A stretch of 52,425 bases of DNA, taken from Candidatus Hydrogenedentota bacterium (GTDB taxonomy: Bacteria > Hydrogenedentota > Hydrogenedentia > Hydrogenedentales > JAEUWI01). Position numbers and translations under genes: made by a program. Positions 1 to 52,425 of this stretch are shown one piece after another. The notes under the pieces were generated by a model. It saw nothing but the letters and a program-made list of their open reading frames with translations, made no database searches and was not told the DNA's origin. The stretch spans positions 1-52,425 of the forward strand of contig JAHBVV010000040.1 of assembly GCA_019637335.1 (NCBI GenBank), read 5' to 3'. Each line of letters opens with the position of its first letter. The first letter of the stretch is position 1.

Positions 1-130
1 GCGACCCCGACCGGGACAGGCGCGCGCACCGGCGGTGGTCAGGAAGGGCGGCGGCCTCATGCGCGGGACGCCGGTCTATGTGCGCGGGCTCGAGGTTCCC
101 AGCGCGCACCCGTCCCTTGGCGGCGCCAAG

Positions 131-243
131 GGACGTACCCGCGCAAAGGAGCCAGACGCTGCAACAAACACCCCCGCGTCCAACGGGTCCCGCAGCGTCA
201 ACGCGCCACGCCCCAGCGCGGGGGTATGTCCCGGTCCGGGTCG
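131..243. repeat. Element bounded by inverted GGGACGTACCCGCGC / GCGCGGGGGTATGTCCC arms
   Basis: The left arm GGGACGTACCCGCGC starts at 131. A near-complementary right arm, GCGCGGGGGTATGTCCC, lies about 85 bp later and is followed by GGTCCGGGTCG. The same arrangement recurs at 7826-7936, where the inside sequence differs much more than the arms. This suggests a conserved structured boundary rather than a coding sequence. Confidence 0.45.
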
Positions 244-330
244 AGCCGTTGCGCGCGGTATACCATCGGCTTCAAGGGTGGCGAATCTCCTGTCTGCTCC
301 TCGCTTTTTCAACGCATCCCCACCATCCAC

Positions 331-412
331 GTGCCACGCGATTCCGCCCCAGGCGGATTCGTGTGCCTGGAGCAACGCCAACCGACCGCCGCCATAACCA
401 CCCCGCACGAGC
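331..412. repeat. Dispersed repeat RepA, copy 1
   Basis: The element begins GTGCCACGCGATTCCGCC, contains the palindromic core TCCGCCCCAGGCGGA, continues GTGTGCCTGGAGCAACGCC and ends near CCCCGCACGAGCGG. The same block is found at 523, 7639, 7760 and 44045. The core resembles REP-type palindromes. Confidence 0.7.
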
Positions 413-522
413 GGCGCAAAGGAGGCTAAAAGTCCGCCGCAGGCGGATTGGGCATCCTGCCCGACGCAACAATAGCCCCCGACACCACAACACCCCACCC
501 TTCTCCAACCCTCTCAAACCCC

Positions 523-609
523 CGTGCCTCGCGATTCCGCCCCAAGCGGATTCGTGTGCCTGGAGCAACGCCATCCCAACACCGCCATAACCACCCCGCA
601 CGAGCGGCT
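523..609. repeat. Dispersed repeat RepA, copy 2
   Basis: This copy is nearly identical to the one at 331. The core reads TCCGCCCCAAGCGGA, followed by TTCGTGTGCCTGGAGCAACG and ending in the CCCCGCACGAGCGG block. It lies 192 bp from copy 1 in the same orientation. Confidence 0.7.
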
Positions 610-664
610 CAACCCCCAGGCGGCCGGAAAACTTGACTCCCCTCAATCTAATCCAACGCCCCCG

Positions 665-699
665 CTGTCAACTGTCAACTGTCAACTGTCAACTGTCAC
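665..699. repeat. Tandem heptanucleotide array (CTGTCAA x4 + CTGTCAC)
   Basis: Four perfect CTGTCAA units and one final CTGTCAC unit follow each other without interruption. The array overlaps the 3' end of the adjacent transposase relic, whose in-frame stop codon lies inside the repeat. It is a simple-sequence tract that could vary in copy number. Confidence 0.85.
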
Positions 700-1140
700 C
701 CGTCTTTACCCTCCGCGGACGGCCCACGGGCAGGGCGCGGAGGCGGCGGCCGAGTTGGGCTTCCAACCTGCTCGGGAAGCGGTCCGTGCCCAGGGGGCGG
801 CCGGTATGCGTATTGCGGCGGAAGGTCTCGGCAAAACCGGGGTCGATTCCCTGCTCCAGCACCGCGCGCCAGCGGGCTTCGTCTCCGTGGACCTCGCGTC
901 AACGGTCGAGGTCGAGCAGGCCGTCGTCCTTTCGCCCCCCCACATGCACGGCCGCGCTGGACCACGGATAGCGCCATGGCTTCCGCACCATCTTCGCGCG
1001 GACGGGGTTCTGCTCGACATAGTGCATCGCGTTGCCGGACTGCGCCTCGTCGAGCGTGCAAGAGTGGAAGCGCCCCTGCCAGAGATGCCCGCTGCGCTGG
1101 TGCAACGGGTTGATTTACCGCCTGTAGCGCTTGTGCCGTC

Positions 1141-1168
1141 GCCGAAGGTCCGCCGCAGGCGGATTCGT
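1141..1168. repeat. REP-like palindrome inside transposase relic (inner copy)
   Basis: The sequence CCGAAGGTCCGCCGCAGGCG contains the palindrome TCCGCC-GCA-GGCGGA. It sits exactly where the relic loses the metal-binding His-x-His segment, directly after HCLMTN in the minus-strand reading. Confidence 0.65.
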
Positions 1169-1209
1169 CATCAGGCAGTGGCCGTCGGTGCGGCGCCGGT
1201 ACCGCCTCT

Positions 1210-1238
1210 CGGCCGAAGGTCCGCCGAAGGCGGATTAC
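1210..1238. repeat. REP-like palindrome inside transposase relic (outer copy)
   Basis: The sequence CCGAAGGTCCGCCGAAGGCG is a near copy of the palindrome at 1141. It interrupts the relic immediately after the conserved ITQRGN motif. Confidence 0.65.
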
Positions 1239-1446
1239 CGCGCTGGGTGATGCGGTGCGGCTGCCCCGACACCACGATGCGTGCGAGTCTTGGCATGGGG
1301 AAAGTATAGCGCAGACCCGGGGATTTATCAAGAATAGGTGGCTGTCCCTATTTTACCCGCCATCGTGAATCACCTTCAATTCGCAAGAAAATCATATCGC
1401 CATAACTTGCCACTGTCAAGATGAATTTGAAGTATCAACAGAACTA

Positions 1447-1475
1447 TTGACCACGGATACCGCCGCACGTATACT
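1447..1475 (+). promoter_or_regulatory. Near-consensus sigma-70 promoter for the gene at 1516
   Basis: The -35 box is TTGACC (1447-1452) and the -10 box is TATACT (1470-1475), with a spacer of exactly 17 bp. Each box matches the consensus at five of six positions. Transcription would start near 1482, giving a leader of about 34 nt. The promoter overlaps a longer in-frame open stretch, which argues against a start upstream of 1516. Confidence 0.7.
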
Positions 1476-1515
1476 TTGTTCGGTATTTCTACCTTCGGCA
1501 CTGGGGAGGACAGGT

Positions 1516-1908
1516 ATGGATTGGGGACGCCTTTACGACCGGGAAATCGACCGTTGCAATCGATGTATACCGATCCTGGGCATTGCTTTCTGGGTATATC
1601 AGTACCGCAACCGATTGGCGATTCAGATACGCGAGGACGAAGCCTATCGCGAGATAATGGCGACCATGGAAGTCTTCGATCCGAAATTCGCAAACGACAG
1701 TAGCGAACGCGAAAAGCGGGTAATGTTGGGGCAGATTCCGGGACAGGTCATCAGTACTTCGCTAACACTGGGCCTATACGCGTCAGGCTACCTTTCGCCA
1801 CTAACCCTGTTTTCGGCATGGGGACTGGCGCTAGTGGTCGATGGCATAGGCGGAGCGCTCCAGGGGCACCGTCACGATTCCAGGGAAGATTCTGAGGGAG
1901 AGGAATAA
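1516..1908 (+). CDS. Small hypothetical membrane protein (130 aa)
   Basis: I do not recognise this family. ATG 1516 was chosen because GGGGAGGA lies 5 nt upstream and the promoter at 1447-1475 is correctly placed; an in-frame TTG at 1447 would put the promoter inside the gene. The product starts MDWGRLYDREIDRCNRCIP. It has one probable membrane segment near residues 18-30 (IPILGIAFWVYQY) and a longer hydrophobic region near 76-108. The loop between them is charged, and the tail is hydrophilic with His, Asp and Glu (HRHDSREDSEGEE). Base composition is less GC-rich than in the neighbours, and the gene stands alone between two transposase relics, which hints at acquisition. No function can be assigned. 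Confidence 0.7.
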   Translation: MDWGRLYDREIDRCNRCIPILGIAFWVYQYRNRLAIQIREDEAYREIMATMEVFDPKFANDSSEREKRVMLGQIPGQVISTSLTLGLYASGYLSPLTLFSAWGLALVVDGIGGALQGHRHDSREDSEGEE

Positions 1909-2103
1909 ATACGGCAACCGCGTGCGAGCAGACTTTGAAAAACAGTGAAAACCAGGAGAACTAGGGACAGTCCATCATGGGGCTTCGCCTCACCCATGAA
2001 CGATGAAATGGGCTAATAGCGCCAACGCCGAACTGCGCATTGCGAGAACACCGCCAAGTCGCTGGAATTCGGTTGGTTGGTGTTCTTATTTCAAGGCAGC
2101 CAT

Positions 2104-2241
2104 CTATGTCCTCCTCCCACCATTCGTCTTTGCTCTCCGCGGACGGCCCACGGGCAGGGCGCGGAGGCGGCGGTCGAGTTGCGCTTCCAACCTGCTCGGG
2201 AAGCTGTCCGTGCCCAAGGCGTGGCCAGTGCGAATTTTGCC
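2104..2241 (-). pseudogene. C-terminal fragment of a second RAYT transposase
   Basis: The minus-strand reading gives TGHALGTDSFPSRLEAQL followed by RRLRALPVGRPRRAKT and a stop at 2104. It is almost identical to the C-terminus of the relic at 689-1296 (TGRPLGTDRFPSRLEAQL, VGRPRR). No N-terminal or catalytic part is present. The two remnants probably descend from one ancestral element or from two insertions of close relatives. Confidence 0.75.
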
Positions 2242-2305
2242 AACAATAGGTGACTATCCCAAGTCTTCCCAATCGTTTCAGGGGCACATGAAACCCGCGC
2301 CATCT

Positions 2306-2390
2306 CCTTTGCGTCTTTGCGCCTTCGCGTGATTACCACGCCTTCGCAGAATACTTCTCTTCGTGTCCTTCGCGCCCTTCGTGGTGTCCC
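2306..2390. repeat. Low-complexity TTTGCGTC / CTTCGTG word array
   Basis: The tract consists of imperfect 8-10 bp words such as CTTTGCG, CTTCGCG and CCTTCGTGG in direct succession. The same vocabulary recurs at 15917-16195 and 44228-44335. No coding potential is evident. Function is unknown. Confidence 0.6.
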
Positions 2391-2445
2391 TTCCTCAATG
2401 GAGAGCCCACAGCGCCCCGCGTCACGCCCGCAACCGAGAAACAAC

Positions 2446-3735
2446 TCAGGAAAACAGCGCCGCGATCGGCGTCCCACCGTCGGTGATCGGCACGGGGCGG
2501 TCCCCATCGTACAGATGCTTCCCGTAATCGACCCCGACGGCTGCAAGCATCGTCGCGAAAAAGTCCGGCACGCTTACCGGGTCCGCCACGATCCTGCGCG
2601 ATCGCTCGTCCGTCTCGCCCCAGGCGCCGCGGTGCTTCAGGCCCCCGCCCGCGAGCACGCAGGTGAACGCCGTCCCCTGGTGCGCGCGCCCGCCCCGCGC
2701 GTCAAAGCTCGAGGGGCGTCCAAACTCCGTCGTAATCGCGATCAGCGTCTTCTCGAGCAGGCCATGCGCTTCCAGGTCCACGATCAGCGCCGCCACCGCC
2801 GTGTCCAGCTCCTGAATGAGCTTGTGCTGATCCCGAATGCCCTCAAAGTGCACGTCCCAGCCCGCCCCGTTCAGGATATTCAGGTTGTGCGACACCTCGA
2901 TGAAACGCACGCCCCGCTGCACGAGCCGCCGGCTCAACAGGCAGCGCTGACCGAACTCGCCGCCATACCGCGCGCGCAGATCGGCGGGCTCCGCCTCCAG
3001 TTGGAACGCGCTGTTGAATTCCGGGCCGCTCAGCTTCAGGCTCTGCTCGATGGCGTCGTTGTAATCCAGCACCGCGCGCGCCTCCTCGGGGCTCGCGTCC
3101 CGAAGCGTGGATAGCAGCGATTCGCGGCGCTCCTGGCGCTGCTCGCCAATGGACTCCGGGCGCGAAAGCCCCGCCGGCCCCTGGCTCGTGTCCGTGAGGT
3201 ACAAGTACCCTTGCTTCGCGCCCAGGAATCCCGGACCCCGCGTCACGTTCGGGTAGCCAATCAGCACGTACGGCGGCGCGCCATCGACCGCCGCCCCGCG
3301 CTCGTGCGCCACCAGCGACCCGATCGACGGATACGTCACCGTCCCCGTGATCGGGCGGCCCGTGTGCATGCGGTTCGTCGCCGCCGCGTGCTCGTCGATC
3401 ACCTCGTGATGCACCGTGCGCACCGCCGTCACCCGATCCATCAGCGGCGCAAGATGCTTGAGGTGCTCGCACACCTGCACCCCGGACACCGCCGTATGAA
3501 TGTTGTTGTACAGCGATCCCGGCGTATTGCTCGCCGGATCGCCCTTCCCCTTCGGATCGAAGGTGTCCACCTGGCCCATGCCGCCGCCCAGCCAGATGGA
3601 GATGACGTGTTCGGCCTTCCCCCGAACCAGCGGCGTCTCGCTGGCGCGGACGCCCGGCATCGCCAGGCCCGCCGCAAGCGCGGCCCCCGCCGCCAGGCAT
3701 TCGCGCCGCGTTATCGTGTGCTTCGATCGTTTCAT
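2446..3735 (-). CDS. DUF1501 domain-containing exported protein
   Basis: The family has an alkaline-phosphatase/sulfatase-like fold and is normally encoded next to DUF1549/DUF1553 proteins, as here. Its reaction is not established. The N-terminus [13 protein letters not shown] is a twin-arginine signal with the hydrophobic stretch [15 protein letters not shown], so export of a folded protein is expected. The start at 3735 puts the Tat motif at the N-terminus and has GGAG close upstream; an in-frame start at 3774 would add 13 residues before it. Family segments seen include [34 protein letters not shown] and TEFGRP near the C-terminus. The 429-aa length is usual. The upstream PSD1-family gene ends 58 bp away on the same strand, so the two are probably co-transcribed. 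Confidence 0.9.
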
Positions 3736-3793
3736 AATCTCCGGCCTCGTTCCTTCCGGCGTCCAGGCGCCCATCCAGCGCCACGCGCCAACG

Positions 3794-6700
3794 TCACGGC
3801 AACCACACGAACTCGTGGTGGTTGATCAAACTCCAAACCGCGTCCTCGTAGCGCTCGCGCCAGTCCGCGCGAATTCGCGGGTCGGGCGGCGGACCCAATC
3901 GGGCGCGCCGCTCCACTTCCAATTGTATCGCGTTGGCGTCATGCTGCAAATGGTTGAACCACGTCACCAGCGGTAGCGGCTCGGGCGGCGCCGGCGGATC
4001 GATTTCGTCGGCGGAAACCAGCCGTTCCCCGAAACCCGGACCCACCGCGCCGACAAACGCCGTGAACTCCGCCGCTCCCGGCATGCGGCCGAGCACGCGC
4101 TTGAAGAGCGTATTCACCAGCGCCTCGGGGGTGGCCGCCTCCACCGCAAGATCGGCCAGCAGGCTGCCGTCCGATGCCCGCGTTACATTCATCGCGAGCG
4201 TTCCGTTCGCCAAGATGCCCGGCTGGATCACGTTCGGCTCCGTCTCCCGCCGCACGATCGGCTTTTGCCGCGATCCCGTCCAACCAAAGGCCTCCAGCAC
4301 ATCGGCGATCACCTGCGCGCGCGGAAGCGTCAGGCTCGGGCGATCCCGCTCGTTCGCCAGGCTCGCAAACATCCAGCCGCGTTCCGGCGTGCCCAGCGTC
4401 AGCCGGTTGCTCACCGCGCGCCGGCCGTCGTACACAAAGGTCAGTTCGTCCGAATCCATCGGGGCCCCCGTCACCGCGTGGAGCGCATCCACCACCTGCT
4501 CCGCCGTCAACCGGCGTCGGTCCGGCGCCTGAAACAGGCGCGATTCGGGCGGCGCGCTCCGGTTCTCCCCGCCCGCCGCGCGCTGGTACGCCTCCGACGT
4601 CAGGATCAGCCGCATCACGTGGCGCATGTCGTAGCCGTTCGCCACCAGCTCGCGCGACAGCCACGCCAGCAGCTCGGGGTGGCTCGGCGGGTGGCCCTCC
4701 CAGTCGTGCACCGGCTCCACAATCCCCGCCCCCATCAGCCGCGCCCAGATCCGGTTGACCATCACCTGCGCGAACCGCTCGTTCTCCGGCGCGGTAATCA
4801 ACGCCGCCAGCCGCGCGCGGGAATCGTCCGCCCCTTCCAGGAGCGCCTCGATCGCCGCACCCTCGCGCACCCCCGTCAGCGCCGCGAAAGGCCATTCCGG
4901 CGGGACCGCCTCCCCCGGCTTCAGCGTCACGCGGATCAGCGGCGGACGGTCCAGGTTCGCGAAAAACGTGTCCGGAACGCTGCTCGATTCCGGCGCCGCG
5001 GCCGGTTTGCGCTGGAGCATCGCGGCCAGCGCAAACAGATCGCGCTGCGTCGAACGGTGGTACGGCGCGTCGTGGCAGCGTGCGCACTGCATGTCCACCC
5101 CGAGAAACGCCGACGCGATGATGTGCCCCTTCTCCGCCCACGGCGCGTCGTTCTCCGCCGCCAGCGCGAATCCCGCGCTCCCGCCCTCGTGCGTCGCGCC
5201 GCGCATCATGATGAGCTCCGTCACCAGCCGGTCCAGCGGCTTGTTGTCCCGCAGCGCATCGTACAGGAACCAGCGAAACGGCCCGGTGCTGTTCAGCGAC
5301 TGATTGATGATCGTCGGATTCTCCGCAAGCAGGTCGAGCCAGTACCCCATCCAGTGATCGGCCACGCGCTCGTCCGCAACCAGCCGCTCGATCCATCGCG
5401 CCCGCTTGTCCGGCGCGGAATCGGCCAGAAACGCGTCCACCTCTTCCGGGCCCGGCGGCACGCCGACGGTATCGAAGTACAGGCGGCGCAGGAACGGCAA
5501 ATCCGCAAGCAGCGGCGCGGGTTCGGCCTCCGCGGCGGCGTCCGGCGATGCCGGCCAGTTCGCGCCACCCGCAATCCATTCCTCCAGCAGCGCGATCTGC
5601 GCCTCGGGCAGCGGCGTCCCGGTCGGCGGCATCCGCAAATCCTCGTCGGCGCTGCGGATCCGCCGGATAAGCTCGCTCGCCCCCGGATCCCCCGGGACCA
5701 CCGCCGGTATTTCGGATTCCCCGGCGCCCCGGATCGCGTCCCCGCTGTTCAGCCGCAATCCGCCCTTCTCCTTGTCGCCGTGGCAGCGGAAACACCCATC
5801 GCGCAGCACCGGCAACACCTGATCGTGAAAGTGGCGCGCCGCGTCGCTGTCCGCGCCCGAGGCCGCCGTGCGGACCGCCGCAAGGCGCGCATCCAGAAAG
5901 GCGTCAATCGGGTGCGCCGCCTCCGCATCGGGCGCGGGAACCGGGTGGGCCTCGGCCCACGCGCGCGCCGAGGCATGCCGCTCCGCCCAGTACGGATCGC
6001 GGCTCGCCGCCGCCGCGCGACGCCGCGTATCGTCCAGGTCAGCCAATCCCGCTTCAAGTTGCGCCAGCACCGGCCCCACCGCCGCATCGGTGAGCGGAAG
6101 GGCTTCGCCGCCGGGACGCGGAATCACGAACCCCGCGCCGTCGGAGGTCTCCACGCCCACCAGGGTTTCGCCGGTTTCCGTGCGCAGATTCTTGCCGCCC
6201 AGCACCGTCTCCAGCACCACCCGGCACGTAACCAATCCGCCATCCGCTGCGCCAGCCACCGTATACGTCCCCGTCACTTCCTGAATACGGTACCCCGGCA
6301 GGCGCGCGCCGGACGCAATCGGATCCGGTATCGGCGTCATCGGCTCTTCGCCGTTCGGCGGCTGCTTGATAAGCGGTTCCGTTCGCGCGACCAGCTCGCC
6401 GTTCACCCACAGCCGCCCGATCGCGCGGGCGCGCACGAGAAAGCGATGAACGCCGGGACCCAGCTCCACATCCGCCGCCATGCGCAACAGCACCGGAGCC
6501 CGCCAGCTGTCCCGGATTCCCCACGCGTCATGCTGGATCGGAATCCGGGGCAACAAAAACGTGTCCGATGTCCAGCGGGCCGACGCTTCCGGCCAGGTTT
6601 CGTCTTCGTTCAGCCAGCGCTCGTGCGTCGGCATCCCTTCGTAAAGCGTATAAACCACCCGGCCCGCCGGAACCTCAAGCGCGGGCATCGCCTCCGGCAG

Positions 6701-7504
6701 TGGCCCGATCACGCGCGGACCGCCCGTGCGGTTGAAATGCGAGGAAATTGTCTCGTTGTCGAGCAGGACCCGGTGCACCGCAACCGCATCGAGCATCCCG
6801 TAAAAGCTGTTCGACGGGCTGCCCCCCTGCGACGATCCAATACAAATCACATCGTCATCCACCACCGGCGGCGTCTCCGTCGGACCGCCCATATCCCACG
6901 CGCCGTCCGTCGGAATCCCGTCGATCCAGCCGCGAATCGACTCCGGCTCGCCAAACCGGTACGACACCGCGATGTGATGCCATCCGGTAATCGGGTGAAA
7001 GCCCTTCTCGGAGGTCCACCGATGCCAGTGCTCCCGCCCCGGCGCCGGTGGCGTCGCAAAAAGAAAACTCAGGTGGGCCTGGCCCCCGCGCCCCACCACG
7101 CGCAGCGCCCAGTTCTGGTTGTCCCGCGCGAAATGCGGAGAATTGGATCGCCCCTTGCCAATGACGTACATCGGCTGCCCCTCGCGAATCGCCTCCACCT
7201 TCACCCACGCTTCCAGCGTCAGCGCGTCGCCGTTGGTGAAGTCGAACGCGCTCGCCGCCCCCGGATCCGCAATCTCCAGACGCGCCCCCGCGCCGTCAAG
7301 ACGGATCGCCGTGTTGTTCTCGGGAAAATCGGGAAACTCCGGCGGAAGCGGACCCGCCTGATCCCGCTGCACACCGCCGTGCGCCGTCACGGGAAGCGTC
7401 TCTTCCGTCCCAAAGTCCCACCGCGCCGCCAGCGAGGGCTGCGCCGCCCCGCACACACCCGCACCCCCAAACAAAACAACTATCCAAGCAATTCGTACGA
7501 TCAT
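3794..7504 (-). CDS. PSD1/planctomycete cytochrome C (DUF1549-DUF1553) protein with N-terminal LamG
   Basis: This is a 1236-aa exported multidomain protein. An N-terminal hydrophobic segment ([19 protein letters not shown]) serves as signal peptide. It is followed by a LamG/concanavalin-like module (about 25-255) and a PA14-like beta-rich stretch (about 280-390). Next comes a PSCyt1-type domain with heme-binding CFRCH (571-575) and the MPPTG motif, then DUF1549 with a second CxxCH-type motif, CARCH (807-811). DUF1553 at the C-terminus includes [15 protein letters not shown] and [13 protein letters not shown] 7504 was chosen over a GTG at 7516 because GGTGGA lies at correct spacing. In Planctomycetota such genes pair with DUF1501 genes and are thought to act in the periplasm on complex carbohydrates; the role is inferred from the family. 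Confidence 0.92.
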
Positions 7505-7638
7505 CGTTCCACCCACGCCCCTCGCGGAGCGCCAGGTCCGCCACAGGCCGCGCCGTTGCCGCCCGTGTATGCCCAGGCCAAACCCATATTAAACCGGATC
7601 CGCCCCCGCATGGACAAACCGCACCCACAACCAATCCC

Positions 7639-7730
7639 CGTGCCACGCGATCACGCCACAGCGCGTTCGTGTGCCTGGAGCAACGCAAACCCACCGCATG
7701 CAACAACACCCCGAACGCGCGGCGCGGCGA
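7639..7730. repeat. Dispersed repeat RepA, copy 3
   Basis: The copy begins GTGCCACGCGATCACGCC and continues GTTCGTGTGCCTGGAGCAAC, with the core diverged to CACGCCACAGCGCG. It is followed by CGCAAACCCACCGCATGCAA, which is also found after copy 4. Confidence 0.65.
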
Positions 7731-7759
7731 TATCCCCGTCCACCCTCACGACCACAACG

Positions 7760-7820
7760 CATGCCACGCGATCGCGCCCAGGCGCGTTCGTGTGCCCGGA
7801 GCAACGCAAACCCACCGCAT
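7760..7820. repeat. Dispersed repeat RepA, copy 4
   Basis: The copy begins ATGCCACGCGATCGCGCCCA, contains GGCGCGTTCGTGTGCCCGGA and ends GCAACGCAAACCCACCGCAT. It lies 121 bp after copy 3 in the same orientation and immediately before the inverted-arm element at 7826. Confidence 0.65.
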
Positions 7821-7825
7821 ACAAG

Positions 7826-7936
7826 GGACGTACCCGCGCACATACGCCACGCACCCCACACCATACCGCGCGTCAAACCACACACCCATCCCCAGCGCCG
7901 AACGCGACCGGGCGGGGGTACGTCCCGGCCGGGGTC
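7826..7936. repeat. Second element bounded by inverted GGGACGTACCCGCGC arms
   Basis: The left arm GGGACGTACCCGCGC is identical to the one at 131. The right arm GCGGGGGTACGTCCC is nearly its reverse complement and is followed by GGCCGGGGTCG, as at the first locus. The two copies are about 111 and 113 bp long. Confidence 0.5.
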
Positions 7937-8059
7937 GCACCACAACCCCACCCCCCCCAACCCCACCCCATTACCTTGTGTGCAGAGGCCCCCGCCCGGT
8001 AAACTCCCCAAAATTCGCCCGACCCCCCTCCCCAACCCACCGGAAAACAACCGCGCCCC

Positions 8060-8851
8060 ATGGAAATCTGGTATACTATCCTCCTCGCCATCGCCGGCCT
8101 GATCGCGGGCTTCCTGAACGTCCTCGCCGGCGGCGGATCCCTCCTCGTCCTCCCCATCATGGTGCTCCTGCTCGGCATGCCCGGCCCCCTCGCCAACGGC
8201 ACCACCCGCCTCGCCATCCTCGCGCAGAACATCTCCGCCATCGCCGGCTTCCGAAAAAAAGGCTTCTCCGATTTCCGGCTCAGCCTCTCGCTCGCCCTCT
8301 GCGCGCTGCCGGGCGCCGCCCTGGGCGCCTACTACGGCACAAAGCTCGACGGCGTCTGGTTCAACCGAACCCTCGCCCTGGTCATGATCGGCGTCATGAT
8401 CATCATGGCCTTCGACAAGAAAAAGCCGAAGAAAAGGCCTGCGGAAAGCCCCGAGGATCCCGGCGCGCGGGATGCAATCGCTTCCCCCGACATGACGCCC
8501 AGGCAACGCCTCGCTGGACACGGCCTCATGGTGCTCGTCGGCTTCTACGGCGGATTCATTCAAGCGGGGGTGGGCTTCATCCTGATGGCGGTGCTCCACC
8601 GCGTCATGGGCCTCGATCTCGTGCGGACGAACATGCACAAAGTGTTCATCGTAGCAGCCTACACCGTCGTCGCCATCGCTCTGTTTGCCGGCAGCGGCAA
8701 TATCCTCTGGGGATACGCCCTGATACTCGCCATCGCCATGGCCGCCGGCGGCTGGATCGGCTCCCACCTCGCCGTAACGAAAGGCGAAGGACTCATTCGC
8801 GTGGTGCTCAACATCACGCTGGCCATCCTCATCGTGAAACTGCTCTTCTAA
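8060..8851 (+). CDS. TSUP-family (TauE/SafE-type) membrane transporter
   Basis: The 263-aa product is almost entirely hydrophobic, with about eight predicted membrane segments in two halves. The family signature is at the N-terminus (GLIAGFLNVLAGGGSLLVLP) and again in the second half (GFYGGFIQAGVGFILMAVL). TSUP proteins export sulfite, sulfoacetate or related small organosulfur anions, or take up organic anions. A lysine/proline-rich cytoplasmic loop (KKKPKKRPAESPEDPG) separates the halves. The gene converges on a CoA-disulfide reductase/rhodanese fusion with only 9 bp between stop codons, so a shared role in sulfur metabolism is plausible but not shown. The substrate cannot be told from sequence. 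Confidence 0.88.
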   Translation: MEIWYTILLAIAGLIAGFLNVLAGGGSLLVLPIMVLLLGMPGPLANGTTRLAILAQNISAIAGFRKKGFSDFRLSLSLALCALPGAALGAYYGTKLDGVWFNRTLALVMIGVMIIMAFDKKKPKKRPAESPEDPGARDAIASPDMTPRQRLAGHGLMVLVGFYGGFIQAGVGFILMAVLHRVMGLDLVRTNMHKVFIVAAYTVVAIALFAGSGNILWGYALILAIAMAAGGWIGSHLAVTKGEGLIRVVLNITLAILIVKLLF

Positions 8852-8860
8852 TCGCCCCGA

Positions 8861-10528
8861 TCAGCGCTCCACCAGCTCCGGGCGCGCGTACTGCTGCAGA
8901 AACATGCCGCCCGTAATATTGACCACGTGGTCGAAACCGTGCTGCATCAGAATGCGCGCGCCAAGGTGAGACCGCAGCCCCGAGTGGCAGAGCACCGCCG
9001 TGGGCAACGAAGGATCAAGCTGGCCTAGTTCCGCGCGAAGCTGCTCGATTGGGATATGGATCGCGCCCGGCAGGCGCATGCAAGCCACCTCCTCCTCCGT
9101 CCGCACATCCACCAGCTGCATGCCGTCCAGCGGTACGCGCGGCGCCGCCACCGGAACCAGCCCGTCCAGGTGGTTGCACGCCACGAACGCCGCCATGTGA
9201 ACGGGGTCCTTCGCGCTCCCGAACGGTGGCGCGTAACAAAGATCCAGCGTCGCCAGGTCGTACACCGTCGCGCCGAAATGCAGCGCCGTGGCGATCACGT
9301 CTATTCGCTTGTCCACCCCGGCCCCGCCCGCCGCCTGCGCGCCGAGCACCTTCCCGCCGGCGGGGTCGTAAATCAGCTTGAGCACCAGCCGCTCTGCGCC
9401 GGGGTAATACCCCGCGTGATGCGCGCCCGTCACGACCACCGATGCCGCGGTCTTGCCCAGGCGCGCCGCGGCCTTCTCGCTCATGCCGGTCGAGGCCGCG
9501 GTCACATCGAACACGCGCACAATGGCCGAACCCTGCACCCGGCCCAGTGGTTGGGCCTTGCCCGTGGCCGCGTGCTCGCCCGCCGTACGACCCGCGCGAT
9601 TCGCCGGACCCGCCAGCGGGACCCGCATGGGCGTATCCGCATACGTAAGCGGGTACTCCACGGCATCTCCCGCCGCGTAAATGTCGGGATCGTTCGTCTG
9701 GCAGTACGCATTGATGGCGATGCCGCCCGTTGGCCCGATTTCCAGCCCCGCGTCCATCGCCAGCGTCACCGACGGGCGCACGCCCATGCCCAGCACCACC
9801 ATGTCGGCCGGCAGGCCAAGCCCGTTGTCCAGCACCACCCCCGTTACCGAAGTTCCCTCGCACTGGAACGCCTTCAATCCCGTGCCGACGTACACGCCAA
9901 CCCCGTGCTTACGGAGCGTCTCCTCCACCATGCCGGCCATCTCGGGGTCGAGCGGCGCCAGCAGTTGCGGCGCGAGTTCAACCACATCCACCGCGATGCC
10001 GAGCCGGTGAAACTGCTCCACCATCTCCAGCCCGATGAAGCCCGCCCCCACCACCACCGCGCGCGCCGGCTTTCGCGTGTCGAGAAACGCCTTGATGGCG
10101 TCCGTATCCTCCACATTCCGCAGGGCGAACACGTTATCCGCGTTCGCGCCCGGCAGCTCCGGAATTATCGGGGCCGCGCCGGGCGCCAGAATGAGCTTGT
10201 CATACATCTCGACAAACCGCTCGCCGGTTTCGTGGTTGACTCCCTCCACCGCCTTCTTCTCCCGATCGATCCGGATCGCCTCGTGCAGTTGCTTCACCCG
10301 GATCCGAAACCGGTTCTCGAAAAGCGCCGGCTTCGCCACCAGCAGCTTCTCCCGCTCCACAATCTCGCCTCCGAGATAGTAGGGTAAACCGCAGTTTGCA
10401 AAGGAAACGTAGCCGTCCTTTTCGAGGAGGGTGATCTCGGCGTGCTCGTTGCACCGGCGGGCGCGGGTTGCGGCGCTTGCGCCTCCGGCAACGCCGCCTA
10501 TGACCAGGATACGGGGGTGCTTGGACAT
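8861..10528 (-). CDS. CoA-disulfide reductase with fused C-terminal rhodanese domain (CoADR-RHD)
   Basis: The protein has an FAD/NAD(P)H pyridine-nucleotide disulfide oxidoreductase core with the FAD motif IGGVAGGASAATRARR at residues 10-25. The single active-site cysteine is C46 in SFANCGLPYYLGG, the family hallmark. The NAD(P)H motif VVGAGFIGLEMVEQFHRLG follows mid-protein. The C-terminal ~90 residues are a rhodanese domain with catalytic C514 in LCHSGLRSH. Fused enzymes of this type reduce CoA disulfide or CoA persulfide/polysulfide. ATG 10528 has GGAG upstream and places the Rossmann motif at the usual distance; a start at 10591 would add 21 unconserved residues. The 555-aa length is normal for the fusion. 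Confidence 0.9.
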   Translation of the reverse strand: MSKHPRILVIGGVAGGASAATRARRCNEHAEITLLEKDGYVSFANCGLPYYLGGEIVEREKLLVAKPALFENRFRIRVKQLHEAIRIDREKKAVEGVNHETGERFVEMYDKLILAPGAAPIIPELPGANADNVFALRNVEDTDAIKAFLDTRKPARAVVVGAGFIGLEMVEQFHRLGIAVDVVELAPQLLAPLDPEMAGMVEETLRKHGVGVYVGTGLKAFQCEGTSVTGVVLDNGLGLPADMVVLGMGVRPSVTLAMDAGLEIGPTGGIAINAYCQTNDPDIYAAGDAVEYPLTYADTPMRVPLAGPANRAGRTAGEHAATGKAQPLGRVQGSAIVRVFDVTAASTGMSEKAAARLGKTAASVVVTGAHHAGYYPGAERLVLKLIYDPAGGKVLGAQAAGGAGVDKRIDVIATALHFGATVYDLATLDLCYAPPFGSAKDPVHMAAFVACNHLDGLVPVAAPRVPLDGMQLVDVRTEEEVACMRLPGAIHIPIEQLRAELGQLDPSLPTAVLCHSGLRSHLGARILMQHGFDHVVNITGGMFLQQYARPELVER

Positions 10529-10632
10529 GATGAATACTCCAAAAATGCGTGGATGGCGCCCCCGGGATACCCCTCCCCAATCGCGTTCCATTATGATAGG
10601 CTACGAACCGGATGAGTTCAAGGAATACACCC

Positions 10633-11136
10633 ATGAAAACACTTCTGATCATGCGCCACGCCAAGTCCTCCTGGAAGCAGGAGGGCCAGCCCGACCACGA
10701 TCGCCCACTCAATGATCGCGGCAAGCGCGACGCGCCGCGAATGGGACGACTCCTCGCCCGGCAGGGGCTTCGCCCGGACCGCATCCTCTGTTCCAGCGCC
10801 AAACGCGCCCGAAGAACCGCCGAAGGACTGGCCGGCCCACTCGATTGCGCCGGCGCAATCGAACTCCGCGACGATCTCTATGCCGCCGGTCCCAATGCCT
10901 ACCTCGACGCCCTGCGCGCCCTCCCGCCCGAAGTCCGCACCGCCATGGTCATCGGGCATGACCCCGCCCTCTCCGAATTGGTATGCGCGCTCGCCGGTGA
11001 GGCCCTCGAAATGCCCACCGCCGCGATAGCGTGCTTCTCCCTTAACCTGTTGACCTGGGACGCGCTCGCCATGGACACGCCCCGCGAAATGCACGGACTC
11101 TGGCTCCCCAGGGAGCTCCCGGCATCCGAACCATGA
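10633..11136 (+). CDS. sixA: Phosphohistidine phosphatase SixA-type
   Basis: This is a 167-aa histidine phosphatase. The catalytic RHG-type motif is near the N-terminus (LLIMRHAKSSW, H9) and the second histidine lies in VIGHDPALSEL. SixA proteins dephosphorylate phosphohistidine on signalling or PTS-type proteins; small homologues may act on other phosphoesters. ATG 10633 is preceded by AAGGA at 8 nt, better than the ATG at 10612. The stop overlaps the next start by 4 bp (ATGA), so translation of the acyl-CoA dehydrogenase is probably coupled. The pairing with a dehydrogenase does not itself suggest a target. Confidence 0.88.
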   Translation: MKTLLIMRHAKSSWKQEGQPDHDRPLNDRGKRDAPRMGRLLARQGLRPDRILCSSAKRARRTAEGLAGPLDCAGAIELRDDLYAAGPNAYLDALRALPPEVRTAMVIGHDPALSELVCALAGEALEMPTAAIACFSLNLLTWDALAMDTPREMHGLWLPRELPASEP

Positions 11137-12290
11137 CACACGATAACCCCACCGACATCCTCCGCATCGACGAAACGTGGGCCCCGGACCATCAGGCCCT
11201 GGTGGCGCCCGTACGCCGTTTCGTCGAGGAGGACGTCCTGCCCCGCATCGCCCGCTGCCACCAGCACGAATCCTTCCCCGAGGAACTGATCGCGCCCCTG
11301 AAAGCGCTGGGCATTCTGGAGGCCGTGGCCGACGCCTCCCTCGACCCGATCACCTACGGCCTCATCAGCCGCGAACTGGAGCGCGGCAGTTCAACCCTGC
11401 GCAGTTTCCTCAGCGTGCAGGGTTCCCTCGTGATCGGCGCCATCCAGCAATTCGGCTCGACCGAACAGCAAAACCAATGGCTCGGCCCCCTCGGACGCCT
11501 CGACGCCTGGGGCTGCTTCGGACTCACCGAACCCGACTGCGGCAGCAACCCCGCGGGCATGCAAACGCGCGCCGAACGTACCGCCGGCGGATTCCGCCTC
11601 ACCGGCGCCAAGTGCTGGATCACGAATGGTGTCCGCGCAAACGTCGCGGTGATCTGGGCAAAGCTGGACGGCCAGGTCTGCGGCTTCCTCGTTGAAACCG
11701 ATCGGCCCGGCTTTTCCGCCACGCTCATGAAGGGCAAATGGAGCTTCCGCAGCAGCGAAACGGCCCAGCTCTTCCTGGACGGCGTGGAGGTCCCCGAAAG
11801 CGCCCTGCTGCCCGGCGCGAACTCCCTCGGCGCGGCCCTCAAATGCCTCGCGCGCGCCCGCTACACGATTGCCTGGGGCGTATGCGGGGCCGCGGCGGCC
11901 TGCCTCGAAGAAACCCTCGCCTACCTCAAGGACCGCACCCAGTTCGGCGGGAAACCCCTCGCCAGCCACCAGTTGATCCAGTACAAACTCGCCTGGATGG
12001 CCGCCGATCTCGCCGCCATGACCCTCATCGCGAAACAGCTCGGCGATATCAAGGCCACTGGCGAGCCGGAACCCGCCCAGATCGCCCTCGCCAAGATGCA
12101 CAACTGCCGCAAGGCCCTCGAAATCGCCCGCACCTGCCGCGAACTCCTGGGCGCCAACGGGATTCATGACGAATACCACATCGGACGGCGCATGGTGGAC
12201 CTGGAGACCGTGCTGACCTACGAGGGCACGGAAAACATCCACGCCCTAACCATCGGGGCCGCCATGACCGGCATCAAGGCTTTCGAGTGA
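11133..12290 (+). CDS. Acyl-CoA dehydrogenase, glutaryl-CoA dehydrogenase type
   Basis: This 385-aa flavoenzyme follows the glutaryl-CoA dehydrogenase pattern throughout: SVQGSLVIGAIQQFGS, GCFGLTEPDCGSNP, GAKCWITNG, ARYTIAWGVCGAAAACLEE, RTQFGGKPLASHQLIQYKLA and NGIHDEYHIGRRMVDLE. The catalytic base is E364 in TYEGTENIHAL. Family enzymes oxidise glutaryl-CoA to crotonyl-CoA in lysine/tryptophan degradation, passing electrons to ETF. No other gene of that pathway is nearby, so the substrate is inferred from similarity only. The start overlaps the sixA stop by 4 bp. Confidence 0.9.
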   Translation: MTHDNPTDILRIDETWAPDHQALVAPVRRFVEEDVLPRIARCHQHESFPEELIAPLKALGILEAVADASLDPITYGLISRELERGSSTLRSFLSVQGSLVIGAIQQFGSTEQQNQWLGPLGRLDAWGCFGLTEPDCGSNPAGMQTRAERTAGGFRLTGAKCWITNGVRANVAVIWAKLDGQVCGFLVETDRPGFSATLMKGKWSFRSSETAQLFLDGVEVPESALLPGANSLGAALKCLARARYTIAWGVCGAAAACLEETLAYLKDRTQFGGKPLASHQLIQYKLAWMAADLAAMTLIAKQLGDIKATGEPEPAQIALAKMHNCRKALEIARTCRELLGANGIHDEYHIGRRMVDLETVLTYEGTENIHALTIGAAMTGIKAFE

Positions 12291-12394
12291 GGGGCGACAA
12301 CCCGCCGCGGCAACCGCTGCGCCGCCCAACATAGCCCGGTCACCATGGCGCCTCCACGGCGCGCCGCATATTCCGCACCCTCAGTAAAGCACGC

Positions 12395-12631
12395 TTACCC
12401 GTCCGCTCGATGGGCTGAGACATCGCCCGGAGCCGTCGCCCGGACATAGTCCAGGAAGGCCTGCGGATGTTGCTCCACCCAGTCGGCAGCCGAATAAAAA
12501 CCATTGTCGCGAAGCCATCGAAGCGCGCCTCGGGGCTCCCATGGGCTCTCGCCAGCGGCCCCGGCCAGGGCGTTGAGACCCGCGATCGCGAATTCGGGCA
12601 CGGGAATCGGGCGGCTTTCGTCATTGACCAT
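12395..12631 (-). CDS. Small hypothetical protein (78 aa)
   Basis: No family is recognised. The product begins MVNDESRPIPVPEFAIAGLN and is mildly acidic, with tryptophans at WEPRGALRWLRDNGFY and WVEQHP. It looks like a small soluble helical protein. ATG 12631 follows GAAAGG by about 8 nt. A likely extended -10 promoter (TGCTACAAT, 12711-12703) lies about 70 bp upstream, which supports a real gene. Other frames over the region lack these signals. It is isolated between the acyl-CoA dehydrogenase (+) and the pentapeptide gene (+). Confidence 0.55.
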   Translation of the reverse strand: MVNDESRPIPVPEFAIAGLNALAGAAGESPWEPRGALRWLRDNGFYSAADWVEQHPQAFLDYVRATAPGDVSAHRADG

Positions 12632-13241
12632 TGTAATACCTTTCGCAGGCGATCTCTTTGCCGGCCCCAAAAAAAGGCGGCCAGCAATGCGCCACTTGAA
12701 TTATTGTAGCACACCTCTATTGCTTCTATCCTCCGCGATGCCCGAAATGCTACCGCGTTCGCGTCATCCTGATAGAATCTCACGGAGATTCGTGCACCGC
12801 GTTCGCGACCCATATCACTATCCGCACGTCGTTTCTCCCGCGGCGGCCCGCACTTGGAAATGAATCCCGCACTCGGGTGGCGGCGGAGCGGCCACTACTC
12901 CCACGCCCGATTCGTCCAAACGCGGGCCCGGCGCATAATCGCGCTTTCAACGCCCACGAATATAAAAGCTATACAATTTTATGACGGTGTGTTACACTGA
13001 GATGTGACATCACCACACAAATCCGAATTCCCCGAAAGCGACCGGAAAAAAGCGCAGTCCAGAGAGCAGGATTTGTGCCGCCGGGCCCTCGAATCGCACT
13101 CCTACGATTCCATGAGCGACCGCGCATGGGTCGAGCTCTGCGAAAAAGTCGCGTCTTCAAGCCACCCGCAACTGCACGCCGAAGCGATCCCGGTGTCCGC
13201 ATGTTCGGATACCGCGCCCGATAGGGCGGGGGAAGCTACCC
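12632..13241. other. Intergenic region with possible leader or small ORF
   Basis: The gap contains the promoter of the small minus-strand gene, then GC-rich DNA, then an AT-rich pocket near 12959-12998 (TATAAAAGCTATACAATTTT) that probably carries the promoter of the pentapeptide gene. A GTG-initiated frame from 13004 to 13321 reads as a charged 105-aa protein (SEFPESDRKKAQSREQDLCR) but lacks a good ribosome binding site and overlaps the pentapeptide gene by 80 bp in another frame. I regard it as doubtful. Confidence 0.4.
12703..12711 (-). promoter_or_regulatory. Extended -10 promoter element (TGCTACAAT)
   Basis: Read on the minus strand, TGC-TACAAT is an extended -10 motif about 70 bp upstream of the 78-aa gene. 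The same GTGCTACAATA word lies upstream of the antitoxin gene at 28372. No clear -35 box accompanies it. Confidence 0.45.
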
Positions 13242-13970
13242 ATGCCCAGAAAAGAACATATTCTTCTGCTGAAACAGGGCATCGCACCCTGGAATACCTG
13301 GAGGATGGAGCATCCCAATGAGCAGCCCGACCTGAAGCACGCCAGCCTCGTTGGAATACAACTTGCCGGCGTCTATCTGCACGATGAGAATCTCATCCAG
13401 TCGAATCTGGACAAGTTGCAACGCACCGAAGCGCACCGCTCGCAGGCGATCCAGGACGGAACGCGGGCTCCGGATGCGGACTTGACCCACGTCAACCTCA
13501 CGAAGGTTAATTTGCAGGATGCAATCCTTGAGGGAGCCAATCTTTCCGACGCAAACCTTACGTGGGCCAACCTGCGCGGCGCCAATCTCTCGGGAGCCAA
13601 CATGAAGCATGCCAACTTGCGCCGCGCCGATTTGCGTTACGCCGATTTGCGGGACGCGAATCTTGAAAGAGCCGATCTGCGCGGAGCGGACCTCACGGGC
13701 GCCCGCCTGCACCGGTGTAACCTGCGAAAAGCGGATCTCCAGAATGCGGATCTGGTGGGCGCGGATTTCAGCGAGAGCTCACTCGAACGCGCCGCGCTCT
13801 GCAAGTCGGACCTCACAAAGGCCGTTCTCACCAGCGCCAACCTCGTTCGAGCGGACCTCAAGAGTGCGATTCTCGACGGCGCGGATTTCCAGAACGCCAA
13901 TCTTAAGAACGCCAACCTCGCCGGTGCACGGACGGAACGCGTGCTGAACATGAATACCGTGACGGCGTAA
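13242..13970 (+). CDS. Pentapeptide-repeat protein
   Basis: The 242-aa product has a 75-residue non-repetitive N-terminus followed by about 30 tandem A(D/N)LXX repeats (roughly residues 78-232), such as ANLSDANLTWANLRGANLSG. These form a right-handed quadrilateral beta-helix. Some family members mimic DNA and protect gyrase, but most have unknown roles; nothing here identifies a target. No signal peptide or membrane segment is seen, so it is probably cytoplasmic. ATG 13242 is preceded by a GGGGGAAG ribosome binding site. A small lysine-rich gene follows 45 bp downstream. Confidence 0.9.
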   Translation: MPRKEHILLLKQGIAPWNTWRMEHPNEQPDLKHASLVGIQLAGVYLHDENLIQSNLDKLQRTEAHRSQAIQDGTRAPDADLTHVNLTKVNLQDAILEGANLSDANLTWANLRGANLSGANMKHANLRRADLRYADLRDANLERADLRGADLTGARLHRCNLRKADLQNADLVGADFSESSLERAALCKSDLTKAVLTSANLVRADLKSAILDGADFQNANLKNANLAGARTERVLNMNTVTA

Positions 13971-14015
13971 CGTTTCGCCGGCCGCCAGCCACTACCAGAA
14001 ATCGAGACCAATGCG

Positions 14016-14144
14016 ATGGGTGACAAGAGCCAGAAAGACAAGAACAAGCAAGGCAAACAAAAAGCCGTGAAGGAAGCCGCCACGCAGAAAAAGAAGAAAG
14101 AACGGCAGGAAAAGGCCCCCGCCTTGGGTCCAGCCAAAAAATAA
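14016..14144 (+). CDS. Very small lysine-rich basic protein (42 aa)
   Basis: The frame reads MGDKSQKDKNKQGKQKAVKE and ends GPAKK, with 16 lysines in 42 residues. Small proteins that begin MGDKS followed by Lys/Gln-rich sequence are found in many bacteria; they are annotated only as hypothetical, and I recognise this pattern from general knowledge. Nucleic-acid or ribosome association is a guess based on charge. It starts 45 bp after the pentapeptide gene and may be co-transcribed with it. The upstream ribosome binding site is weak (GAGACCA). Confidence 0.65.
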   Translation: MGDKSQKDKNKQGKQKAVKEAATQKKKKERQEKAPALGPAKK

Positions 14145-14246
14145 GGCCCCTTCCCCAACACGGCCAATCCCGGCTCTTCGGATTCCGTCACGTTGTGCGG
14201 TTTACTCTTGCGCCAAAAGCCGCGCCTGCTGCCCTCCCCATCGGCC

Positions 14247-15662
14247 CTAATCCCGTTTGCGCCCCGCCCGCCGCCGGAGCAGCGCCTGGATCCGGTCCTG
14301 CCGTGCCTCGCTGTACGGCAGCGCGAGAAACACCAGCGCGGCGATAACGAACCACAGCCCAACCCCCGGGCCAAACAACAGCGCAATGCGCCACCCCGCC
14401 TCGGGCGGATGCGCCGCCGCGGCCGGGTCAAGGCCAATCGCGTCGAGCATGACGCCCGTCAGCGCTAGTCCGAGCGCCCGAGCCAGCTTCGTCGCCATCG
14501 TCCAGACGCCATAGTACAGCCCTTCCCGGTGTTTCCCCGTCTTGAGCTCGTCATAGTCCACCGCATCCGCAACCAGCGCCTCAAACAGGATGACCGCGCC
14601 CGCCGCCAGCCCGCCAATACCGCACGCGAAAACCAGCACCGGGGCGATTTGGCCCGGGGGAAGCAGCGGGTAGGTGATCGCCGTCATCGCCCCGAGCGCC
14701 AGCGCACCGTAGAATGCAGCGGCCTTCTTGCCCGCGCGCCGCGCGATGGCCAGCCACATCGGCACCGACGCGCTCACCAGGAGAATGAACACCCCCAGGA
14801 TCAGCGCAATGTCGCGCTCGCCAAGCCCGAGCCGAATCTTGTAGTAGTAAACTCCCAGCGACGCATTGATCGTCCGGCCCGATTGCGCGATCACAAACGC
14901 GATGACCAGGGGCAGAAACAGCGGGTTGCCGAGCACGCGTCGCGCTTCGTGAAAGCACCACCGCGGATCCAGCGCCCCGCCTTCGCGCCGTCCCGCGCGC
15001 GCCGGTGTATCGTGCCGGCGGACGGCGATCGTCGAAATCCAGGCCGTTGCGATTACCGCCGCGGCAAGGATCCACGCCGTCGCGCCCCGCGATTCCCGCA
15101 GCGCCGCCGCCGCACCCGCCGGCTCGGCCGCATCATAGAGCAACCCCGGCAGCAGCGCCCCGATCAGAAAGCCTCCGTTGCGCGCCAGCAACCGCCAACC
15201 GAAAAGCTCGGCGCGATCATTCCGATCAGACGTCATCTCCCCCGCCAGCGCGGTATACGGTACCGATAAAATGGTATACGACGTATTCAGCAGCAGATAC
15301 GCCCCGAGCAGGTACGCAAATTTACCGGCCTGCGTCTCCAGCGCGGGCGGCCAGAACAGCACCGGAACGGAAACCGCGAAAAGAATCCCGCCCGCCGCCA
15401 TGTACGGACGCCGCATCCCCCACCGCGTATGCGTGCGATCCGAGACCGCCCCCATAAGCGGATCCGTGACCGCGTCCCACGCAACCGCGATCGCAAGCGC
15501 ATAGCCCGCCAGGCTCGCCTGCAACCCAACCGCCCGCGTGTAAAACTCCAGCAGAAACAGCTGAAGCATCACCTCGACCCCAGCCATACCAAAGTCGGCC
15601 GCGCCATAGCCAGCCTTCATACGCCGGGAAAGCGGTATAGGTCTGATACTACTATCCGTCAT
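14247..15662 (-). CDS. GPH-family sugar:cation symporter (MFS, MelB-like)
   Basis: The 471-aa protein has about twelve membrane segments. The GPH signature is clear in the first cytoplasmic loop region (WDAVTDPLMGAVSDRTHTRW followed by GMRRPYM), with LNTSYTILSVPYTALAGEM downstream, also typical of the family. GPH transporters take up glycosides, pentosides or hexuronides with H+ or Na+. The start ATG 15662 follows an A-rich AAGAAACAAGAAA tract rather than a strong Shine-Dalgarno. The substrate is unknown; uptake of sugars released by the exported hydrolases elsewhere in the window is plausible. Confidence 0.9.
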   Translation of the reverse strand: MTDSSIRPIPLSRRMKAGYGAADFGMAGVEVMLQLFLLEFYTRAVGLQASLAGYALAIAVAWDAVTDPLMGAVSDRTHTRWGMRRPYMAAGGILFAVSVPVLFWPPALETQAGKFAYLLGAYLLLNTSYTILSVPYTALAGEMTSDRNDRAELFGWRLLARNGGFLIGALLPGLLYDAAEPAGAAAALRESRGATAWILAAAVIATAWISTIAVRRHDTPARAGRREGGALDPRWCFHEARRVLGNPLFLPLVIAFVIAQSGRTINASLGVYYYKIRLGLGERDIALILGVFILLVSASVPMWLAIARRAGKKAAAFYGALALGAMTAITYPLLPPGQIAPVLVFACGIGGLAAGAVILFEALVADAVDYDELKTGKHREGLYYGVWTMATKLARALGLALTGVMLDAIGLDPAAAAHPPEAGWRIALLFGPGVGLWFVIAALVFLALPYSEARQDRIQALLRRRAGRKRD

Positions 15663-16275
15663 TTTCTTGTTTCTTCAGCAAGATTTCCCAGCACCTCACA
15701 GCTCAATCTGTTGAAGCGGAACCGTTTGGCGAAATAATGGATTGGACGCCATCTTCGGTCTCACGCACGCGATCGCGCCAGCTGCGCGGTCCGCCGTCGG
15801 CGCATCTTCAATCCGCACAGAGCGGATCAATTCCGCGCCAGTCTTCCCAACGCGATGCCTTGGGCCGCGCTGGCCCTTCGGGCCGAACATGCCCGCTCAA
15901 ACCAGTCGTCATTACGCAGTTTCTTTATGATCTTTGTGCCCTTTGTGGCTACCAATCCGATCCGCCACGCGCGCCACTCTCGCATCCCAACCCGGATCGC
16001 ATCCTCACACCCTGGCATGGAGAATCCCGACTCATTCGTGTGCATTGGTGTCCATTCGTGGTTTAAAACGCGCCCTCATTCAACCTCCCAATCCATCCAC
16101 CTACAAAAATCGCCCTATGCGCTCTCTGCGTTCTCTGCGGTTAACGACTCTTCTCTGTTTCTCTTCGCGCCCTTCGTGACCTTCGTGGTGATCAATTCTT
16201 TGCTTTCGGCCAGAGGCTACCCCGCGTTCAATAAGGCCTACCATACATGCCAGCGGGATCGCCGCGCCACGTTAT
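15663..16275. other. Intergenic region with TTCGTG-type repeats
   Basis: No gene is supported; frames here are short and read through low-complexity words. Blocks such as CTTTGTGCCCTTTGTGG (near 15940), ATTCGTGTGCATTGGTGTCC (near 16033) and CTTCGCGCCCTTCGTGACCT (near 16164) resemble the tracts at 2306 and 44228. The region is less GC-rich than the genes around it. Confidence 0.55.
15917..16195. repeat. Low-complexity TTTGTG/TTCGTG word array
   Basis: Three sub-blocks (15917-15956, 16030-16068, 16116-16195) consist of repeated 8-10 bp words of the CTTCGTGG or CTCTGCG type. Read on the minus strand they give ACCACGAAGG-like words. Related tracts occur at two other places in the window. Confidence 0.55.
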
Positions 16276-16507
16276 TGCAGGGCAATCGCATTTAAACCCA
16301 ATCACGGCATTTGGGCGTAAACTTGAGTTGATTTGGAGCCTTGAATCAATGAAAGTGAGCGTGTTGGAGCGCCGGCATCTCTGCCGGCAAGGTCCGGAAT
16401 TCGCCGCAGGCGAAATGCCAGCGCTCCAACACGCGCCCTTTTTTACATCTCAGGTGGTTCGTATGGCGCTCGGCTCGGACAGGGAGTTTAAATGCGATTG
16501 CCCTGCA
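16276..16507. mobile_element. 232-bp MITE-like element with perfect 22-bp terminal inverted repeats
   Basis: The left end (16276-16297, TGCAGGGCAATCGC onward) is exactly complementary to the right end (16486-16507, ending GCGATTGCCCTGCA). A second, 20-bp inverted pair (16359-16378 and 16415-16434, one mismatch) is nested inside, around a CTGCCGGC-containing centre. T6 follows the inner hairpin at 16439-16444. There is no coding capacity and no obvious target-site duplication. The element ends 2 bp from the P450 stop codon. Its core matches the 158-bp tandem units at the right end of the window. Confidence 0.75.
16359..16444 (+). terminator. Hairpin plus T6 tract inside the MITE-like element
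   Basis: Arms GCGTGTTGGAGC (from 16359) and GCTCCAACACGC (ending 16434) form a long GC-rich stem, and a run of six T follows at 16439-16444. This has the form of a rho-independent terminator on the plus strand, although no plus-strand gene precedes it. It could end a small transcript made from within the element. Confidence 0.4.
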
Positions 16508-16509
16508 GG

Positions 16510-17904
16510 TCATTCCGAGCCGCTGGCTGTCTCGCGCGGCAACACCGTCATCGGTAGCCCACCGCGCGGGCGCAGCGTAATGCGCGGGTCGATTCCCGGC
16601 CGGGGCTGTCCCTCCGTCGCCAGGCGCCACCGCCGCCCGATGGTCGCAAGCACAAGCACCGCCTCCATCATCGCGAAGCGCTCTCCGATGCACTTCCGGG
16701 GGCCCGCGCCAAACGGAAACCAGGCGTCGCGCGGGCGGGTCTCCCGCTGTTCGGGGGCAAAGCGGTCGGGGTCAAAGCGCTCGGGATCCGGAAAAAAACG
16801 CGCATCCCGATGGCTGACATACGGGCTCAACAACACCTGGGAGCCTGCCGGTATCGCATACCCCAGAATCGTGATCGGCCGAAGCGCTTCGCGCCCGAAC
16901 AGGTAGGCTGGCGGATACAGCCGCAGCGTCTCTTCCACGATCTGCCGCGTATACGGGAGCAGCGCGAAGTCCTCCATGCCGGGTGTCCGATCGCCGATCG
17001 CCGCATCCACCTCCGCGTGAAACCGCGCCTCAACCGCCGGATTCTCGCCCAGCAGGCGCCAAGCCCACGCCATCGTGTTCGCCGTCGTCTCGTGGCCCGC
17101 CAGGAACAGCGTCAGCACTTCGTCCCGCAAGGCTTCGTCGCCCAGCGGCGCGCCGCTCTCCTCGTCGCGCGCCGCCATCAGCATGTCCAGCAGGTCGCCG
17201 CCGCCCCCTTTCGCCCGGTGCTCCCGGATAATCCGATAAACAATGGCGTCCAGCCGCCGAATGGCCCGGCGGAATCGCCGCACCCGCCGCAATGGCAACC
17301 GCGTCAGGATCGGCGCCAGCGGATGCAGCAGAATGCTGTCCGCCTGCATGATGTCCTCGATCGCATCGGCCACGCCTTGCTTGTCCTCGGCCACCTCGGA
17401 ATTGAACAGCGTCTTCCCCACCACATCCAGCGCCAAAGCCATCATCTCGCGCATCACATCGATCCGCTGCCCCGCCTCCCAGCGCCCCGCCGCCGCCACC
17501 GCATACCGCACCATCGTCGTCGCGTAGTCCGCAATGCGCGCGCTGTGAAACGCCGGCTGCATCATCCGCCGCCGGCGAAGGTGCGCCGCGCCCTCGTTCA
17601 GCAACAGCCCGTTCCCCAGCACCGGACGGAGAAACAGCTGGTGCCCCGTGTCCTTCATTACATCGCGGTGCGCGCCCGACAGCAGTTCCTGCACCGCCTC
17701 GGGATCGTTCACCAGGTACACCCGGCCCTTCGCCCCCTCCAGCATCGCAATCCGACCGTACCGTTTCAGCACCGACGCCACGGGGGTGATCCGATCATGA
17801 CACATCGACAGGAGCGGCCCTAGGGAACCGATAGGGCCCGGACCGGGCGGATCCGTTCCCGCACCACGCCGCACACCGCGTGCATGCCTTGATACCACGT
17901 CCAT
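16510..17904 (-). CDS. Cytochrome P450
   Basis: The 464-aa protein has all class hallmarks. These are the I-helix oxygen-activation motif AGHETTANTMAW, the K-helix ExxR (EETLRLYPP), the PERFDPDRF region, and the heme-binding loop FPFGAGPRKCIGERFAM with C405 as axial thiolate. The pattern resembles the bacterial CYP4/CYP102-like branch, which often hydroxylates fatty acids or terpenoids; the substrate is unknown. ATG 17904 is preceded by AGGAG at 6 nt; a longer frame to 18006 reads through an AT-rich promoter region. No ferredoxin or reductase gene is adjacent, so electron partners are elsewhere. The gene is divergent from a hybrid sensor kinase. Confidence 0.92.
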   Translation of the reverse strand: MDVVSRHARGVRRGAGTDPPGPGPIGSLGPLLSMCHDRITPVASVLKRYGRIAMLEGAKGRVYLVNDPEAVQELLSGAHRDVMKDTGHQLFLRPVLGNGLLLNEGAAHLRRRRMMQPAFHSARIADYATTMVRYAVAAAGRWEAGQRIDVMREMMALALDVVGKTLFNSEVAEDKQGVADAIEDIMQADSILLHPLAPILTRLPLRRVRRFRRAIRRLDAIVYRIIREHRAKGGGGDLLDMLMAARDEESGAPLGDEALRDEVLTLFLAGHETTANTMAWAWRLLGENPAVEARFHAEVDAAIGDRTPGMEDFALLPYTRQIVEETLRLYPPAYLFGREALRPITILGYAIPAGSQVLLSPYVSHRDARFFPDPERFDPDRFAPEQRETRPRDAWFPFGAGPRKCIGERFAMMEAVLVLATIGRRWRLATEGQPRPGIDPRITLRPRGGLPMTVLPRETASGSE

Positions 17905-17961
17905 GGGAGATCTCCTGGGCCGCACCGCGGCCGTTGTCCCGTCTGGAAATGAGGATAGCAA

Positions 17962-17996
17962 ATCGTCCAATATATCGTCCAGAAAATATAGACAAA
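17962..17996 (-). promoter_or_regulatory. AT-rich P450 promoter region with direct repeat ATCGTCCA
   Basis: Two ATCGTCCA direct repeats (17962-17969 and 17974-17981) are 12 bp apart in an AT-rich pocket upstream of the P450 gene. On the minus strand TTTGTC (17996-17991) and TATATT (17974-17969) form a possible -35/-10 pair with a 16-bp spacer. The repeats overlap the -10 and could be an operator. This is inference from layout only. Confidence 0.35.
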
Positions 17997-18162
17997 AAAT
18001 TAACACAATGACACTCCACCGGGAACCGCAACAGGTTCCGTGCCGTGGCTTGATTCAGGTATACTCCCACGAGGAGGAGCGAGAAGAACCGCATCTATAC
18101 CCTTGGTTGGGAGGGAGAGCGTCCAGACGCGCCCCGCCCGCCTGCCCCGGAAACATGCCCGT

Positions 18163-21100
18163 ATGCAGATGCACCGGACAATCCTGATCGCCGCAACGCT
18201 TGCGGGGATGGCGTTGCTGCTGGCCCTGGATCAGTGGCATCGCGCCCGATTTGCCGAGAAGAATCACGCCCAACTGGAGCGCACCCTTCAGGAATCGGTG
18301 CGCGAACTCGAACAGCGCCTCGAGATCCGGATCCTGGCGGTCGATGATCTGCGCGCCTTCCTGCTCGCCTTGCCTGAAGCGCCGGATCAAAGTGCATTCG
18401 ACGCCATCGCCACCCAACTCCTGAGAAATTACCCAGCCCTACGGACATTGCAGTTTGTCGGCCCCGATCACCTGATCCGCTTTACCTACCCGCTGACCGG
18501 CAACGAGGATGCCGTCGGGCTCGATCTCATGACGCGGCCGGCCGCACCGTACGTCGAAAGGGCAATGGCCACACGGATGACCGTGCTCAACGAACCGACC
18601 GTCACCGTTCAGGGCGTGCTTGCGGTTGTGGCGCGCTCGCCCCTTTACGCAGGAGACACCTACCTCGGCCTGACCCAGGGGGTGATCGAAATCAACACCT
18701 TGCTTGAGGAAGTCGCGGCGCATCTACCCACGAATGTGAGCTACGCCGTCGCGCTGGAAGGGGCGCTGCCGTTCTGGGGGACCGAGCCCGCCGGCGCCGC
18801 CCGCGTCAGCGCGCCCGTTCGCGCGGGTGATCGCATCTGGACCGCATCCCTCGGCTGGGCGGCGCCCCCGCCCGGCGCGGACCCCTCCACCATCGCGCTC
18901 ATCTGGGGGCTCGGCGGCCTCGCGCTCACCAGCATCCTCGCGCTCGTCCACCTGGCGCTGCGGCGCGTCACGCGGCTTTCCCAATCGGCCACAGAAAGCG
19001 CACAGGCCCTGCACGCCAGCGAAACCCGTTTCCGGGTGCTCTTCGAACATGCGTTTGAAGGCATCCTGATTGCCGAAGCGGGCTCCGGGAAAATCGTCTA
19101 CGCCAATCCGGCTCTTTGTGGCATGCTCGGCCACCCCGAGGATGCCCTCTCGGGCGCCTGTCTTAAACGTACTCTGGCCGTGCGTGACCAAGATTCCGCG
19201 CCCGCGTTGCCGCCCGCCGACGCCCTGGACGGAGGCAGCGTGCAACGGACGGATGTCGCCTGCCCGCACGCGGACGGCTCCACCGTCTTCGTGGATATCA
19301 CATGGACCCACATGCAACTGGACGGCACAGCCTACCACGTGGGATTCTTCCGCGATATCGGCGACCGAAAGCGCGTGGAAGCCCAAAGCGAGGCGGCGCT
19401 CGCCCAGCTGCAACTCACCGTGCAGGCCACCAACATCGGCCTGTGGGACTGGGACCTGCTCACAAACGAAGTCTATCTTTCGCCCGAGTGGAAACGTCAA
19501 CTGGGATACGAAGACAGCGAACTGCCCAACGAATACGCCGAGTGGGAATCCCGGATCCATCCGGAGGATCGCGCTCAGGTCCTCGCGGCCATCGCCGCGG
19601 CGGCCCAGCCCCCCTTCCCGCCCTACGCGCCGGAATTCCGGCTCCGCCACCGCGATGGCTCCTACCGATGGCTGCTCGTGCGCGGTAAGGTGCTGCACGA
19701 TGCGCACGGCGCGCCCTTCCGCATGCTCGGGTGCCACATCGACATCACGGACCGGCGCCAGGCCGAGGAGGAGTTGCGCGCGGCCACCGACCTGCGCGAA
19801 CGCACCCTCGAAAGCCTCAGCGAGGTCGTGATCGTCGTCGACCCCGCCACCCGCACCATACAGCAATGCAACGCGGCCGCGGAGCGCGTGTTTGGATACT
19901 GCGCGGACGAGCTCATCGGAAAATCCACCGAAATCCTCCATGTCGACCGAGCACGCTATGAAGCCTTCGCCCGCGCCAGCGAGCCCATGCTCGAGCGCGG
20001 CGAAGCATTTCACGCCAGTTTCGAAATGCGCCGCAAGGACGGGACCCTGATCCAGACCGAAAACACCGTGGCGACGCTGAGTCCGAGCAAGGGATGGCGC
20101 GCGGGCGTCGTGAGCGTCGTGCGCGACGTCACCGGGCAGCGGCAGCTGGAATCCCGGCTGCGCCAGGCACAGAAAATGGAAGCCATCGGCACGCTCGCCG
20201 GCGGGATCGCCCACGATTTCAACAACATTCTCGCCGCCATCATCGGCTACAGCGAGCTCGTCCAGGCCCAGCTCGACCCCGGCAGCGAAGAATATGGCGA
20301 CCTGGAGGGCGTGCTCGCCGCCGCAAACCGCGCCCAGAGCCTCGTCCAGCAAATCCTCACCTTCAGCCGGCAGGTCGAGGAAGTCCGGCAACCCGTCGAT
20401 CTCGTGGAGGTCGTCGAAGAAGCGCTGAAACTCCTTCGCCCCTCCATCCCAACCACCATCGAGATCGAGGCAAACGTGGGAGACAGCCCGCAGCCCGTGC
20501 TCGCGGATCCCACCCAGATGCACCAGGTGATCGTGAACCTCTGCACCAATGCCTACCAGGCCATGGAGGAAAGCGGGGGCCGCCTCTCCATCGCGCTCGG
20601 TCGAACCAGCGGCGAACTCCCGCCCGAACTGCCGCCGGGCGAGTACGTGCGCATGGTGGTCCGCGATACCGGCTGCGGCATGGACCCCGCGTACCTCTAC
20701 CGCGTCTTCGATCCCTTCTACACCACCAAACCCCAGGGAAAAGGCACCGGGCTCGGCCTCGCGACTGTCCACGGCATCATCACCGCCCACGGCGGAGCGA
20801 TCACCGTGCAAAGCGCGCCCGGCAGCGGAAGCACCTTCGAAGTATTCCTGCCGTTTGCCACCGAGCCGGTCCTCCCCGCGCCCGGCGAGGAGCCCCCCGT
20901 GCGTGGCGGTTCGGAGCGCCTCCTGCTGGTCGACGATGAGGAGGCGCTGGCCAACCTGCTCCAAAAGGCGCTGGAGAAATTCGGCTACAACGTCCACGCC
21001 CTTACCAGCAGCACCGCCGCGCTCGAATTGCTGAAACAAGAACCCGGCCGCTTCGATCTCCTCGTCACCGACCTCACCATGCCGCGGATGACCGGGCGCC

Positions 21101-21300
21101 AGCTCATCGCCGAGGTGCGCGGCATCCGCCCCGATCTCCCCGTCATTCTCGTCACCGGATTCTCCGACAACGGACTCCTCGAGGATCTGGCGAGGCTGGG
21201 CGTCTCGACTGTCCTCACAAAGCCCGTCAAGCCCCGAAACCTCGCCCGTATCGTGCGCGACGTGCTGGACGCCGGCGCATTCCCCGCAAACGCTCCCTGA
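18163..21300 (+). CDS. CHASE/multi-PAS hybrid sensor histidine kinase with C-terminal receiver
   Basis: The 1045-aa protein begins with a membrane segment (LIAATLAGMALLLAL). A periplasmic CHASE-type sensor follows (about 30-235; AVDDLRAFLLALPEAPDQSA, RTLQFVGPDHLIRFTYPL), then a second membrane segment (about 245-270). Three PAS domains come next (about 290-400, 415-540, 550-670), with PAC-like ends FFRDIGDRKR, HIDITDRRQAEEE and VVRDVTGQR. The HisKA motif GTLAGGIAHDFNNILAAIIG carries phospho-acceptor H684. ATPase boxes are NAYQAMEES, DTGCGMDP and GTGLGLATVHGI. The receiver domain has D970 in VTDLTMPRMTG. No DNA-binding output is present. ATG 18163 puts the first membrane helix at the N-terminus; GGAA lies about 10 nt upstream, so the start is less certain. 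Confidence 0.9.
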   Translation: MQMHRTILIAATLAGMALLLALDQWHRARFAEKNHAQLERTLQESVRELEQRLEIRILAVDDLRAFLLALPEAPDQSAFDAIATQLLRNYPALRTLQFVGPDHLIRFTYPLTGNEDAVGLDLMTRPAAPYVERAMATRMTVLNEPTVTVQGVLAVVARSPLYAGDTYLGLTQGVIEINTLLEEVAAHLPTNVSYAVALEGALPFWGTEPAGAARVSAPVRAGDRIWTASLGWAAPPPGADPSTIALIWGLGGLALTSILALVHLALRRVTRLSQSATESAQALHASETRFRVLFEHAFEGILIAEAGSGKIVYANPALCGMLGHPEDALSGACLKRTLAVRDQDSAPALPPADALDGGSVQRTDVACPHADGSTVFVDITWTHMQLDGTAYHVGFFRDIGDRKRVEAQSEAALAQLQLTVQATNIGLWDWDLLTNEVYLSPEWKRQLGYEDSELPNEYAEWESRIHPEDRAQVLAAIAAAAQPPFPPYAPEFRLRHRDGSYRWLLVRGKVLHDAHGAPFRMLGCHIDITDRRQAEEELRAATDLRERTLESLSEVVIVVDPATRTIQQCNAAAERVFGYCADELIGKSTEILHVDRARYEAFARASEPMLERGEAFHASFEMRRKDGTLIQTENTVATLSPSKGWRAGVVSVVRDVTGQRQLESRLRQAQKMEAIGTLAGGIAHDFNNILAAIIGYSELVQAQLDPGSEEYGDLEGVLAAANRAQSLVQQILTFSRQVEEVRQPVDLVEVVEEALKLLRPSIPTTIEIEANVGDSPQPVLADPTQMHQVIVNLCTNAYQAMEESGGRLSIALGRTSGELPPELPPGEYVRMVVRDTGCGMDPAYLYRVFDPFYTTKPQGKGTGLGLATVHGIITAHGGAITVQSAPGSGSTFEVFLPFATEPVLPAPGEEPPVRGGSERLLLVDDEEALANLLQKALEKFGYNVHALTSSTAALELLKQEPGRFDLLVTDLTMPRMTGRQLIAEVRGIRPDLPVILVTGFSDNGLLEDLARLGVSTVLTKPVKPRNLARIVRDVLDAGAFPANAP

Positions 21301-21526
21301 CGGCTGGACCGCGCTCCCCCCAGCGAAAACCGTGCAAGAACTGCGCGGGACTTGCGCAAAACCTGCACAGCCCCCCAGAACGAATCCCGGATCGCCCTCC
21401 TTAACCGCCTTCATTGCAGCATCTTAAACACCTCTTCGACCATGGCCCGCCAATTGCTCTTCATCAGGCAGGGGCGGAAATGAGCCGCCCGAACAGAAAC
21501 GTCAATGCTACCGGGAAGAACTCGCC

Positions 21527-22387
21527 ATGAACACGAACCGCAAATTCAACCTCCGGGCCATGACCTCCTTAACCGTTTCCATGAGCTTCCTCATGCTCAC
21601 GCTGTCGGGCGTCATTCTTTACCTGTCGCCCAAGGGTAGAGTCGCCAACTGGACCGGCTGGAGCATGATCGGCCTCAGCAAGGAAGGATGGGGGAGCGCG
21701 CACACCACCATGGCCCTGCTCTTCCTCGTGGCAAGCGCGGCGCACATCGCTTACAACTGGCGGCCCTTGCTCAAGTACCTCAAGATGCCACTCGCCGCGG
21801 GCGCAAAACGGAGCCGCGCGGAAATGGCCGGCGCGCTCGCCCTCACGCTCATGGTCTTTGTCGGCACCCTCTACAGCGTGCCCCCGTTTGGCGCCGTGGC
21901 CGAACTCGGTGAGAACATCAAACAGTACTGGGAGATGCGCAGCGTAGTTGGGCCGTATCCCCACGCCGAAGAAGACACCCTCGAAATGTTTGCGAACAAG
22001 CTCGGGCGCGGGCCGGAAGAACTTCAGGAGCGCCTCGCATCCAAAGGCCTCGCCGTGGACGACATGTCGCAAACCGTCCAGGAACTCGCACATCAGAACA
22101 ACATGGCGCCCGCCAGCTTGTTCGCGCTGCTGAGCAGTGGCGGCGCCGCGGCGGGACCGTCGGGCGATTATGCATCACGCGGCGGCGCGGGCGGGGGGGG
22201 CTTCGGGCGAAAGACCCTGGCCCAGGTTTGCGCGGAGGGCAACGTGGATCTCGAATCGGCGATTGCGCGCCTGCATCAGCGTGGCATCGCGGCAACCGGC
22301 CAGGACAACGTCCGTACGCTCGCCGACCGCGTCAACATGACGCCCGGCGAGCTCCTGGCCGCAGCCGGCATCGACACAGGCCACTGA
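21527..22387 (+). CDS. DUF4405 membrane protein with duplicated C-terminal helical module
   Basis: The 286-aa protein has three or four membrane helices near 12-33, 55-75 and 100-118, and matches DUF4405 in the HIAYNWRPLLKYLK and GTLYSVPPFGAVAELGE segments. DUF4405 resembles cytochrome b561/cyt b helices; conserved His in AHTTMALL and AAHIAYNW could bind heme. The soluble C-terminus holds two similar helical modules (about 148-200 and 228-286; LGRGPEELQERLASKGLAV versus VDLESAIARLHQRGIAA), joined by a glycine-rich linker. The start ATG 21527 has GGGAAG upstream. It follows the kinase by 226 bp on the same strand. Function is unknown. Confidence 0.82.
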   Translation: MNTNRKFNLRAMTSLTVSMSFLMLTLSGVILYLSPKGRVANWTGWSMIGLSKEGWGSAHTTMALLFLVASAAHIAYNWRPLLKYLKMPLAAGAKRSRAEMAGALALTLMVFVGTLYSVPPFGAVAELGENIKQYWEMRSVVGPYPHAEEDTLEMFANKLGRGPEELQERLASKGLAVDDMSQTVQELAHQNNMAPASLFALLSSGGAAAGPSGDYASRGGAGGGGFGRKTLAQVCAEGNVDLESAIARLHQRGIAATGQDNVRTLADRVNMTPGELLAAAGIDTGH

Positions 22388-22457
22388 ACCCTTCAGCCCG
22401 TACTCCCCGGAATCAACCGCCCCTGCCGCCAACGCGGTGGGGGCGGCTCATCAAGGA

Positions 22458-22512
22458 CACAGGCATTCCTGCCTGTGAAAAGAGCCTCATCAGGGACACA
22501 GGCATTCCTGTG
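22458..22512. repeat. Two direct copies of a CACAGGCATTCCTG hairpin
   Basis: Copy 1 (22458-22477) folds as CACAGGCA-TTCC-TGCCTGTG. Copy 2 (22497-22512) folds as CACAGG-CATT-CCTGTG. Both are preceded by a CATCARGGA word. They sit between convergent genes (DUF4405 + and sulfatase -), so they may act as bidirectional transcription stops or be REP-like elements. Confidence 0.55.
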
Positions 22513-22521
22513 ATACGCGCA

Positions 22522-24021
22522 CTACTCCTGCGGTGACCAGAGCGTATACGGATCCCCCCACCGCGTCATCTCTTCCCGAAGCAGGGCCTCCATTCGCGCG
22601 CGCTCTGCCGCGTAGCGCGGGTCCTCCGCCAAATCCACCTGCAACTCGCCCGGCGTGTGCCCCGTGGCCGCGATCACCTCGGGCGCGTGGTGTTCCAGCA
22701 CATACTCGTGCGGATTCTCCCGCAGGTTGAACAGCTGCGTCTCCCGCACTTCCCCATCCAGCACGTCGTACTGGATCAACTTCCAGTCGCCACGCCGCAC
22801 ACTGCGCATACCCGGCTTCGTTCCCCCCGAGTACACCCCGTACAACGTGTCGCGCACGGTCTCCACACGCCCCTCCAGCACCGGGCGAATACTCACGCCC
22901 TCCACCGTCGACGGAATATCGATACCGGCAAGATCACACAGTGTCGGCAGCACATCCATGAGATACAGATTGCCCTGCGCCCGCGCCTCCGCCGCGATAC
23001 CCGGACCACGCGCAATGAACGGTACCCGCCATGTGTGCTCATACAGGTTCTGCTTGCCCATCAGCCCGTGACGGCCCACCGACATGCCGTGATCCGCCGT
23101 GAAGATGATATACGTATTGTCCAGCTCGCCCATCTCCTCCAGCTTCGCCAGCACCCGCCCAATTTGGATGTCGATATTCTCGATGCACGCGTATTCCCGA
23201 CCGGTCTCGTTGCGGACCGTCGCCGGATCGCGGCTCCGCAGCACCCCCGGAACCGCCACCTCGTCCCGAAGTTCCGGATGCCCGTGGTGAAATGGGTGCG
23301 CGGGAAGCCACTGATCCGGCAGCGGTGGCGCGGACGGATTCGCCGCGCCCGGGTTCTCCGGATCCCAGTCATTCGTCGCGCCGTATTTCGCGAGCAATTC
23401 GGGCGTGCCGTTCCGCACGTCGTGGGGGTGCGAAAAGCCATAGTAAATCAGAAACGGCTCCGTCGCGCCCGACGCTTCGCGCCCGGAGAGATACGCCATC
23501 ACCTGATCGCCGTGCCAAGCGCTGCCCTCCTCCGCGTTCCCTTCGCGGCACGTCTTGTCCCGCACCGTCTTGAACTGCGCATTCGCATCCGCGTAGCTGT
23601 TGCCAATCTTGCACGTGCGGAACGTGTCGTACCCCGCGCGGTTGAACACCGCCGGGAGCGTCTGCGACGCAATATCCGCGGGTACACGCGGCGGAACCGC
23701 CTCGTAAGGCGTGCGGTTCCCCGGAATGCGCCAGACCGATCGCCCCGTCATGATCATCGTCCGCGAGGGAAGGCACACCGCCCCGCTCCACGCGCCCATG
23801 TGGTAGGCCCCGTCAAAGGTCATCCCCTCCGCCGCAAGCCGATCAATATTCGGCGTCTCGCACACGGTATTGCCATACGCCGAGAGCGTCTCCTGCGCCT
23901 GATCGTCCGTCAGGATGAAGACGAAGTTCGGACGTTTCGCCGCGGCCTCGACCGCCGCATGGGACACCGCCGCAAACAGCAGCGAACCCGCTGCCAACAC
24001 CAGAAACGCGGAATAACGCAT
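22522..24021 (-). CDS. Sulfatase (formylglycine-dependent, exported)
   Basis: The 499-aa protein has a Sec signal peptide (MRYSAFLVLAAGSLLFAAVS) and the sulfatase fold. The metal-binding aspartates are in NFVFILTDDQ (D39, D40). The maturation motif is CLPSRTMIMTGRS with C83, which the formylglycine-generating enzyme would convert. Later motifs are FTADHGMSVGRHGLMGKQN and WRVPFIARGPG. It would remove sulfate esters from carbohydrate or other substrates outside the cytoplasm; the substrate cannot be predicted. ATG 24021 is chosen for a strong GGGAGG site 5 nt upstream. A MetE-like gene lies upstream on the same strand with a 123-bp gap. Confidence 0.92.
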   Translation of the reverse strand: MRYSAFLVLAAGSLLFAAVSHAAVEAAAKRPNFVFILTDDQAQETLSAYGNTVCETPNIDRLAAEGMTFDGAYHMGAWSGAVCLPSRTMIMTGRSVWRIPGNRTPYEAVPPRVPADIASQTLPAVFNRAGYDTFRTCKIGNSYADANAQFKTVRDKTCREGNAEEGSAWHGDQVMAYLSGREASGATEPFLIYYGFSHPHDVRNGTPELLAKYGATNDWDPENPGAANPSAPPLPDQWLPAHPFHHGHPELRDEVAVPGVLRSRDPATVRNETGREYACIENIDIQIGRVLAKLEEMGELDNTYIIFTADHGMSVGRHGLMGKQNLYEHTWRVPFIARGPGIAAEARAQGNLYLMDVLPTLCDLAGIDIPSTVEGVSIRPVLEGRVETVRDTLYGVYSGGTKPGMRSVRRGDWKLIQYDVLDGEVRETQLFNLRENPHEYVLEHHAPEVIAATGHTPGELQVDLAEDPRYAAERARMEALLREEMTRWGDPYTLWSPQE

Positions 24022-24144
24022 AGAACCTCCCGAATGACTCACGTTCAGCCAGGCCGCCGGGAACCGGAGCCGCCCGGTGGCGGAAGCGCCATGATTTCAT
24101 GTTCGCTCCGCCAATGCAAACCGCGCGTGCTCCCCCCCGTGCGC

Positions 24145-25212
24145 CTACGCGTATTTCTCGCGCAACCGCCGCGCAGCCTCCACTTCGTTCTTCAGCTTGA
24201 TATAGACCTCGTCGATGTCGACCTGGGCGGCCGATCCGGGCGCGAAGCCGCAGTCCGGGTTGAGCGTGATGCGCTCGGGCGCAAGGTACTGCAACGCCTT
24301 TTCCACCCGCGCGACAATGGTCTCGGGCGAATCGATCTGGCCGGGGTGGCAGCTCACGCACCCGAGGCCGATTTCAATGTGCTCCGGAAGTTCACGGAAT
24401 ACCGACATATCGCCCGCGCCCGGCGTCGTGAACTCCATCGTGACGTGGTTTACCTTCAGCCGGACGAGCTGCTTGAGAATCGGATCGTAGCCCCCCGTGT
24501 GCTCCGCCTCGCCCCGCACGCGCGCGCCGGCGCGCCGGCAAAGGTGCACCGCCGTCTTAACGCCCGTGATCCCCTCCACTACCGCATTGTCCATGTCGGT
24601 GGCGAAATCCGAGGCGCGCGTCGCGTCGTCGTACTGGCCGCGCACCCCCGCATCCACGAAAAGGCACAGATGCGGATCGTCAATCTGTACAATGTGCACC
24701 CCCTCGTCCCGAAGCAGCTCCAATTCCCGCCGGAGCACGGGCACGCAATCCTCGATGAACGCCTCGCGGGTGGGGTAGGCGCCAACGGACCGCTCGGGAT
24801 CCCACATGCGCTCGCCGAGCAGTGCGGGAGCCGGCAGGGTCGCCTTAACCGGCCGATTCGTGATCTGTTTCAGGAAGCGCACCTCGTTCGCGATGAAGCC
24901 CGGGGCCTTCGGAGACAGCCGCTCGGTCACAACCGTCCACGGACGGCCGTCCGCCGGATTCCTGCTCAATTCGAAGCCATGGGCAAGTTCCGCAATAACG
25001 CCGATATACGACTTCCGCCACCACTCGCCGTCGGTGATGATGTCCAGTCCCGCCGCCTCCTGCATCGCCACGGCGTACCGGATGGCGTCGCCCATATGGC
25101 GCTGATACGTCTCCGCGTCGTACGGGGCGTCGTCCGCAATAAGATCTTTCACGAATGCCGGGCGCGGCAGCGAACCGATGACAGAGGTCGGAAAGAGGGG
25201 CAACGTGCGCAT
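24145..25212 (-). CDS. Cobalamin-independent methionine synthase (MetE C-domain) family protein
   Basis: The 355-aa single-domain protein matches the C-terminal catalytic barrel of MetE. The expected zinc ligands are all present: H223 and C225 (AVHLCRR), E260 (TMEFTTPG) and C321 (LNPDCGFAPG). The N-terminus TSVIGSLPRP is typical. Short MetE-like proteins transfer methyl groups to thiols; some use donors other than methyltetrahydrofolate, so methionine synthesis is likely but unproven. The gene starts 3 nt after the stop of the nucleotidyltransferase gene, with GCGAGG upstream, indicating an operon and coupling. Confidence 0.88.
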   Translation of the reverse strand: MRTLPLFPTSVIGSLPRPAFVKDLIADDAPYDAETYQRHMGDAIRYAVAMQEAAGLDIITDGEWWRKSYIGVIAELAHGFELSRNPADGRPWTVVTERLSPKAPGFIANEVRFLKQITNRPVKATLPAPALLGERMWDPERSVGAYPTREAFIEDCVPVLRRELELLRDEGVHIVQIDDPHLCLFVDAGVRGQYDDATRASDFATDMDNAVVEGITGVKTAVHLCRRAGARVRGEAEHTGGYDPILKQLVRLKVNHVTMEFTTPGAGDMSVFRELPEHIEIGLGCVSCHPGQIDSPETIVARVEKALQYLAPERITLNPDCGFAPGSAAQVDIDEVYIKLKNEVEAARRLREKYA

Positions 25213-25215
25213 GGA

Positions 25216-25983
25216 TTACCTCGCGAGGTGCTTTGAGACCCAGAATTCGCGCGCGTAGTCGAGGTCCTGCTGGGTGTCGATTTCAATGTAGCCGCCGGGT
25301 GTGTCGGCGTGCGCCATGTGGGCGCCGCCCTCCAGCATATCCTGAAGGAGGTGAATGAAATAGGCCTTCTCAAAGACCTTCGCCTCGCGGAAGGGCTTGC
25401 CGGCGTGCTTCTCGCGCGCCGCGTGGTAGGCCTCCCGAAGCTGGGCGGCGCCCGCCGCGGAAAACTTCGCCACACCGATAAACTCGCCATGCGCGTGGTG
25501 ATCGTGCAGCTCGCGGTGGATTTCAATCACGCGCCCGTTCTCCACCGCCACCTTCTCCGCGTCGTCGGTGGGGTGCTCGGTGCGCTCCGTATACCGGTCC
25601 ATCCACGCGGTGTCGACGCCGATCGCAATGTCCGCCGGATGGGTCTTGAGGTCGGCCACGACGTTCGTGTTGAACAGAATATCCGAATAACAGCAGATAA
25701 ACCCGTCCGCCATGCGGTCCTCGGCGTAAAACAGGGACGCGAGAATGTTGTTGTCCGGCCACGCGTCGTTGTGGCGGAATTCAAAGTGCGGGTACGCCTC
25801 CCGAACCTTCTCGATGCGGTAGCCGCCGATGAAGCAGATGCGGTCGAGACCATTCTCCCCGAACGCCGTAACGGCCCAGTCCAGAATGCGCCGCCCCTCC
25901 ACCTCCGCAAAGCACTTGGGGGAATCTTCGGTCGTCGGCATCAGGCGCGCGCCACGCCCCGCGCCAATAATAATTACCTGCAT
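25216..25983 (-). CDS. Nucleotidyltransferase (sugar-phosphate or phosphocholine type NTP transferase)
   Basis: The 255-aa protein opens with the nucleotide-binding signature IIIGAGRGARLMPTTEDSPK and has WPDNNILASLFYAED and ICCYSDILF, where the metal-binding aspartate follows a tyrosine-serine. This form resembles phosphocholine cytidylyltransferase/LicC-like and related transferases that activate a phosphorylated small molecule with CTP or UTP. ATG 25983 follows AAAGGA at good spacing; a start at 26019 would add 12 residues with no site. It is the first gene of a tight pair with the MetE-like gene. The substrate is unknown. Confidence 0.85.
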   Translation of the reverse strand: MQVIIIGAGRGARLMPTTEDSPKCFAEVEGRRILDWAVTAFGENGLDRICFIGGYRIEKVREAYPHFEFRHNDAWPDNNILASLFYAEDRMADGFICCYSDILFNTNVVADLKTHPADIAIGVDTAWMDRYTERTEHPTDDAEKVAVENGRVIEIHRELHDHHAHGEFIGVAKFSAAGAAQLREAYHAAREKHAGKPFREAKVFEKAYFIHLLQDMLEGGAHMAHADTPGGYIEIDTQQDLDYAREFWVSKHLAR

Positions 25984-26041
25984 GTTCAATCCTTTCAATG
26001 CGCACGGGCATCCGAACAATGAACTTATCGATATACGGGAA

Positions 26042-26230
26042 CACGAAGCGATACGGGTGTGCCACGGTCAAGCCCGGAAGGGCTTGCCCGTGCCGCATTG
26101 CCAAACCCACTTCCGGGCGCCGCGCAATTCCTGCGTCACATAGTACGTGCTGAAGCCAACTATGTTCGCAACCACGAAGCAATCCGGGTGTGCCACGGTC
26201 AAGCCCGGAAGGGCTTGCCCGTGCCGCTTT
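26042..26230. repeat. Two 58-bp direct repeats with CAAGCCC-GGAA-GGGCTTG hairpins, period 131 bp
   Basis: Copies at 26042-26099 and 26173-26230 share CACGAAGC, then GTGTGCCACGGT, then a perfect 7-bp stem (CAAGCCC/GGGCTTG) with a GGAA (GNRA-type) loop, then CCGTGCCGC. CACGG and CCGTG can extend the stem. They lie between the OPA-type transporter and the nucleotidyltransferase gene, and may be REP-like elements or transcript-processing signals. Confidence 0.7.
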
Positions 26231-26246
26231 CCCAGAGCCACGAGAG

Positions 26247-27539
26247 TCAGGCTCGCGCCCGAGGCCGCACATTCCAGAGCAGCCCGGCGAACACGGCGGC
26301 GGCAAAGGCCCAACCGGCCCAGATGTAGATGGCCACCTGCCACCCGCCATGCGCCGGATCCTTGAAGTAACCCGTGACGATGTCACCCGTCGCCGCGCCC
26401 ATATACCCCATGAAATTCACAAAGCCCACGGCCGCTGCCGACGTGCCCTGGCGCGCCAGATCCGACGGGGCCGTGCCAACCAGCAGCACCTGCGGCCCGT
26501 AAATGCAGAAGCCGATCAGCACGAGCAGCACAAGCGTGGCCGGAACGCTCGTCTGGGATACCCTTTCGTAGAGCAAGGTCAACACGCCGAGCAGGACCAA
26601 CAGCATGCAGATTACCGGCGCGCGGCGGCTGCCGAAAAAGCGATCCGTCATCCAGCCCGCCCCGTAGGACCCGGCCACCGCGCCGATCGGCAACACCACA
26701 TACTTCAGCGAGGCGCTGCCCACGCCCGTTTCCTGCACCTCAATCAAATGCGCCACGCCCCAGTCCAGAAAGCCATAGCGGCTCGCGTTCATGAGGCCGA
26801 GCGAGATGCCCAGGAGCCAGAGCGCCGGATTGGTCGCCGTCAGGCGGGCCACTTCCAGGAATCCCAGCCGAACGCGCGGAGCCGGGGGCTCATGGCCCGC
26901 GCCAGCCACAGGCGCCGGCGGAACTTCCCTCAGAAAAAACAGCATCACCAGAGCCGCGAAGGCAAGCAGGATCGCCGGCACATAGAGCGCCGCGCGCCAG
27001 CCCAGGTACTCCGCCGACTGGCCCGCCACGAAGTACGTCAGGCCCAGCGTGATCTGGTAGCCCGTGCCAATAATGCCGATGGCCTTGCCCCGCCGCTCCA
27101 CGGGAATCCAATCGCTTGTGACACGCATGCAGGGCGACCAGCCGAGCGACTGGCTGTACCCGTTGAAGGCCCAGATGAACAGGAGGAAGTAGAAGCCCGT
27201 GCTGAAGCCGAAAAGCACATTCAGCCCCGCCGATGCGAGCATGCCCACCGCAAGCATGATGCGCGGGGAAAAGCGCTCCGCAAGCTGCCCGTTGATCAGC
27301 TGGCCAACGCCATAGCTCAGCTTGAGCGACGCCAGGATCAACCCCACCTGGCTGCCCGTCAGGCCCAATCCTCCCTCCGCCAACGGCGCTTCCATCCCGG
27401 GCACCGCCGCGGAAATATTCGTGCGGCAGAAGTAAAACGCCCCATACGTCATCCAGATAAGCCAGACCGTTTGCAATTCCGCGCCCGAGAAGCGGCGGGG
27501 ATTGCCCTTGGTTTGAACTCTGGTCTGATCGGCGCTCAC
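26247..27539 (-). CDS. MFS transporter, organophosphate:phosphate antiporter (OPA)-like
   Basis: The roughly 430-aa protein has about twelve membrane helices. It matches the OPA/GlpT-like group in WMTYGAFYFCRTNISAAVPG, GYSQSLGWSPCMRVTSDW, ERRGKAIGIIGTGYQ and GAVAGSYGAGWMTDRFFGSR. Such proteins exchange sugar phosphates or glycerol-3-phosphate for phosphate, although many homologues have other substrates. No ATG lies at the expected N-terminus. I chose GTG 27539, which gives about 20 residues before the first helix; a TTG at 27602 is the alternative. It lies upstream of the nucleotidyltransferase and MetE-like genes on the same strand. Confidence 0.85.
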   Translation of the reverse strand: MSADQTRVQTKGNPRRFSGAELQTVWLIWMTYGAFYFCRTNISAAVPGMEAPLAEGGLGLTGSQVGLILASLKLSYGVGQLINGQLAERFSPRIMLAVGMLASAGLNVLFGFSTGFYFLLFIWAFNGYSQSLGWSPCMRVTSDWIPVERRGKAIGIIGTGYQITLGLTYFVAGQSAEYLGWRAALYVPAILLAFAALVMLFFLREVPPAPVAGAGHEPPAPRVRLGFLEVARLTATNPALWLLGISLGLMNASRYGFLDWGVAHLIEVQETGVGSASLKYVVLPIGAVAGSYGAGWMTDRFFGSRRAPVICMLLVLLGVLTLLYERVSQTSVPATLVLLVLIGFCIYGPQVLLVGTAPSDLARQGTSAAAVGFVNFMGYMGAATGDIVTGYFKDPAHGGWQVAIYIWAGWAFAAAVFAGLLWNVRPRARA

Positions 27540-27711
27540 GCGGTCTGGACTCTCTCGCGAGCACGGCCCGGCGGGTGGCTCAGGGGTTCCAATGCGGCGC
27601 AATCTCGGGAATTACCCAACGATCCAGGCGGCCCGCGCCCGGAATGCGCTGCCCAACACGCCCGGGAGTATAGCCCTCCCGCGCCAGTTCAGGCAAACGC
27701 CGGGCGCCGCG

Positions 27712-28128
27712 TCAGCACGTGAAAAGGGGAACGCCCAGCTTCCCGGCGGCGCGCTGGAGCGACTTGTCCAGCGTGGCCAGCGGGAGGTCCCGGCGCATGG
27801 CGAGATCCAGATAGGAAGCGTCGTATGTGGAGAGTTGATGATCGCGAGCCAGGACGAATACTTCATTCAGCATACGGGCCGGCGGCTCTTGCTCAACTCG
27901 GATCTGCATTTCACTCAAATCTTTGAGAATGCCTACGCTTTCGTCCAGGGTGATACGGCCCCGGCGGGCGGCCACAAGCAACGAATTGCCCAGTTCAAGG
28001 GGGCATACAGACGGCACAACGGGCGTCTGCTCCACGAGAGCATTCAAAACGCTGATCGCATAATCATCCACTTCATCGTCAAAGTACCAGGCAAGAATTA
28101 CAGAGCTATCGGTCACGATCTCGCCCAA
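27712..28128 (-). CDS. PIN-domain ribonuclease toxin (VapC-like)
   Basis: The 138-aa protein has the acidic residues of the PIN active site: D7 (EIVTDSSVILAW), E45 (CPLELGNSL), D103 (STYDASYLDLA) and D121 (ATLDKSLQ). VapC-type toxins cleave RNA with Mg2+ and are held inactive by a cognate antitoxin. The start is taken as TTG 28128, one nucleotide after the antitoxin stop (TAG-A-TTG) with AGGCGG upstream; TTG 28149 and GTG 28116 are alternatives. Its placement directly behind a Phd/YefM-type gene gives a classic two-gene toxin-antitoxin operon. Confidence 0.88.
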   Translation of the reverse strand: MGEIVTDSSVILAWYFDDEVDDYAISVLNALVEQTPVVPSVCPLELGNSLLVAARRGRITLDESVGILKDLSEMQIRVEQEPPARMLNEVFVLARDHQLSTYDASYLDLAMRRDLPLATLDKSLQRAAGKLGVPLFTC

Positions 28129-28129
28129 T

Positions 28130-28372
28130 CTACCGCCTGCCTTCTTCAATCAAGCCCCGAACCGTTAAATCCGGACCGAGTGTGTGATTTTTCCGAAATT
28201 CCCCGATCCTCGCTATCGTAGCCGCCACTTTTTGCCTGTCTCTGGCTTCCGGCGGAACGAGTACCGCTACCGGAACACCCTGCCGGGTGATCGTGATGGA
28301 CGACCCCTGCGCGACTCGTTCCAGCAATTGGGAAAAGTTCGTCAGGGCTTCCTGATCGGCTATCGTTTCCAT
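28130..28372 (-). CDS. Phd/YefM-type antitoxin
   Basis: The 80-aa protein has the Phd/YefM fold pattern: NFSQLLERVAQGSSITITRQ, then GVPVAVLVPPEA. The C-terminal tail (RIGEFRKNHTLGPDLTVRGL) would wrap the toxin. Antitoxins of this type bind their own promoter. ATG 28372 has GGAGATC at good spacing. The operon promoter is probably the TGCTACAAT element at 28424-28416, and repression there by the complex is expected from the family. Confidence 0.85.
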   Translation of the reverse strand: METIADQEALTNFSQLLERVAQGSSITITRQGVPVAVLVPPEARDRQKVAATIARIGEFRKNHTLGPDLTVRGLIEEGRR

Positions 28373-28415
28373 GGGTTGATCTCCGCTTCGGTTGCAAGCC
28401 GTTGCTGCAGGTTAT

Positions 28416-28424
28416 ATTGTAGCA
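28416..28424 (-). promoter_or_regulatory. Extended -10 promoter of the toxin-antitoxin operon
   Basis: On the minus strand TGC-TACAAT is an extended -10 box about 45 bp upstream of the antitoxin start. It matches the motif before the 78-aa gene at 12631. Confidence 0.5.
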
Positions 28425-28486
28425 CGAGTTTCCTCTTGCGGCTGCCAAAAGCCAGCAGCCGTTCAACGAATCGACACCGTGTGTTG

Positions 28487-28492
28487 TACAAT
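28487..28492 (+). promoter_or_regulatory. Possible -10 box (TACAAT) for the Gfo/Idh/MocA gene
   Basis: TACAAT is followed by ATCG and lies about 60 bp upstream of the ATG at 28551. A -35 box is not clear. With the element at 28416 it would form a divergent promoter pair. Confidence 0.35.
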
Positions 28493-28550
28493 ATCGAAGT
28501 TTCAGTCGCAGCACCCCGTCACCCGTCCCTCGCGGCGGAGGAGATACACC

Positions 28551-29834
28551 ATGCCCCACACCCCCACACGCCGGCAATTCCTGGCAACCACCGCCGCCGT
28601 CGCCGCGCCCCTGATCATCCCCGCGTCCGCCCTCGGCCGCGATGGAGCCACCGCCCCCAGCGAGCGCATCACCCTCGGCGCCATCGGCACGGGCAACCGC
28701 GGCATGAGCAACCTGGCCGCATTCAAGGGCGACCCCCGCGTCCAGATACTCGCCGTGTGCGACGTGGACAAAGCCCACCGGGACCAGGCCGCCGACCTGG
28801 CCGGCCTCGGCGCGGACGCGGCCTGCAACGACTACCGTGAACTCCTCGCGCGCGAAGACATCGACGCCGTCTCCATCGCCACCCCGGATCACTGGCACGC
28901 GCTGAACACCATCCACAGCGCGGCGGCGGGCAAGGATATCTTCTGCGAAAAGCCCCTCTCCCTCACCATCGCCGAAGGCCGCCGCATGGCCGATGCCGTC
29001 GCGAAGCACAACGTCGTCCTCCAGACCGGCACCTGGCGCCGCTCCATGCCCATGTGCCGCCGCGCCTGCGAACTCGTGCGCAACGGCTACATCGGTGAAC
29101 TCAAGACCATCGAATGCGGCGTGCCCGAGGGCTACGCCATCCGCGGCGAGTTCAAGCCCGGCTACCCCGTCGAACCCGTCCCCGAAGGCTTCGACTACGA
29201 CCGCTGGCTCGGGCCCGCCCCCGAAAAGCCCTATACCCCCGCCCGCTGCCACTTCAACTTCCGCTGGCTCCTCGATTACAGCGAAGGCTACATCTCCGAT
29301 TGGGGCGCGCACTACTACGACATCGCGCAGTGGGGCGCCAACATGGACGCTACCGGCCCCGTCCACATCGCCGGAACCGCCGAATTCCCCCGCGGCGGCT
29401 TTTTCGACGCCTCTATCAAGCACCTCATCGAATTCGAATACGCCAACGGCCTCCGCCTCATCGCGCTGTCCACCAGCGACAACAAGCGCTACGGCATCAA
29501 GTTCATCGGCAGCGAAGGCTGGCTCCACGTGGAGAGCAACGATATCACCTCCAGCATCGCGGGCATTAACGACGTGCAGCTCAAGGAGGGCGACGAGCGC
29601 CTCTACGCCAGCGACAACCACGTCGCCGATTTCCTCGACTGCGTCGCATCCCGCAAACAACCCGCCGCACCCATGGAAGCCGGCCACCGCACCGCCACCA
29701 TCTGCCACCTGGGCCACATCGCCGCCACCCTGAAGCGCGAACTCCACTGGGACCCCGCAATCGAAGAATTCAAGAACGACCCCGCAGCCAACGCCCTCCG
29801 CGACCGCCCCATGCGCGGAAACTGGGACGCATGA
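28551..29834 (+). CDS. Tat-exported Gfo/Idh/MocA-family oxidoreductase
   Basis: The 427-aa protein starts with a twin-arginine signal (PTRRQFLATTAAVAAPLIIP). The NAD(P)-binding motif LGAIGTGNRGMSNLAAF follows. Family motifs are ATPDHWHALNTIHSAAAGKD, FCEKPLSLT and DWGAHYYDIAQWG. The FDYDRWLGPAPEKPYTPARC segment is typical of exported Planctomycetes-type members. These enzymes oxidise or reduce sugars or inositols, or act in glycosidases that use NAD; the substrate is unknown. Export with bound cofactor explains the Tat signal. The start was chosen for GGAGGAGA at ideal spacing. A frame starting at 28392 would include the promoter. Confidence 0.92.
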   Translation: MPHTPTRRQFLATTAAVAAPLIIPASALGRDGATAPSERITLGAIGTGNRGMSNLAAFKGDPRVQILAVCDVDKAHRDQAADLAGLGADAACNDYRELLAREDIDAVSIATPDHWHALNTIHSAAAGKDIFCEKPLSLTIAEGRRMADAVAKHNVVLQTGTWRRSMPMCRRACELVRNGYIGELKTIECGVPEGYAIRGEFKPGYPVEPVPEGFDYDRWLGPAPEKPYTPARCHFNFRWLLDYSEGYISDWGAHYYDIAQWGANMDATGPVHIAGTAEFPRGGFFDASIKHLIEFEYANGLRLIALSTSDNKRYGIKFIGSEGWLHVESNDITSSIAGINDVQLKEGDERLYASDNHVADFLDCVASRKQPAAPMEAGHRTATICHLGHIAATLKRELHWDPAIEEFKNDPAANALRDRPMRGNWDA

Positions 29835-30073
29835 GTCGCCGGGCCGGAAGAAATCACGCTCCAACCCGCTGGAGATTTTCGGTCCGATCAGCCGCTGCGG
29901 GCGCGTGGGCCAGTCTATTCTGGGGCGATCCTGTCTCCAATGGGACACCTTGGCGCCGGGGTGCGCGGAAATTGCCGACCAAAGCATCGAAAACCTGACT
30001 ATGGTAGTTATTTGACTCGCGGGGGAGCGGCGGGATAAAACGCCTTGCACGGCACAACCGACGGGAGCCCGCA

Positions 30074-30772
30074 ATGCTGATTCGCCTTTTCTCGCTTGTC
30101 TTCTTGTTTTCTGTTGTGGCCCTCCTCGGGGCCGCCGGCGCGGAGACGCTCACCGGAGAGGTCGTTTCCATCGCGGATGGGGACACCGTAACCGTGCTTA
30201 GGGCGGAGGAACAGGTGAAGGTGCGCCTGCATGGCGTGGATGCGCCCGAGAGCGGGCAGGACTTTGGCCGGGCGGCGCGCGACTACGTGGCGGAGCGTTG
30301 TTTTCGGAAGGAAGTGACGGTCTTCGTTACCGATACGGACCGGTACGGGCGGAAGGTGGGGGTGGTGATCCTGAAGGATGGGCGCGTGCTGAACCACGAG
30401 TTGGTCGCGGCCGGCCTGGCGCACTGGTATGCGCGCTATGCGCCGGAGGACGAGGCGCTGCGCCGCCTGCAGGAGGAGGCGCGCGCGGCGCGGCGAGGGC
30501 TCTGGTCGCGGCCGGATGCCGTCACGCCGGAAGCGTTCCGGCGGGGCGAGGGCCGGAGCGGGATCGCGCCGTACAACCCCCCATCGGCGGGAACCGGGCC
30601 CGAGGCGCGGAGCCAGGACACGGCCCCCGCGGATCGCGCGCTGTTGTATGTCACAGATACCGGAACCAAGTACCACCGCGGCTCGTGCCGCATGTTGCGT
30701 TCGAGCAGGCGGGCCATCGCGCGCGAACAGGCGGAGCGAGACTATGAACCGTGCGGGATCTGTCTGCCGTAG
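30074..30772 (+). CDS. Exported thermonuclease (SNase) with C-terminal Cys-rich module
   Basis: The 232-aa protein has a signal peptide (LIRLFSLVFLFSVVALLGAA) and a staphylococcal-nuclease OB fold. The fold motifs are VVSIADGDTVTV, VRLHGVDAPESGQ (R51 and D56) and DRYGRKVG (R93). These match the catalytic arginines and calcium site of SNase, so it should degrade nucleic acids in the periplasm or outside. After a proline-rich linker, the C-terminus (KYHRGSCRMLRSS, EPCGIC) carries His/Cys that may bind a metal, as in competence-type SNases. ATG 30074 has GGGAG upstream. Codon choice differs visibly from the preceding gene. Confidence 0.88.
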   Translation: MLIRLFSLVFLFSVVALLGAAGAETLTGEVVSIADGDTVTVLRAEEQVKVRLHGVDAPESGQDFGRAARDYVAERCFRKEVTVFVTDTDRYGRKVGVVILKDGRVLNHELVAAGLAHWYARYAPEDEALRRLQEEARAARRGLWSRPDAVTPEAFRRGEGRSGIAPYNPPSAGTGPEARSQDTAPADRALLYVTDTGTKYHRGSCRMLRSSRRAIAREQAERDYEPCGICLP

Positions 30773-30810
30773 CGAAAAGCCGCGTGGCGCGGCATTCCGG
30801 GAGCAAAATC

Positions 30811-32415
30811 ATGAAGCGTAGAACCTTTCTGCGGGGCGCGGCGGCGGCGGGGTTGGCGCCGTCCTTTTCCGCGGCCGCGGAGCCGGGCGCGCACGCGCGC
30901 CGGGCGGCGCCGCCGGGAAGCCCGAACATCCTGTTCATCATGACCGATCAGCAGCGCTATGACTGCGTTGGCGCCAACGGCAATCCCATCATCCGGACGC
31001 CGCACCTGGATCGCCTGGCCTCCGAATCGGCCAATTTTTCCCATTGTTTCGCGCAGTCGCCGGTGTGCACGCCGTCCCGCGCGTGCTTTTTTACCGGGCG
31101 GTATGCGCACGCGCACAGAAACCGCGTGAACTATACTCGGCTGCCCGCCGGGGAGACCCTGTTTCCGGCGTTGCTGCGGGAAGCGGGCTACCGCACGGGG
31201 ATCGTGGGCAAGAGCCACCTGTATTACGAATATCCGCCGACGCCGGAGGAAGCGCGCCGCACGGGCTTTGACGACGTGCAGCTGCACGACGGCGCGCAGT
31301 CGGTGGATGCATGGTCGGACTACACCCAATGGCGCAATGCAAACGATCCGAAGGCCGACGTGTATTACCGGCGCACGGTGGAGGACGATCCCGCGTTGCG
31401 TTCGGCGCTGGGTCCGGGCGACAACCCGTTTCGCGCCATTATTGATCCACAATACACGGACACGGCCTGGACGGGCCGGCGCACGCGCGAACAGCTGGCG
31501 GCCTACGCGCAGCAATCGGGCCAGCCCTTCTTCCTGTTTTCGTCGTACTGGAAGCCACATTCCCCCTTCGAGGTCCCCGCGCCCTACGACGCGCTGTACA
31601 GCGACGTGACCATTCCGCTGCCGCGGCGGGAATCGCTGGCGACGATTGAGGCGATGCCGCCGCATGTATCGCGCATGATCCGGCGGGCCGAACTGCTGGG
31701 GCGCGCGCCGGAACACGAGATGGACCGGGAGCGGCTACAGTGGATCTACCGGAGTTATTACGGGAGCATTACGCATATCGACGACGAGGTGGGCGCGACG
31801 CTGAAGGCGCTGGACGAGCTGGGCCTGGCGGACAACACGATTGTAGTGTTCGCGTCGGATCACGGGGATCAGCTTCTGGAACACGGGATGATGGGAAAGA
31901 ACGTGCTGTTTGAAGGGTCGGTGCGCGTTCCGTTCATGATCCGGTATCCCGGCCGGGTGACGCCGGGTGTATGCGACGACCTGGTGGAGACGATTGACCT
32001 GCTGCCCACGCTCTTCGACTTTTGCGGGCTGGAAACGCCCTATCACGCGCACGGGCAGAGCCTGGCGCCGCGCATCGCGGGGAGCGGCGGGGACTATACG
32101 CCTCGGGAGTGCGTCTTCAGTGAGAACGTCATGCCGGAGGTGTTCGCCGGGCGGCACAATTTCGAGAAGGGCAAGGGCGTGTTTGGCGTGCGCCACCCGG
32201 ATGCGAAGATGGTGCGGACAAGGCGCTGGAAGTACAACTACTACCCGCCCGGCCACGAAGAATTGTTTGACCTGGAGAATGACCCGGGTGAATTCGTGAA
32301 CCTTGCGGGGGAGACGGAACACCAGAAAATACGCGACGAACTGCGGCAGCGCATGGTAGACTGGTTGATAAGCGCCACGGAGACCGATCAAATCGCGGAG
32401 AAGTGGCTGGTGTAG
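30811..32415 (+). CDS. Sulfatase (formylglycine-dependent, Tat signal)
   Basis: The 534-aa protein begins MKRRTFLRGAAAAGLAPSFS, a twin-arginine signal. The active site is CTPSRACFFTGRY with C86 as the formylglycine residue; NILFIMTDQQRYD holds one metal aspartate, and FASDHGDQLLEHGMMGKN and VRVPFMIRYPG are later motifs. It differs from the sulfatase at 22522 in signal type and in the DQQ variant of the first metal motif, suggesting a different substrate. ATG 30811 has GGGAG 7 nt upstream. A GH2 hydrolase starts 43 bp downstream, so joint action on a sulfated glycan is likely, though inferred. Confidence 0.92.
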   Translation: MKRRTFLRGAAAAGLAPSFSAAAEPGAHARRAAPPGSPNILFIMTDQQRYDCVGANGNPIIRTPHLDRLASESANFSHCFAQSPVCTPSRACFFTGRYAHAHRNRVNYTRLPAGETLFPALLREAGYRTGIVGKSHLYYEYPPTPEEARRTGFDDVQLHDGAQSVDAWSDYTQWRNANDPKADVYYRRTVEDDPALRSALGPGDNPFRAIIDPQYTDTAWTGRRTREQLAAYAQQSGQPFFLFSSYWKPHSPFEVPAPYDALYSDVTIPLPRRESLATIEAMPPHVSRMIRRAELLGRAPEHEMDRERLQWIYRSYYGSITHIDDEVGATLKALDELGLADNTIVVFASDHGDQLLEHGMMGKNVLFEGSVRVPFMIRYPGRVTPGVCDDLVETIDLLPTLFDFCGLETPYHAHGQSLAPRIAGSGGDYTPRECVFSENVMPEVFAGRHNFEKGKGVFGVRHPDAKMVRTRRWKYNYYPPGHEELFDLENDPGEFVNLAGETEHQKIRDELRQRMVDWLISATETDQIAEKWLV

Positions 32416-32425
32416 GATAGCCTGC

Positions 32426-32441
32426 TCCCTGGCGCCAGGGA
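32426..32441. repeat. Perfect palindrome TCCCTGGCGCCAGGGA between sulfatase and GH2 genes
   Basis: The 16-bp perfect palindrome lies 11 bp after the sulfatase stop codon and just before the AGGAGG site of the GH2 gene. The stop codon itself sits in GTAGGATAGCC, the word that heads the REP hairpins at 49484. It could act as an intergenic processing hairpin, an operator, or a REP relic. Confidence 0.5.
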
Positions 32442-32458
32442 AGGAGGGACCTGCTCCC

Positions 32459-34351
32459 ATGTTGTTCTCTTGCCCCGTTCGCCCCCTCGTCCGCTCATTG
32501 CTGGTTGCGCTGGCCGGCGCGATCCCGTATACCGGCGCCGTATCGGCCCATCCCCCCCGCGACGCCATCGATTTGTCGGGACTGTGGAAGTTTTATCCGG
32601 CGTTTGTGGAAATACAGACGCGGCACGACTTTCTGGGGTCCCGACCGGCGGGTGCGCCGCACGGCGGGTGGGTTCCTCCCGGTTTTGACGATAGCCGCTG
32701 GTGGGACATCCAGGTTCCCGGCAGTTGGAACACGCAGTTTGAAGACCTCGGCAGCTATGAAGGGGAAGGCTGGTACCGGAAGGAGGTATTCATTCCGGGC
32801 TCCTGGCAGGGCATGGACGTCCTTTTCCAAAGCGATGGCGCGAACTACCGCACGCTGCTCTACGTAAATGGCGTTTTCGCGGGGGAACACGAGGGCGGGT
32901 TCACGCAATTCTCGCTGCCGATTCACGAGTTGCTTCAATTCGATTCCGCCAACACGTTTGCGGTCGCCGTGGAAAACGAGACGCGTCTTGAACGGGTTCC
33001 CATGGAACGCCACGACTGGTGGCAGCACGGCGGCTTGTACCGGCCTGTTCGGCTGATCGCCCGGCCTCCAATCCACATTGCGGGCTTGCGTGTGCGGACG
33101 GTGTCCGTCGGGGAGCCGGCCGTAGTTGAGGTGGTGGCTAGCGTGGCGGGCGCCGGCGGGACGGAGGCGCTTCTACTCTCCCTGCGCCTTCTGGATTCCG
33201 ACGGCCACGAAGCGGCCTCGGTGTCGCTGGACGCCCCGGATGATGAGAGCGTCCGAAACCTCTCAACCCGGATGCTGGTTCCGGGAGCCCGTCTATGGAG
33301 TCCTGAATCCCCGTACCTTTACACACTCGACGCCGCGCTCATGGGCGCCGCCGATAGTAAGCGCGTGGATTCGCTTCGCGAAAGCGTGGGTGTCCGCACC
33401 ATCGGCGTCGAGGGCGAACAACTCCTGCTGAACGGCCGCCCCTACCGCATTAAGGGCCTGAATCGATACGAGAACTATCCGGACTCCGGCATGACAAACA
33501 CGCCGGACGGGCTGCGCAACGATATCGCCTTGATGAAGGCGCTTGGGGCCAACGCCGCGCGTTGCCACTACCCGTACAGCCGGGAAACGTATGACGCGTT
33601 TGACCGGGCCGGTTTGCTGGCCGTCTGCGAGATACCCCTGTACCAGTGGGGGCGTCCCGGACACTCGGAGGCCAACACGCAAGCCGCGCGCGCGCAGCTG
33701 GAGGAAATGATTGCGACGCTGGGGAACCATCCGAGTATCGGTTTTTGGAGCGTGAGCAATGAAACGCGCACCCGGCCCCGGGAGCCCGGTCCGGAGCACG
33801 AGAAACTCTCTGAAATGGTGGTCCGCGGTAACCTTGAATTGATCGGCGTGGCGCACCGGCTTGATCCGGATCGCCCGGTTATCGCCCCGAGCAATCGGTG
33901 GCCGAATGATCCCGCGTTTCAGGGCACGGATCTGAACTCCGTGAATGTGTATATTGGCGTGGAGCAGCCGCAGCTCAATTCCCTGCCGGCGTTGCGGGAT
34001 GCGGTGGCCGAACGCTTTGACGCGCTCCGGCGGGAGTATCCCAACCGTCCGATCCTCGTTACGGAATTCGGCAGCTGGGCGCTTCGCGGGCTAATGACCG
34101 ACTATTTCCCCGGAGAGCTGTATCAAGCCGAATTGCTCAAAACGCTCTGGGAGGCTTTCGAGCAGGAGCCCGGGTTTGTGGGTGGATTTATCTGGGTCTT
34201 CGCGGATTCGGACGTACACCGGAAATTCACAACCATCTACGAGATGCGATGCGCGTATGGGCTCTTTGACCTGCACCGGCGCCCGAAGGCGGCCGCGGAG
34301 ACGGTGCGCCGAATGTGGGCGGCCTCTCCCGGCGAGGACGGGAACCGCTGA
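32459..34351 (+). CDS. Glycoside hydrolase family 2 protein (beta-glucuronidase/galactosidase-like)
   Basis: The 630-aa protein has an N-terminal signal-like segment, a jelly-roll sugar-binding domain (about 35-200; VPGSWNTQ, GWYRKEVFIP), an Ig-like domain (about 205-310) and a TIM barrel with LLNGRPYRIKGLNRYENYPD. The catalytic pair is E435 (WSVSNETR, acid/base) and E536 (LVTEFGSW, nucleophile). The pattern is closer to beta-glucuronidase than to LacZ, and the length fits. It would act outside the cytoplasm on beta-linked sugars. ATG 32459 has AAGGAGGG upstream at 11 nt. It probably forms an operon with the sulfatase before it. Confidence 0.9.
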   Translation: MLFSCPVRPLVRSLLVALAGAIPYTGAVSAHPPRDAIDLSGLWKFYPAFVEIQTRHDFLGSRPAGAPHGGWVPPGFDDSRWWDIQVPGSWNTQFEDLGSYEGEGWYRKEVFIPGSWQGMDVLFQSDGANYRTLLYVNGVFAGEHEGGFTQFSLPIHELLQFDSANTFAVAVENETRLERVPMERHDWWQHGGLYRPVRLIARPPIHIAGLRVRTVSVGEPAVVEVVASVAGAGGTEALLLSLRLLDSDGHEAASVSLDAPDDESVRNLSTRMLVPGARLWSPESPYLYTLDAALMGAADSKRVDSLRESVGVRTIGVEGEQLLLNGRPYRIKGLNRYENYPDSGMTNTPDGLRNDIALMKALGANAARCHYPYSRETYDAFDRAGLLAVCEIPLYQWGRPGHSEANTQAARAQLEEMIATLGNHPSIGFWSVSNETRTRPREPGPEHEKLSEMVVRGNLELIGVAHRLDPDRPVIAPSNRWPNDPAFQGTDLNSVNVYIGVEQPQLNSLPALRDAVAERFDALRREYPNRPILVTEFGSWALRGLMTDYFPGELYQAELLKTLWEAFEQEPGFVGGFIWVFADSDVHRKFTTIYEMRCAYGLFDLHRRPKAAAETVRRMWAASPGEDGNR

Positions 34352-34410
34352 GCACTGTGCTGACCGGCGAAAGGACGATCAACAATAATCCATCGGCATA
34401 AACCAAACCC

Positions 34411-35010
34411 CTAGATCGAGCGGGGCCGGTTTAACCTGGAATGCGGCAGCGCGAACAACTGGCCTACCCGGGCGGTCAGTTCATCCACATGAAACGGCTT
34501 CTTCAGGAAGTCATCAAATCCATACGAAGACAGTTCCTGAATCTCCTCGTCCTCGATGAATCCGGAGATGCCCAGAATGCGCGTGTAGCGGGTCTCCTCC
34601 CGCGACTTCACCCGCTCGCAAACCATGCGCCCGTCCATGTCCGAAAGGTGGATATCCAGGATAAGCAACTGCGGGTTGTGCTCCACCACGATGGCGCCCG
34701 CGTCAAACCCCGTCGAGGCCGTCAGAACAACATACTCATCTTCGCGAGACAGGACGGAAGGAATGATGTCGAGATAGTACGGATCGTCGTCCACCACCAG
34801 CACCCGGCGCTCACCCTCTTCCAGCCGCTCCAACGGAATACCATGGCTCAGCATGAATTTCCGGAGGTGATCGTACGGGATCCGGCGATCGCCGCCAGGA
34901 CCCAGCCGGTACCCCTCGATCTGGCCCAAGTCAAACCAGCGGGAAACCGTGTCGGCGGACACTCCGCAGATTCCAGCGACTTCCCCGGTCGTGAAAACTC
35001 TGTTCTTCAT
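34411..35010 (-). CDS. Response regulator with N-terminal excisionase/MerR-like DNA-binding domain
   Basis: In this 199-aa protein the DNA-binding domain comes first (FTTGEVAGICGVSADTVSRW, then GGDRRIPYDHLRKFM), of the excisionase/MerR winged-helix type. A receiver domain follows from about residue 67: acidic pocket LVVDDDPYYLD, phospho-acceptor D119 in LLILDIHLSDMDG, and the lysine in FLKKPFHVDEL. The order is the reverse of most response regulators. No kinase is adjacent; the hybrid kinase at 18163 ends in its own receiver and lacks a visible phosphotransfer domain. It converges on the GH2 gene with a 59-bp gap. Confidence 0.88.
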   Translation of the reverse strand: MKNRVFTTGEVAGICGVSADTVSRWFDLGQIEGYRLGPGGDRRIPYDHLRKFMLSHGIPLERLEEGERRVLVVDDDPYYLDIIPSVLSREDEYVVLTASTGFDAGAIVVEHNPQLLILDIHLSDMDGRMVCERVKSREETRYTRILGISGFIEDEEIQELSSYGFDDFLKKPFHVDELTARVGQLFALPHSRLNRPRSI

Positions 35011-35386
35011 TCGTCCACCCTAAACTAACGCCCCCAGAAGTCCAGTCGCCTTAAGACACAGAACCCGCCCAGCCGTTGGAGGAATGGGCAAGGAGTCAGC
35101 CCGCGTGGGCTGAATGCGAAGGCAGTCTCAAGACGCAGCTTGCGCCTGGAGACCAGGAACCGACGCCCGCAGCGCACTTCCGCGCCTCGAACAGCATACC
35201 GTGTCATGAACACCAAACTCAACTTAATCGACGGTTCGCGCGCGGGGAGAGCACAGCGGCCCCTCCCGCGCGCGGCCAGTTTGCAATGGCCCTCGGCGAC
35301 ATTCTAAACTTAGGGGCCTAACAGTTTTATATCGTATCTTATGAAGTCCGCAACATGGCCGAGCGCCGCGAGGTACGCCCCTTATC
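35011..35386. other. Divergent intergenic region between response regulator and desaturase
   Basis: No gene is supported. The gap holds a GC-rich stem-loop (35237-35274) and, nearer the desaturase, an AT-rich segment (AACAGTTTTATATCGTATCT near 35321) likely to hold its promoter. No clear -35/-10 pair could be fixed. Confidence 0.5.
35237..35274. other. GC-rich stem-loop upstream of the acyl-ACP desaturase
   Basis: Arms CGCGCGCGGG (35237-35246) and CCCGCGCGCG (35265-35274) pair perfectly over 10 bp with an 18-nt loop. There is no T tract. It may be a leader structure or an end point for transcription. Confidence 0.4.
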
Positions 35387-36436
35387 ATGATTCCATCTCG
35401 ACTTGAAGTAATGAAGCATGTGGAGCACTTTGTCGCCGACAAGCTCGGCGTATTCCTTCGTGACCCCGATACCAACTGGCAGCCCAGCGATTTCACCCCC
35501 GATCTTTCCACGCCGGAAGGCATGCAGGCGCTGAACGAATTGCGCGCCGAAGCCTCCCGCCTTCCCGAAGACGCCCTCGCCGTGCTGGTAGGCGACATGA
35601 TTACCGAGGAGGCGTTGCCCTCCTACGCCTCCTGGATCAGCACCCTCGAGGGCGTCGGCGTTACGGGACAGCCCCAGACGGCCTGGGGCGCCTGGAATCG
35701 CGCCTGGTGCGGCGAGGAAAACCGCCACGGCGACCTGCTCAACCGCTGGCTTTACCTGTCGGGCCGCGTCAACATGCGCGAGATCGAGGTGAGCATCCAG
35801 CACCTCATCAAGGATGGCGGGGATACCCAGAGTGAAAACGATCCCTACCGGACCTTCGTGTATACCTCGTTCCAGGAAATAGCGACCCGGATATCCCATC
35901 TCAACGTGGGTAAAATTGCCCGTTCGGTGGGCGCGGAACGGCTCTACGAACTGTCCGCGCGTATCGCCGGGGATGAACAACGCCATGCCCGCGCGTACAA
36001 GTATTTCATCTCGAAAATCCTCGAAATCGACACGAGCGAGGCGATCCTCGCCTTCCACGACATGATGAAGAAGAAGATCACCATGCCCGCCATGTACATG
36101 CGAGAGCGCGGCGCGCCCCTGGGCGAAACCTTCAAGAAGTTCGAGGCCGTCGCCACCCGCACCGGTGTCTACACCGGATGGGATTACGTCCAGATCGTCG
36201 AGGATTTGCTTGCGGACTGGGACATCGAACACTTCACGGGCCTCACGCCCGCCGCCGCGAAAGCCCAGGACTACCTGTGCAGCCTCCCTCAGCGCTACCG
36301 CAAACTGCTCTCGCGCATGCAGGACCGCGGACCGCGCAAATCGGATCCATCCGGAGAGCACGTAGCCCCACGCTTCAACTGGATCCTTCCCACCCAGGAT
36401 CTCCCGGCATCCGCTGGCGCGCCGGTATCGATCTAA
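35387..36436 (+). CDS. Acyl-[acyl-carrier-protein] desaturase (soluble diiron type)
   Basis: The 349-aa protein matches the plant stearoyl-ACP/mycobacterial DesA family. The diiron ligands are visible: E75 (DMITEEALPSY), E111/H114 (WCGEENRHG), E164 (FQEIATRISH) and E197/H200 (AGDEQRHAR). No membrane segment is present, as expected for the soluble class. The enzyme introduces a double bond into ACP-bound fatty acids using O2 and ferredoxin, so the organism probably lives aerobically or microaerobically at times. ATG 35387 follows GAGG by about 12 nt; ATG 35411 is an alternative. acpP and fabF lie about 3-4 kb away. Confidence 0.9.
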   Translation: MIPSRLEVMKHVEHFVADKLGVFLRDPDTNWQPSDFTPDLSTPEGMQALNELRAEASRLPEDALAVLVGDMITEEALPSYASWISTLEGVGVTGQPQTAWGAWNRAWCGEENRHGDLLNRWLYLSGRVNMREIEVSIQHLIKDGGDTQSENDPYRTFVYTSFQEIATRISHLNVGKIARSVGAERLYELSARIAGDEQRHARAYKYFISKILEIDTSEAILAFHDMMKKKITMPAMYMRERGAPLGETFKKFEAVATRTGVYTGWDYVQIVEDLLADWDIEHFTGLTPAAAKAQDYLCSLPQRYRKLLSRMQDRGPRKSDPSGEHVAPRFNWILPTQDLPASAGAPVSI

Positions 36437-36475
36437 TCCCGCTATATCAATCTAATCCCGCTATCAGAACTGAAA

Positions 36476-36533
36476 ACGCCGCCGGCCGGCTGGTCCCCGG
36501 AGATTTCCGGGGGGCCAGCCGATCCGGCGGCGT
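36476..36533. terminator. Bidirectional terminator hairpin between desaturase and pyrophosphatase
   Basis: Outer arms ACGCCGCCGG and CCGGCGGCGT and inner arms GGCTGG/CCAGCC and CCCCGG/CCGGGG form one long stem with an AGATTT loop. It has AAAA on its left and TTT shortly to its right, and lies between two convergent genes, so it can stop transcripts from both sides. Confidence 0.75.
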
Positions 36534-36558
36534 ATGCGTTTAGGAACCCTTCTCGCGG

Positions 36559-38637
36559 TTAGACGAAAAGCGGGGCAAGCACCAGCGCGATTACGCACAT
36601 GAGCTTGATAAGAATATTGATCGACGGGCCAACCGTGTCCTTCAGCGGATCGCCAACGGTATCGCCGACCACGGCCGCCTTGTGCGCGTCCGAATTCTTG
36701 CCGCCGTAGTTGCCTTCTTCGATGTACTTCTTGGCGTTGTCCATCGCGCCGCCAGCGTTCGCCGTGTAGATACCGAGCATGACGCCCGTGGCGATCGCGC
36801 CGACCAGCATGCCGGCCAGGCCTTCCGTGCCGAACAACAGCCCCATTATCACCGGAACCACCAGGGCCATGGCCCCGGGCACCAGCATACCCTGAAGCGC
36901 GCCCTTCGTGGCGATATCCACGCAGGTGCGGCTATCGGGAAACACGCCCTCCTGCCCGTCGCGCAGGCCCGGAATCTCCTTGAACTGCCGGCGCACTTCA
37001 ATAATCATCGTATCCGCGCAGTGGCCCACCGCCCGAAACAGCATCGAGCTGAACAGGAACGGTAGCATCGCGCCGATCAGCAGGCCCGCGAGCACTTGCG
37101 GGTCCGCCAGGTTCATCGACAGGACCAGGGACGCGTCGCCCGTCGCCGCGCGCACCGCCTCCTGCGACGCCATAATAAAGGCGCTGAGCAGGCCGATGGC
37201 CGCGAAAGCCGCGCTGCCAATCGCAAAACCCTTGCCGATCGCCGCCGTGGTGTTGCCCACGGAATCCAGGCGATCCGTCACCTTGCGGACTTCCGGATCA
37301 AGGCCAGCCATTTCGGCGATCCCGCCCGCGTTGTCCGCGATCGGGCCATACGCGTCCACAGCCACCACCATACCCGTGGTCGCAAGCATGCCAAGCGCAG
37401 CAATCGCCACGCCGTACACGCCGCAGCAGTAGTAGGAACCAATAACCGCCAGCGCCAGCACAATCACCGGAATGCCCGTGCTCTGCATGCCCACCGCCAT
37501 GCCTTCCACCACGGCAATCGCCGGACCCGTCTCACAGCGCCGCGCGAGCGCCTTGACCGGCTTGTAGTCCGCGGAGGTGAAGTACTCGCTCACAAACCCG
37601 ACGATACTGCCGCTGACAATGCCGAGCACGCACGCGGCGAAGGGGCCCCACCACGCGTACGTGGCCCCATCGATAACAAAGTCGCTGCCCGCAAGCCTGG
37701 CGTAGGCGAATGCGCCGATCATCGTCAACAGCGCGCTGATGTAGGTGCCCATCATGAGGGCCTTCTGCGGATTGCTCTGCGCAAACTTCTTCACGTACAG
37801 CACGCCGATGATCGACGCAACCATGCCCATTGCCGCCACCACGAAGGGGAAAGCCAGCACGTACATCGGGCCGCCCGCGGCCACGATGATAGCGGCGATC
37901 GCCAGGCTCGCAATGATCGACTCCACATACGACTCAAGCAGGTCCGCGCCCAGACCGGCCACGTCACCCACATTGTCCCCAACGTTGTCCGCGATAACCG
38001 CCGGGTTGCGCGGGTCGTCTTCCGGAATGCCCGCTTCCACCTTGCCCACCAGGTCCGCGCCCATATCGGCGCCTTTCGTGAAGATGCCGCCGCCGGAACG
38101 GCCAAACAGCGCGACCAGCGAGGCGCCCATGGCGTACCCGTTGACAATCACGCTGTTGCCCTCAAAGAGCCAGTAAACAAAGGCCAGGCCCATCAGCGCA
38201 ATGCTGACCACGCCCATGCCCATCACCGCGCCCCCGCTGATGGCCACGTCCAGCGCGCCAACGACCCCCTTGGCGCGCGCGGCCTCCGTCGTGCGCGCGT
38301 TCGCCCGGGTCGCGATGTACATGCCGAGGAAGCCCGCGCAGGCGCTGGCGATCGCGCCCGCCGCAAATGCGATGGCGGTCTTCCAGTTCAGGCCGAGCTC
38401 CGCGTCATAGACGCCGATCCCCGCCAGAAACGCCATCACGATCAGCGCCAGAACAACCACATAGCTGTATTCCCGGCGCAAGAATGCCTGCGCCCCCTCC
38501 TGCACCATCTCGGAGATTTTGGCCATTTGCTCGGTGCCCTGCGGCTGGCGGAGGACATACCGCGCCAGGTACAGAACGAAGAGCAGGGTTGCGGCGGACA
38601 CGAGGACCGCCAGTTTGAGAAACGGGACGTCTTGCAT
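36559..38637 (-). CDS. hppA: Membrane-bound ion-translocating pyrophosphatase, K+-dependent type
   Basis: The 692-aa protein has about sixteen membrane helices. The pyrophosphate-binding motifs are GGGIFTKGADMGADLVGKVE, GIPEDDPRNPAVIADNVGDN and, near the C-terminus, GDTVGDPLKDTVGPS. It hydrolyses PPi to pump H+ or Na+ across the membrane. The GNTTAA motif (alanine rather than lysine at the last position) marks K+-dependent enzymes. Whether H+ or Na+ is moved cannot be settled from sequence here. ATG 38637 has an excellent AAAGGAGC site; a start at 38703 adds 22 unconserved residues. It follows rnc on the same strand with a 121-bp gap. Confidence 0.95.
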   Translation of the reverse strand: MQDVPFLKLAVLVSAATLLFVLYLARYVLRQPQGTEQMAKISEMVQEGAQAFLRREYSYVVVLALIVMAFLAGIGVYDAELGLNWKTAIAFAAGAIASACAGFLGMYIATRANARTTEAARAKGVVGALDVAISGGAVMGMGVVSIALMGLAFVYWLFEGNSVIVNGYAMGASLVALFGRSGGGIFTKGADMGADLVGKVEAGIPEDDPRNPAVIADNVGDNVGDVAGLGADLLESYVESIIASLAIAAIIVAAGGPMYVLAFPFVVAAMGMVASIIGVLYVKKFAQSNPQKALMMGTYISALLTMIGAFAYARLAGSDFVIDGATYAWWGPFAACVLGIVSGSIVGFVSEYFTSADYKPVKALARRCETGPAIAVVEGMAVGMQSTGIPVIVLALAVIGSYYCCGVYGVAIAALGMLATTGMVVAVDAYGPIADNAGGIAEMAGLDPEVRKVTDRLDSVGNTTAAIGKGFAIGSAAFAAIGLLSAFIMASQEAVRAATGDASLVLSMNLADPQVLAGLLIGAMLPFLFSSMLFRAVGHCADTMIIEVRRQFKEIPGLRDGQEGVFPDSRTCVDIATKGALQGMLVPGAMALVVPVIMGLLFGTEGLAGMLVGAIATGVMLGIYTANAGGAMDNAKKYIEEGNYGGKNSDAHKAAVVGDTVGDPLKDTVGPSINILIKLMCVIALVLAPLFV

Positions 38638-38758
38638 GCGTACAGCTCCTTTCCGCTTGCGCACCGCCGCCAGATGGCGGCCGGCCGCACGCTGGTATCG
38701 CATAAATCGCGAGAAATGCCATGGATGGCGTAAACCGGCAACCCGCTTCCCAATTGGG

Positions 38759-39484
38759 CTAGGGCGGGCTGGCAGGTACTTGCCCCTCGCGAATCAGGGC
38801 TTCCCGCGCGGCCGCCTGTTCCGCCTCTTTGATGGTGGAACCGGCGCCGCGGCCCATGGCCGTACCTCTTACGTACACTTCCACCTCGAACACCTTCTGG
38901 TGATCGGGGCCTTCGGCCCGCATCACGCTGAATTGCGGCAGCGCGATTCGCTGGGCCTGACAGTAATTCTGCAAGCGGGACTTGTAGTCCCCGTGCAGGT
39001 TCGACGCGCTTGCGGCGCGAATTTCCCCCTCGAATACGGTGATAATAAAGGCCTGGGCGGCGGGATACCCCTGATCGAGGTAGATTGCGCCGAGAAGCGC
39101 TTCCATGCAATCGGCCACCAGCGCGGTGCGCGCGCGGCCACCAGACTGCTCCTCCCCTTTCCCCAGGCGAATATGTGGTGTTATCCCCAGATGATTCCCT
39201 ACGCGCGCCACGACTTTCCGGTTCACCAGGCCGGCGCGAAGCCGGCTGTAGTCACCGGGGCGCTGGTTGGGCATGGTCTCGAACAAGTGGTGTGCGATGG
39301 CCAGCCCCAGCACGGCATCCCCCAGAAACTCGAGCGATTCGTAGTCCAGCGTTCCCCCGCCCTCACCCGCGACGCTGGAAGCATGGGTAAGAGCTCTGTC
39401 AAACAAGGTCCAGTCACGCATCGTGTAGCCGAGCCTGGCTGCCAGGCCCTGCAACTCCACGAGGCGTTCTTGGGGTTCATTCAT
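38759..39484 (-). CDS. rnc: Ribonuclease III
   Basis: The 241-aa protein has the RNase III catalytic signature YESLEFLGDAVLGL with E49, E52 and D56, and the second metal site in DCMEALLGAIYLDQG. A C-terminal double-stranded-RNA-binding domain follows (DYKSRLQNYCQAQ, GRGAGSTIKEAEQAAAREAL). It cuts double-stranded RNA in rRNA and mRNA processing. Its ATG overlaps the fabF stop by 8 bp (ATGAATGA), so the two are translationally coupled; the acpP-fabF-rnc order is common in bacteria. Confidence 0.95.
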   Translation of the reverse strand: MNEPQERLVELQGLAARLGYTMRDWTLFDRALTHASSVAGEGGGTLDYESLEFLGDAVLGLAIAHHLFETMPNQRPGDYSRLRAGLVNRKVVARVGNHLGITPHIRLGKGEEQSGGRARTALVADCMEALLGAIYLDQGYPAAQAFIITVFEGEIRAASASNLHGDYKSRLQNYCQAQRIALPQFSVMRAEGPDHQKVFEVEVYVRGTAMGRGAGSTIKEAEQAAAREALIREGQVPASPP

Positions 39485-40706
39485 ACCTGGTTAAAATAAG
39501 CGAGGCGTTGTGTCCGCCAAATCCCAATGAGTTGGACATCGTCGCGCGAATCGGGGTTTCACGCGCCTCGTTCGCAACAATGTTAAGGTCGCATTCCGGA
39601 TCCGGCGTGTCGTAATTGATGTTCGGCGGAGCGATCCCATCGAGAATACTGAGCAGGCAGATCACCGCTTCCACGCCGCCGGCGGCGCCCAGCAGGTGCC
39701 CTATCATCGACTTCGTCGAACTGGCCAGCGGCGTCACCTCGCCGAACACGTCGTGCAGGGCGCGGCATTCGCCCGCGTCGTTTAGTTTCGTGCTCGTCCC
39801 GTGCGCGTTGAAATAGTCGATATCCGACGGGTTCAGCCGCGCGTCGCGCAGGCCTTCCTTCATCGCCGCCGCAACCCCGGACCCGTCCGGGCGCGGCGCG
39901 GTTATATGGTACGCGTCACACGTCTCCCCCATGCCCGCGACCACGCCGAGAATCTCGGCCCCGCGCGCCTTGGCGTGCTCCTCCGACTCCAGCACCATCA
40001 CCCCCGCGCCCTCGCCCATCACGAATCCATCGCGGTCCATGTCAAACGGGCGGCTGGCGCGCTCGGGTTCGTCGTTGCGCGTGGAAAGCGCCTTCAGCGC
40101 GCAGAATCCAGCGATTCCGAAGGGTATTACCGTCGCCTCCGCGCCACCGGCCACCATGACGTCCGCTTTACCCATGCGAATGAGGTTGGCCGCGTCGCCG
40201 ATGCAGTGCGTGCCGCTCGCGCAGGCCGTCACCACCGCCTTGTTCGCCCCCAGGAGCCCAAGCCGGATCGCCACTGCGCCCGCCGCCATGTTGGCCAGGC
40301 CTTTGGGCACCATCAACGGGGAAACCCGGCGCGATCCGCCCTCGGCCATCTTCACGGAATCCACATTGATCTCGTGGAGCCCGCCGATGCCCGATCCGAC
40401 GATACACCCGCAGCGGTACGGGTCTTCCTTGTCGATATCCAGGCCGGCCTGCTTCCAGGCCTCCACGGCGGCGTGGATGGCAAACTGGCTGTAGCGGCTC
40501 ATCCGCCGCATTTCCTTGTTGTCCATCCCGTCGGGCATCACGTCTTCGGCTATGCCGGCGATCTTCGCGGGAAGATCCGAGGTGTCGAACGTGTCGATCA
40601 GCCGGATGCCGGACTTCCCGTTGCAGATGTTCCGCCAGAAGGTCTTGATGTCATTGCCGACCGGCGAGACCACGCCAATGCCCGTTACAACCACCTTTGT
40701 GCTCAT
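39477..40706 (-). CDS. fabF: Beta-ketoacyl-ACP synthase II
   Basis: The 409-aa condensing enzyme has the Cys-His-His triad: C162 (TACASGTHCIG), H302 (NAHGTSTKLND) and H337 (SMIGHLLGAAG). The N-terminus VVVTGIGVVSPVG and the final GFGGHNASL are standard. It elongates acyl-ACP with malonyl-ACP in type II fatty-acid synthesis. It is preceded by AAGGG and follows acpP with a 102-bp gap that contains a hairpin, and is coupled to rnc downstream. Confidence 0.96.
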   Translation of the reverse strand: MSTKVVVTGIGVVSPVGNDIKTFWRNICNGKSGIRLIDTFDTSDLPAKIAGIAEDVMPDGMDNKEMRRMSRYSQFAIHAAVEAWKQAGLDIDKEDPYRCGCIVGSGIGGLHEINVDSVKMAEGGSRRVSPLMVPKGLANMAAGAVAIRLGLLGANKAVVTACASGTHCIGDAANLIRMGKADVMVAGGAEATVIPFGIAGFCALKALSTRNDEPERASRPFDMDRDGFVMGEGAGVMVLESEEHAKARGAEILGVVAGMGETCDAYHITAPRPDGSGVAAAMKEGLRDARLNPSDIDYFNAHGTSTKLNDAGECRALHDVFGEVTPLASSTKSMIGHLLGAAGGVEAVICLLSILDGIAPPNINYDTPDPECDLNIVANEARETPIRATMSNSLGFGGHNASLILTRYE

Positions 40707-40727
40707 GGGTACCCTTATTGTTCAAGA

Positions 40728-40759
40728 CCCAGTCCGTGGACCAATGCCCCCGGACTGGG
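40728..40759 (-). terminator. Hairpin between acpP and fabF (partial terminator or processing site)
   Basis: Arms CCCAGTCCG (40728-40736) and CGGACTGGG (40751-40759) pair perfectly with a 14-nt loop; TTGTT and AACAA farther out could extend it. It lies inside the operon and has no long T run. Such a structure could lower read-through so that ACP is made in excess of FabF. Confidence 0.5.
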
Positions 40760-40808
40760 CACTAGAGCTCAACAATCTATATGCAAAGCGACGCGAAAGT
40801 ATCGCGGC

Positions 40809-41048
40809 TTAGAGCTTAGACTGTATATACTTAATGGCGTCCCCGACGGTCTCGATCTGGTTGGCTTCATCATCAATATCGATGTTGAATTCCTCTTCCA
40901 GGGCCATCAGAAGTTCCGTCAGATCCAGGGAATCCGCCCCGAGATCCTCCATGAACCCGGCGCTTTCAACAACCTCGTCGGCACTTTTGTCAAGACGCTC
41001 GGCAATAATCTCTTTAATCGTTGCTGCTACATCTGCTTCGCTTGCCAT
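40809..41048 (-). CDS. acpP: Acyl carrier protein
   Basis: The 79-aa acidic protein has the phosphopantetheine attachment site S40 in DLGADSLDLTELLMALEEEF. It carries growing acyl chains for fatty-acid synthesis and for the desaturase nearby. The ribosome binding site AAAGGAGGTG is near perfect, as expected for a very abundant protein, and a promoter is visible at 41101-41130. Confidence 0.97.
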   Translation of the reverse strand: MASEADVAATIKEIIAERLDKSADEVVESAGFMEDLGADSLDLTELLMALEEEFNIDIDDEANQIETVGDAIKYIQSKL

Positions 41049-41100
41049 ACACTACACCTCCTTTCATCTGGGTTTTGGTGGGCCATCCTTTTGAAGTGTA

Positions 41101-41130
41101 AGTATATCCTTTGCATATCCTTAAGTTCAA
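41101..41130 (-). promoter_or_regulatory. Probable acpP promoter
   Basis: On the minus strand TTGAAC (41130-41125) and TATACT (41106-41101) are separated by 18 bp. The -10 box matches the consensus at five of six positions. The leader would be about 45 nt. Confidence 0.6.
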
Positions 41131-41232
41131 CTATGGGACGGGGGTATTTCAGGCGAAAACCCGGACGGGCGCACGCGTCGGCGCACGAAAAAAACAGCGT
41201 AAAACCGGGCAGCAACCGGGCCAGAATGCCGC

Positions 41233-41346
41233 TCAGCCCCGCGCTTTCAGCGCCATTATCGCTATCACGAACGGCGCCGCCGCAATTATCCACCACTTGT
41301 ACGCAATCGCAAGCCCGATCACGTCGTTGAGCGTAATCCCGAACAT
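41233..41346 (-). CDS. Very small membrane protein (37 aa)
   Basis: The frame reads MFGITLNDVIGLAIAYKWWI and ends IMALKARG. It has one hydrophobic helix with a central KWW and a basic C-terminal tail. A strong GGGGAGG site lies 7 nt upstream of the ATG. It starts 28 bp after the zinc-ribbon membrane protein gene and lies upstream of acpP on the same strand. The family is unknown to me. Its position suggests it is a small partner or regulator of the membrane protein before it, which is inference. Confidence 0.6.
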   Translation of the reverse strand: MFGITLNDVIGLAIAYKWWIIAAAPFVIAIMALKARG

Positions 41347-41374
41347 CCTTCAACCTCCCCGCGCCACGCGCAAT

Positions 41375-42121
41375 TCACGACATCGCACCCCACGCTCCCA
41401 GCCCCGACAGGAGCAGGGCAATAAGCCCCAGACCAAACGCCACCCGGATCCAGCGCCGCGCAGGGCTCGCCGCCTTCGAAAAGGCCCCCGGCCCCGTCCA
41501 TATCACCGTACCCAACGACAACACCAGCGCAACCAGCGATAGAATCGTCCGCTGCCCGCCAATCTCCGAAGCGCCCCAGGCGCTGAAGAGCACAACCCAC
41601 GCCAGCGCGCTAACGCACAATCCGCTGATCCAGGGCGGCGTCCGCGTACTGGCGCTTCCCGTGAGCACCCGCCTGTTCAGGGCCTCCTCATCCACCAGCG
41701 GCGCGCCCTCATACAACACGCGCGAGGGTCCCGGTTCCGGCGCCCCCTCGGACGCGCGGTACGGAGTCTCGTCCAGATCCCGCGTCAGCGACTCAAAGCT
41801 CAGGCTCTCGCCCGCCGGCGTGCGCTCCTCCCGGCGCGGCTGCTCCTCGCCGCCGGAACGCCGCTTCCGCGTCTTCCGCCCCAATTCCGCCCGCTCCGCG
41901 CGCCGCTCCCGCAATTCCTTCGACTGCTGTGCGCGCTTGTCATAGTTGGCCACGACGCACGAGACGCATATATTGCGCCCACTGCTCGTCCGCTGGATAT
42001 GGCTCCGGCAGACGGTCTTGTGGCAGCGGTCACACTCGTTGCCACACACTTCGCAAAGCAGGATCTCGCATTCGTGGCAATACCCGACGGCACTGCGCAC
42101 GCCACACTCGGAACATTCCAT
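41375..42121 (-). CDS. Cys-rich zinc-binding membrane protein (B-box-like N-terminus, three TM helices)
   Basis: The 248-aa protein starts with a Cys-rich domain. C3, C6, C15, C18, C23, C26, C30, C33 and C38 with H41, then C52 and C55, resemble B-box or double zinc-ribbon modules. A strongly basic coiled region follows (about 60-100, KELRERRAERAELGRKTRKR), then an acidic/proline linker, and three membrane helices near 166-187, 193-211 and 225-246. The zinc domain is probably cytoplasmic. I do not recognise a named family. It heads the group that continues with the 37-aa protein and acpP-fabF-rnc. Possible roles include membrane assembly or scaffolding, but there is no direct evidence. Confidence 0.75.
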   Translation of the reverse strand: MECSECGVRSAVGYCHECEILLCEVCGNECDRCHKTVCRSHIQRTSSGRNICVSCVVANYDKRAQQSKELRERRAERAELGRKTRKRRSGGEEQPRREERTPAGESLSFESLTRDLDETPYRASEGAPEPGPSRVLYEGAPLVDEEALNRRVLTGSASTRTPPWISGLCVSALAWVVLFSAWGASEIGGQRTILSLVALVLSLGTVIWTGPGAFSKAASPARRWIRVAFGLGLIALLLSGLGAWGAMS

Positions 42122-42181
42122 CGCTTACACCCAATACCCCTCTCGCGGTCCGGCGCGCGCGACCCCCGGCGCGGCCCTGGT

Positions 42182-42210
42182 TTAGACACGGCATCCGGCC
42201 TGATTATACA
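42182..42210 (+). promoter_or_regulatory. Possible promoter for the M24-like gene
   Basis: TTAGAC (42182-42187) and TATACA (42205-42210) are 17 bp apart, about 60 bp upstream of the ATG at 42267. Each box matches only part of the consensus. Confidence 0.35.
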
Positions 42211-42266
42211 ATGCCCCCCGGATCACAGCAACCGCAAAGAACTACCCCGGAAGGACCCAGAAACGC

Positions 42267-43457
42267 ATGGCCCGTTCGCTCTTTGAAATCCGCATTGCCC
42301 TCCTGCAACGGGTGCTCCGCCAGAACGGCTGGGATGGCCTTCTACTCACCCGCGCCGACAACTTCGCCATGGCGACCGGCGGCAAGCGCAATTACGTCTC
42401 CACCCAGAGCGATCTCGGCGCCTGCGGGCTCTATATCCCCGCGGAGGGCCGCCCGGAATACGCCGGCAACAATATCGAGGCCACGCGCATCATGGACGAG
42501 GAACTGGCGAGCCCCGCGTGCAGCGCCGCCCCCTTCCGCTGGTTCGAGGAATCGCCCGCCCAGTGGTGCGCCCGGCGTTTTCAGGGCAAACTCGTCTCCG
42601 ACGACGGCGCGCTCGGCGAGAATGTCCACAGCGCGTTGGCCCCGCTCCGCAGCATCCTGCTGCCCGAGGAATGCGCGCGTTACCGCGAGCTCGGGCGCCT
42701 CGCCGCCGAGGCCATGGAGGCCACCCTCGCCTCGATAACCACCGGAATGCCCGAAAACGAAATCAGCGCGCGCCTCATATACGAGGGCCAGCGCCGCGGC
42801 TGCCTCGTCCCCGTAAGCCTGATCGCGGCGGACGATCGCATCCTCCGCTACCGCCACCCCCTGCCCACCCGGCCCGGCGCCGCCAACGAAAAACGGGTTG
42901 ATCGCTACGTCATGGTCGTGGCCGGCATGGTGCGCGACGGCCTGTCGGTATCCGTAACGCGATTCCGCCAGGTCCAGAATATCGATTCCGATACCGCCGA
43001 CGCCTACGCGCGAATATGCGCCGTGGACGCCTGCATGCAGGAAGCCACCCGCCCCGGTGAAACGCTCGGCGGCGTATTCGAGGCCTGCCAGCAGGCCTAC
43101 ACCCGCTATGGCTTCGCTCCAGACGAGTGGCACAACCACCACCAGGGCGGCAGCACCGGCTACGCCGCCCGCACCTGCAAGGGCGCGCCCGGCGAAACCT
43201 TCCCCTGCCTCGACGCCGCCTGGGCCGACGCCCTGCGCCAGGCGCTCGGCGAAGACATCCCCTTCAGCACGGCCTTCGCCTGGAACCCTTCCGCGCCCGG
43301 CGTAAAATCCGAGGACACCTTCCTCCTCCACGAGGATGGCAGCCAGGAAATCCTCACGGCGACCCCCGCGCTGCCACCCGTGCACCTCGCCGCCCACCTC
43401 GGCCACCCCACCACCGTAATAAAATCCGGCATGGCCCCGCCCGACTTCCAAGCCTGA
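42267..43457 (+). CDS. M24 (creatinase/aminopeptidase P fold) protein lacking canonical Asp ligands
   Basis: The 396-aa protein has an N-terminal creatinase-like domain (about 1-135) and a pita-bread M24 domain. Conserved HHQGGSTGY and FAWNPSAPGVKSEDTFLL carry the later His and Glu ligand positions. In the strand where active M24 enzymes have two metal-binding aspartates, this protein reads VMVVAGMVRDGLSVSVTR, so both appear to be replaced. Variants of this kind occur widely and may not be dinuclear metallopeptidases. Peptidase activity should not be assumed. The ATG is preceded by GGAAGG. A repeat array follows 29 bp later. Confidence 0.8.
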   Translation: MARSLFEIRIALLQRVLRQNGWDGLLLTRADNFAMATGGKRNYVSTQSDLGACGLYIPAEGRPEYAGNNIEATRIMDEELASPACSAAPFRWFEESPAQWCARRFQGKLVSDDGALGENVHSALAPLRSILLPEECARYRELGRLAAEAMEATLASITTGMPENEISARLIYEGQRRGCLVPVSLIAADDRILRYRHPLPTRPGAANEKRVDRYVMVVAGMVRDGLSVSVTRFRQVQNIDSDTADAYARICAVDACMQEATRPGETLGGVFEACQQAYTRYGFAPDEWHNHHQGGSTGYAARTCKGAPGETFPCLDAAWADALRQALGEDIPFSTAFAWNPSAPGVKSEDTFLLHEDGSQEILTATPALPPVHLAAHLGHPTTVIKSGMAPPDFQA

Positions 43458-43485
43458 TCCGAAGGCTGAATGGGCGCCACGGGCG

Positions 43486-44010
43486 CGGGGCTTTCGCTGA
43501 TCGCCAACCCTCGGGGCAACACCTCACCCATACCCCGCAACGCCCTGCGTCAAGAGCGGCTGCTCTGAAATTACAAAGAGAGCCACGGGCGCCACGTTCA
43601 AGCTCCGTGGCTCCGCCGCGAAGGCTTTAGCGTGCGAGACTCCAGAAGAGCGCCAACAGTCAGGAGCAGTATTTCATCCTTAACGGGTGACGCACTGCGT
43701 CACGGGCAGCTGCTCTGAAATTACAAAGAGAGCCACGGGTGCCACGTTCGAGTTCCGCGGCTCCGCCGCGAAGGCTTGAGCGTGCGAGACTCCAGAAGAG
43801 CGCCAACAGTCAGGGACAACACCTCACCCATAACCCGTCACGCACTGCGTCACGAGCGGCTGCTCCGAGATTACAAAGAGAGCCACGGGTGCCACGTTCA
43901 AGCTCCGTGGCTCCGCCGCGAAGGCTTGAGCGTGCGAGACTCCAGAAGAGCGCCAACAGTCAGGAGCAGTATTTCATCCTTAACGGGTGACGCGAAGCGT
44001 AATCAACGGC
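43486..44010. repeat. 150-bp tandem repeat array (about 3.5 units)
   Basis: Full units start at 43561, 43711 and 43861, each with TGCTCYGARATTACAAAGAG, and a half unit lies at 43486-43560. Every unit has inverted GAGCCACGG / CCGTGGCTC arms. Two tail types alternate: CAGGAGCAGTATTTCATCC in units 1 and 3, and CAACACCTCACCCATA in unit 2 and the half unit. GGTGACGCACTGCGTCACGG at the unit junction forms another hairpin. Open frames through the array are by-products of the repeat. Confidence 0.85.
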
Positions 44011-44044
44011 TGTACCACGCTATCTCAAGCGCCAGCCAGAACCC

Positions 44045-44130
44045 GTACCACGCGATTCCGCCGCGGGCGGATTCGTGTGCCTCGAGCAAGACAACCCCCA
44101 GCGCCACCACCAATCACCCCGCACGAGCGG
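44045..44130. repeat. Dispersed repeat RepA, copy 5
   Basis: The block reads GTACCACGCGATTCCGCC, with the core TCCGCCGCGGGCGGA, then TTCGTGTGCCTCGAGCAA and the CCCCGCACGAGCGG end. It is more than 36 kb from the nearest other copy. Confidence 0.65.
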
Positions 44131-44227
44131 TTCCGCATGCAAGATATTGAACCACGGATGATGAAAAAAACAGGTCACTTCGGGATTCGTACGCTGGCGC
44201 CGGCACACCTCAACGCCTGAAATCCTT

Positions 44228-44335
44228 TTCTATCCGTGTCATCAGCGTAATCCGTGGTCACAATTTCCGATCGCGGCCAGAGGCCGCTCCAAGCTTATTC
44301 GCGTGTATTCGTGTTCATTCGCGGTTCAAGTTTAT
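44228..44335. repeat. Low-complexity CCGTGTCATC / ATTCGTGTTCATTCG words
   Basis: Words such as TATCCGTGTCATCAGCG and TATTCGTGTTCATTCGCGG follow each other. They resemble the tracts near 2306 and 15917. Confidence 0.5.
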
Positions 44336-44382
44336 ACGGTTGCGGCCAGGAGCCGCCCTGCGTTCTGCGCGGCTGTGTCCGG

Positions 44383-44411
44383 TTGACCAAACCCGCCAAA
44401 TGCTCTAGACT
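44383..44411 (+). promoter_or_regulatory. Probable promoter of the 1673-aa fusion gene
   Basis: TTGACC (44383-44388) and TAGACT (44406-44411) are separated by exactly 17 bp, giving a leader of about 48 nt before ATG 44466. The -35 box is the same as in the promoter at 1447. Confidence 0.6.
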
Positions 44412-44465
44412 CCTCCCCTATGCGTCCACGGCAGGCGTGGGCGGGGACGATCCCGGGAGTGGTCC

Positions 44466-47400
44466 ATGTCCTATTCTATTCGGCGCGCATTCGCCACCCT
44501 TATCGTTGCTGTGCTTCTCCGCAGCCTCGCGGCAATCGCCCACGCGGACACCCCCGCCTTCCGCGCCGGCGCGGCCGCGGTCGACATCACGCCGCCCGCC
44601 TTCCCCGTGCGCGTCAACGGCATGTTCACCGAGCGCAGCGCAGACGGCGCCGCCGACCCGCTCTACGCCCGCGCCATGGCCCTGGACGACGGTTCCACGC
44701 GCCTCCTGTTCTGCATCGTCGATACCTGCATGATGGAGCAGGACCTCATCGATACGGCCAAGGCCGCCGCCGCGGATAAAACCGGCGTCCCCGTGGACCG
44801 CATGATGGTCTCGGCCACCCATACGCACAGCGCGCCCTCGGCCATGGGGTGCCTGGGGAGCCGGCAGGATCCCGACTACGCCGCCTGGCTCCCGGGCAAG
44901 ATCGCGGAGGCCCTGGTCGCCGCCGCCGGGTCGCTCCAGCCCGCGCGCATCGGCTGGGCATCCGTGGACGACTGGGCCCACACGCACAACCGCCGCTGGA
45001 TCCGGCGCGCGGACAAGACCTTCGAGGATCCCTTCGGCGTCTTGAATGTCCGCGCACACATGCACCCCGGCTACGAAAGCCCCGACGTTATCGGCCCCTC
45101 CGGCCCCGTGGACCCGGGCCTGAGCGTGATCGCCGCCAGGACCCCCGACGGAAGGCCCATCGCCTTTCTGGCCAACTACTCCCAGCACTACTACAGCTCC
45201 CCCCTGCTCTCGGCCGACTACTTCGGAAGCTTCGCGCGCGCCATCGCCCGGCATCTCGGCCAGCCCTCCAGCGAAGGCCCCTTTGTCGCCATGATGAGCC
45301 AGGGAACGAGCGGCGACCTGATGTGGATGGATTACGGCTCTCCCAAAAAGGACGGCACGCACGAACAATATGCCGAGGAAGTGGCCGCGCGCGCCCTGGA
45401 AGCGTGGGACGCCATCGAATGGCATGACCACGTCCCGCTGGGCATGGCCGAACGGGTGATCAACCTGGCGTGGCGCGCGCCCGATGCCGATCGGCTCGCG
45501 TGGGCCCGGGAACGGGTGGCCGCGCTGAACGGGGAGATCCCGAGGACCCAGCCCGACATCTACGCGCACGAAGCGATACACCTCCACGAACGGCAGCGCA
45601 CCGACCTCAAGCTCCAGGCCATCCGCATCGGCGATCTGACCATCGCCACGCTGCCGAACGAGGTCTATGCGATTACCGGCCTCAAGCTGAAGCGACAGGC
45701 CCCGCTCGGCATGCACTTCAACATCGAGCTCGCCAATGGCTCCGTGGGCTACATCCCCCCGCCGGAGCAGCACGACCTCGGCGGCTACACCACCTGGCCC
45801 GCGCGCACCGCCGGCCTGGAGATTCAGGCGGAGCCCATCATCGTCGAGACGCTCCTGGGCGCCATGGAGGAGGTAACGGGCGCGGCGCGAAAACCATTAC
45901 TGGACGGCGAAAGCCCCTACAGCGCAACCGTAACACGCCTGAATCCATCGTCCTATTGGCGGCTGAACGAAATACAAGGACGCACCGCGCACAACACGGT
46001 CTCCGGCGCGCCGGATGCGCAGCTTTCGGGCGGCGCGGCGCTCTACCTGCCCGGTCCGGGCAGCGGCACGGGCTGGGGCGTTGGCGAGCACCTGCGCCCA
46101 TCCAACTTTTCCGGCCCGGGCGAAATCAACCGCGCCGTGCACTTCGTGAGGGACGGCATGCTCGCGGCGGATCTTCCCGATTTGCGCGCCCCGTTCACCC
46201 TGGCGCTGTGGTTCTGGCTCGGCGAGAAGAGCGGCGCGAGCATCCGCGATGGCGGGCTGGCCACCCTGCCCTCCGGCGATCAGCTTCGCTACACGGTCGA
46301 CGCCAGCGGCTCGGCCGGGGTCTTCCTGGTCCGCGCGGGCGATCCGGCGGCGCGTTACGGCGGCCGCAACCGCATGCCCATCGGCGGCTGGCATCTCGCC
46401 GTGCTCGTCGGGGACGGCTCTGACCTTCACTGCTACATCGACGGCAACCAAACGGAACCCGAGGCCACCCGCGTCGACGCGGAGCCATTCACGGGCGGGA
46501 CCTGGCGCTTCGCCGAGGGCCTGGAGGGCAAACTCGACGAAATCGCCCTGTTTGACCGCGCCCTGAACGCGGAAGAGCGGCGCGCCCTCTGGGACGCCTC
46601 GGGGATCGAGGCGGATCGCGCCCAAACCCCCGCGCTCAGTTCACCACCCCTTTCCCCGCCGGAAGGCCTCGCCTCCATTCGTGTGCCCGACGGTTATACC
46701 GTGGACCTGGTGGCCTGCGAACCGAATGTCATCGACCCCGTCGCCTTCGACTGGGACACCCGCGGGCGGCTCTGGGTCGTGGAAATGTCCGATTACCCCC
46801 TCGGCCTCGACGGCGACGGCGCCCCGGGCGGGCGCGTGCGTGTGCTGGAGGACCGAGACCGCGACGGCTTCTATGAAACTTCGCAGCTCTTTGCCGATGG
46901 CCTCAATTTTCCCACAGGCATCCTCACCTGGCGGGATGGCGTCATCGTGACCGCCGCGCCGGATATCCTTTTCCTCCGCGATGCCACCGGCGACGGCATG
47001 GCCGACGAGCGGGAGGTTCTGATCACCGGCCTGAGCGAGGGCAACCAGCAACTCCGCGCCAACGGCCTGCGCTGGGGCCTGGACAACTGGGTCTACGTCG
47101 CCGCCGGGGGACACCACGGCGACTACGGAGCCGACACGGTCCTCCGATCCACCCGCGCGAACACGGAAACCCTCGTGGGCAGCCGCGATTTCCGATTCAA
47201 GCCGGACACCGGCGAACTGGAGCCCCAGAGCGGCCCGACGCAGTTCGGGCGCAACCGCGATGACTGGGGCCGCTGGTTCGGCACGCAGAACGCCCGCCCG
47301 CTCTGGCACTACGCCCTGCCGGATCATTACCTGAAGCGCAATCCGTATTTCGCCGCGCCGGACGGGCAGGTGCAGGTGCTCGGCGAGGTTGGCCCGCCCG

Positions 47401-49487
47401 TGTACCCCACCGCGCCGCTGGAAAAGCGCTATCACGACTTTAAATCGTCCGGCCACTTCACTTCGGCGTGCAGCGGGATGGTTTACCGCGACACCAGGCT
47501 TTTTCCCCGTGAGAGCCTGAACGGCTTCGCTTGCGAGCCCTTCCACAACCTGGTCCAGCGGATTGAACTGGAGCACGACGGCGTCACCTTCCGCGGCAAA
47601 CGCGCGGGGGCCGAGGGCGAACCCGACTTCTTCGCCAGCACCGACCGCTGGTGCCGTCCCGTCATGGTGCGCACCGGCCCCGATGGCGCCCTCTGGATCG
47701 CGGACATGTACCGCTACATGATCGAGCACCCGCAATGGCTTCCGGAGGAGGGCCGGGCCGAACTGCTCCCCCACTACCGCGAGGGCGACGACAAGGGACG
47801 CATCTACCGCGTGCGGCGAACCGAAGACCCGATCGTGCCCATCATGGACTTTTCCGAAGTACCAACAGACAAACTCGCCGGCCGTCTGGCCGCCTCCAAT
47901 GGCTGGTTCCGCGATAAGGCCCAGCAGCTGGTCCTCTGGCGCGGCGATACGAGCGCCGCCCCCGGCTTCGCGAAGTACGCGCGTCACTGCCACGCGCGAG
48001 GCCGTCTCCACTTCCTTTGGACGCTGGAGGGCCTGGGCGCGCTGACCGACGACCTGGTGGCCGAAGCGCTTCAGGCGGAGGAGCCGGGCCTGCGCGAGAA
48101 CGCGCTGCGCCTCGCGGAGACCCACGCCACGGAGCCGGTGGTCGCGGCGGCCCTCGCCCTGGCTTCCGACCCGGATCCCAAAGTGCGCCAGCAGCTCGCC
48201 TTCAGCATCGGCAGCTTCCCGGCAACCCCGGAAGCGGGCCACGCGCTGGCCGATCTCCTGCTCCAGCATCACGACGATCCGTTCACCACCGCCGCCGCGC
48301 TGAGCTCCGCCCTGCCCCACCAGGAAACGCTGATTGCCGCCCTGGCGGACCGGAACGATCCCGCGATGGCGGGTCTACGGCCGGCGCTGGCCGAGATCGG
48401 TCTCGGAACCGGAAACGCCCCGGCGCTCGCCGCGCTGCTGCAACCCGCGTTCCACGCCGCCCTGGAGGCCCCTACGCTCGCGAATGCCGAGGCCGCGGCG
48501 GCCATGCTTGACCTCCTCGCACGCCGTGATTTCGACCTGAAACGCATCCCGGAGGTTGACGCGCGCGCTCAGGTCCTGCTCGCCGCCGCGCGCGAAGCGA
48601 TTCAGGGTTCGGGCGCATTCCTGCCCCCGGACGCATCCGAGCCGGACCGGGAAACCGCCCGGTTCGCCGCCACGACGATCCTCGCCCGAATCCCCGCCGA
48701 CCAGGGCGCGGTTGTGGACGCGCTGGCCCCGACGGTCAATGGCCTGACGCCGCCGGAAACCCTTCAGCAGGCCCTGGCGATCCTTGCCCGCACCACCGAT
48801 GAACGCGTTCCCGTCATCCTTTTCGGCGCCTGGTCCGGCCTCGCGCCCGGCGCGCGGGAGAGCGCCGCTGGCATCCTGCTGTCGCGGCCAGAGTGGACCC
48901 GGCAGCTCATCGAAGCCCTCGGAGGCCCCGGCCTGCGCGCGACCGACCTCAGCCCCATCCGCCGGACGCAGCTTGCGAACCACCCCGACCAGGATCTGCG
49001 CGCCCTGGCCGCCGCCCGCCTGGAAAGCGCCGGAAGCCCCGCCCGCGCCGGCGTCGTCGCGGCGTACGCGCCCGCGCTCGCGCTGGAAGGCGATCCCGCG
49101 CGCGGCCTCCCGAAGTTCAACGAGCTCTGCGCGCTGTGCCACAAACACGGCGAAATCGGCCTGGAAATCGGCCCGGACGTCCGCACCTTCGCCCAGCATC
49201 CGAAGGAAAAGCTCCTCGCGAACATACTCGACCCGAACCTCGACATCCAGCCGGGTTACCACGCGTACAACTGCGAAACCGAGGAAGGCGAGTTACTCTT
49301 CGGCCTCATCGCCTCCGAAAACGCCACCAGCATCACCATGAAAGTCCCCGGCGGGCAACTCCGCACCGTGCTCCGAAGCGACATCTACGAACTCGGCGGC
49401 ACGTCCCTGTCCATGATGCCCGAAGGCCTCGAAGCCGCCCTCACCCATCAGGAAATGGCCGACCTGATCGCGTTTATTAAAAAGTAG
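44466..49487 (+). CDS. Ceramidase-like / LamG / PVC-type dehydrogenase-cytochrome fusion protein (1673 aa)
   Basis: A signal peptide (about 1-27) is followed by a neutral/alkaline ceramidase-like domain (about 30-460; GAAAVDITPPAFPVRVNGMF, VSATHTHSAPSAMG). A LamG module (about 500-715) comes next, then a beta-propeller of the PVC membrane-bound dehydrogenase type (about 730-1130; VAFDWDTRGRLWVVEMSDYP, NGLRWGLDNWVYVAAGGHHG, GPDGALWIADMYRYMIEHPQ). HEAT-like helical repeats (about 1140-1530) lead to a heme domain with CALCH at 1555-1559. The dehydrogenase-HEAT-heme part is a known Planctomycetes-type architecture; joining it to a hydrolase and LamG is unusual. It is probably exported, with the cytochrome taking electrons. 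The TAG stop is contained in the first REP hairpin. Confidence 0.88.
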   Translation: MSYSIRRAFATLIVAVLLRSLAAIAHADTPAFRAGAAAVDITPPAFPVRVNGMFTERSADGAADPLYARAMALDDGSTRLLFCIVDTCMMEQDLIDTAKAAAADKTGVPVDRMMVSATHTHSAPSAMGCLGSRQDPDYAAWLPGKIAEALVAAAGSLQPARIGWASVDDWAHTHNRRWIRRADKTFEDPFGVLNVRAHMHPGYESPDVIGPSGPVDPGLSVIAARTPDGRPIAFLANYSQHYYSSPLLSADYFGSFARAIARHLGQPSSEGPFVAMMSQGTSGDLMWMDYGSPKKDGTHEQYAEEVAARALEAWDAIEWHDHVPLGMAERVINLAWRAPDADRLAWARERVAALNGEIPRTQPDIYAHEAIHLHERQRTDLKLQAIRIGDLTIATLPNEVYAITGLKLKRQAPLGMHFNIELANGSVGYIPPPEQHDLGGYTTWPARTAGLEIQAEPIIVETLLGAMEEVTGAARKPLLDGESPYSATVTRLNPSSYWRLNEIQGRTAHNTVSGAPDAQLSGGAALYLPGPGSGTGWGVGEHLRPSNFSGPGEINRAVHFVRDGMLAADLPDLRAPFTLALWFWLGEKSGASIRDGGLATLPSGDQLRYTVDASGSAGVFLVRAGDPAARYGGRNRMPIGGWHLAVLVGDGSDLHCYIDGNQTEPEATRVDAEPFTGGTWRFAEGLEGKLDEIALFDRALNAEERRALWDASGIEADRAQTPALSSPPLSPPEGLASIRVPDGYTVDLVACEPNVIDPVAFDWDTRGRLWVVEMSDYPLGLDGDGAPGGRVRVLEDRDRDGFYETSQLFADGLNFPTGILTWRDGVIVTAAPDILFLRDATGDGMADEREVLITGLSEGNQQLRANGLRWGLDNWVYVAAGGHHGDYGADTVLRSTRANTETLVGSRDFRFKPDTGELEPQSGPTQFGRNRDDWGRWFGTQNARPLWHYALPDHYLKRNPYFAAPDGQVQVLGEVGPPVYPTAPLEKRYHDFKSSGHFTSACSGMVYRDTRLFPRESLNGFACEPFHNLVQRIELEHDGVTFRGKRAGAEGEPDFFASTDRWCRPVMVRTGPDGALWIADMYRYMIEHPQWLPEEGRAELLPHYREGDDKGRIYRVRRTEDPIVPIMDFSEVPTDKLAGRLAASNGWFRDKAQQLVLWRGDTSAAPGFAKYARHCHARGRLHFLWTLEGLGALTDDLVAEALQAEEPGLRENALRLAETHATEPVVAAALALASDPDPKVRQQLAFSIGSFPATPEAGHALADLLLQHHDDPFTTAAALSSALPHQETLIAALADRNDPAMAGLRPALAEIGLGTGNAPALAALLQPAFHAALEAPTLANAEAAAAMLDLLARRDFDLKRIPEVDARAQVLLAAAREAIQGSGAFLPPDASEPDRETARFAATTILARIPADQGAVVDALAPTVNGLTPPETLQQALAILARTTDERVPVILFGAWSGLAPGARESAAGILLSRPEWTRQLIEALGGPGLRATDLSPIRRTQLANHPDQDLRALAAARLESAGSPARAGVVAAYAPALALEGDPARGLPKFNELCALCHKHGEIGLEIGPDVRTFAQHPKEKLLANILDPNLDIQPGYHAYNCETEEGELLFGLIASENATSITMKVPGGQLRTVLRSDIYELGGTSLSMMPEGLEAALTHQEMADLIAFIKK

Positions 49488-49584
49488 GATAGCCGTCCCG
49501 GCTGTCCAAAGTAGGATAGCCGTCCCGGCTGTCCCAAAACAGGCGGAACGCCTGTCCAAAGTAGGATAGCCGTCCCGGCTGTCC
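49484..49584. repeat. GTAG-headed REP array, left of the RAYT gene
   Basis: Three near-identical 24-bp units (49484-49507, 49511-49534, 49561-49584) have a GTAG head and then GGATAGCCG-TCC-CGGCTGTCC, a 9-bp stem with one G-T pair and a 3-nt loop. A variant hairpin with AGGCGGAACGCCT lies between units 2 and 3. GTAG-headed hairpins are the classical form recognised by RAYT transposases. Confidence 0.85.
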
Positions 49585-49594
49585 AATCTCCCTA

Positions 49595-50239
49595 TCACTT
49601 CACCCCAAGCCCACAGCCTATCAAATAGCCCGAAGCAATCCCCGCTTTCCTCGGGTTCTCCTCAATATATTTTCGAAAATGCTCAAGATGAGGAGCGCTC
49701 CGAACGATGTGGTCAAATGACTCGCCCTGCCACACCGTGCCCGAACGATGCAGGAGCTTGTTCAACTCGTGCGCCGTAAATGATTTCCAGGTATGCAGGT
49801 GTTTAGAAAGATCTTCGGCATCGTACGCACGTACAAGCACGTGGACGTGATTCGGCATGATCGTATAGGAATCGAGAATATATCGTTCGCCATCAAAGTG
49901 ATGCAGCGCAGACGCCACCAATTCGCCCGCGCGCTTGTCGGCCAGAATGCGCGAACCGTCGCCGGCATCAAGCCATTTCTCGAATCGTTGATAGAAGTCC
50001 CCATAGGAACGCATCTCCTCGATGCTCCACGGCTTCGGGTGACGCTTAAGCCACTGTTCGCGCTCCTCCTTCCAGGACCTGACCTTCGAACGCGGGACAG
50101 AGTCGGCGAGACGAAATGTAACGAAGTAGGTGACTCCGTCTTGTCTCCAATGCGGAAGATGCCGTCCGTGGATCGCAAGTTCGGCGGTGCGATCAAAGGG
50201 AATGAATACGTCGTCGGGCACGCACTCGTTGGTTTCCAT
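49595..50239 (-). CDS. REP-associated tyrosine transposase (RAYT, Y1 HUH family)
   Basis: The 214-aa protein has the HUH metal site H131-x-H133 in IMPNHVHVLV and a candidate catalytic Y191 in FRKYIEENPRKAGI, plus GTVWQGESFDHIVRS. These match the TnpA-REP group, which nicks single-stranded REP hairpins and is not itself flanked by IS ends. It appears intact, unlike the two relics near the left end, whose sequence is clearly from another subfamily. A TTGACA promoter and a GGAGG site precede ATG 50239. GTAG-headed REP hairpins flank it on both sides in inverted orientation, so it is probably the enzyme acting on that family. Confidence 0.92.
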   Translation of the reverse strand: METNECVPDDVFIPFDRTAELAIHGRHLPHWRQDGVTYFVTFRLADSVPRSKVRSWKEEREQWLKRHPKPWSIEEMRSYGDFYQRFEKWLDAGDGSRILADKRAGELVASALHHFDGERYILDSYTIMPNHVHVLVRAYDAEDLSKHLHTWKSFTAHELNKLLHRSGTVWQGESFDHIVRSAPHLEHFRKYIEENPRKAGIASGYLIGCGLGVK

Positions 50240-50287
50240 CTTGTCGCCTCCAAGTTGGAAAAATGGTGGCCATCCTCTCCTTTTGAC

Positions 50288-50316
50288 ACAATAACAGGTG
50301 CGCTCGCGACTGTCAA
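50288..50316 (-). promoter_or_regulatory. Promoter of the RAYT gene
   Basis: On the minus strand a perfect TTGACA (50316-50311) and TATTGT (50293-50288) are separated by 17 bp, about 50 bp upstream of the start codon. Confidence 0.65.
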
Positions 50317-50352
50317 TGTAGAATTGACGTGAACAGGCCTGCGGCCTGCCCT

Positions 50353-50446
50353 GGACAGCCGGGACGGCTATCCTACTTTCCGAGGCCTGCGGCCCGCCCG
50401 GAACAGCCGGGACGGCTATCCTACATTGTCCGCCATCCTGGCTGTC
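50353..50446. repeat. GTAG-headed REP array, right of the RAYT gene, inverted orientation
   Basis: Units at 50353-50376 and 50401-50424 are the reverse complement of the left-hand REPs (ending CTATCCTAC). A third, diverged unit near 50428-50446 reads GTAGGACAGCCAGGATGGCG on the minus strand. Its TAG overlaps the stop codon of the FAD oxidoreductase gene. Confidence 0.8.
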
Positions 50447-51862
50447 CTACATCTCAAATGGCAACTTCCCCGCCGCCGCGCTGCGCGCCGCCAGTTTTCC
50501 CGCCGCTTCCCCCATCGGCACGGCGTTCCCCGTCACGCGGTAGCTCGAGTGCGCCAGGAAATCCCCGCTGATGCACCGGCCCGCCATGAGCAGGTTGTCC
50601 ACATCCTTCGACATCAGCGCGCGCAGCGGAATGTCGTACGGCTTCACCTTAAGGCCATGGTTCGAATAGCCCAGATCCTTCCCCACCTCCTTCGTCAGCG
50701 CGTGCACATCCACCGAAAACTTCACCTGGCAGACCGCGTCCTCGTGCGAACGCCCCTCCCGAAGGTCGTCCGCCGTCACGGTGTAGCGCCCCGCGATCCG
50801 ACGCGCCTCGCGAATACCGATCTGCTCCGCCGTCGCCACGAGCGAAATATCCGCCCAGGGCCCGCCCGCCTTCCGCAACGCCCGCACGATCGCGTAGACC
50901 TCGCGCCGCGCGCGGATCGTCGCTTCCGTCACCGCGTCCGGGTCAAAGGCCGGAACCCCGTACTCGTGGTTCGCCATGAGCGCATAGAGGCCCTCGTGGA
51001 TGTGGAAGAGCGAGGGGCTCGCGTAGGACGGATGCTGTCCCTGCGCCTTCAGCAATTCAAGCAGCTGTTTCTTCGCGTCCGTCCCGCCGCGGTTGATGTA
51101 GGGCGCCACGGCCTCGGCCTCGATCCCCGTCACCAGCGCCATCAGGCTCATCGGCTGGCACAGGCAGCTCTCGTCGATGCCCACGTCAAACGCACACCCC
51201 GCCTGCGCGCCGAGGTCCCCGTCCCCTGTGCAATCGATGTAATTCGCGGCGGTCCACGCCTCCCGCCCCGCCTTGGACTCCGTCACCACCGCCGCAAGCC
51301 GGCGCCCGTCGCGGATAGCCCCCACCACGCGCGTGTGCAGCCGAATCGCAATCCCCGCCTCTTCGCACATCTCCTCCAGCGCCACCTTCATCATCTCCGG
51401 TTCGTACGTGAACTTCCGCGTGGGCGGCGCATTGCCCATCGATTCCAGGCGGGCCTCGATCTCGGCCATGATCCCGTCCTTGTTGCCGTAATCCAGGATG
51501 TTGCAGAGCATCCCCGCGGTCCAGACCCCGCCCAGACACCCGTTTACCTCCAGGATCCCCGTTTTCGCGCCCGAACGCGCCGAGGCCAGCGCCGCCGCGA
51601 CTCCCGCGGGACCGCCGCCGCAGACCAGCACGTCGAAAGCCGCGCGCAAGGGTACCTGACGGCCGTCCTCGCGCAACAGGTCCCCATCGTTGGAAAGCGT
51701 CCCCGACGTACGGTTGACGCGACCCTCCTTGTTTGGCCCGGCAACCAACGGCGTGTCGGATTCGCCCTGCGCCGCCACCGCGCCGCCCGCCGCCAGCGCG
51801 GGTATCGCCGCCATGCCCCTGAGCCAGCTTCGCCGGTTGATCCGGGTGTCCTTCTTCATCAT
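50447..51862 (-). CDS. Tat-exported FAD-dependent oxidoreductase
   Basis: The 471-aa protein begins with a twin-arginine signal (INRRSWLRGMAAIPALAAGG) and has the FAD-binding motif DVLVCGGGPAGVAAALASAR. The GCLGGVWTAGMLCNILDYGN segment and the YIDCTGDGDLGAQAG motif mark the FAD_oxidored family, which is common in polysaccharide-degrading Planctomycetes-like bacteria. The C-terminus has NLLMAGRCISGDFLAHSSYR. The substrate is unknown; an exported flavoprotein could oxidise sugars or sugar-derived acids. ATG 51862 has AAGGAG upstream at a relaxed distance; the next codon is also ATG. Its stop TAG lies in a REP hairpin unit. Confidence 0.9.
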   Translation of the reverse strand: MMKKDTRINRRSWLRGMAAIPALAAGGAVAAQGESDTPLVAGPNKEGRVNRTSGTLSNDGDLLREDGRQVPLRAAFDVLVCGGGPAGVAAALASARSGAKTGILEVNGCLGGVWTAGMLCNILDYGNKDGIMAEIEARLESMGNAPPTRKFTYEPEMMKVALEEMCEEAGIAIRLHTRVVGAIRDGRRLAAVVTESKAGREAWTAANYIDCTGDGDLGAQAGCAFDVGIDESCLCQPMSLMALVTGIEAEAVAPYINRGGTDAKKQLLELLKAQGQHPSYASPSLFHIHEGLYALMANHEYGVPAFDPDAVTEATIRARREVYAIVRALRKAGGPWADISLVATAEQIGIREARRIAGRYTVTADDLREGRSHEDAVCQVKFSVDVHALTKEVGKDLGYSNHGLKVKPYDIPLRALMSKDVDNLLMAGRCISGDFLAHSSYRVTGNAVPMGEAAGKLAARSAAAGKLPFEM

Positions 51863-51964
51863 TGCCCGTTCTCCTTCCGCCGCTACGCGGTGTCCCCGCG
51901 CGCATGCCCTTCACGCGCACCGGGCCACCCTACCACAGCCCGGCAGGCAATAAAAGCCGCCCGC
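51863..51964. other. Upstream region of the FAD oxidoreductase gene
   Basis: A short GC-rich region with no clear promoter lies between the start codon and the repeat array. No gene is seen from here to the end of the window. Confidence 0.5.
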
Positions 51965-52425
51965 GACCTCAGGCCAATCGCGTTGAAACCGGATCATTTC
52001 TGATGGGCGTAATCTGGTGACGATTCGGAAGCTTGAATCAAGGAAAGTGAGCGTGTTGGAGCGCCGGCATCCCTGCCGGCAAGATCCGGAATTCGCCACA
52101 GGCGAAATACCGGCGCCCTGCGGACCTCAAGGAAATCACATGTAAACCCGATCATTTCGGATGGGCGTAAACTGGCGACGATTCGGAAGCTTGAATCAAG
52201 GAAAGTGAGCGTGTTGGAGCGCCGGCATCCCTGCCGGCAAGGTCCGGGATTCGCCACAGGCGAAATACCGGCGCCCTGCGGCCCTCAAGGAAATCACATG
52301 TAAACCGGATCATTTCGGATGGGCGTAATCTGGTGACGATTCGGAAGCTTGAATCAAGGAAAGTGAGCGTGTTGGAGCGCCGGCATCCCTGCCGGCAAGG
52401 TCCGGAATTCGCCACAGGCGATATG
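51965..52425. repeat. 158-bp tandem repeat array, cut by the window end
   Basis: The word ATCATTTC recurs at 51993, 52151 and 52309, giving an exact 158-bp period; the third unit is cut off after about 119 bp. Each unit carries GTGAGCGTGTTGGAGC, the GCCGGCATCCCTGCCGGC hairpin and TTCGCCACAGGCGAA. These also occur in the MITE-like element at 16276, whose right-hand complementary arm is missing here. Frames of about 87 codons run through the repeats on the minus strand but only mirror the period, so I do not call them genes. Confidence 0.85.

Follow-up and report, generated by a model that had tools for sequence, protein, structure and literature searches.

A RAYT gene between outward-facing GTAG-headed REPs in a Hydrogenedentota genome, with a candidate head-reading residue

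Near the right end of the window, the 52,425-nucleotide stretch of a Candidatus Hydrogenedentota contig analyzed here, a gene for a small HUH/Y1 protein lies between short hairpins that face away from it on both sides. This layout raises the question of whether the module is a transposase gene with its own REPs, an ordinary insertion sequence, or a set of hairpins with some cellular role beside an unrelated gene. We hold with high confidence that the module is a REPtron, that is, a gene for a domesticated single-strand endonuclease resembling those of IS200/IS605 (RAYT, TnpA-REP), with its own REPs facing outward on either side. The pairing of a RAYT with REPs is, as such, already known, and the module is real and well formed.

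RESULTS

A rayT gene is flanked by outward-facing REPs

The features of the module are as follows, in window coordinates.

49484..49507, + strand: REP copy 1, exact sequence match; bases 2-4 (TAG) are the left gene's stop codon
49511..49534, + strand: REP copy 2, exact sequence match
49539..49555, no strand: extra hairpin ACAGGCGGAACGCCTGT, without a GTAG head, between REP copies 2 and 3 (fold z -5.1)
49561..49584, + strand: REP copy 3, exact sequence match; its tail faces the rayT stop codon
49595..50239, - strand: rayT, encoding a 214-aa REP-associated tyrosine transposase (ORF; Pfam Y1_Tnp; NCBIfam REP_Tyr_transpos; fold match 4ER8)
50288..50316, - strand: promoter-like site upstream of rayT (TTGACA-17-TATTGT), no more than expected by chance (motif scan)
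50353..50376, - strand: REP copy 4, exact sequence match, inverted
50401..50424, - strand: REP copy 5, sequence match with one mismatch, inverted
50427..50450, - strand: REP copy 6, degenerate, with 6/8 stem pairs on visual inspection; the right gene stops at its TAG (read from the sequence)

The REP at the locus is the 24-mer GTAGGATAGCCGTCCCGGCTGTCC, for which the expectation in shuffled sequence is 0. All heads at the locus face outward, with rayT in between. The original prediction had at least three hairpins on the left and two to three inverted copies on the right; we found three exact copies on the left and one exact, one single-mismatch, and one degenerate copy on the right. It had also given each hairpin a GTAG head, a 9-bp stem, and a TCC loop. 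The head and loop were correct, but the conserved form is GTAG, an 8-bp stem, TCC, and the 8-bp stem again. The ninth pair borrows the final G of the head; it is not conserved in relatives, nor in most copies from the nearest congener. As single-stranded DNA, the REP has a stable fold (z about -5). The TTGACA promoter proposed for rayT does exist as a match (10/12), but one such match was found where 0.6 were expected.

The genes on both sides converge on the module. The left gene (44466-49487) encodes a ceramidase-like N-terminus, DUF7133, and HEAT, and the right gene (50447-51862) encodes a FAD-dependent oxidoreductase. The stop codons of both are the TAG of GTAG REP heads (49484-49487 and 50447-50450). 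This arrangement is not new, because Di Nocera and colleagues reported that GTAG REPs commonly provide TAG stop codons (PMC3733652). Elsewhere in the genome, only a few GTAG heads terminate a long ORF (46 copies sampled). The location of both neighbor stop codons within REP heads is a point for an alternative in which rayT is a relic or passenger and the hairpins do routine work for the cell, at transcript ends, in gyrase or IHF binding, or in controlling translation at stop codons. The stable fold of the hairpin points the same way, as does the finding that E. coli ribosomes can stall where a REP lies close to a stop codon (PMC12306157). Such a function is compatible with the REPtron reading, and the two are not exclusive.

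At the contig end, positions 51986-52421 of the window form a tandem array with 2.8 copies of a 158-bp unit. The unit includes a GGAGCGCCGGC-ATCCCT-GCCGGC hairpin; therefore, a second REP type is also present inside the window.

The protein is a RAYT

The predicted 214-aa HUH/Y1 protein was confirmed. Its translated ORF (49595-50239, -) contains N-H131-V-H133 (HUH), the catalytic Y191, and the GTAG-recognition segment W170-Q171 ... D176-H177-I-V-R180. W170, R180, H131, H133, and Y191 are invariant across 77 homologues, and the GTAG-recognition residues of E. coli (W94, Q95, H101, and R104) are present as W170, Q171, H177, and R180. The protein has NHVH, WQ, and YIEENP where the published motif table gives NH[IFV]H, WQ, and YIxNNP for subclass 2.4 (group 4), a possible affiliation (PMC6006769).

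The protein matches the Pfam domain PF01797 (Y1_Tnp) with an E value of 7.5e-8. A Y1_Tnp domain would also be present in a conventional IS200/IS605-family insertion sequence with hairpin ends by chance, and outward-facing hairpins on both sides and IS608 TnpA among the fold matches would suit such an element. However, the NCBIfam REP_Tyr_transpos model gave 64.7 bits, short of its curated cut-off (80), while the IS200 model scored 19.5 bits, and the protein has Y-x-x-x-N-P in place of Y-x-x-x-Q. The RAYT model matched 34/34 aligned homologues. The AlphaFold2 model (pLDDT 84) had 4ER8, E. coli TnpA-REP bound to REP, as its top PDB match (5.8e-7, compared with 1.4e-4 for IS608 TnpA), with modest TM-scores of 0.4 to 0.6. 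In the tree, the protein groups with the RAYT of the congener G002, apart from the IS200-like proteins of its own genome (G000), with long branches limiting deep placement. There is a single close copy of rayT in G000; the next best protein is 43% identical, yet the hairpin is present in 238 copies. We found no multiple near-identical full-length copies of rayT in G000 of the kind expected of IS200/IS605. A conventional insertion sequence is thus very improbable, and the prediction of a RAYT rather than an IS200/IS605 TnpA held in scores, fold, and grouping. The one close copy and the lack of any sign of an insertion sequence are consistent with a domesticated RAYT.

Two IS200-like Y1 proteins, L166 (G000:C3) and L167 (G000:C4), have a Y-x-x-x-Q-E-x-H-H pattern like that of subclass 1.2 and served as the outgroup.

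The REP family is numerous in one genome and confined to three species

G000 (7.16 Mb) contains 238 copies of the REP with up to 3 mismatches, spread over many contigs, and the reversed-pattern control gave 0. At least 100 copies are exact, including every one among the matches listed. The hairpin is therefore far from restricted to this locus, as the original proposal of a REP system had anticipated. It is a short GTAG stem-loop in many extragenic copies, as expected of a REP, with extragenic position taken from sampled contexts. A draft assembly in 55 contigs might raise the suspicion of an assembly or chance artifact. Shuffles gave 0 matches, REP copies lie on many contigs, and many independent genomes have a like layout, which makes an artifact extremely improbable. 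The intact ORF, the invariant catalytic residues, and the at least 100 identical copies lend indirect support to a system that may be active or recently active.

Among congeners, G002 has 89 copies and G003 has 5; we found none in 57 further relatives. The REP family is confined to three species, and REPs and rayT co-occur in the genus. This co-occurrence argues against rayT being a passenger beside hairpins of purely cellular function, as does an intact rayT with invariant catalytic residues. In G002, rayT occupies a different site: a synteny check turned up nothing nearby but a paralogue of the left gene with 23% identity. Two incomplete RAYT frames in G002 (G002:C119:15899-16285 and G002:C54:14646-14867; 58% and 66% identity) have REPs that resemble the window type more closely; a contig break possibly divides a single gene between them.

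In 8/96 REP copies, one stem pair is G-C instead of C-G, both arms having changed in a compensatory way; at the base of the stem, some G002 copies carry a change that is likewise compensated. In tandem arrays of 172-bp and 43-bp units, the REP has 0 variable columns and the spacers have 18/148 and 5/21. This is only a hint that the REP may be maintained, since the units are few and were picked by exact REP matches. Most REP copies in G000 have CA at both edges (-5/-4 and +23/+24), a weak lead to a possible cleavage site. A cross-complementarity model predicts that a dinucleotide beside the REP changes in step with the head (PMC8266576); we found no clear head-tracking dinucleotide beside the REPs of 36 GTAG, 27 GTGG, and 22 GGAG families.

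Neighboring REPs are mostly head-to-tail

The genome-wide hairpins had been expected to form inverted pairs, and mostly they do not. Among neighboring copies at most 400 bp apart, 53 pairs were head-to-tail, 5 were heads-out, and 0 were heads-in, in a sample drawn around exact copies that misses partners with more than 4 diverged bases. Exact copies alone gave 37 head-to-tail-type pairs versus 1 in G000. Thus, the GTAG REP of the window is not a REPIN in G000, where most copies would have to be inverted pairs. Most described GTAG families prefer heads-out dimers, with head-to-tail pairs absent or rare (PMC3733652).

A hairpin of the GCGCC-GAAA-GGCGC type often comes after REPs in G000, and the 14-mer GCGCCGAAAGGCGC has 55 exact copies. 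Mosaic arrays in G000 (e.g., L067, L068, and L072) interleave REPs with GCGCCGAAAGGCGC- and GATCGCGGACATTCCTGTCCGCGG-type hairpins in 43-bp and 172-bp units.

G000 also has other RAYTs. L032 (G000:C2:256128-256619), L034 (G000:C2:259253-259747), and L033 (G000:C28:53290-53781) are RAYT paralogues (42-43% identity) whose repeats have GGAG heads. The GGAG-headed family that flanks L032 has 189 copies. Many of these form REPIN-like inverted pairs exactly 130 bp apart, and others form direct arrays with a pitch of about 51 bp. GTAG REPs in head-to-tail order and a GGAG family with inverted pairs are both present in G000; therefore, both layouts exist in one cell.

Head type follows the RAYT tree across phyla

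Homologues of the RAYT were present in 26/60 relatives, G000 itself counted (E <= 1e-20). At E <= 1e-40, they were present in 81/289 genomes of the phylum of G068 and 48/294 of that of G070. A search of 105 RAYT flanks that ignored head type most often turned up repeated hairpins headed by GTAG, and GTGG and GGAG heads were frequent too; none of the 63 control stretches contained a repeated hairpin. A fuller caller found GTAG, GTGG, or GGAG hairpins at 62/77 RAYT loci. Across 329 RAYT loci, 217 had a repeated G-N-R-G-headed hairpin; at the other 112, the searched flanks yielded no repeat with a head. At most loci of homologues, in PVC bacteria and beyond, hairpins headed by GTAG, GTGG, or GGAG flank the gene.

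On a RAYT tree with flanking REPs, a check that the original prediction had proposed, head type was clustered, with 11, 10, and 9 changes compared with 22.7, 16.4, and 15.5 in shuffles (0/500 as low). This agreement between head type and RAYT phylogeny, which holds across phyla, is a further point against hairpins that merely serve the cell. We consider that explanation unlikely and retain the REPtron as the better account. Points against the REPtron are the RAYT score under the model's cut-off, the different position of rayT in G002, the mostly non-inverted arrangement of genome-wide copies, and the loci that yielded no headed repeat.

Position 177 covaries with the second base of the head

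A scan of alignment columns against head type picked position 177, in the motif W170-Q-x-E-x-x-D-[H/R]177-x-x-R180. To our knowledge, RAYT recognition of the REP head is known in structural detail for E. coli only. Among 204 loci with a clear head, His177 accompanied a T at the second head position in 109 and a G in none. Position 177 was Arg (58), Thr (12), Leu, or Lys where the head had G, and Arg was also found with T heads (23 loci). His184 was present in 66/72 G-head loci versus 7/132 T-head loci. There were at least 11 changes of head type on the RAYT tree, giving 5 well-supported independent contrasts. In these, His177 went the same way 3.7 times and the opposite way 0 times on average, and 15 comparison columns reached at most 1.5; with 5 contrasts, significance is out of reach of a sign test. 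L117 was considered as a His177/GGAG exception and rejected, its repeats being GTAG. The residue of E. coli that corresponds to H177, H101, is listed among those that recognize GTAG; subclasses 2.5 and 2.7 sometimes carry R in its place, a difference that the part of the source available to us does not tie to the head (PMC6006769).

From these alignments, one RAYT position may read the second base of the REP head, with His177 demanding T (GTAG/GTGG) and GGAG systems having Arg or Thr, usually with His184. We put this forward tentatively, with slightly less than even confidence. The covariation of His177 with T heads is suggestive, not proven, and offers a testable hypothesis. It points to residues 177 and 184 as a concrete candidate pair for recognition of the REP head.

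DISCUSSION

By analogy with the biochemistry of E. coli and Stenotrophomonas (PMC8266576), the RAYT would bind the folded single-stranded REP strand, a GTAG and 8-bp hairpin with a TCC loop. On the same analogy, its Y191 would become attached to a CT- or CA-type dinucleotide close by, and transfer of the strand to a new place would spread REPs between genes. His177 may help to read the T of GTAG, as its covariation suggests. The arrangement of copies suggests that after insertion, REPs multiply mostly by tandem duplication of a REP and its spacer, which would give the head-to-tail arrays.

The original prediction placed the module where such systems are little described. This is true of the phylum, in that we found no paper on REPs of Hydrogenedentota, but not of the wider group: GTAG REPs of the PVC superphylum, highly enriched in Opitutus terrae, were published in 2013 (PMC3733652). 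PVC GTAG families such as that of O. terrae resemble the window in their many short GTAG hairpins and in GTAG often giving a TAG stop. They differ in layout: most described GTAG families have heads-out dimers, whereas 53/58 neighbor pairs of the window family are head-to-tail.

E. coli TnpA-REP (RayT, group 2; PDB 4ER8) is the best fold match and shares the GTAG head and the W/Q/H/R recognition residues (W170, Q171, H177, and R180 in the window). However, its sequence match to the window RAYT is very weak (phmmer E 0.08), and E. coli REPs are longer, with a required bulge, unlike those of the window. In its motifs (NHVH, WQ, and YIxxNP) and its length of about 200 aa, the window RAYT resembles two subclasses, 2.4 (Bertels group 4) and 2.7, which also occur in many phyla (PMC6006769). 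Their REPs are described as long, whereas those of the window are short.

The REPtron Sm of Stenotrophomonas maltophilia (Bertels group 3, subclass 2.5; PMC8266576) is like the window module in having a 23-nt REP with a GTAG head, an 8-bp palindrome, and a 3-nt loop, and a single rayT among REPs. Its RAYT has DH[LF]H and YI[VI]ANP, whereas that of the window has NHVH and YIEENP; the REP sequences are unrelated, and the copies in the window's genome are mostly head-to-tail. The module brings the REPtron into a phylum that has been little studied, in a genome with two REP systems: a GTAG system with head-to-tail arrays and a GGAG system with many inverted pairs.
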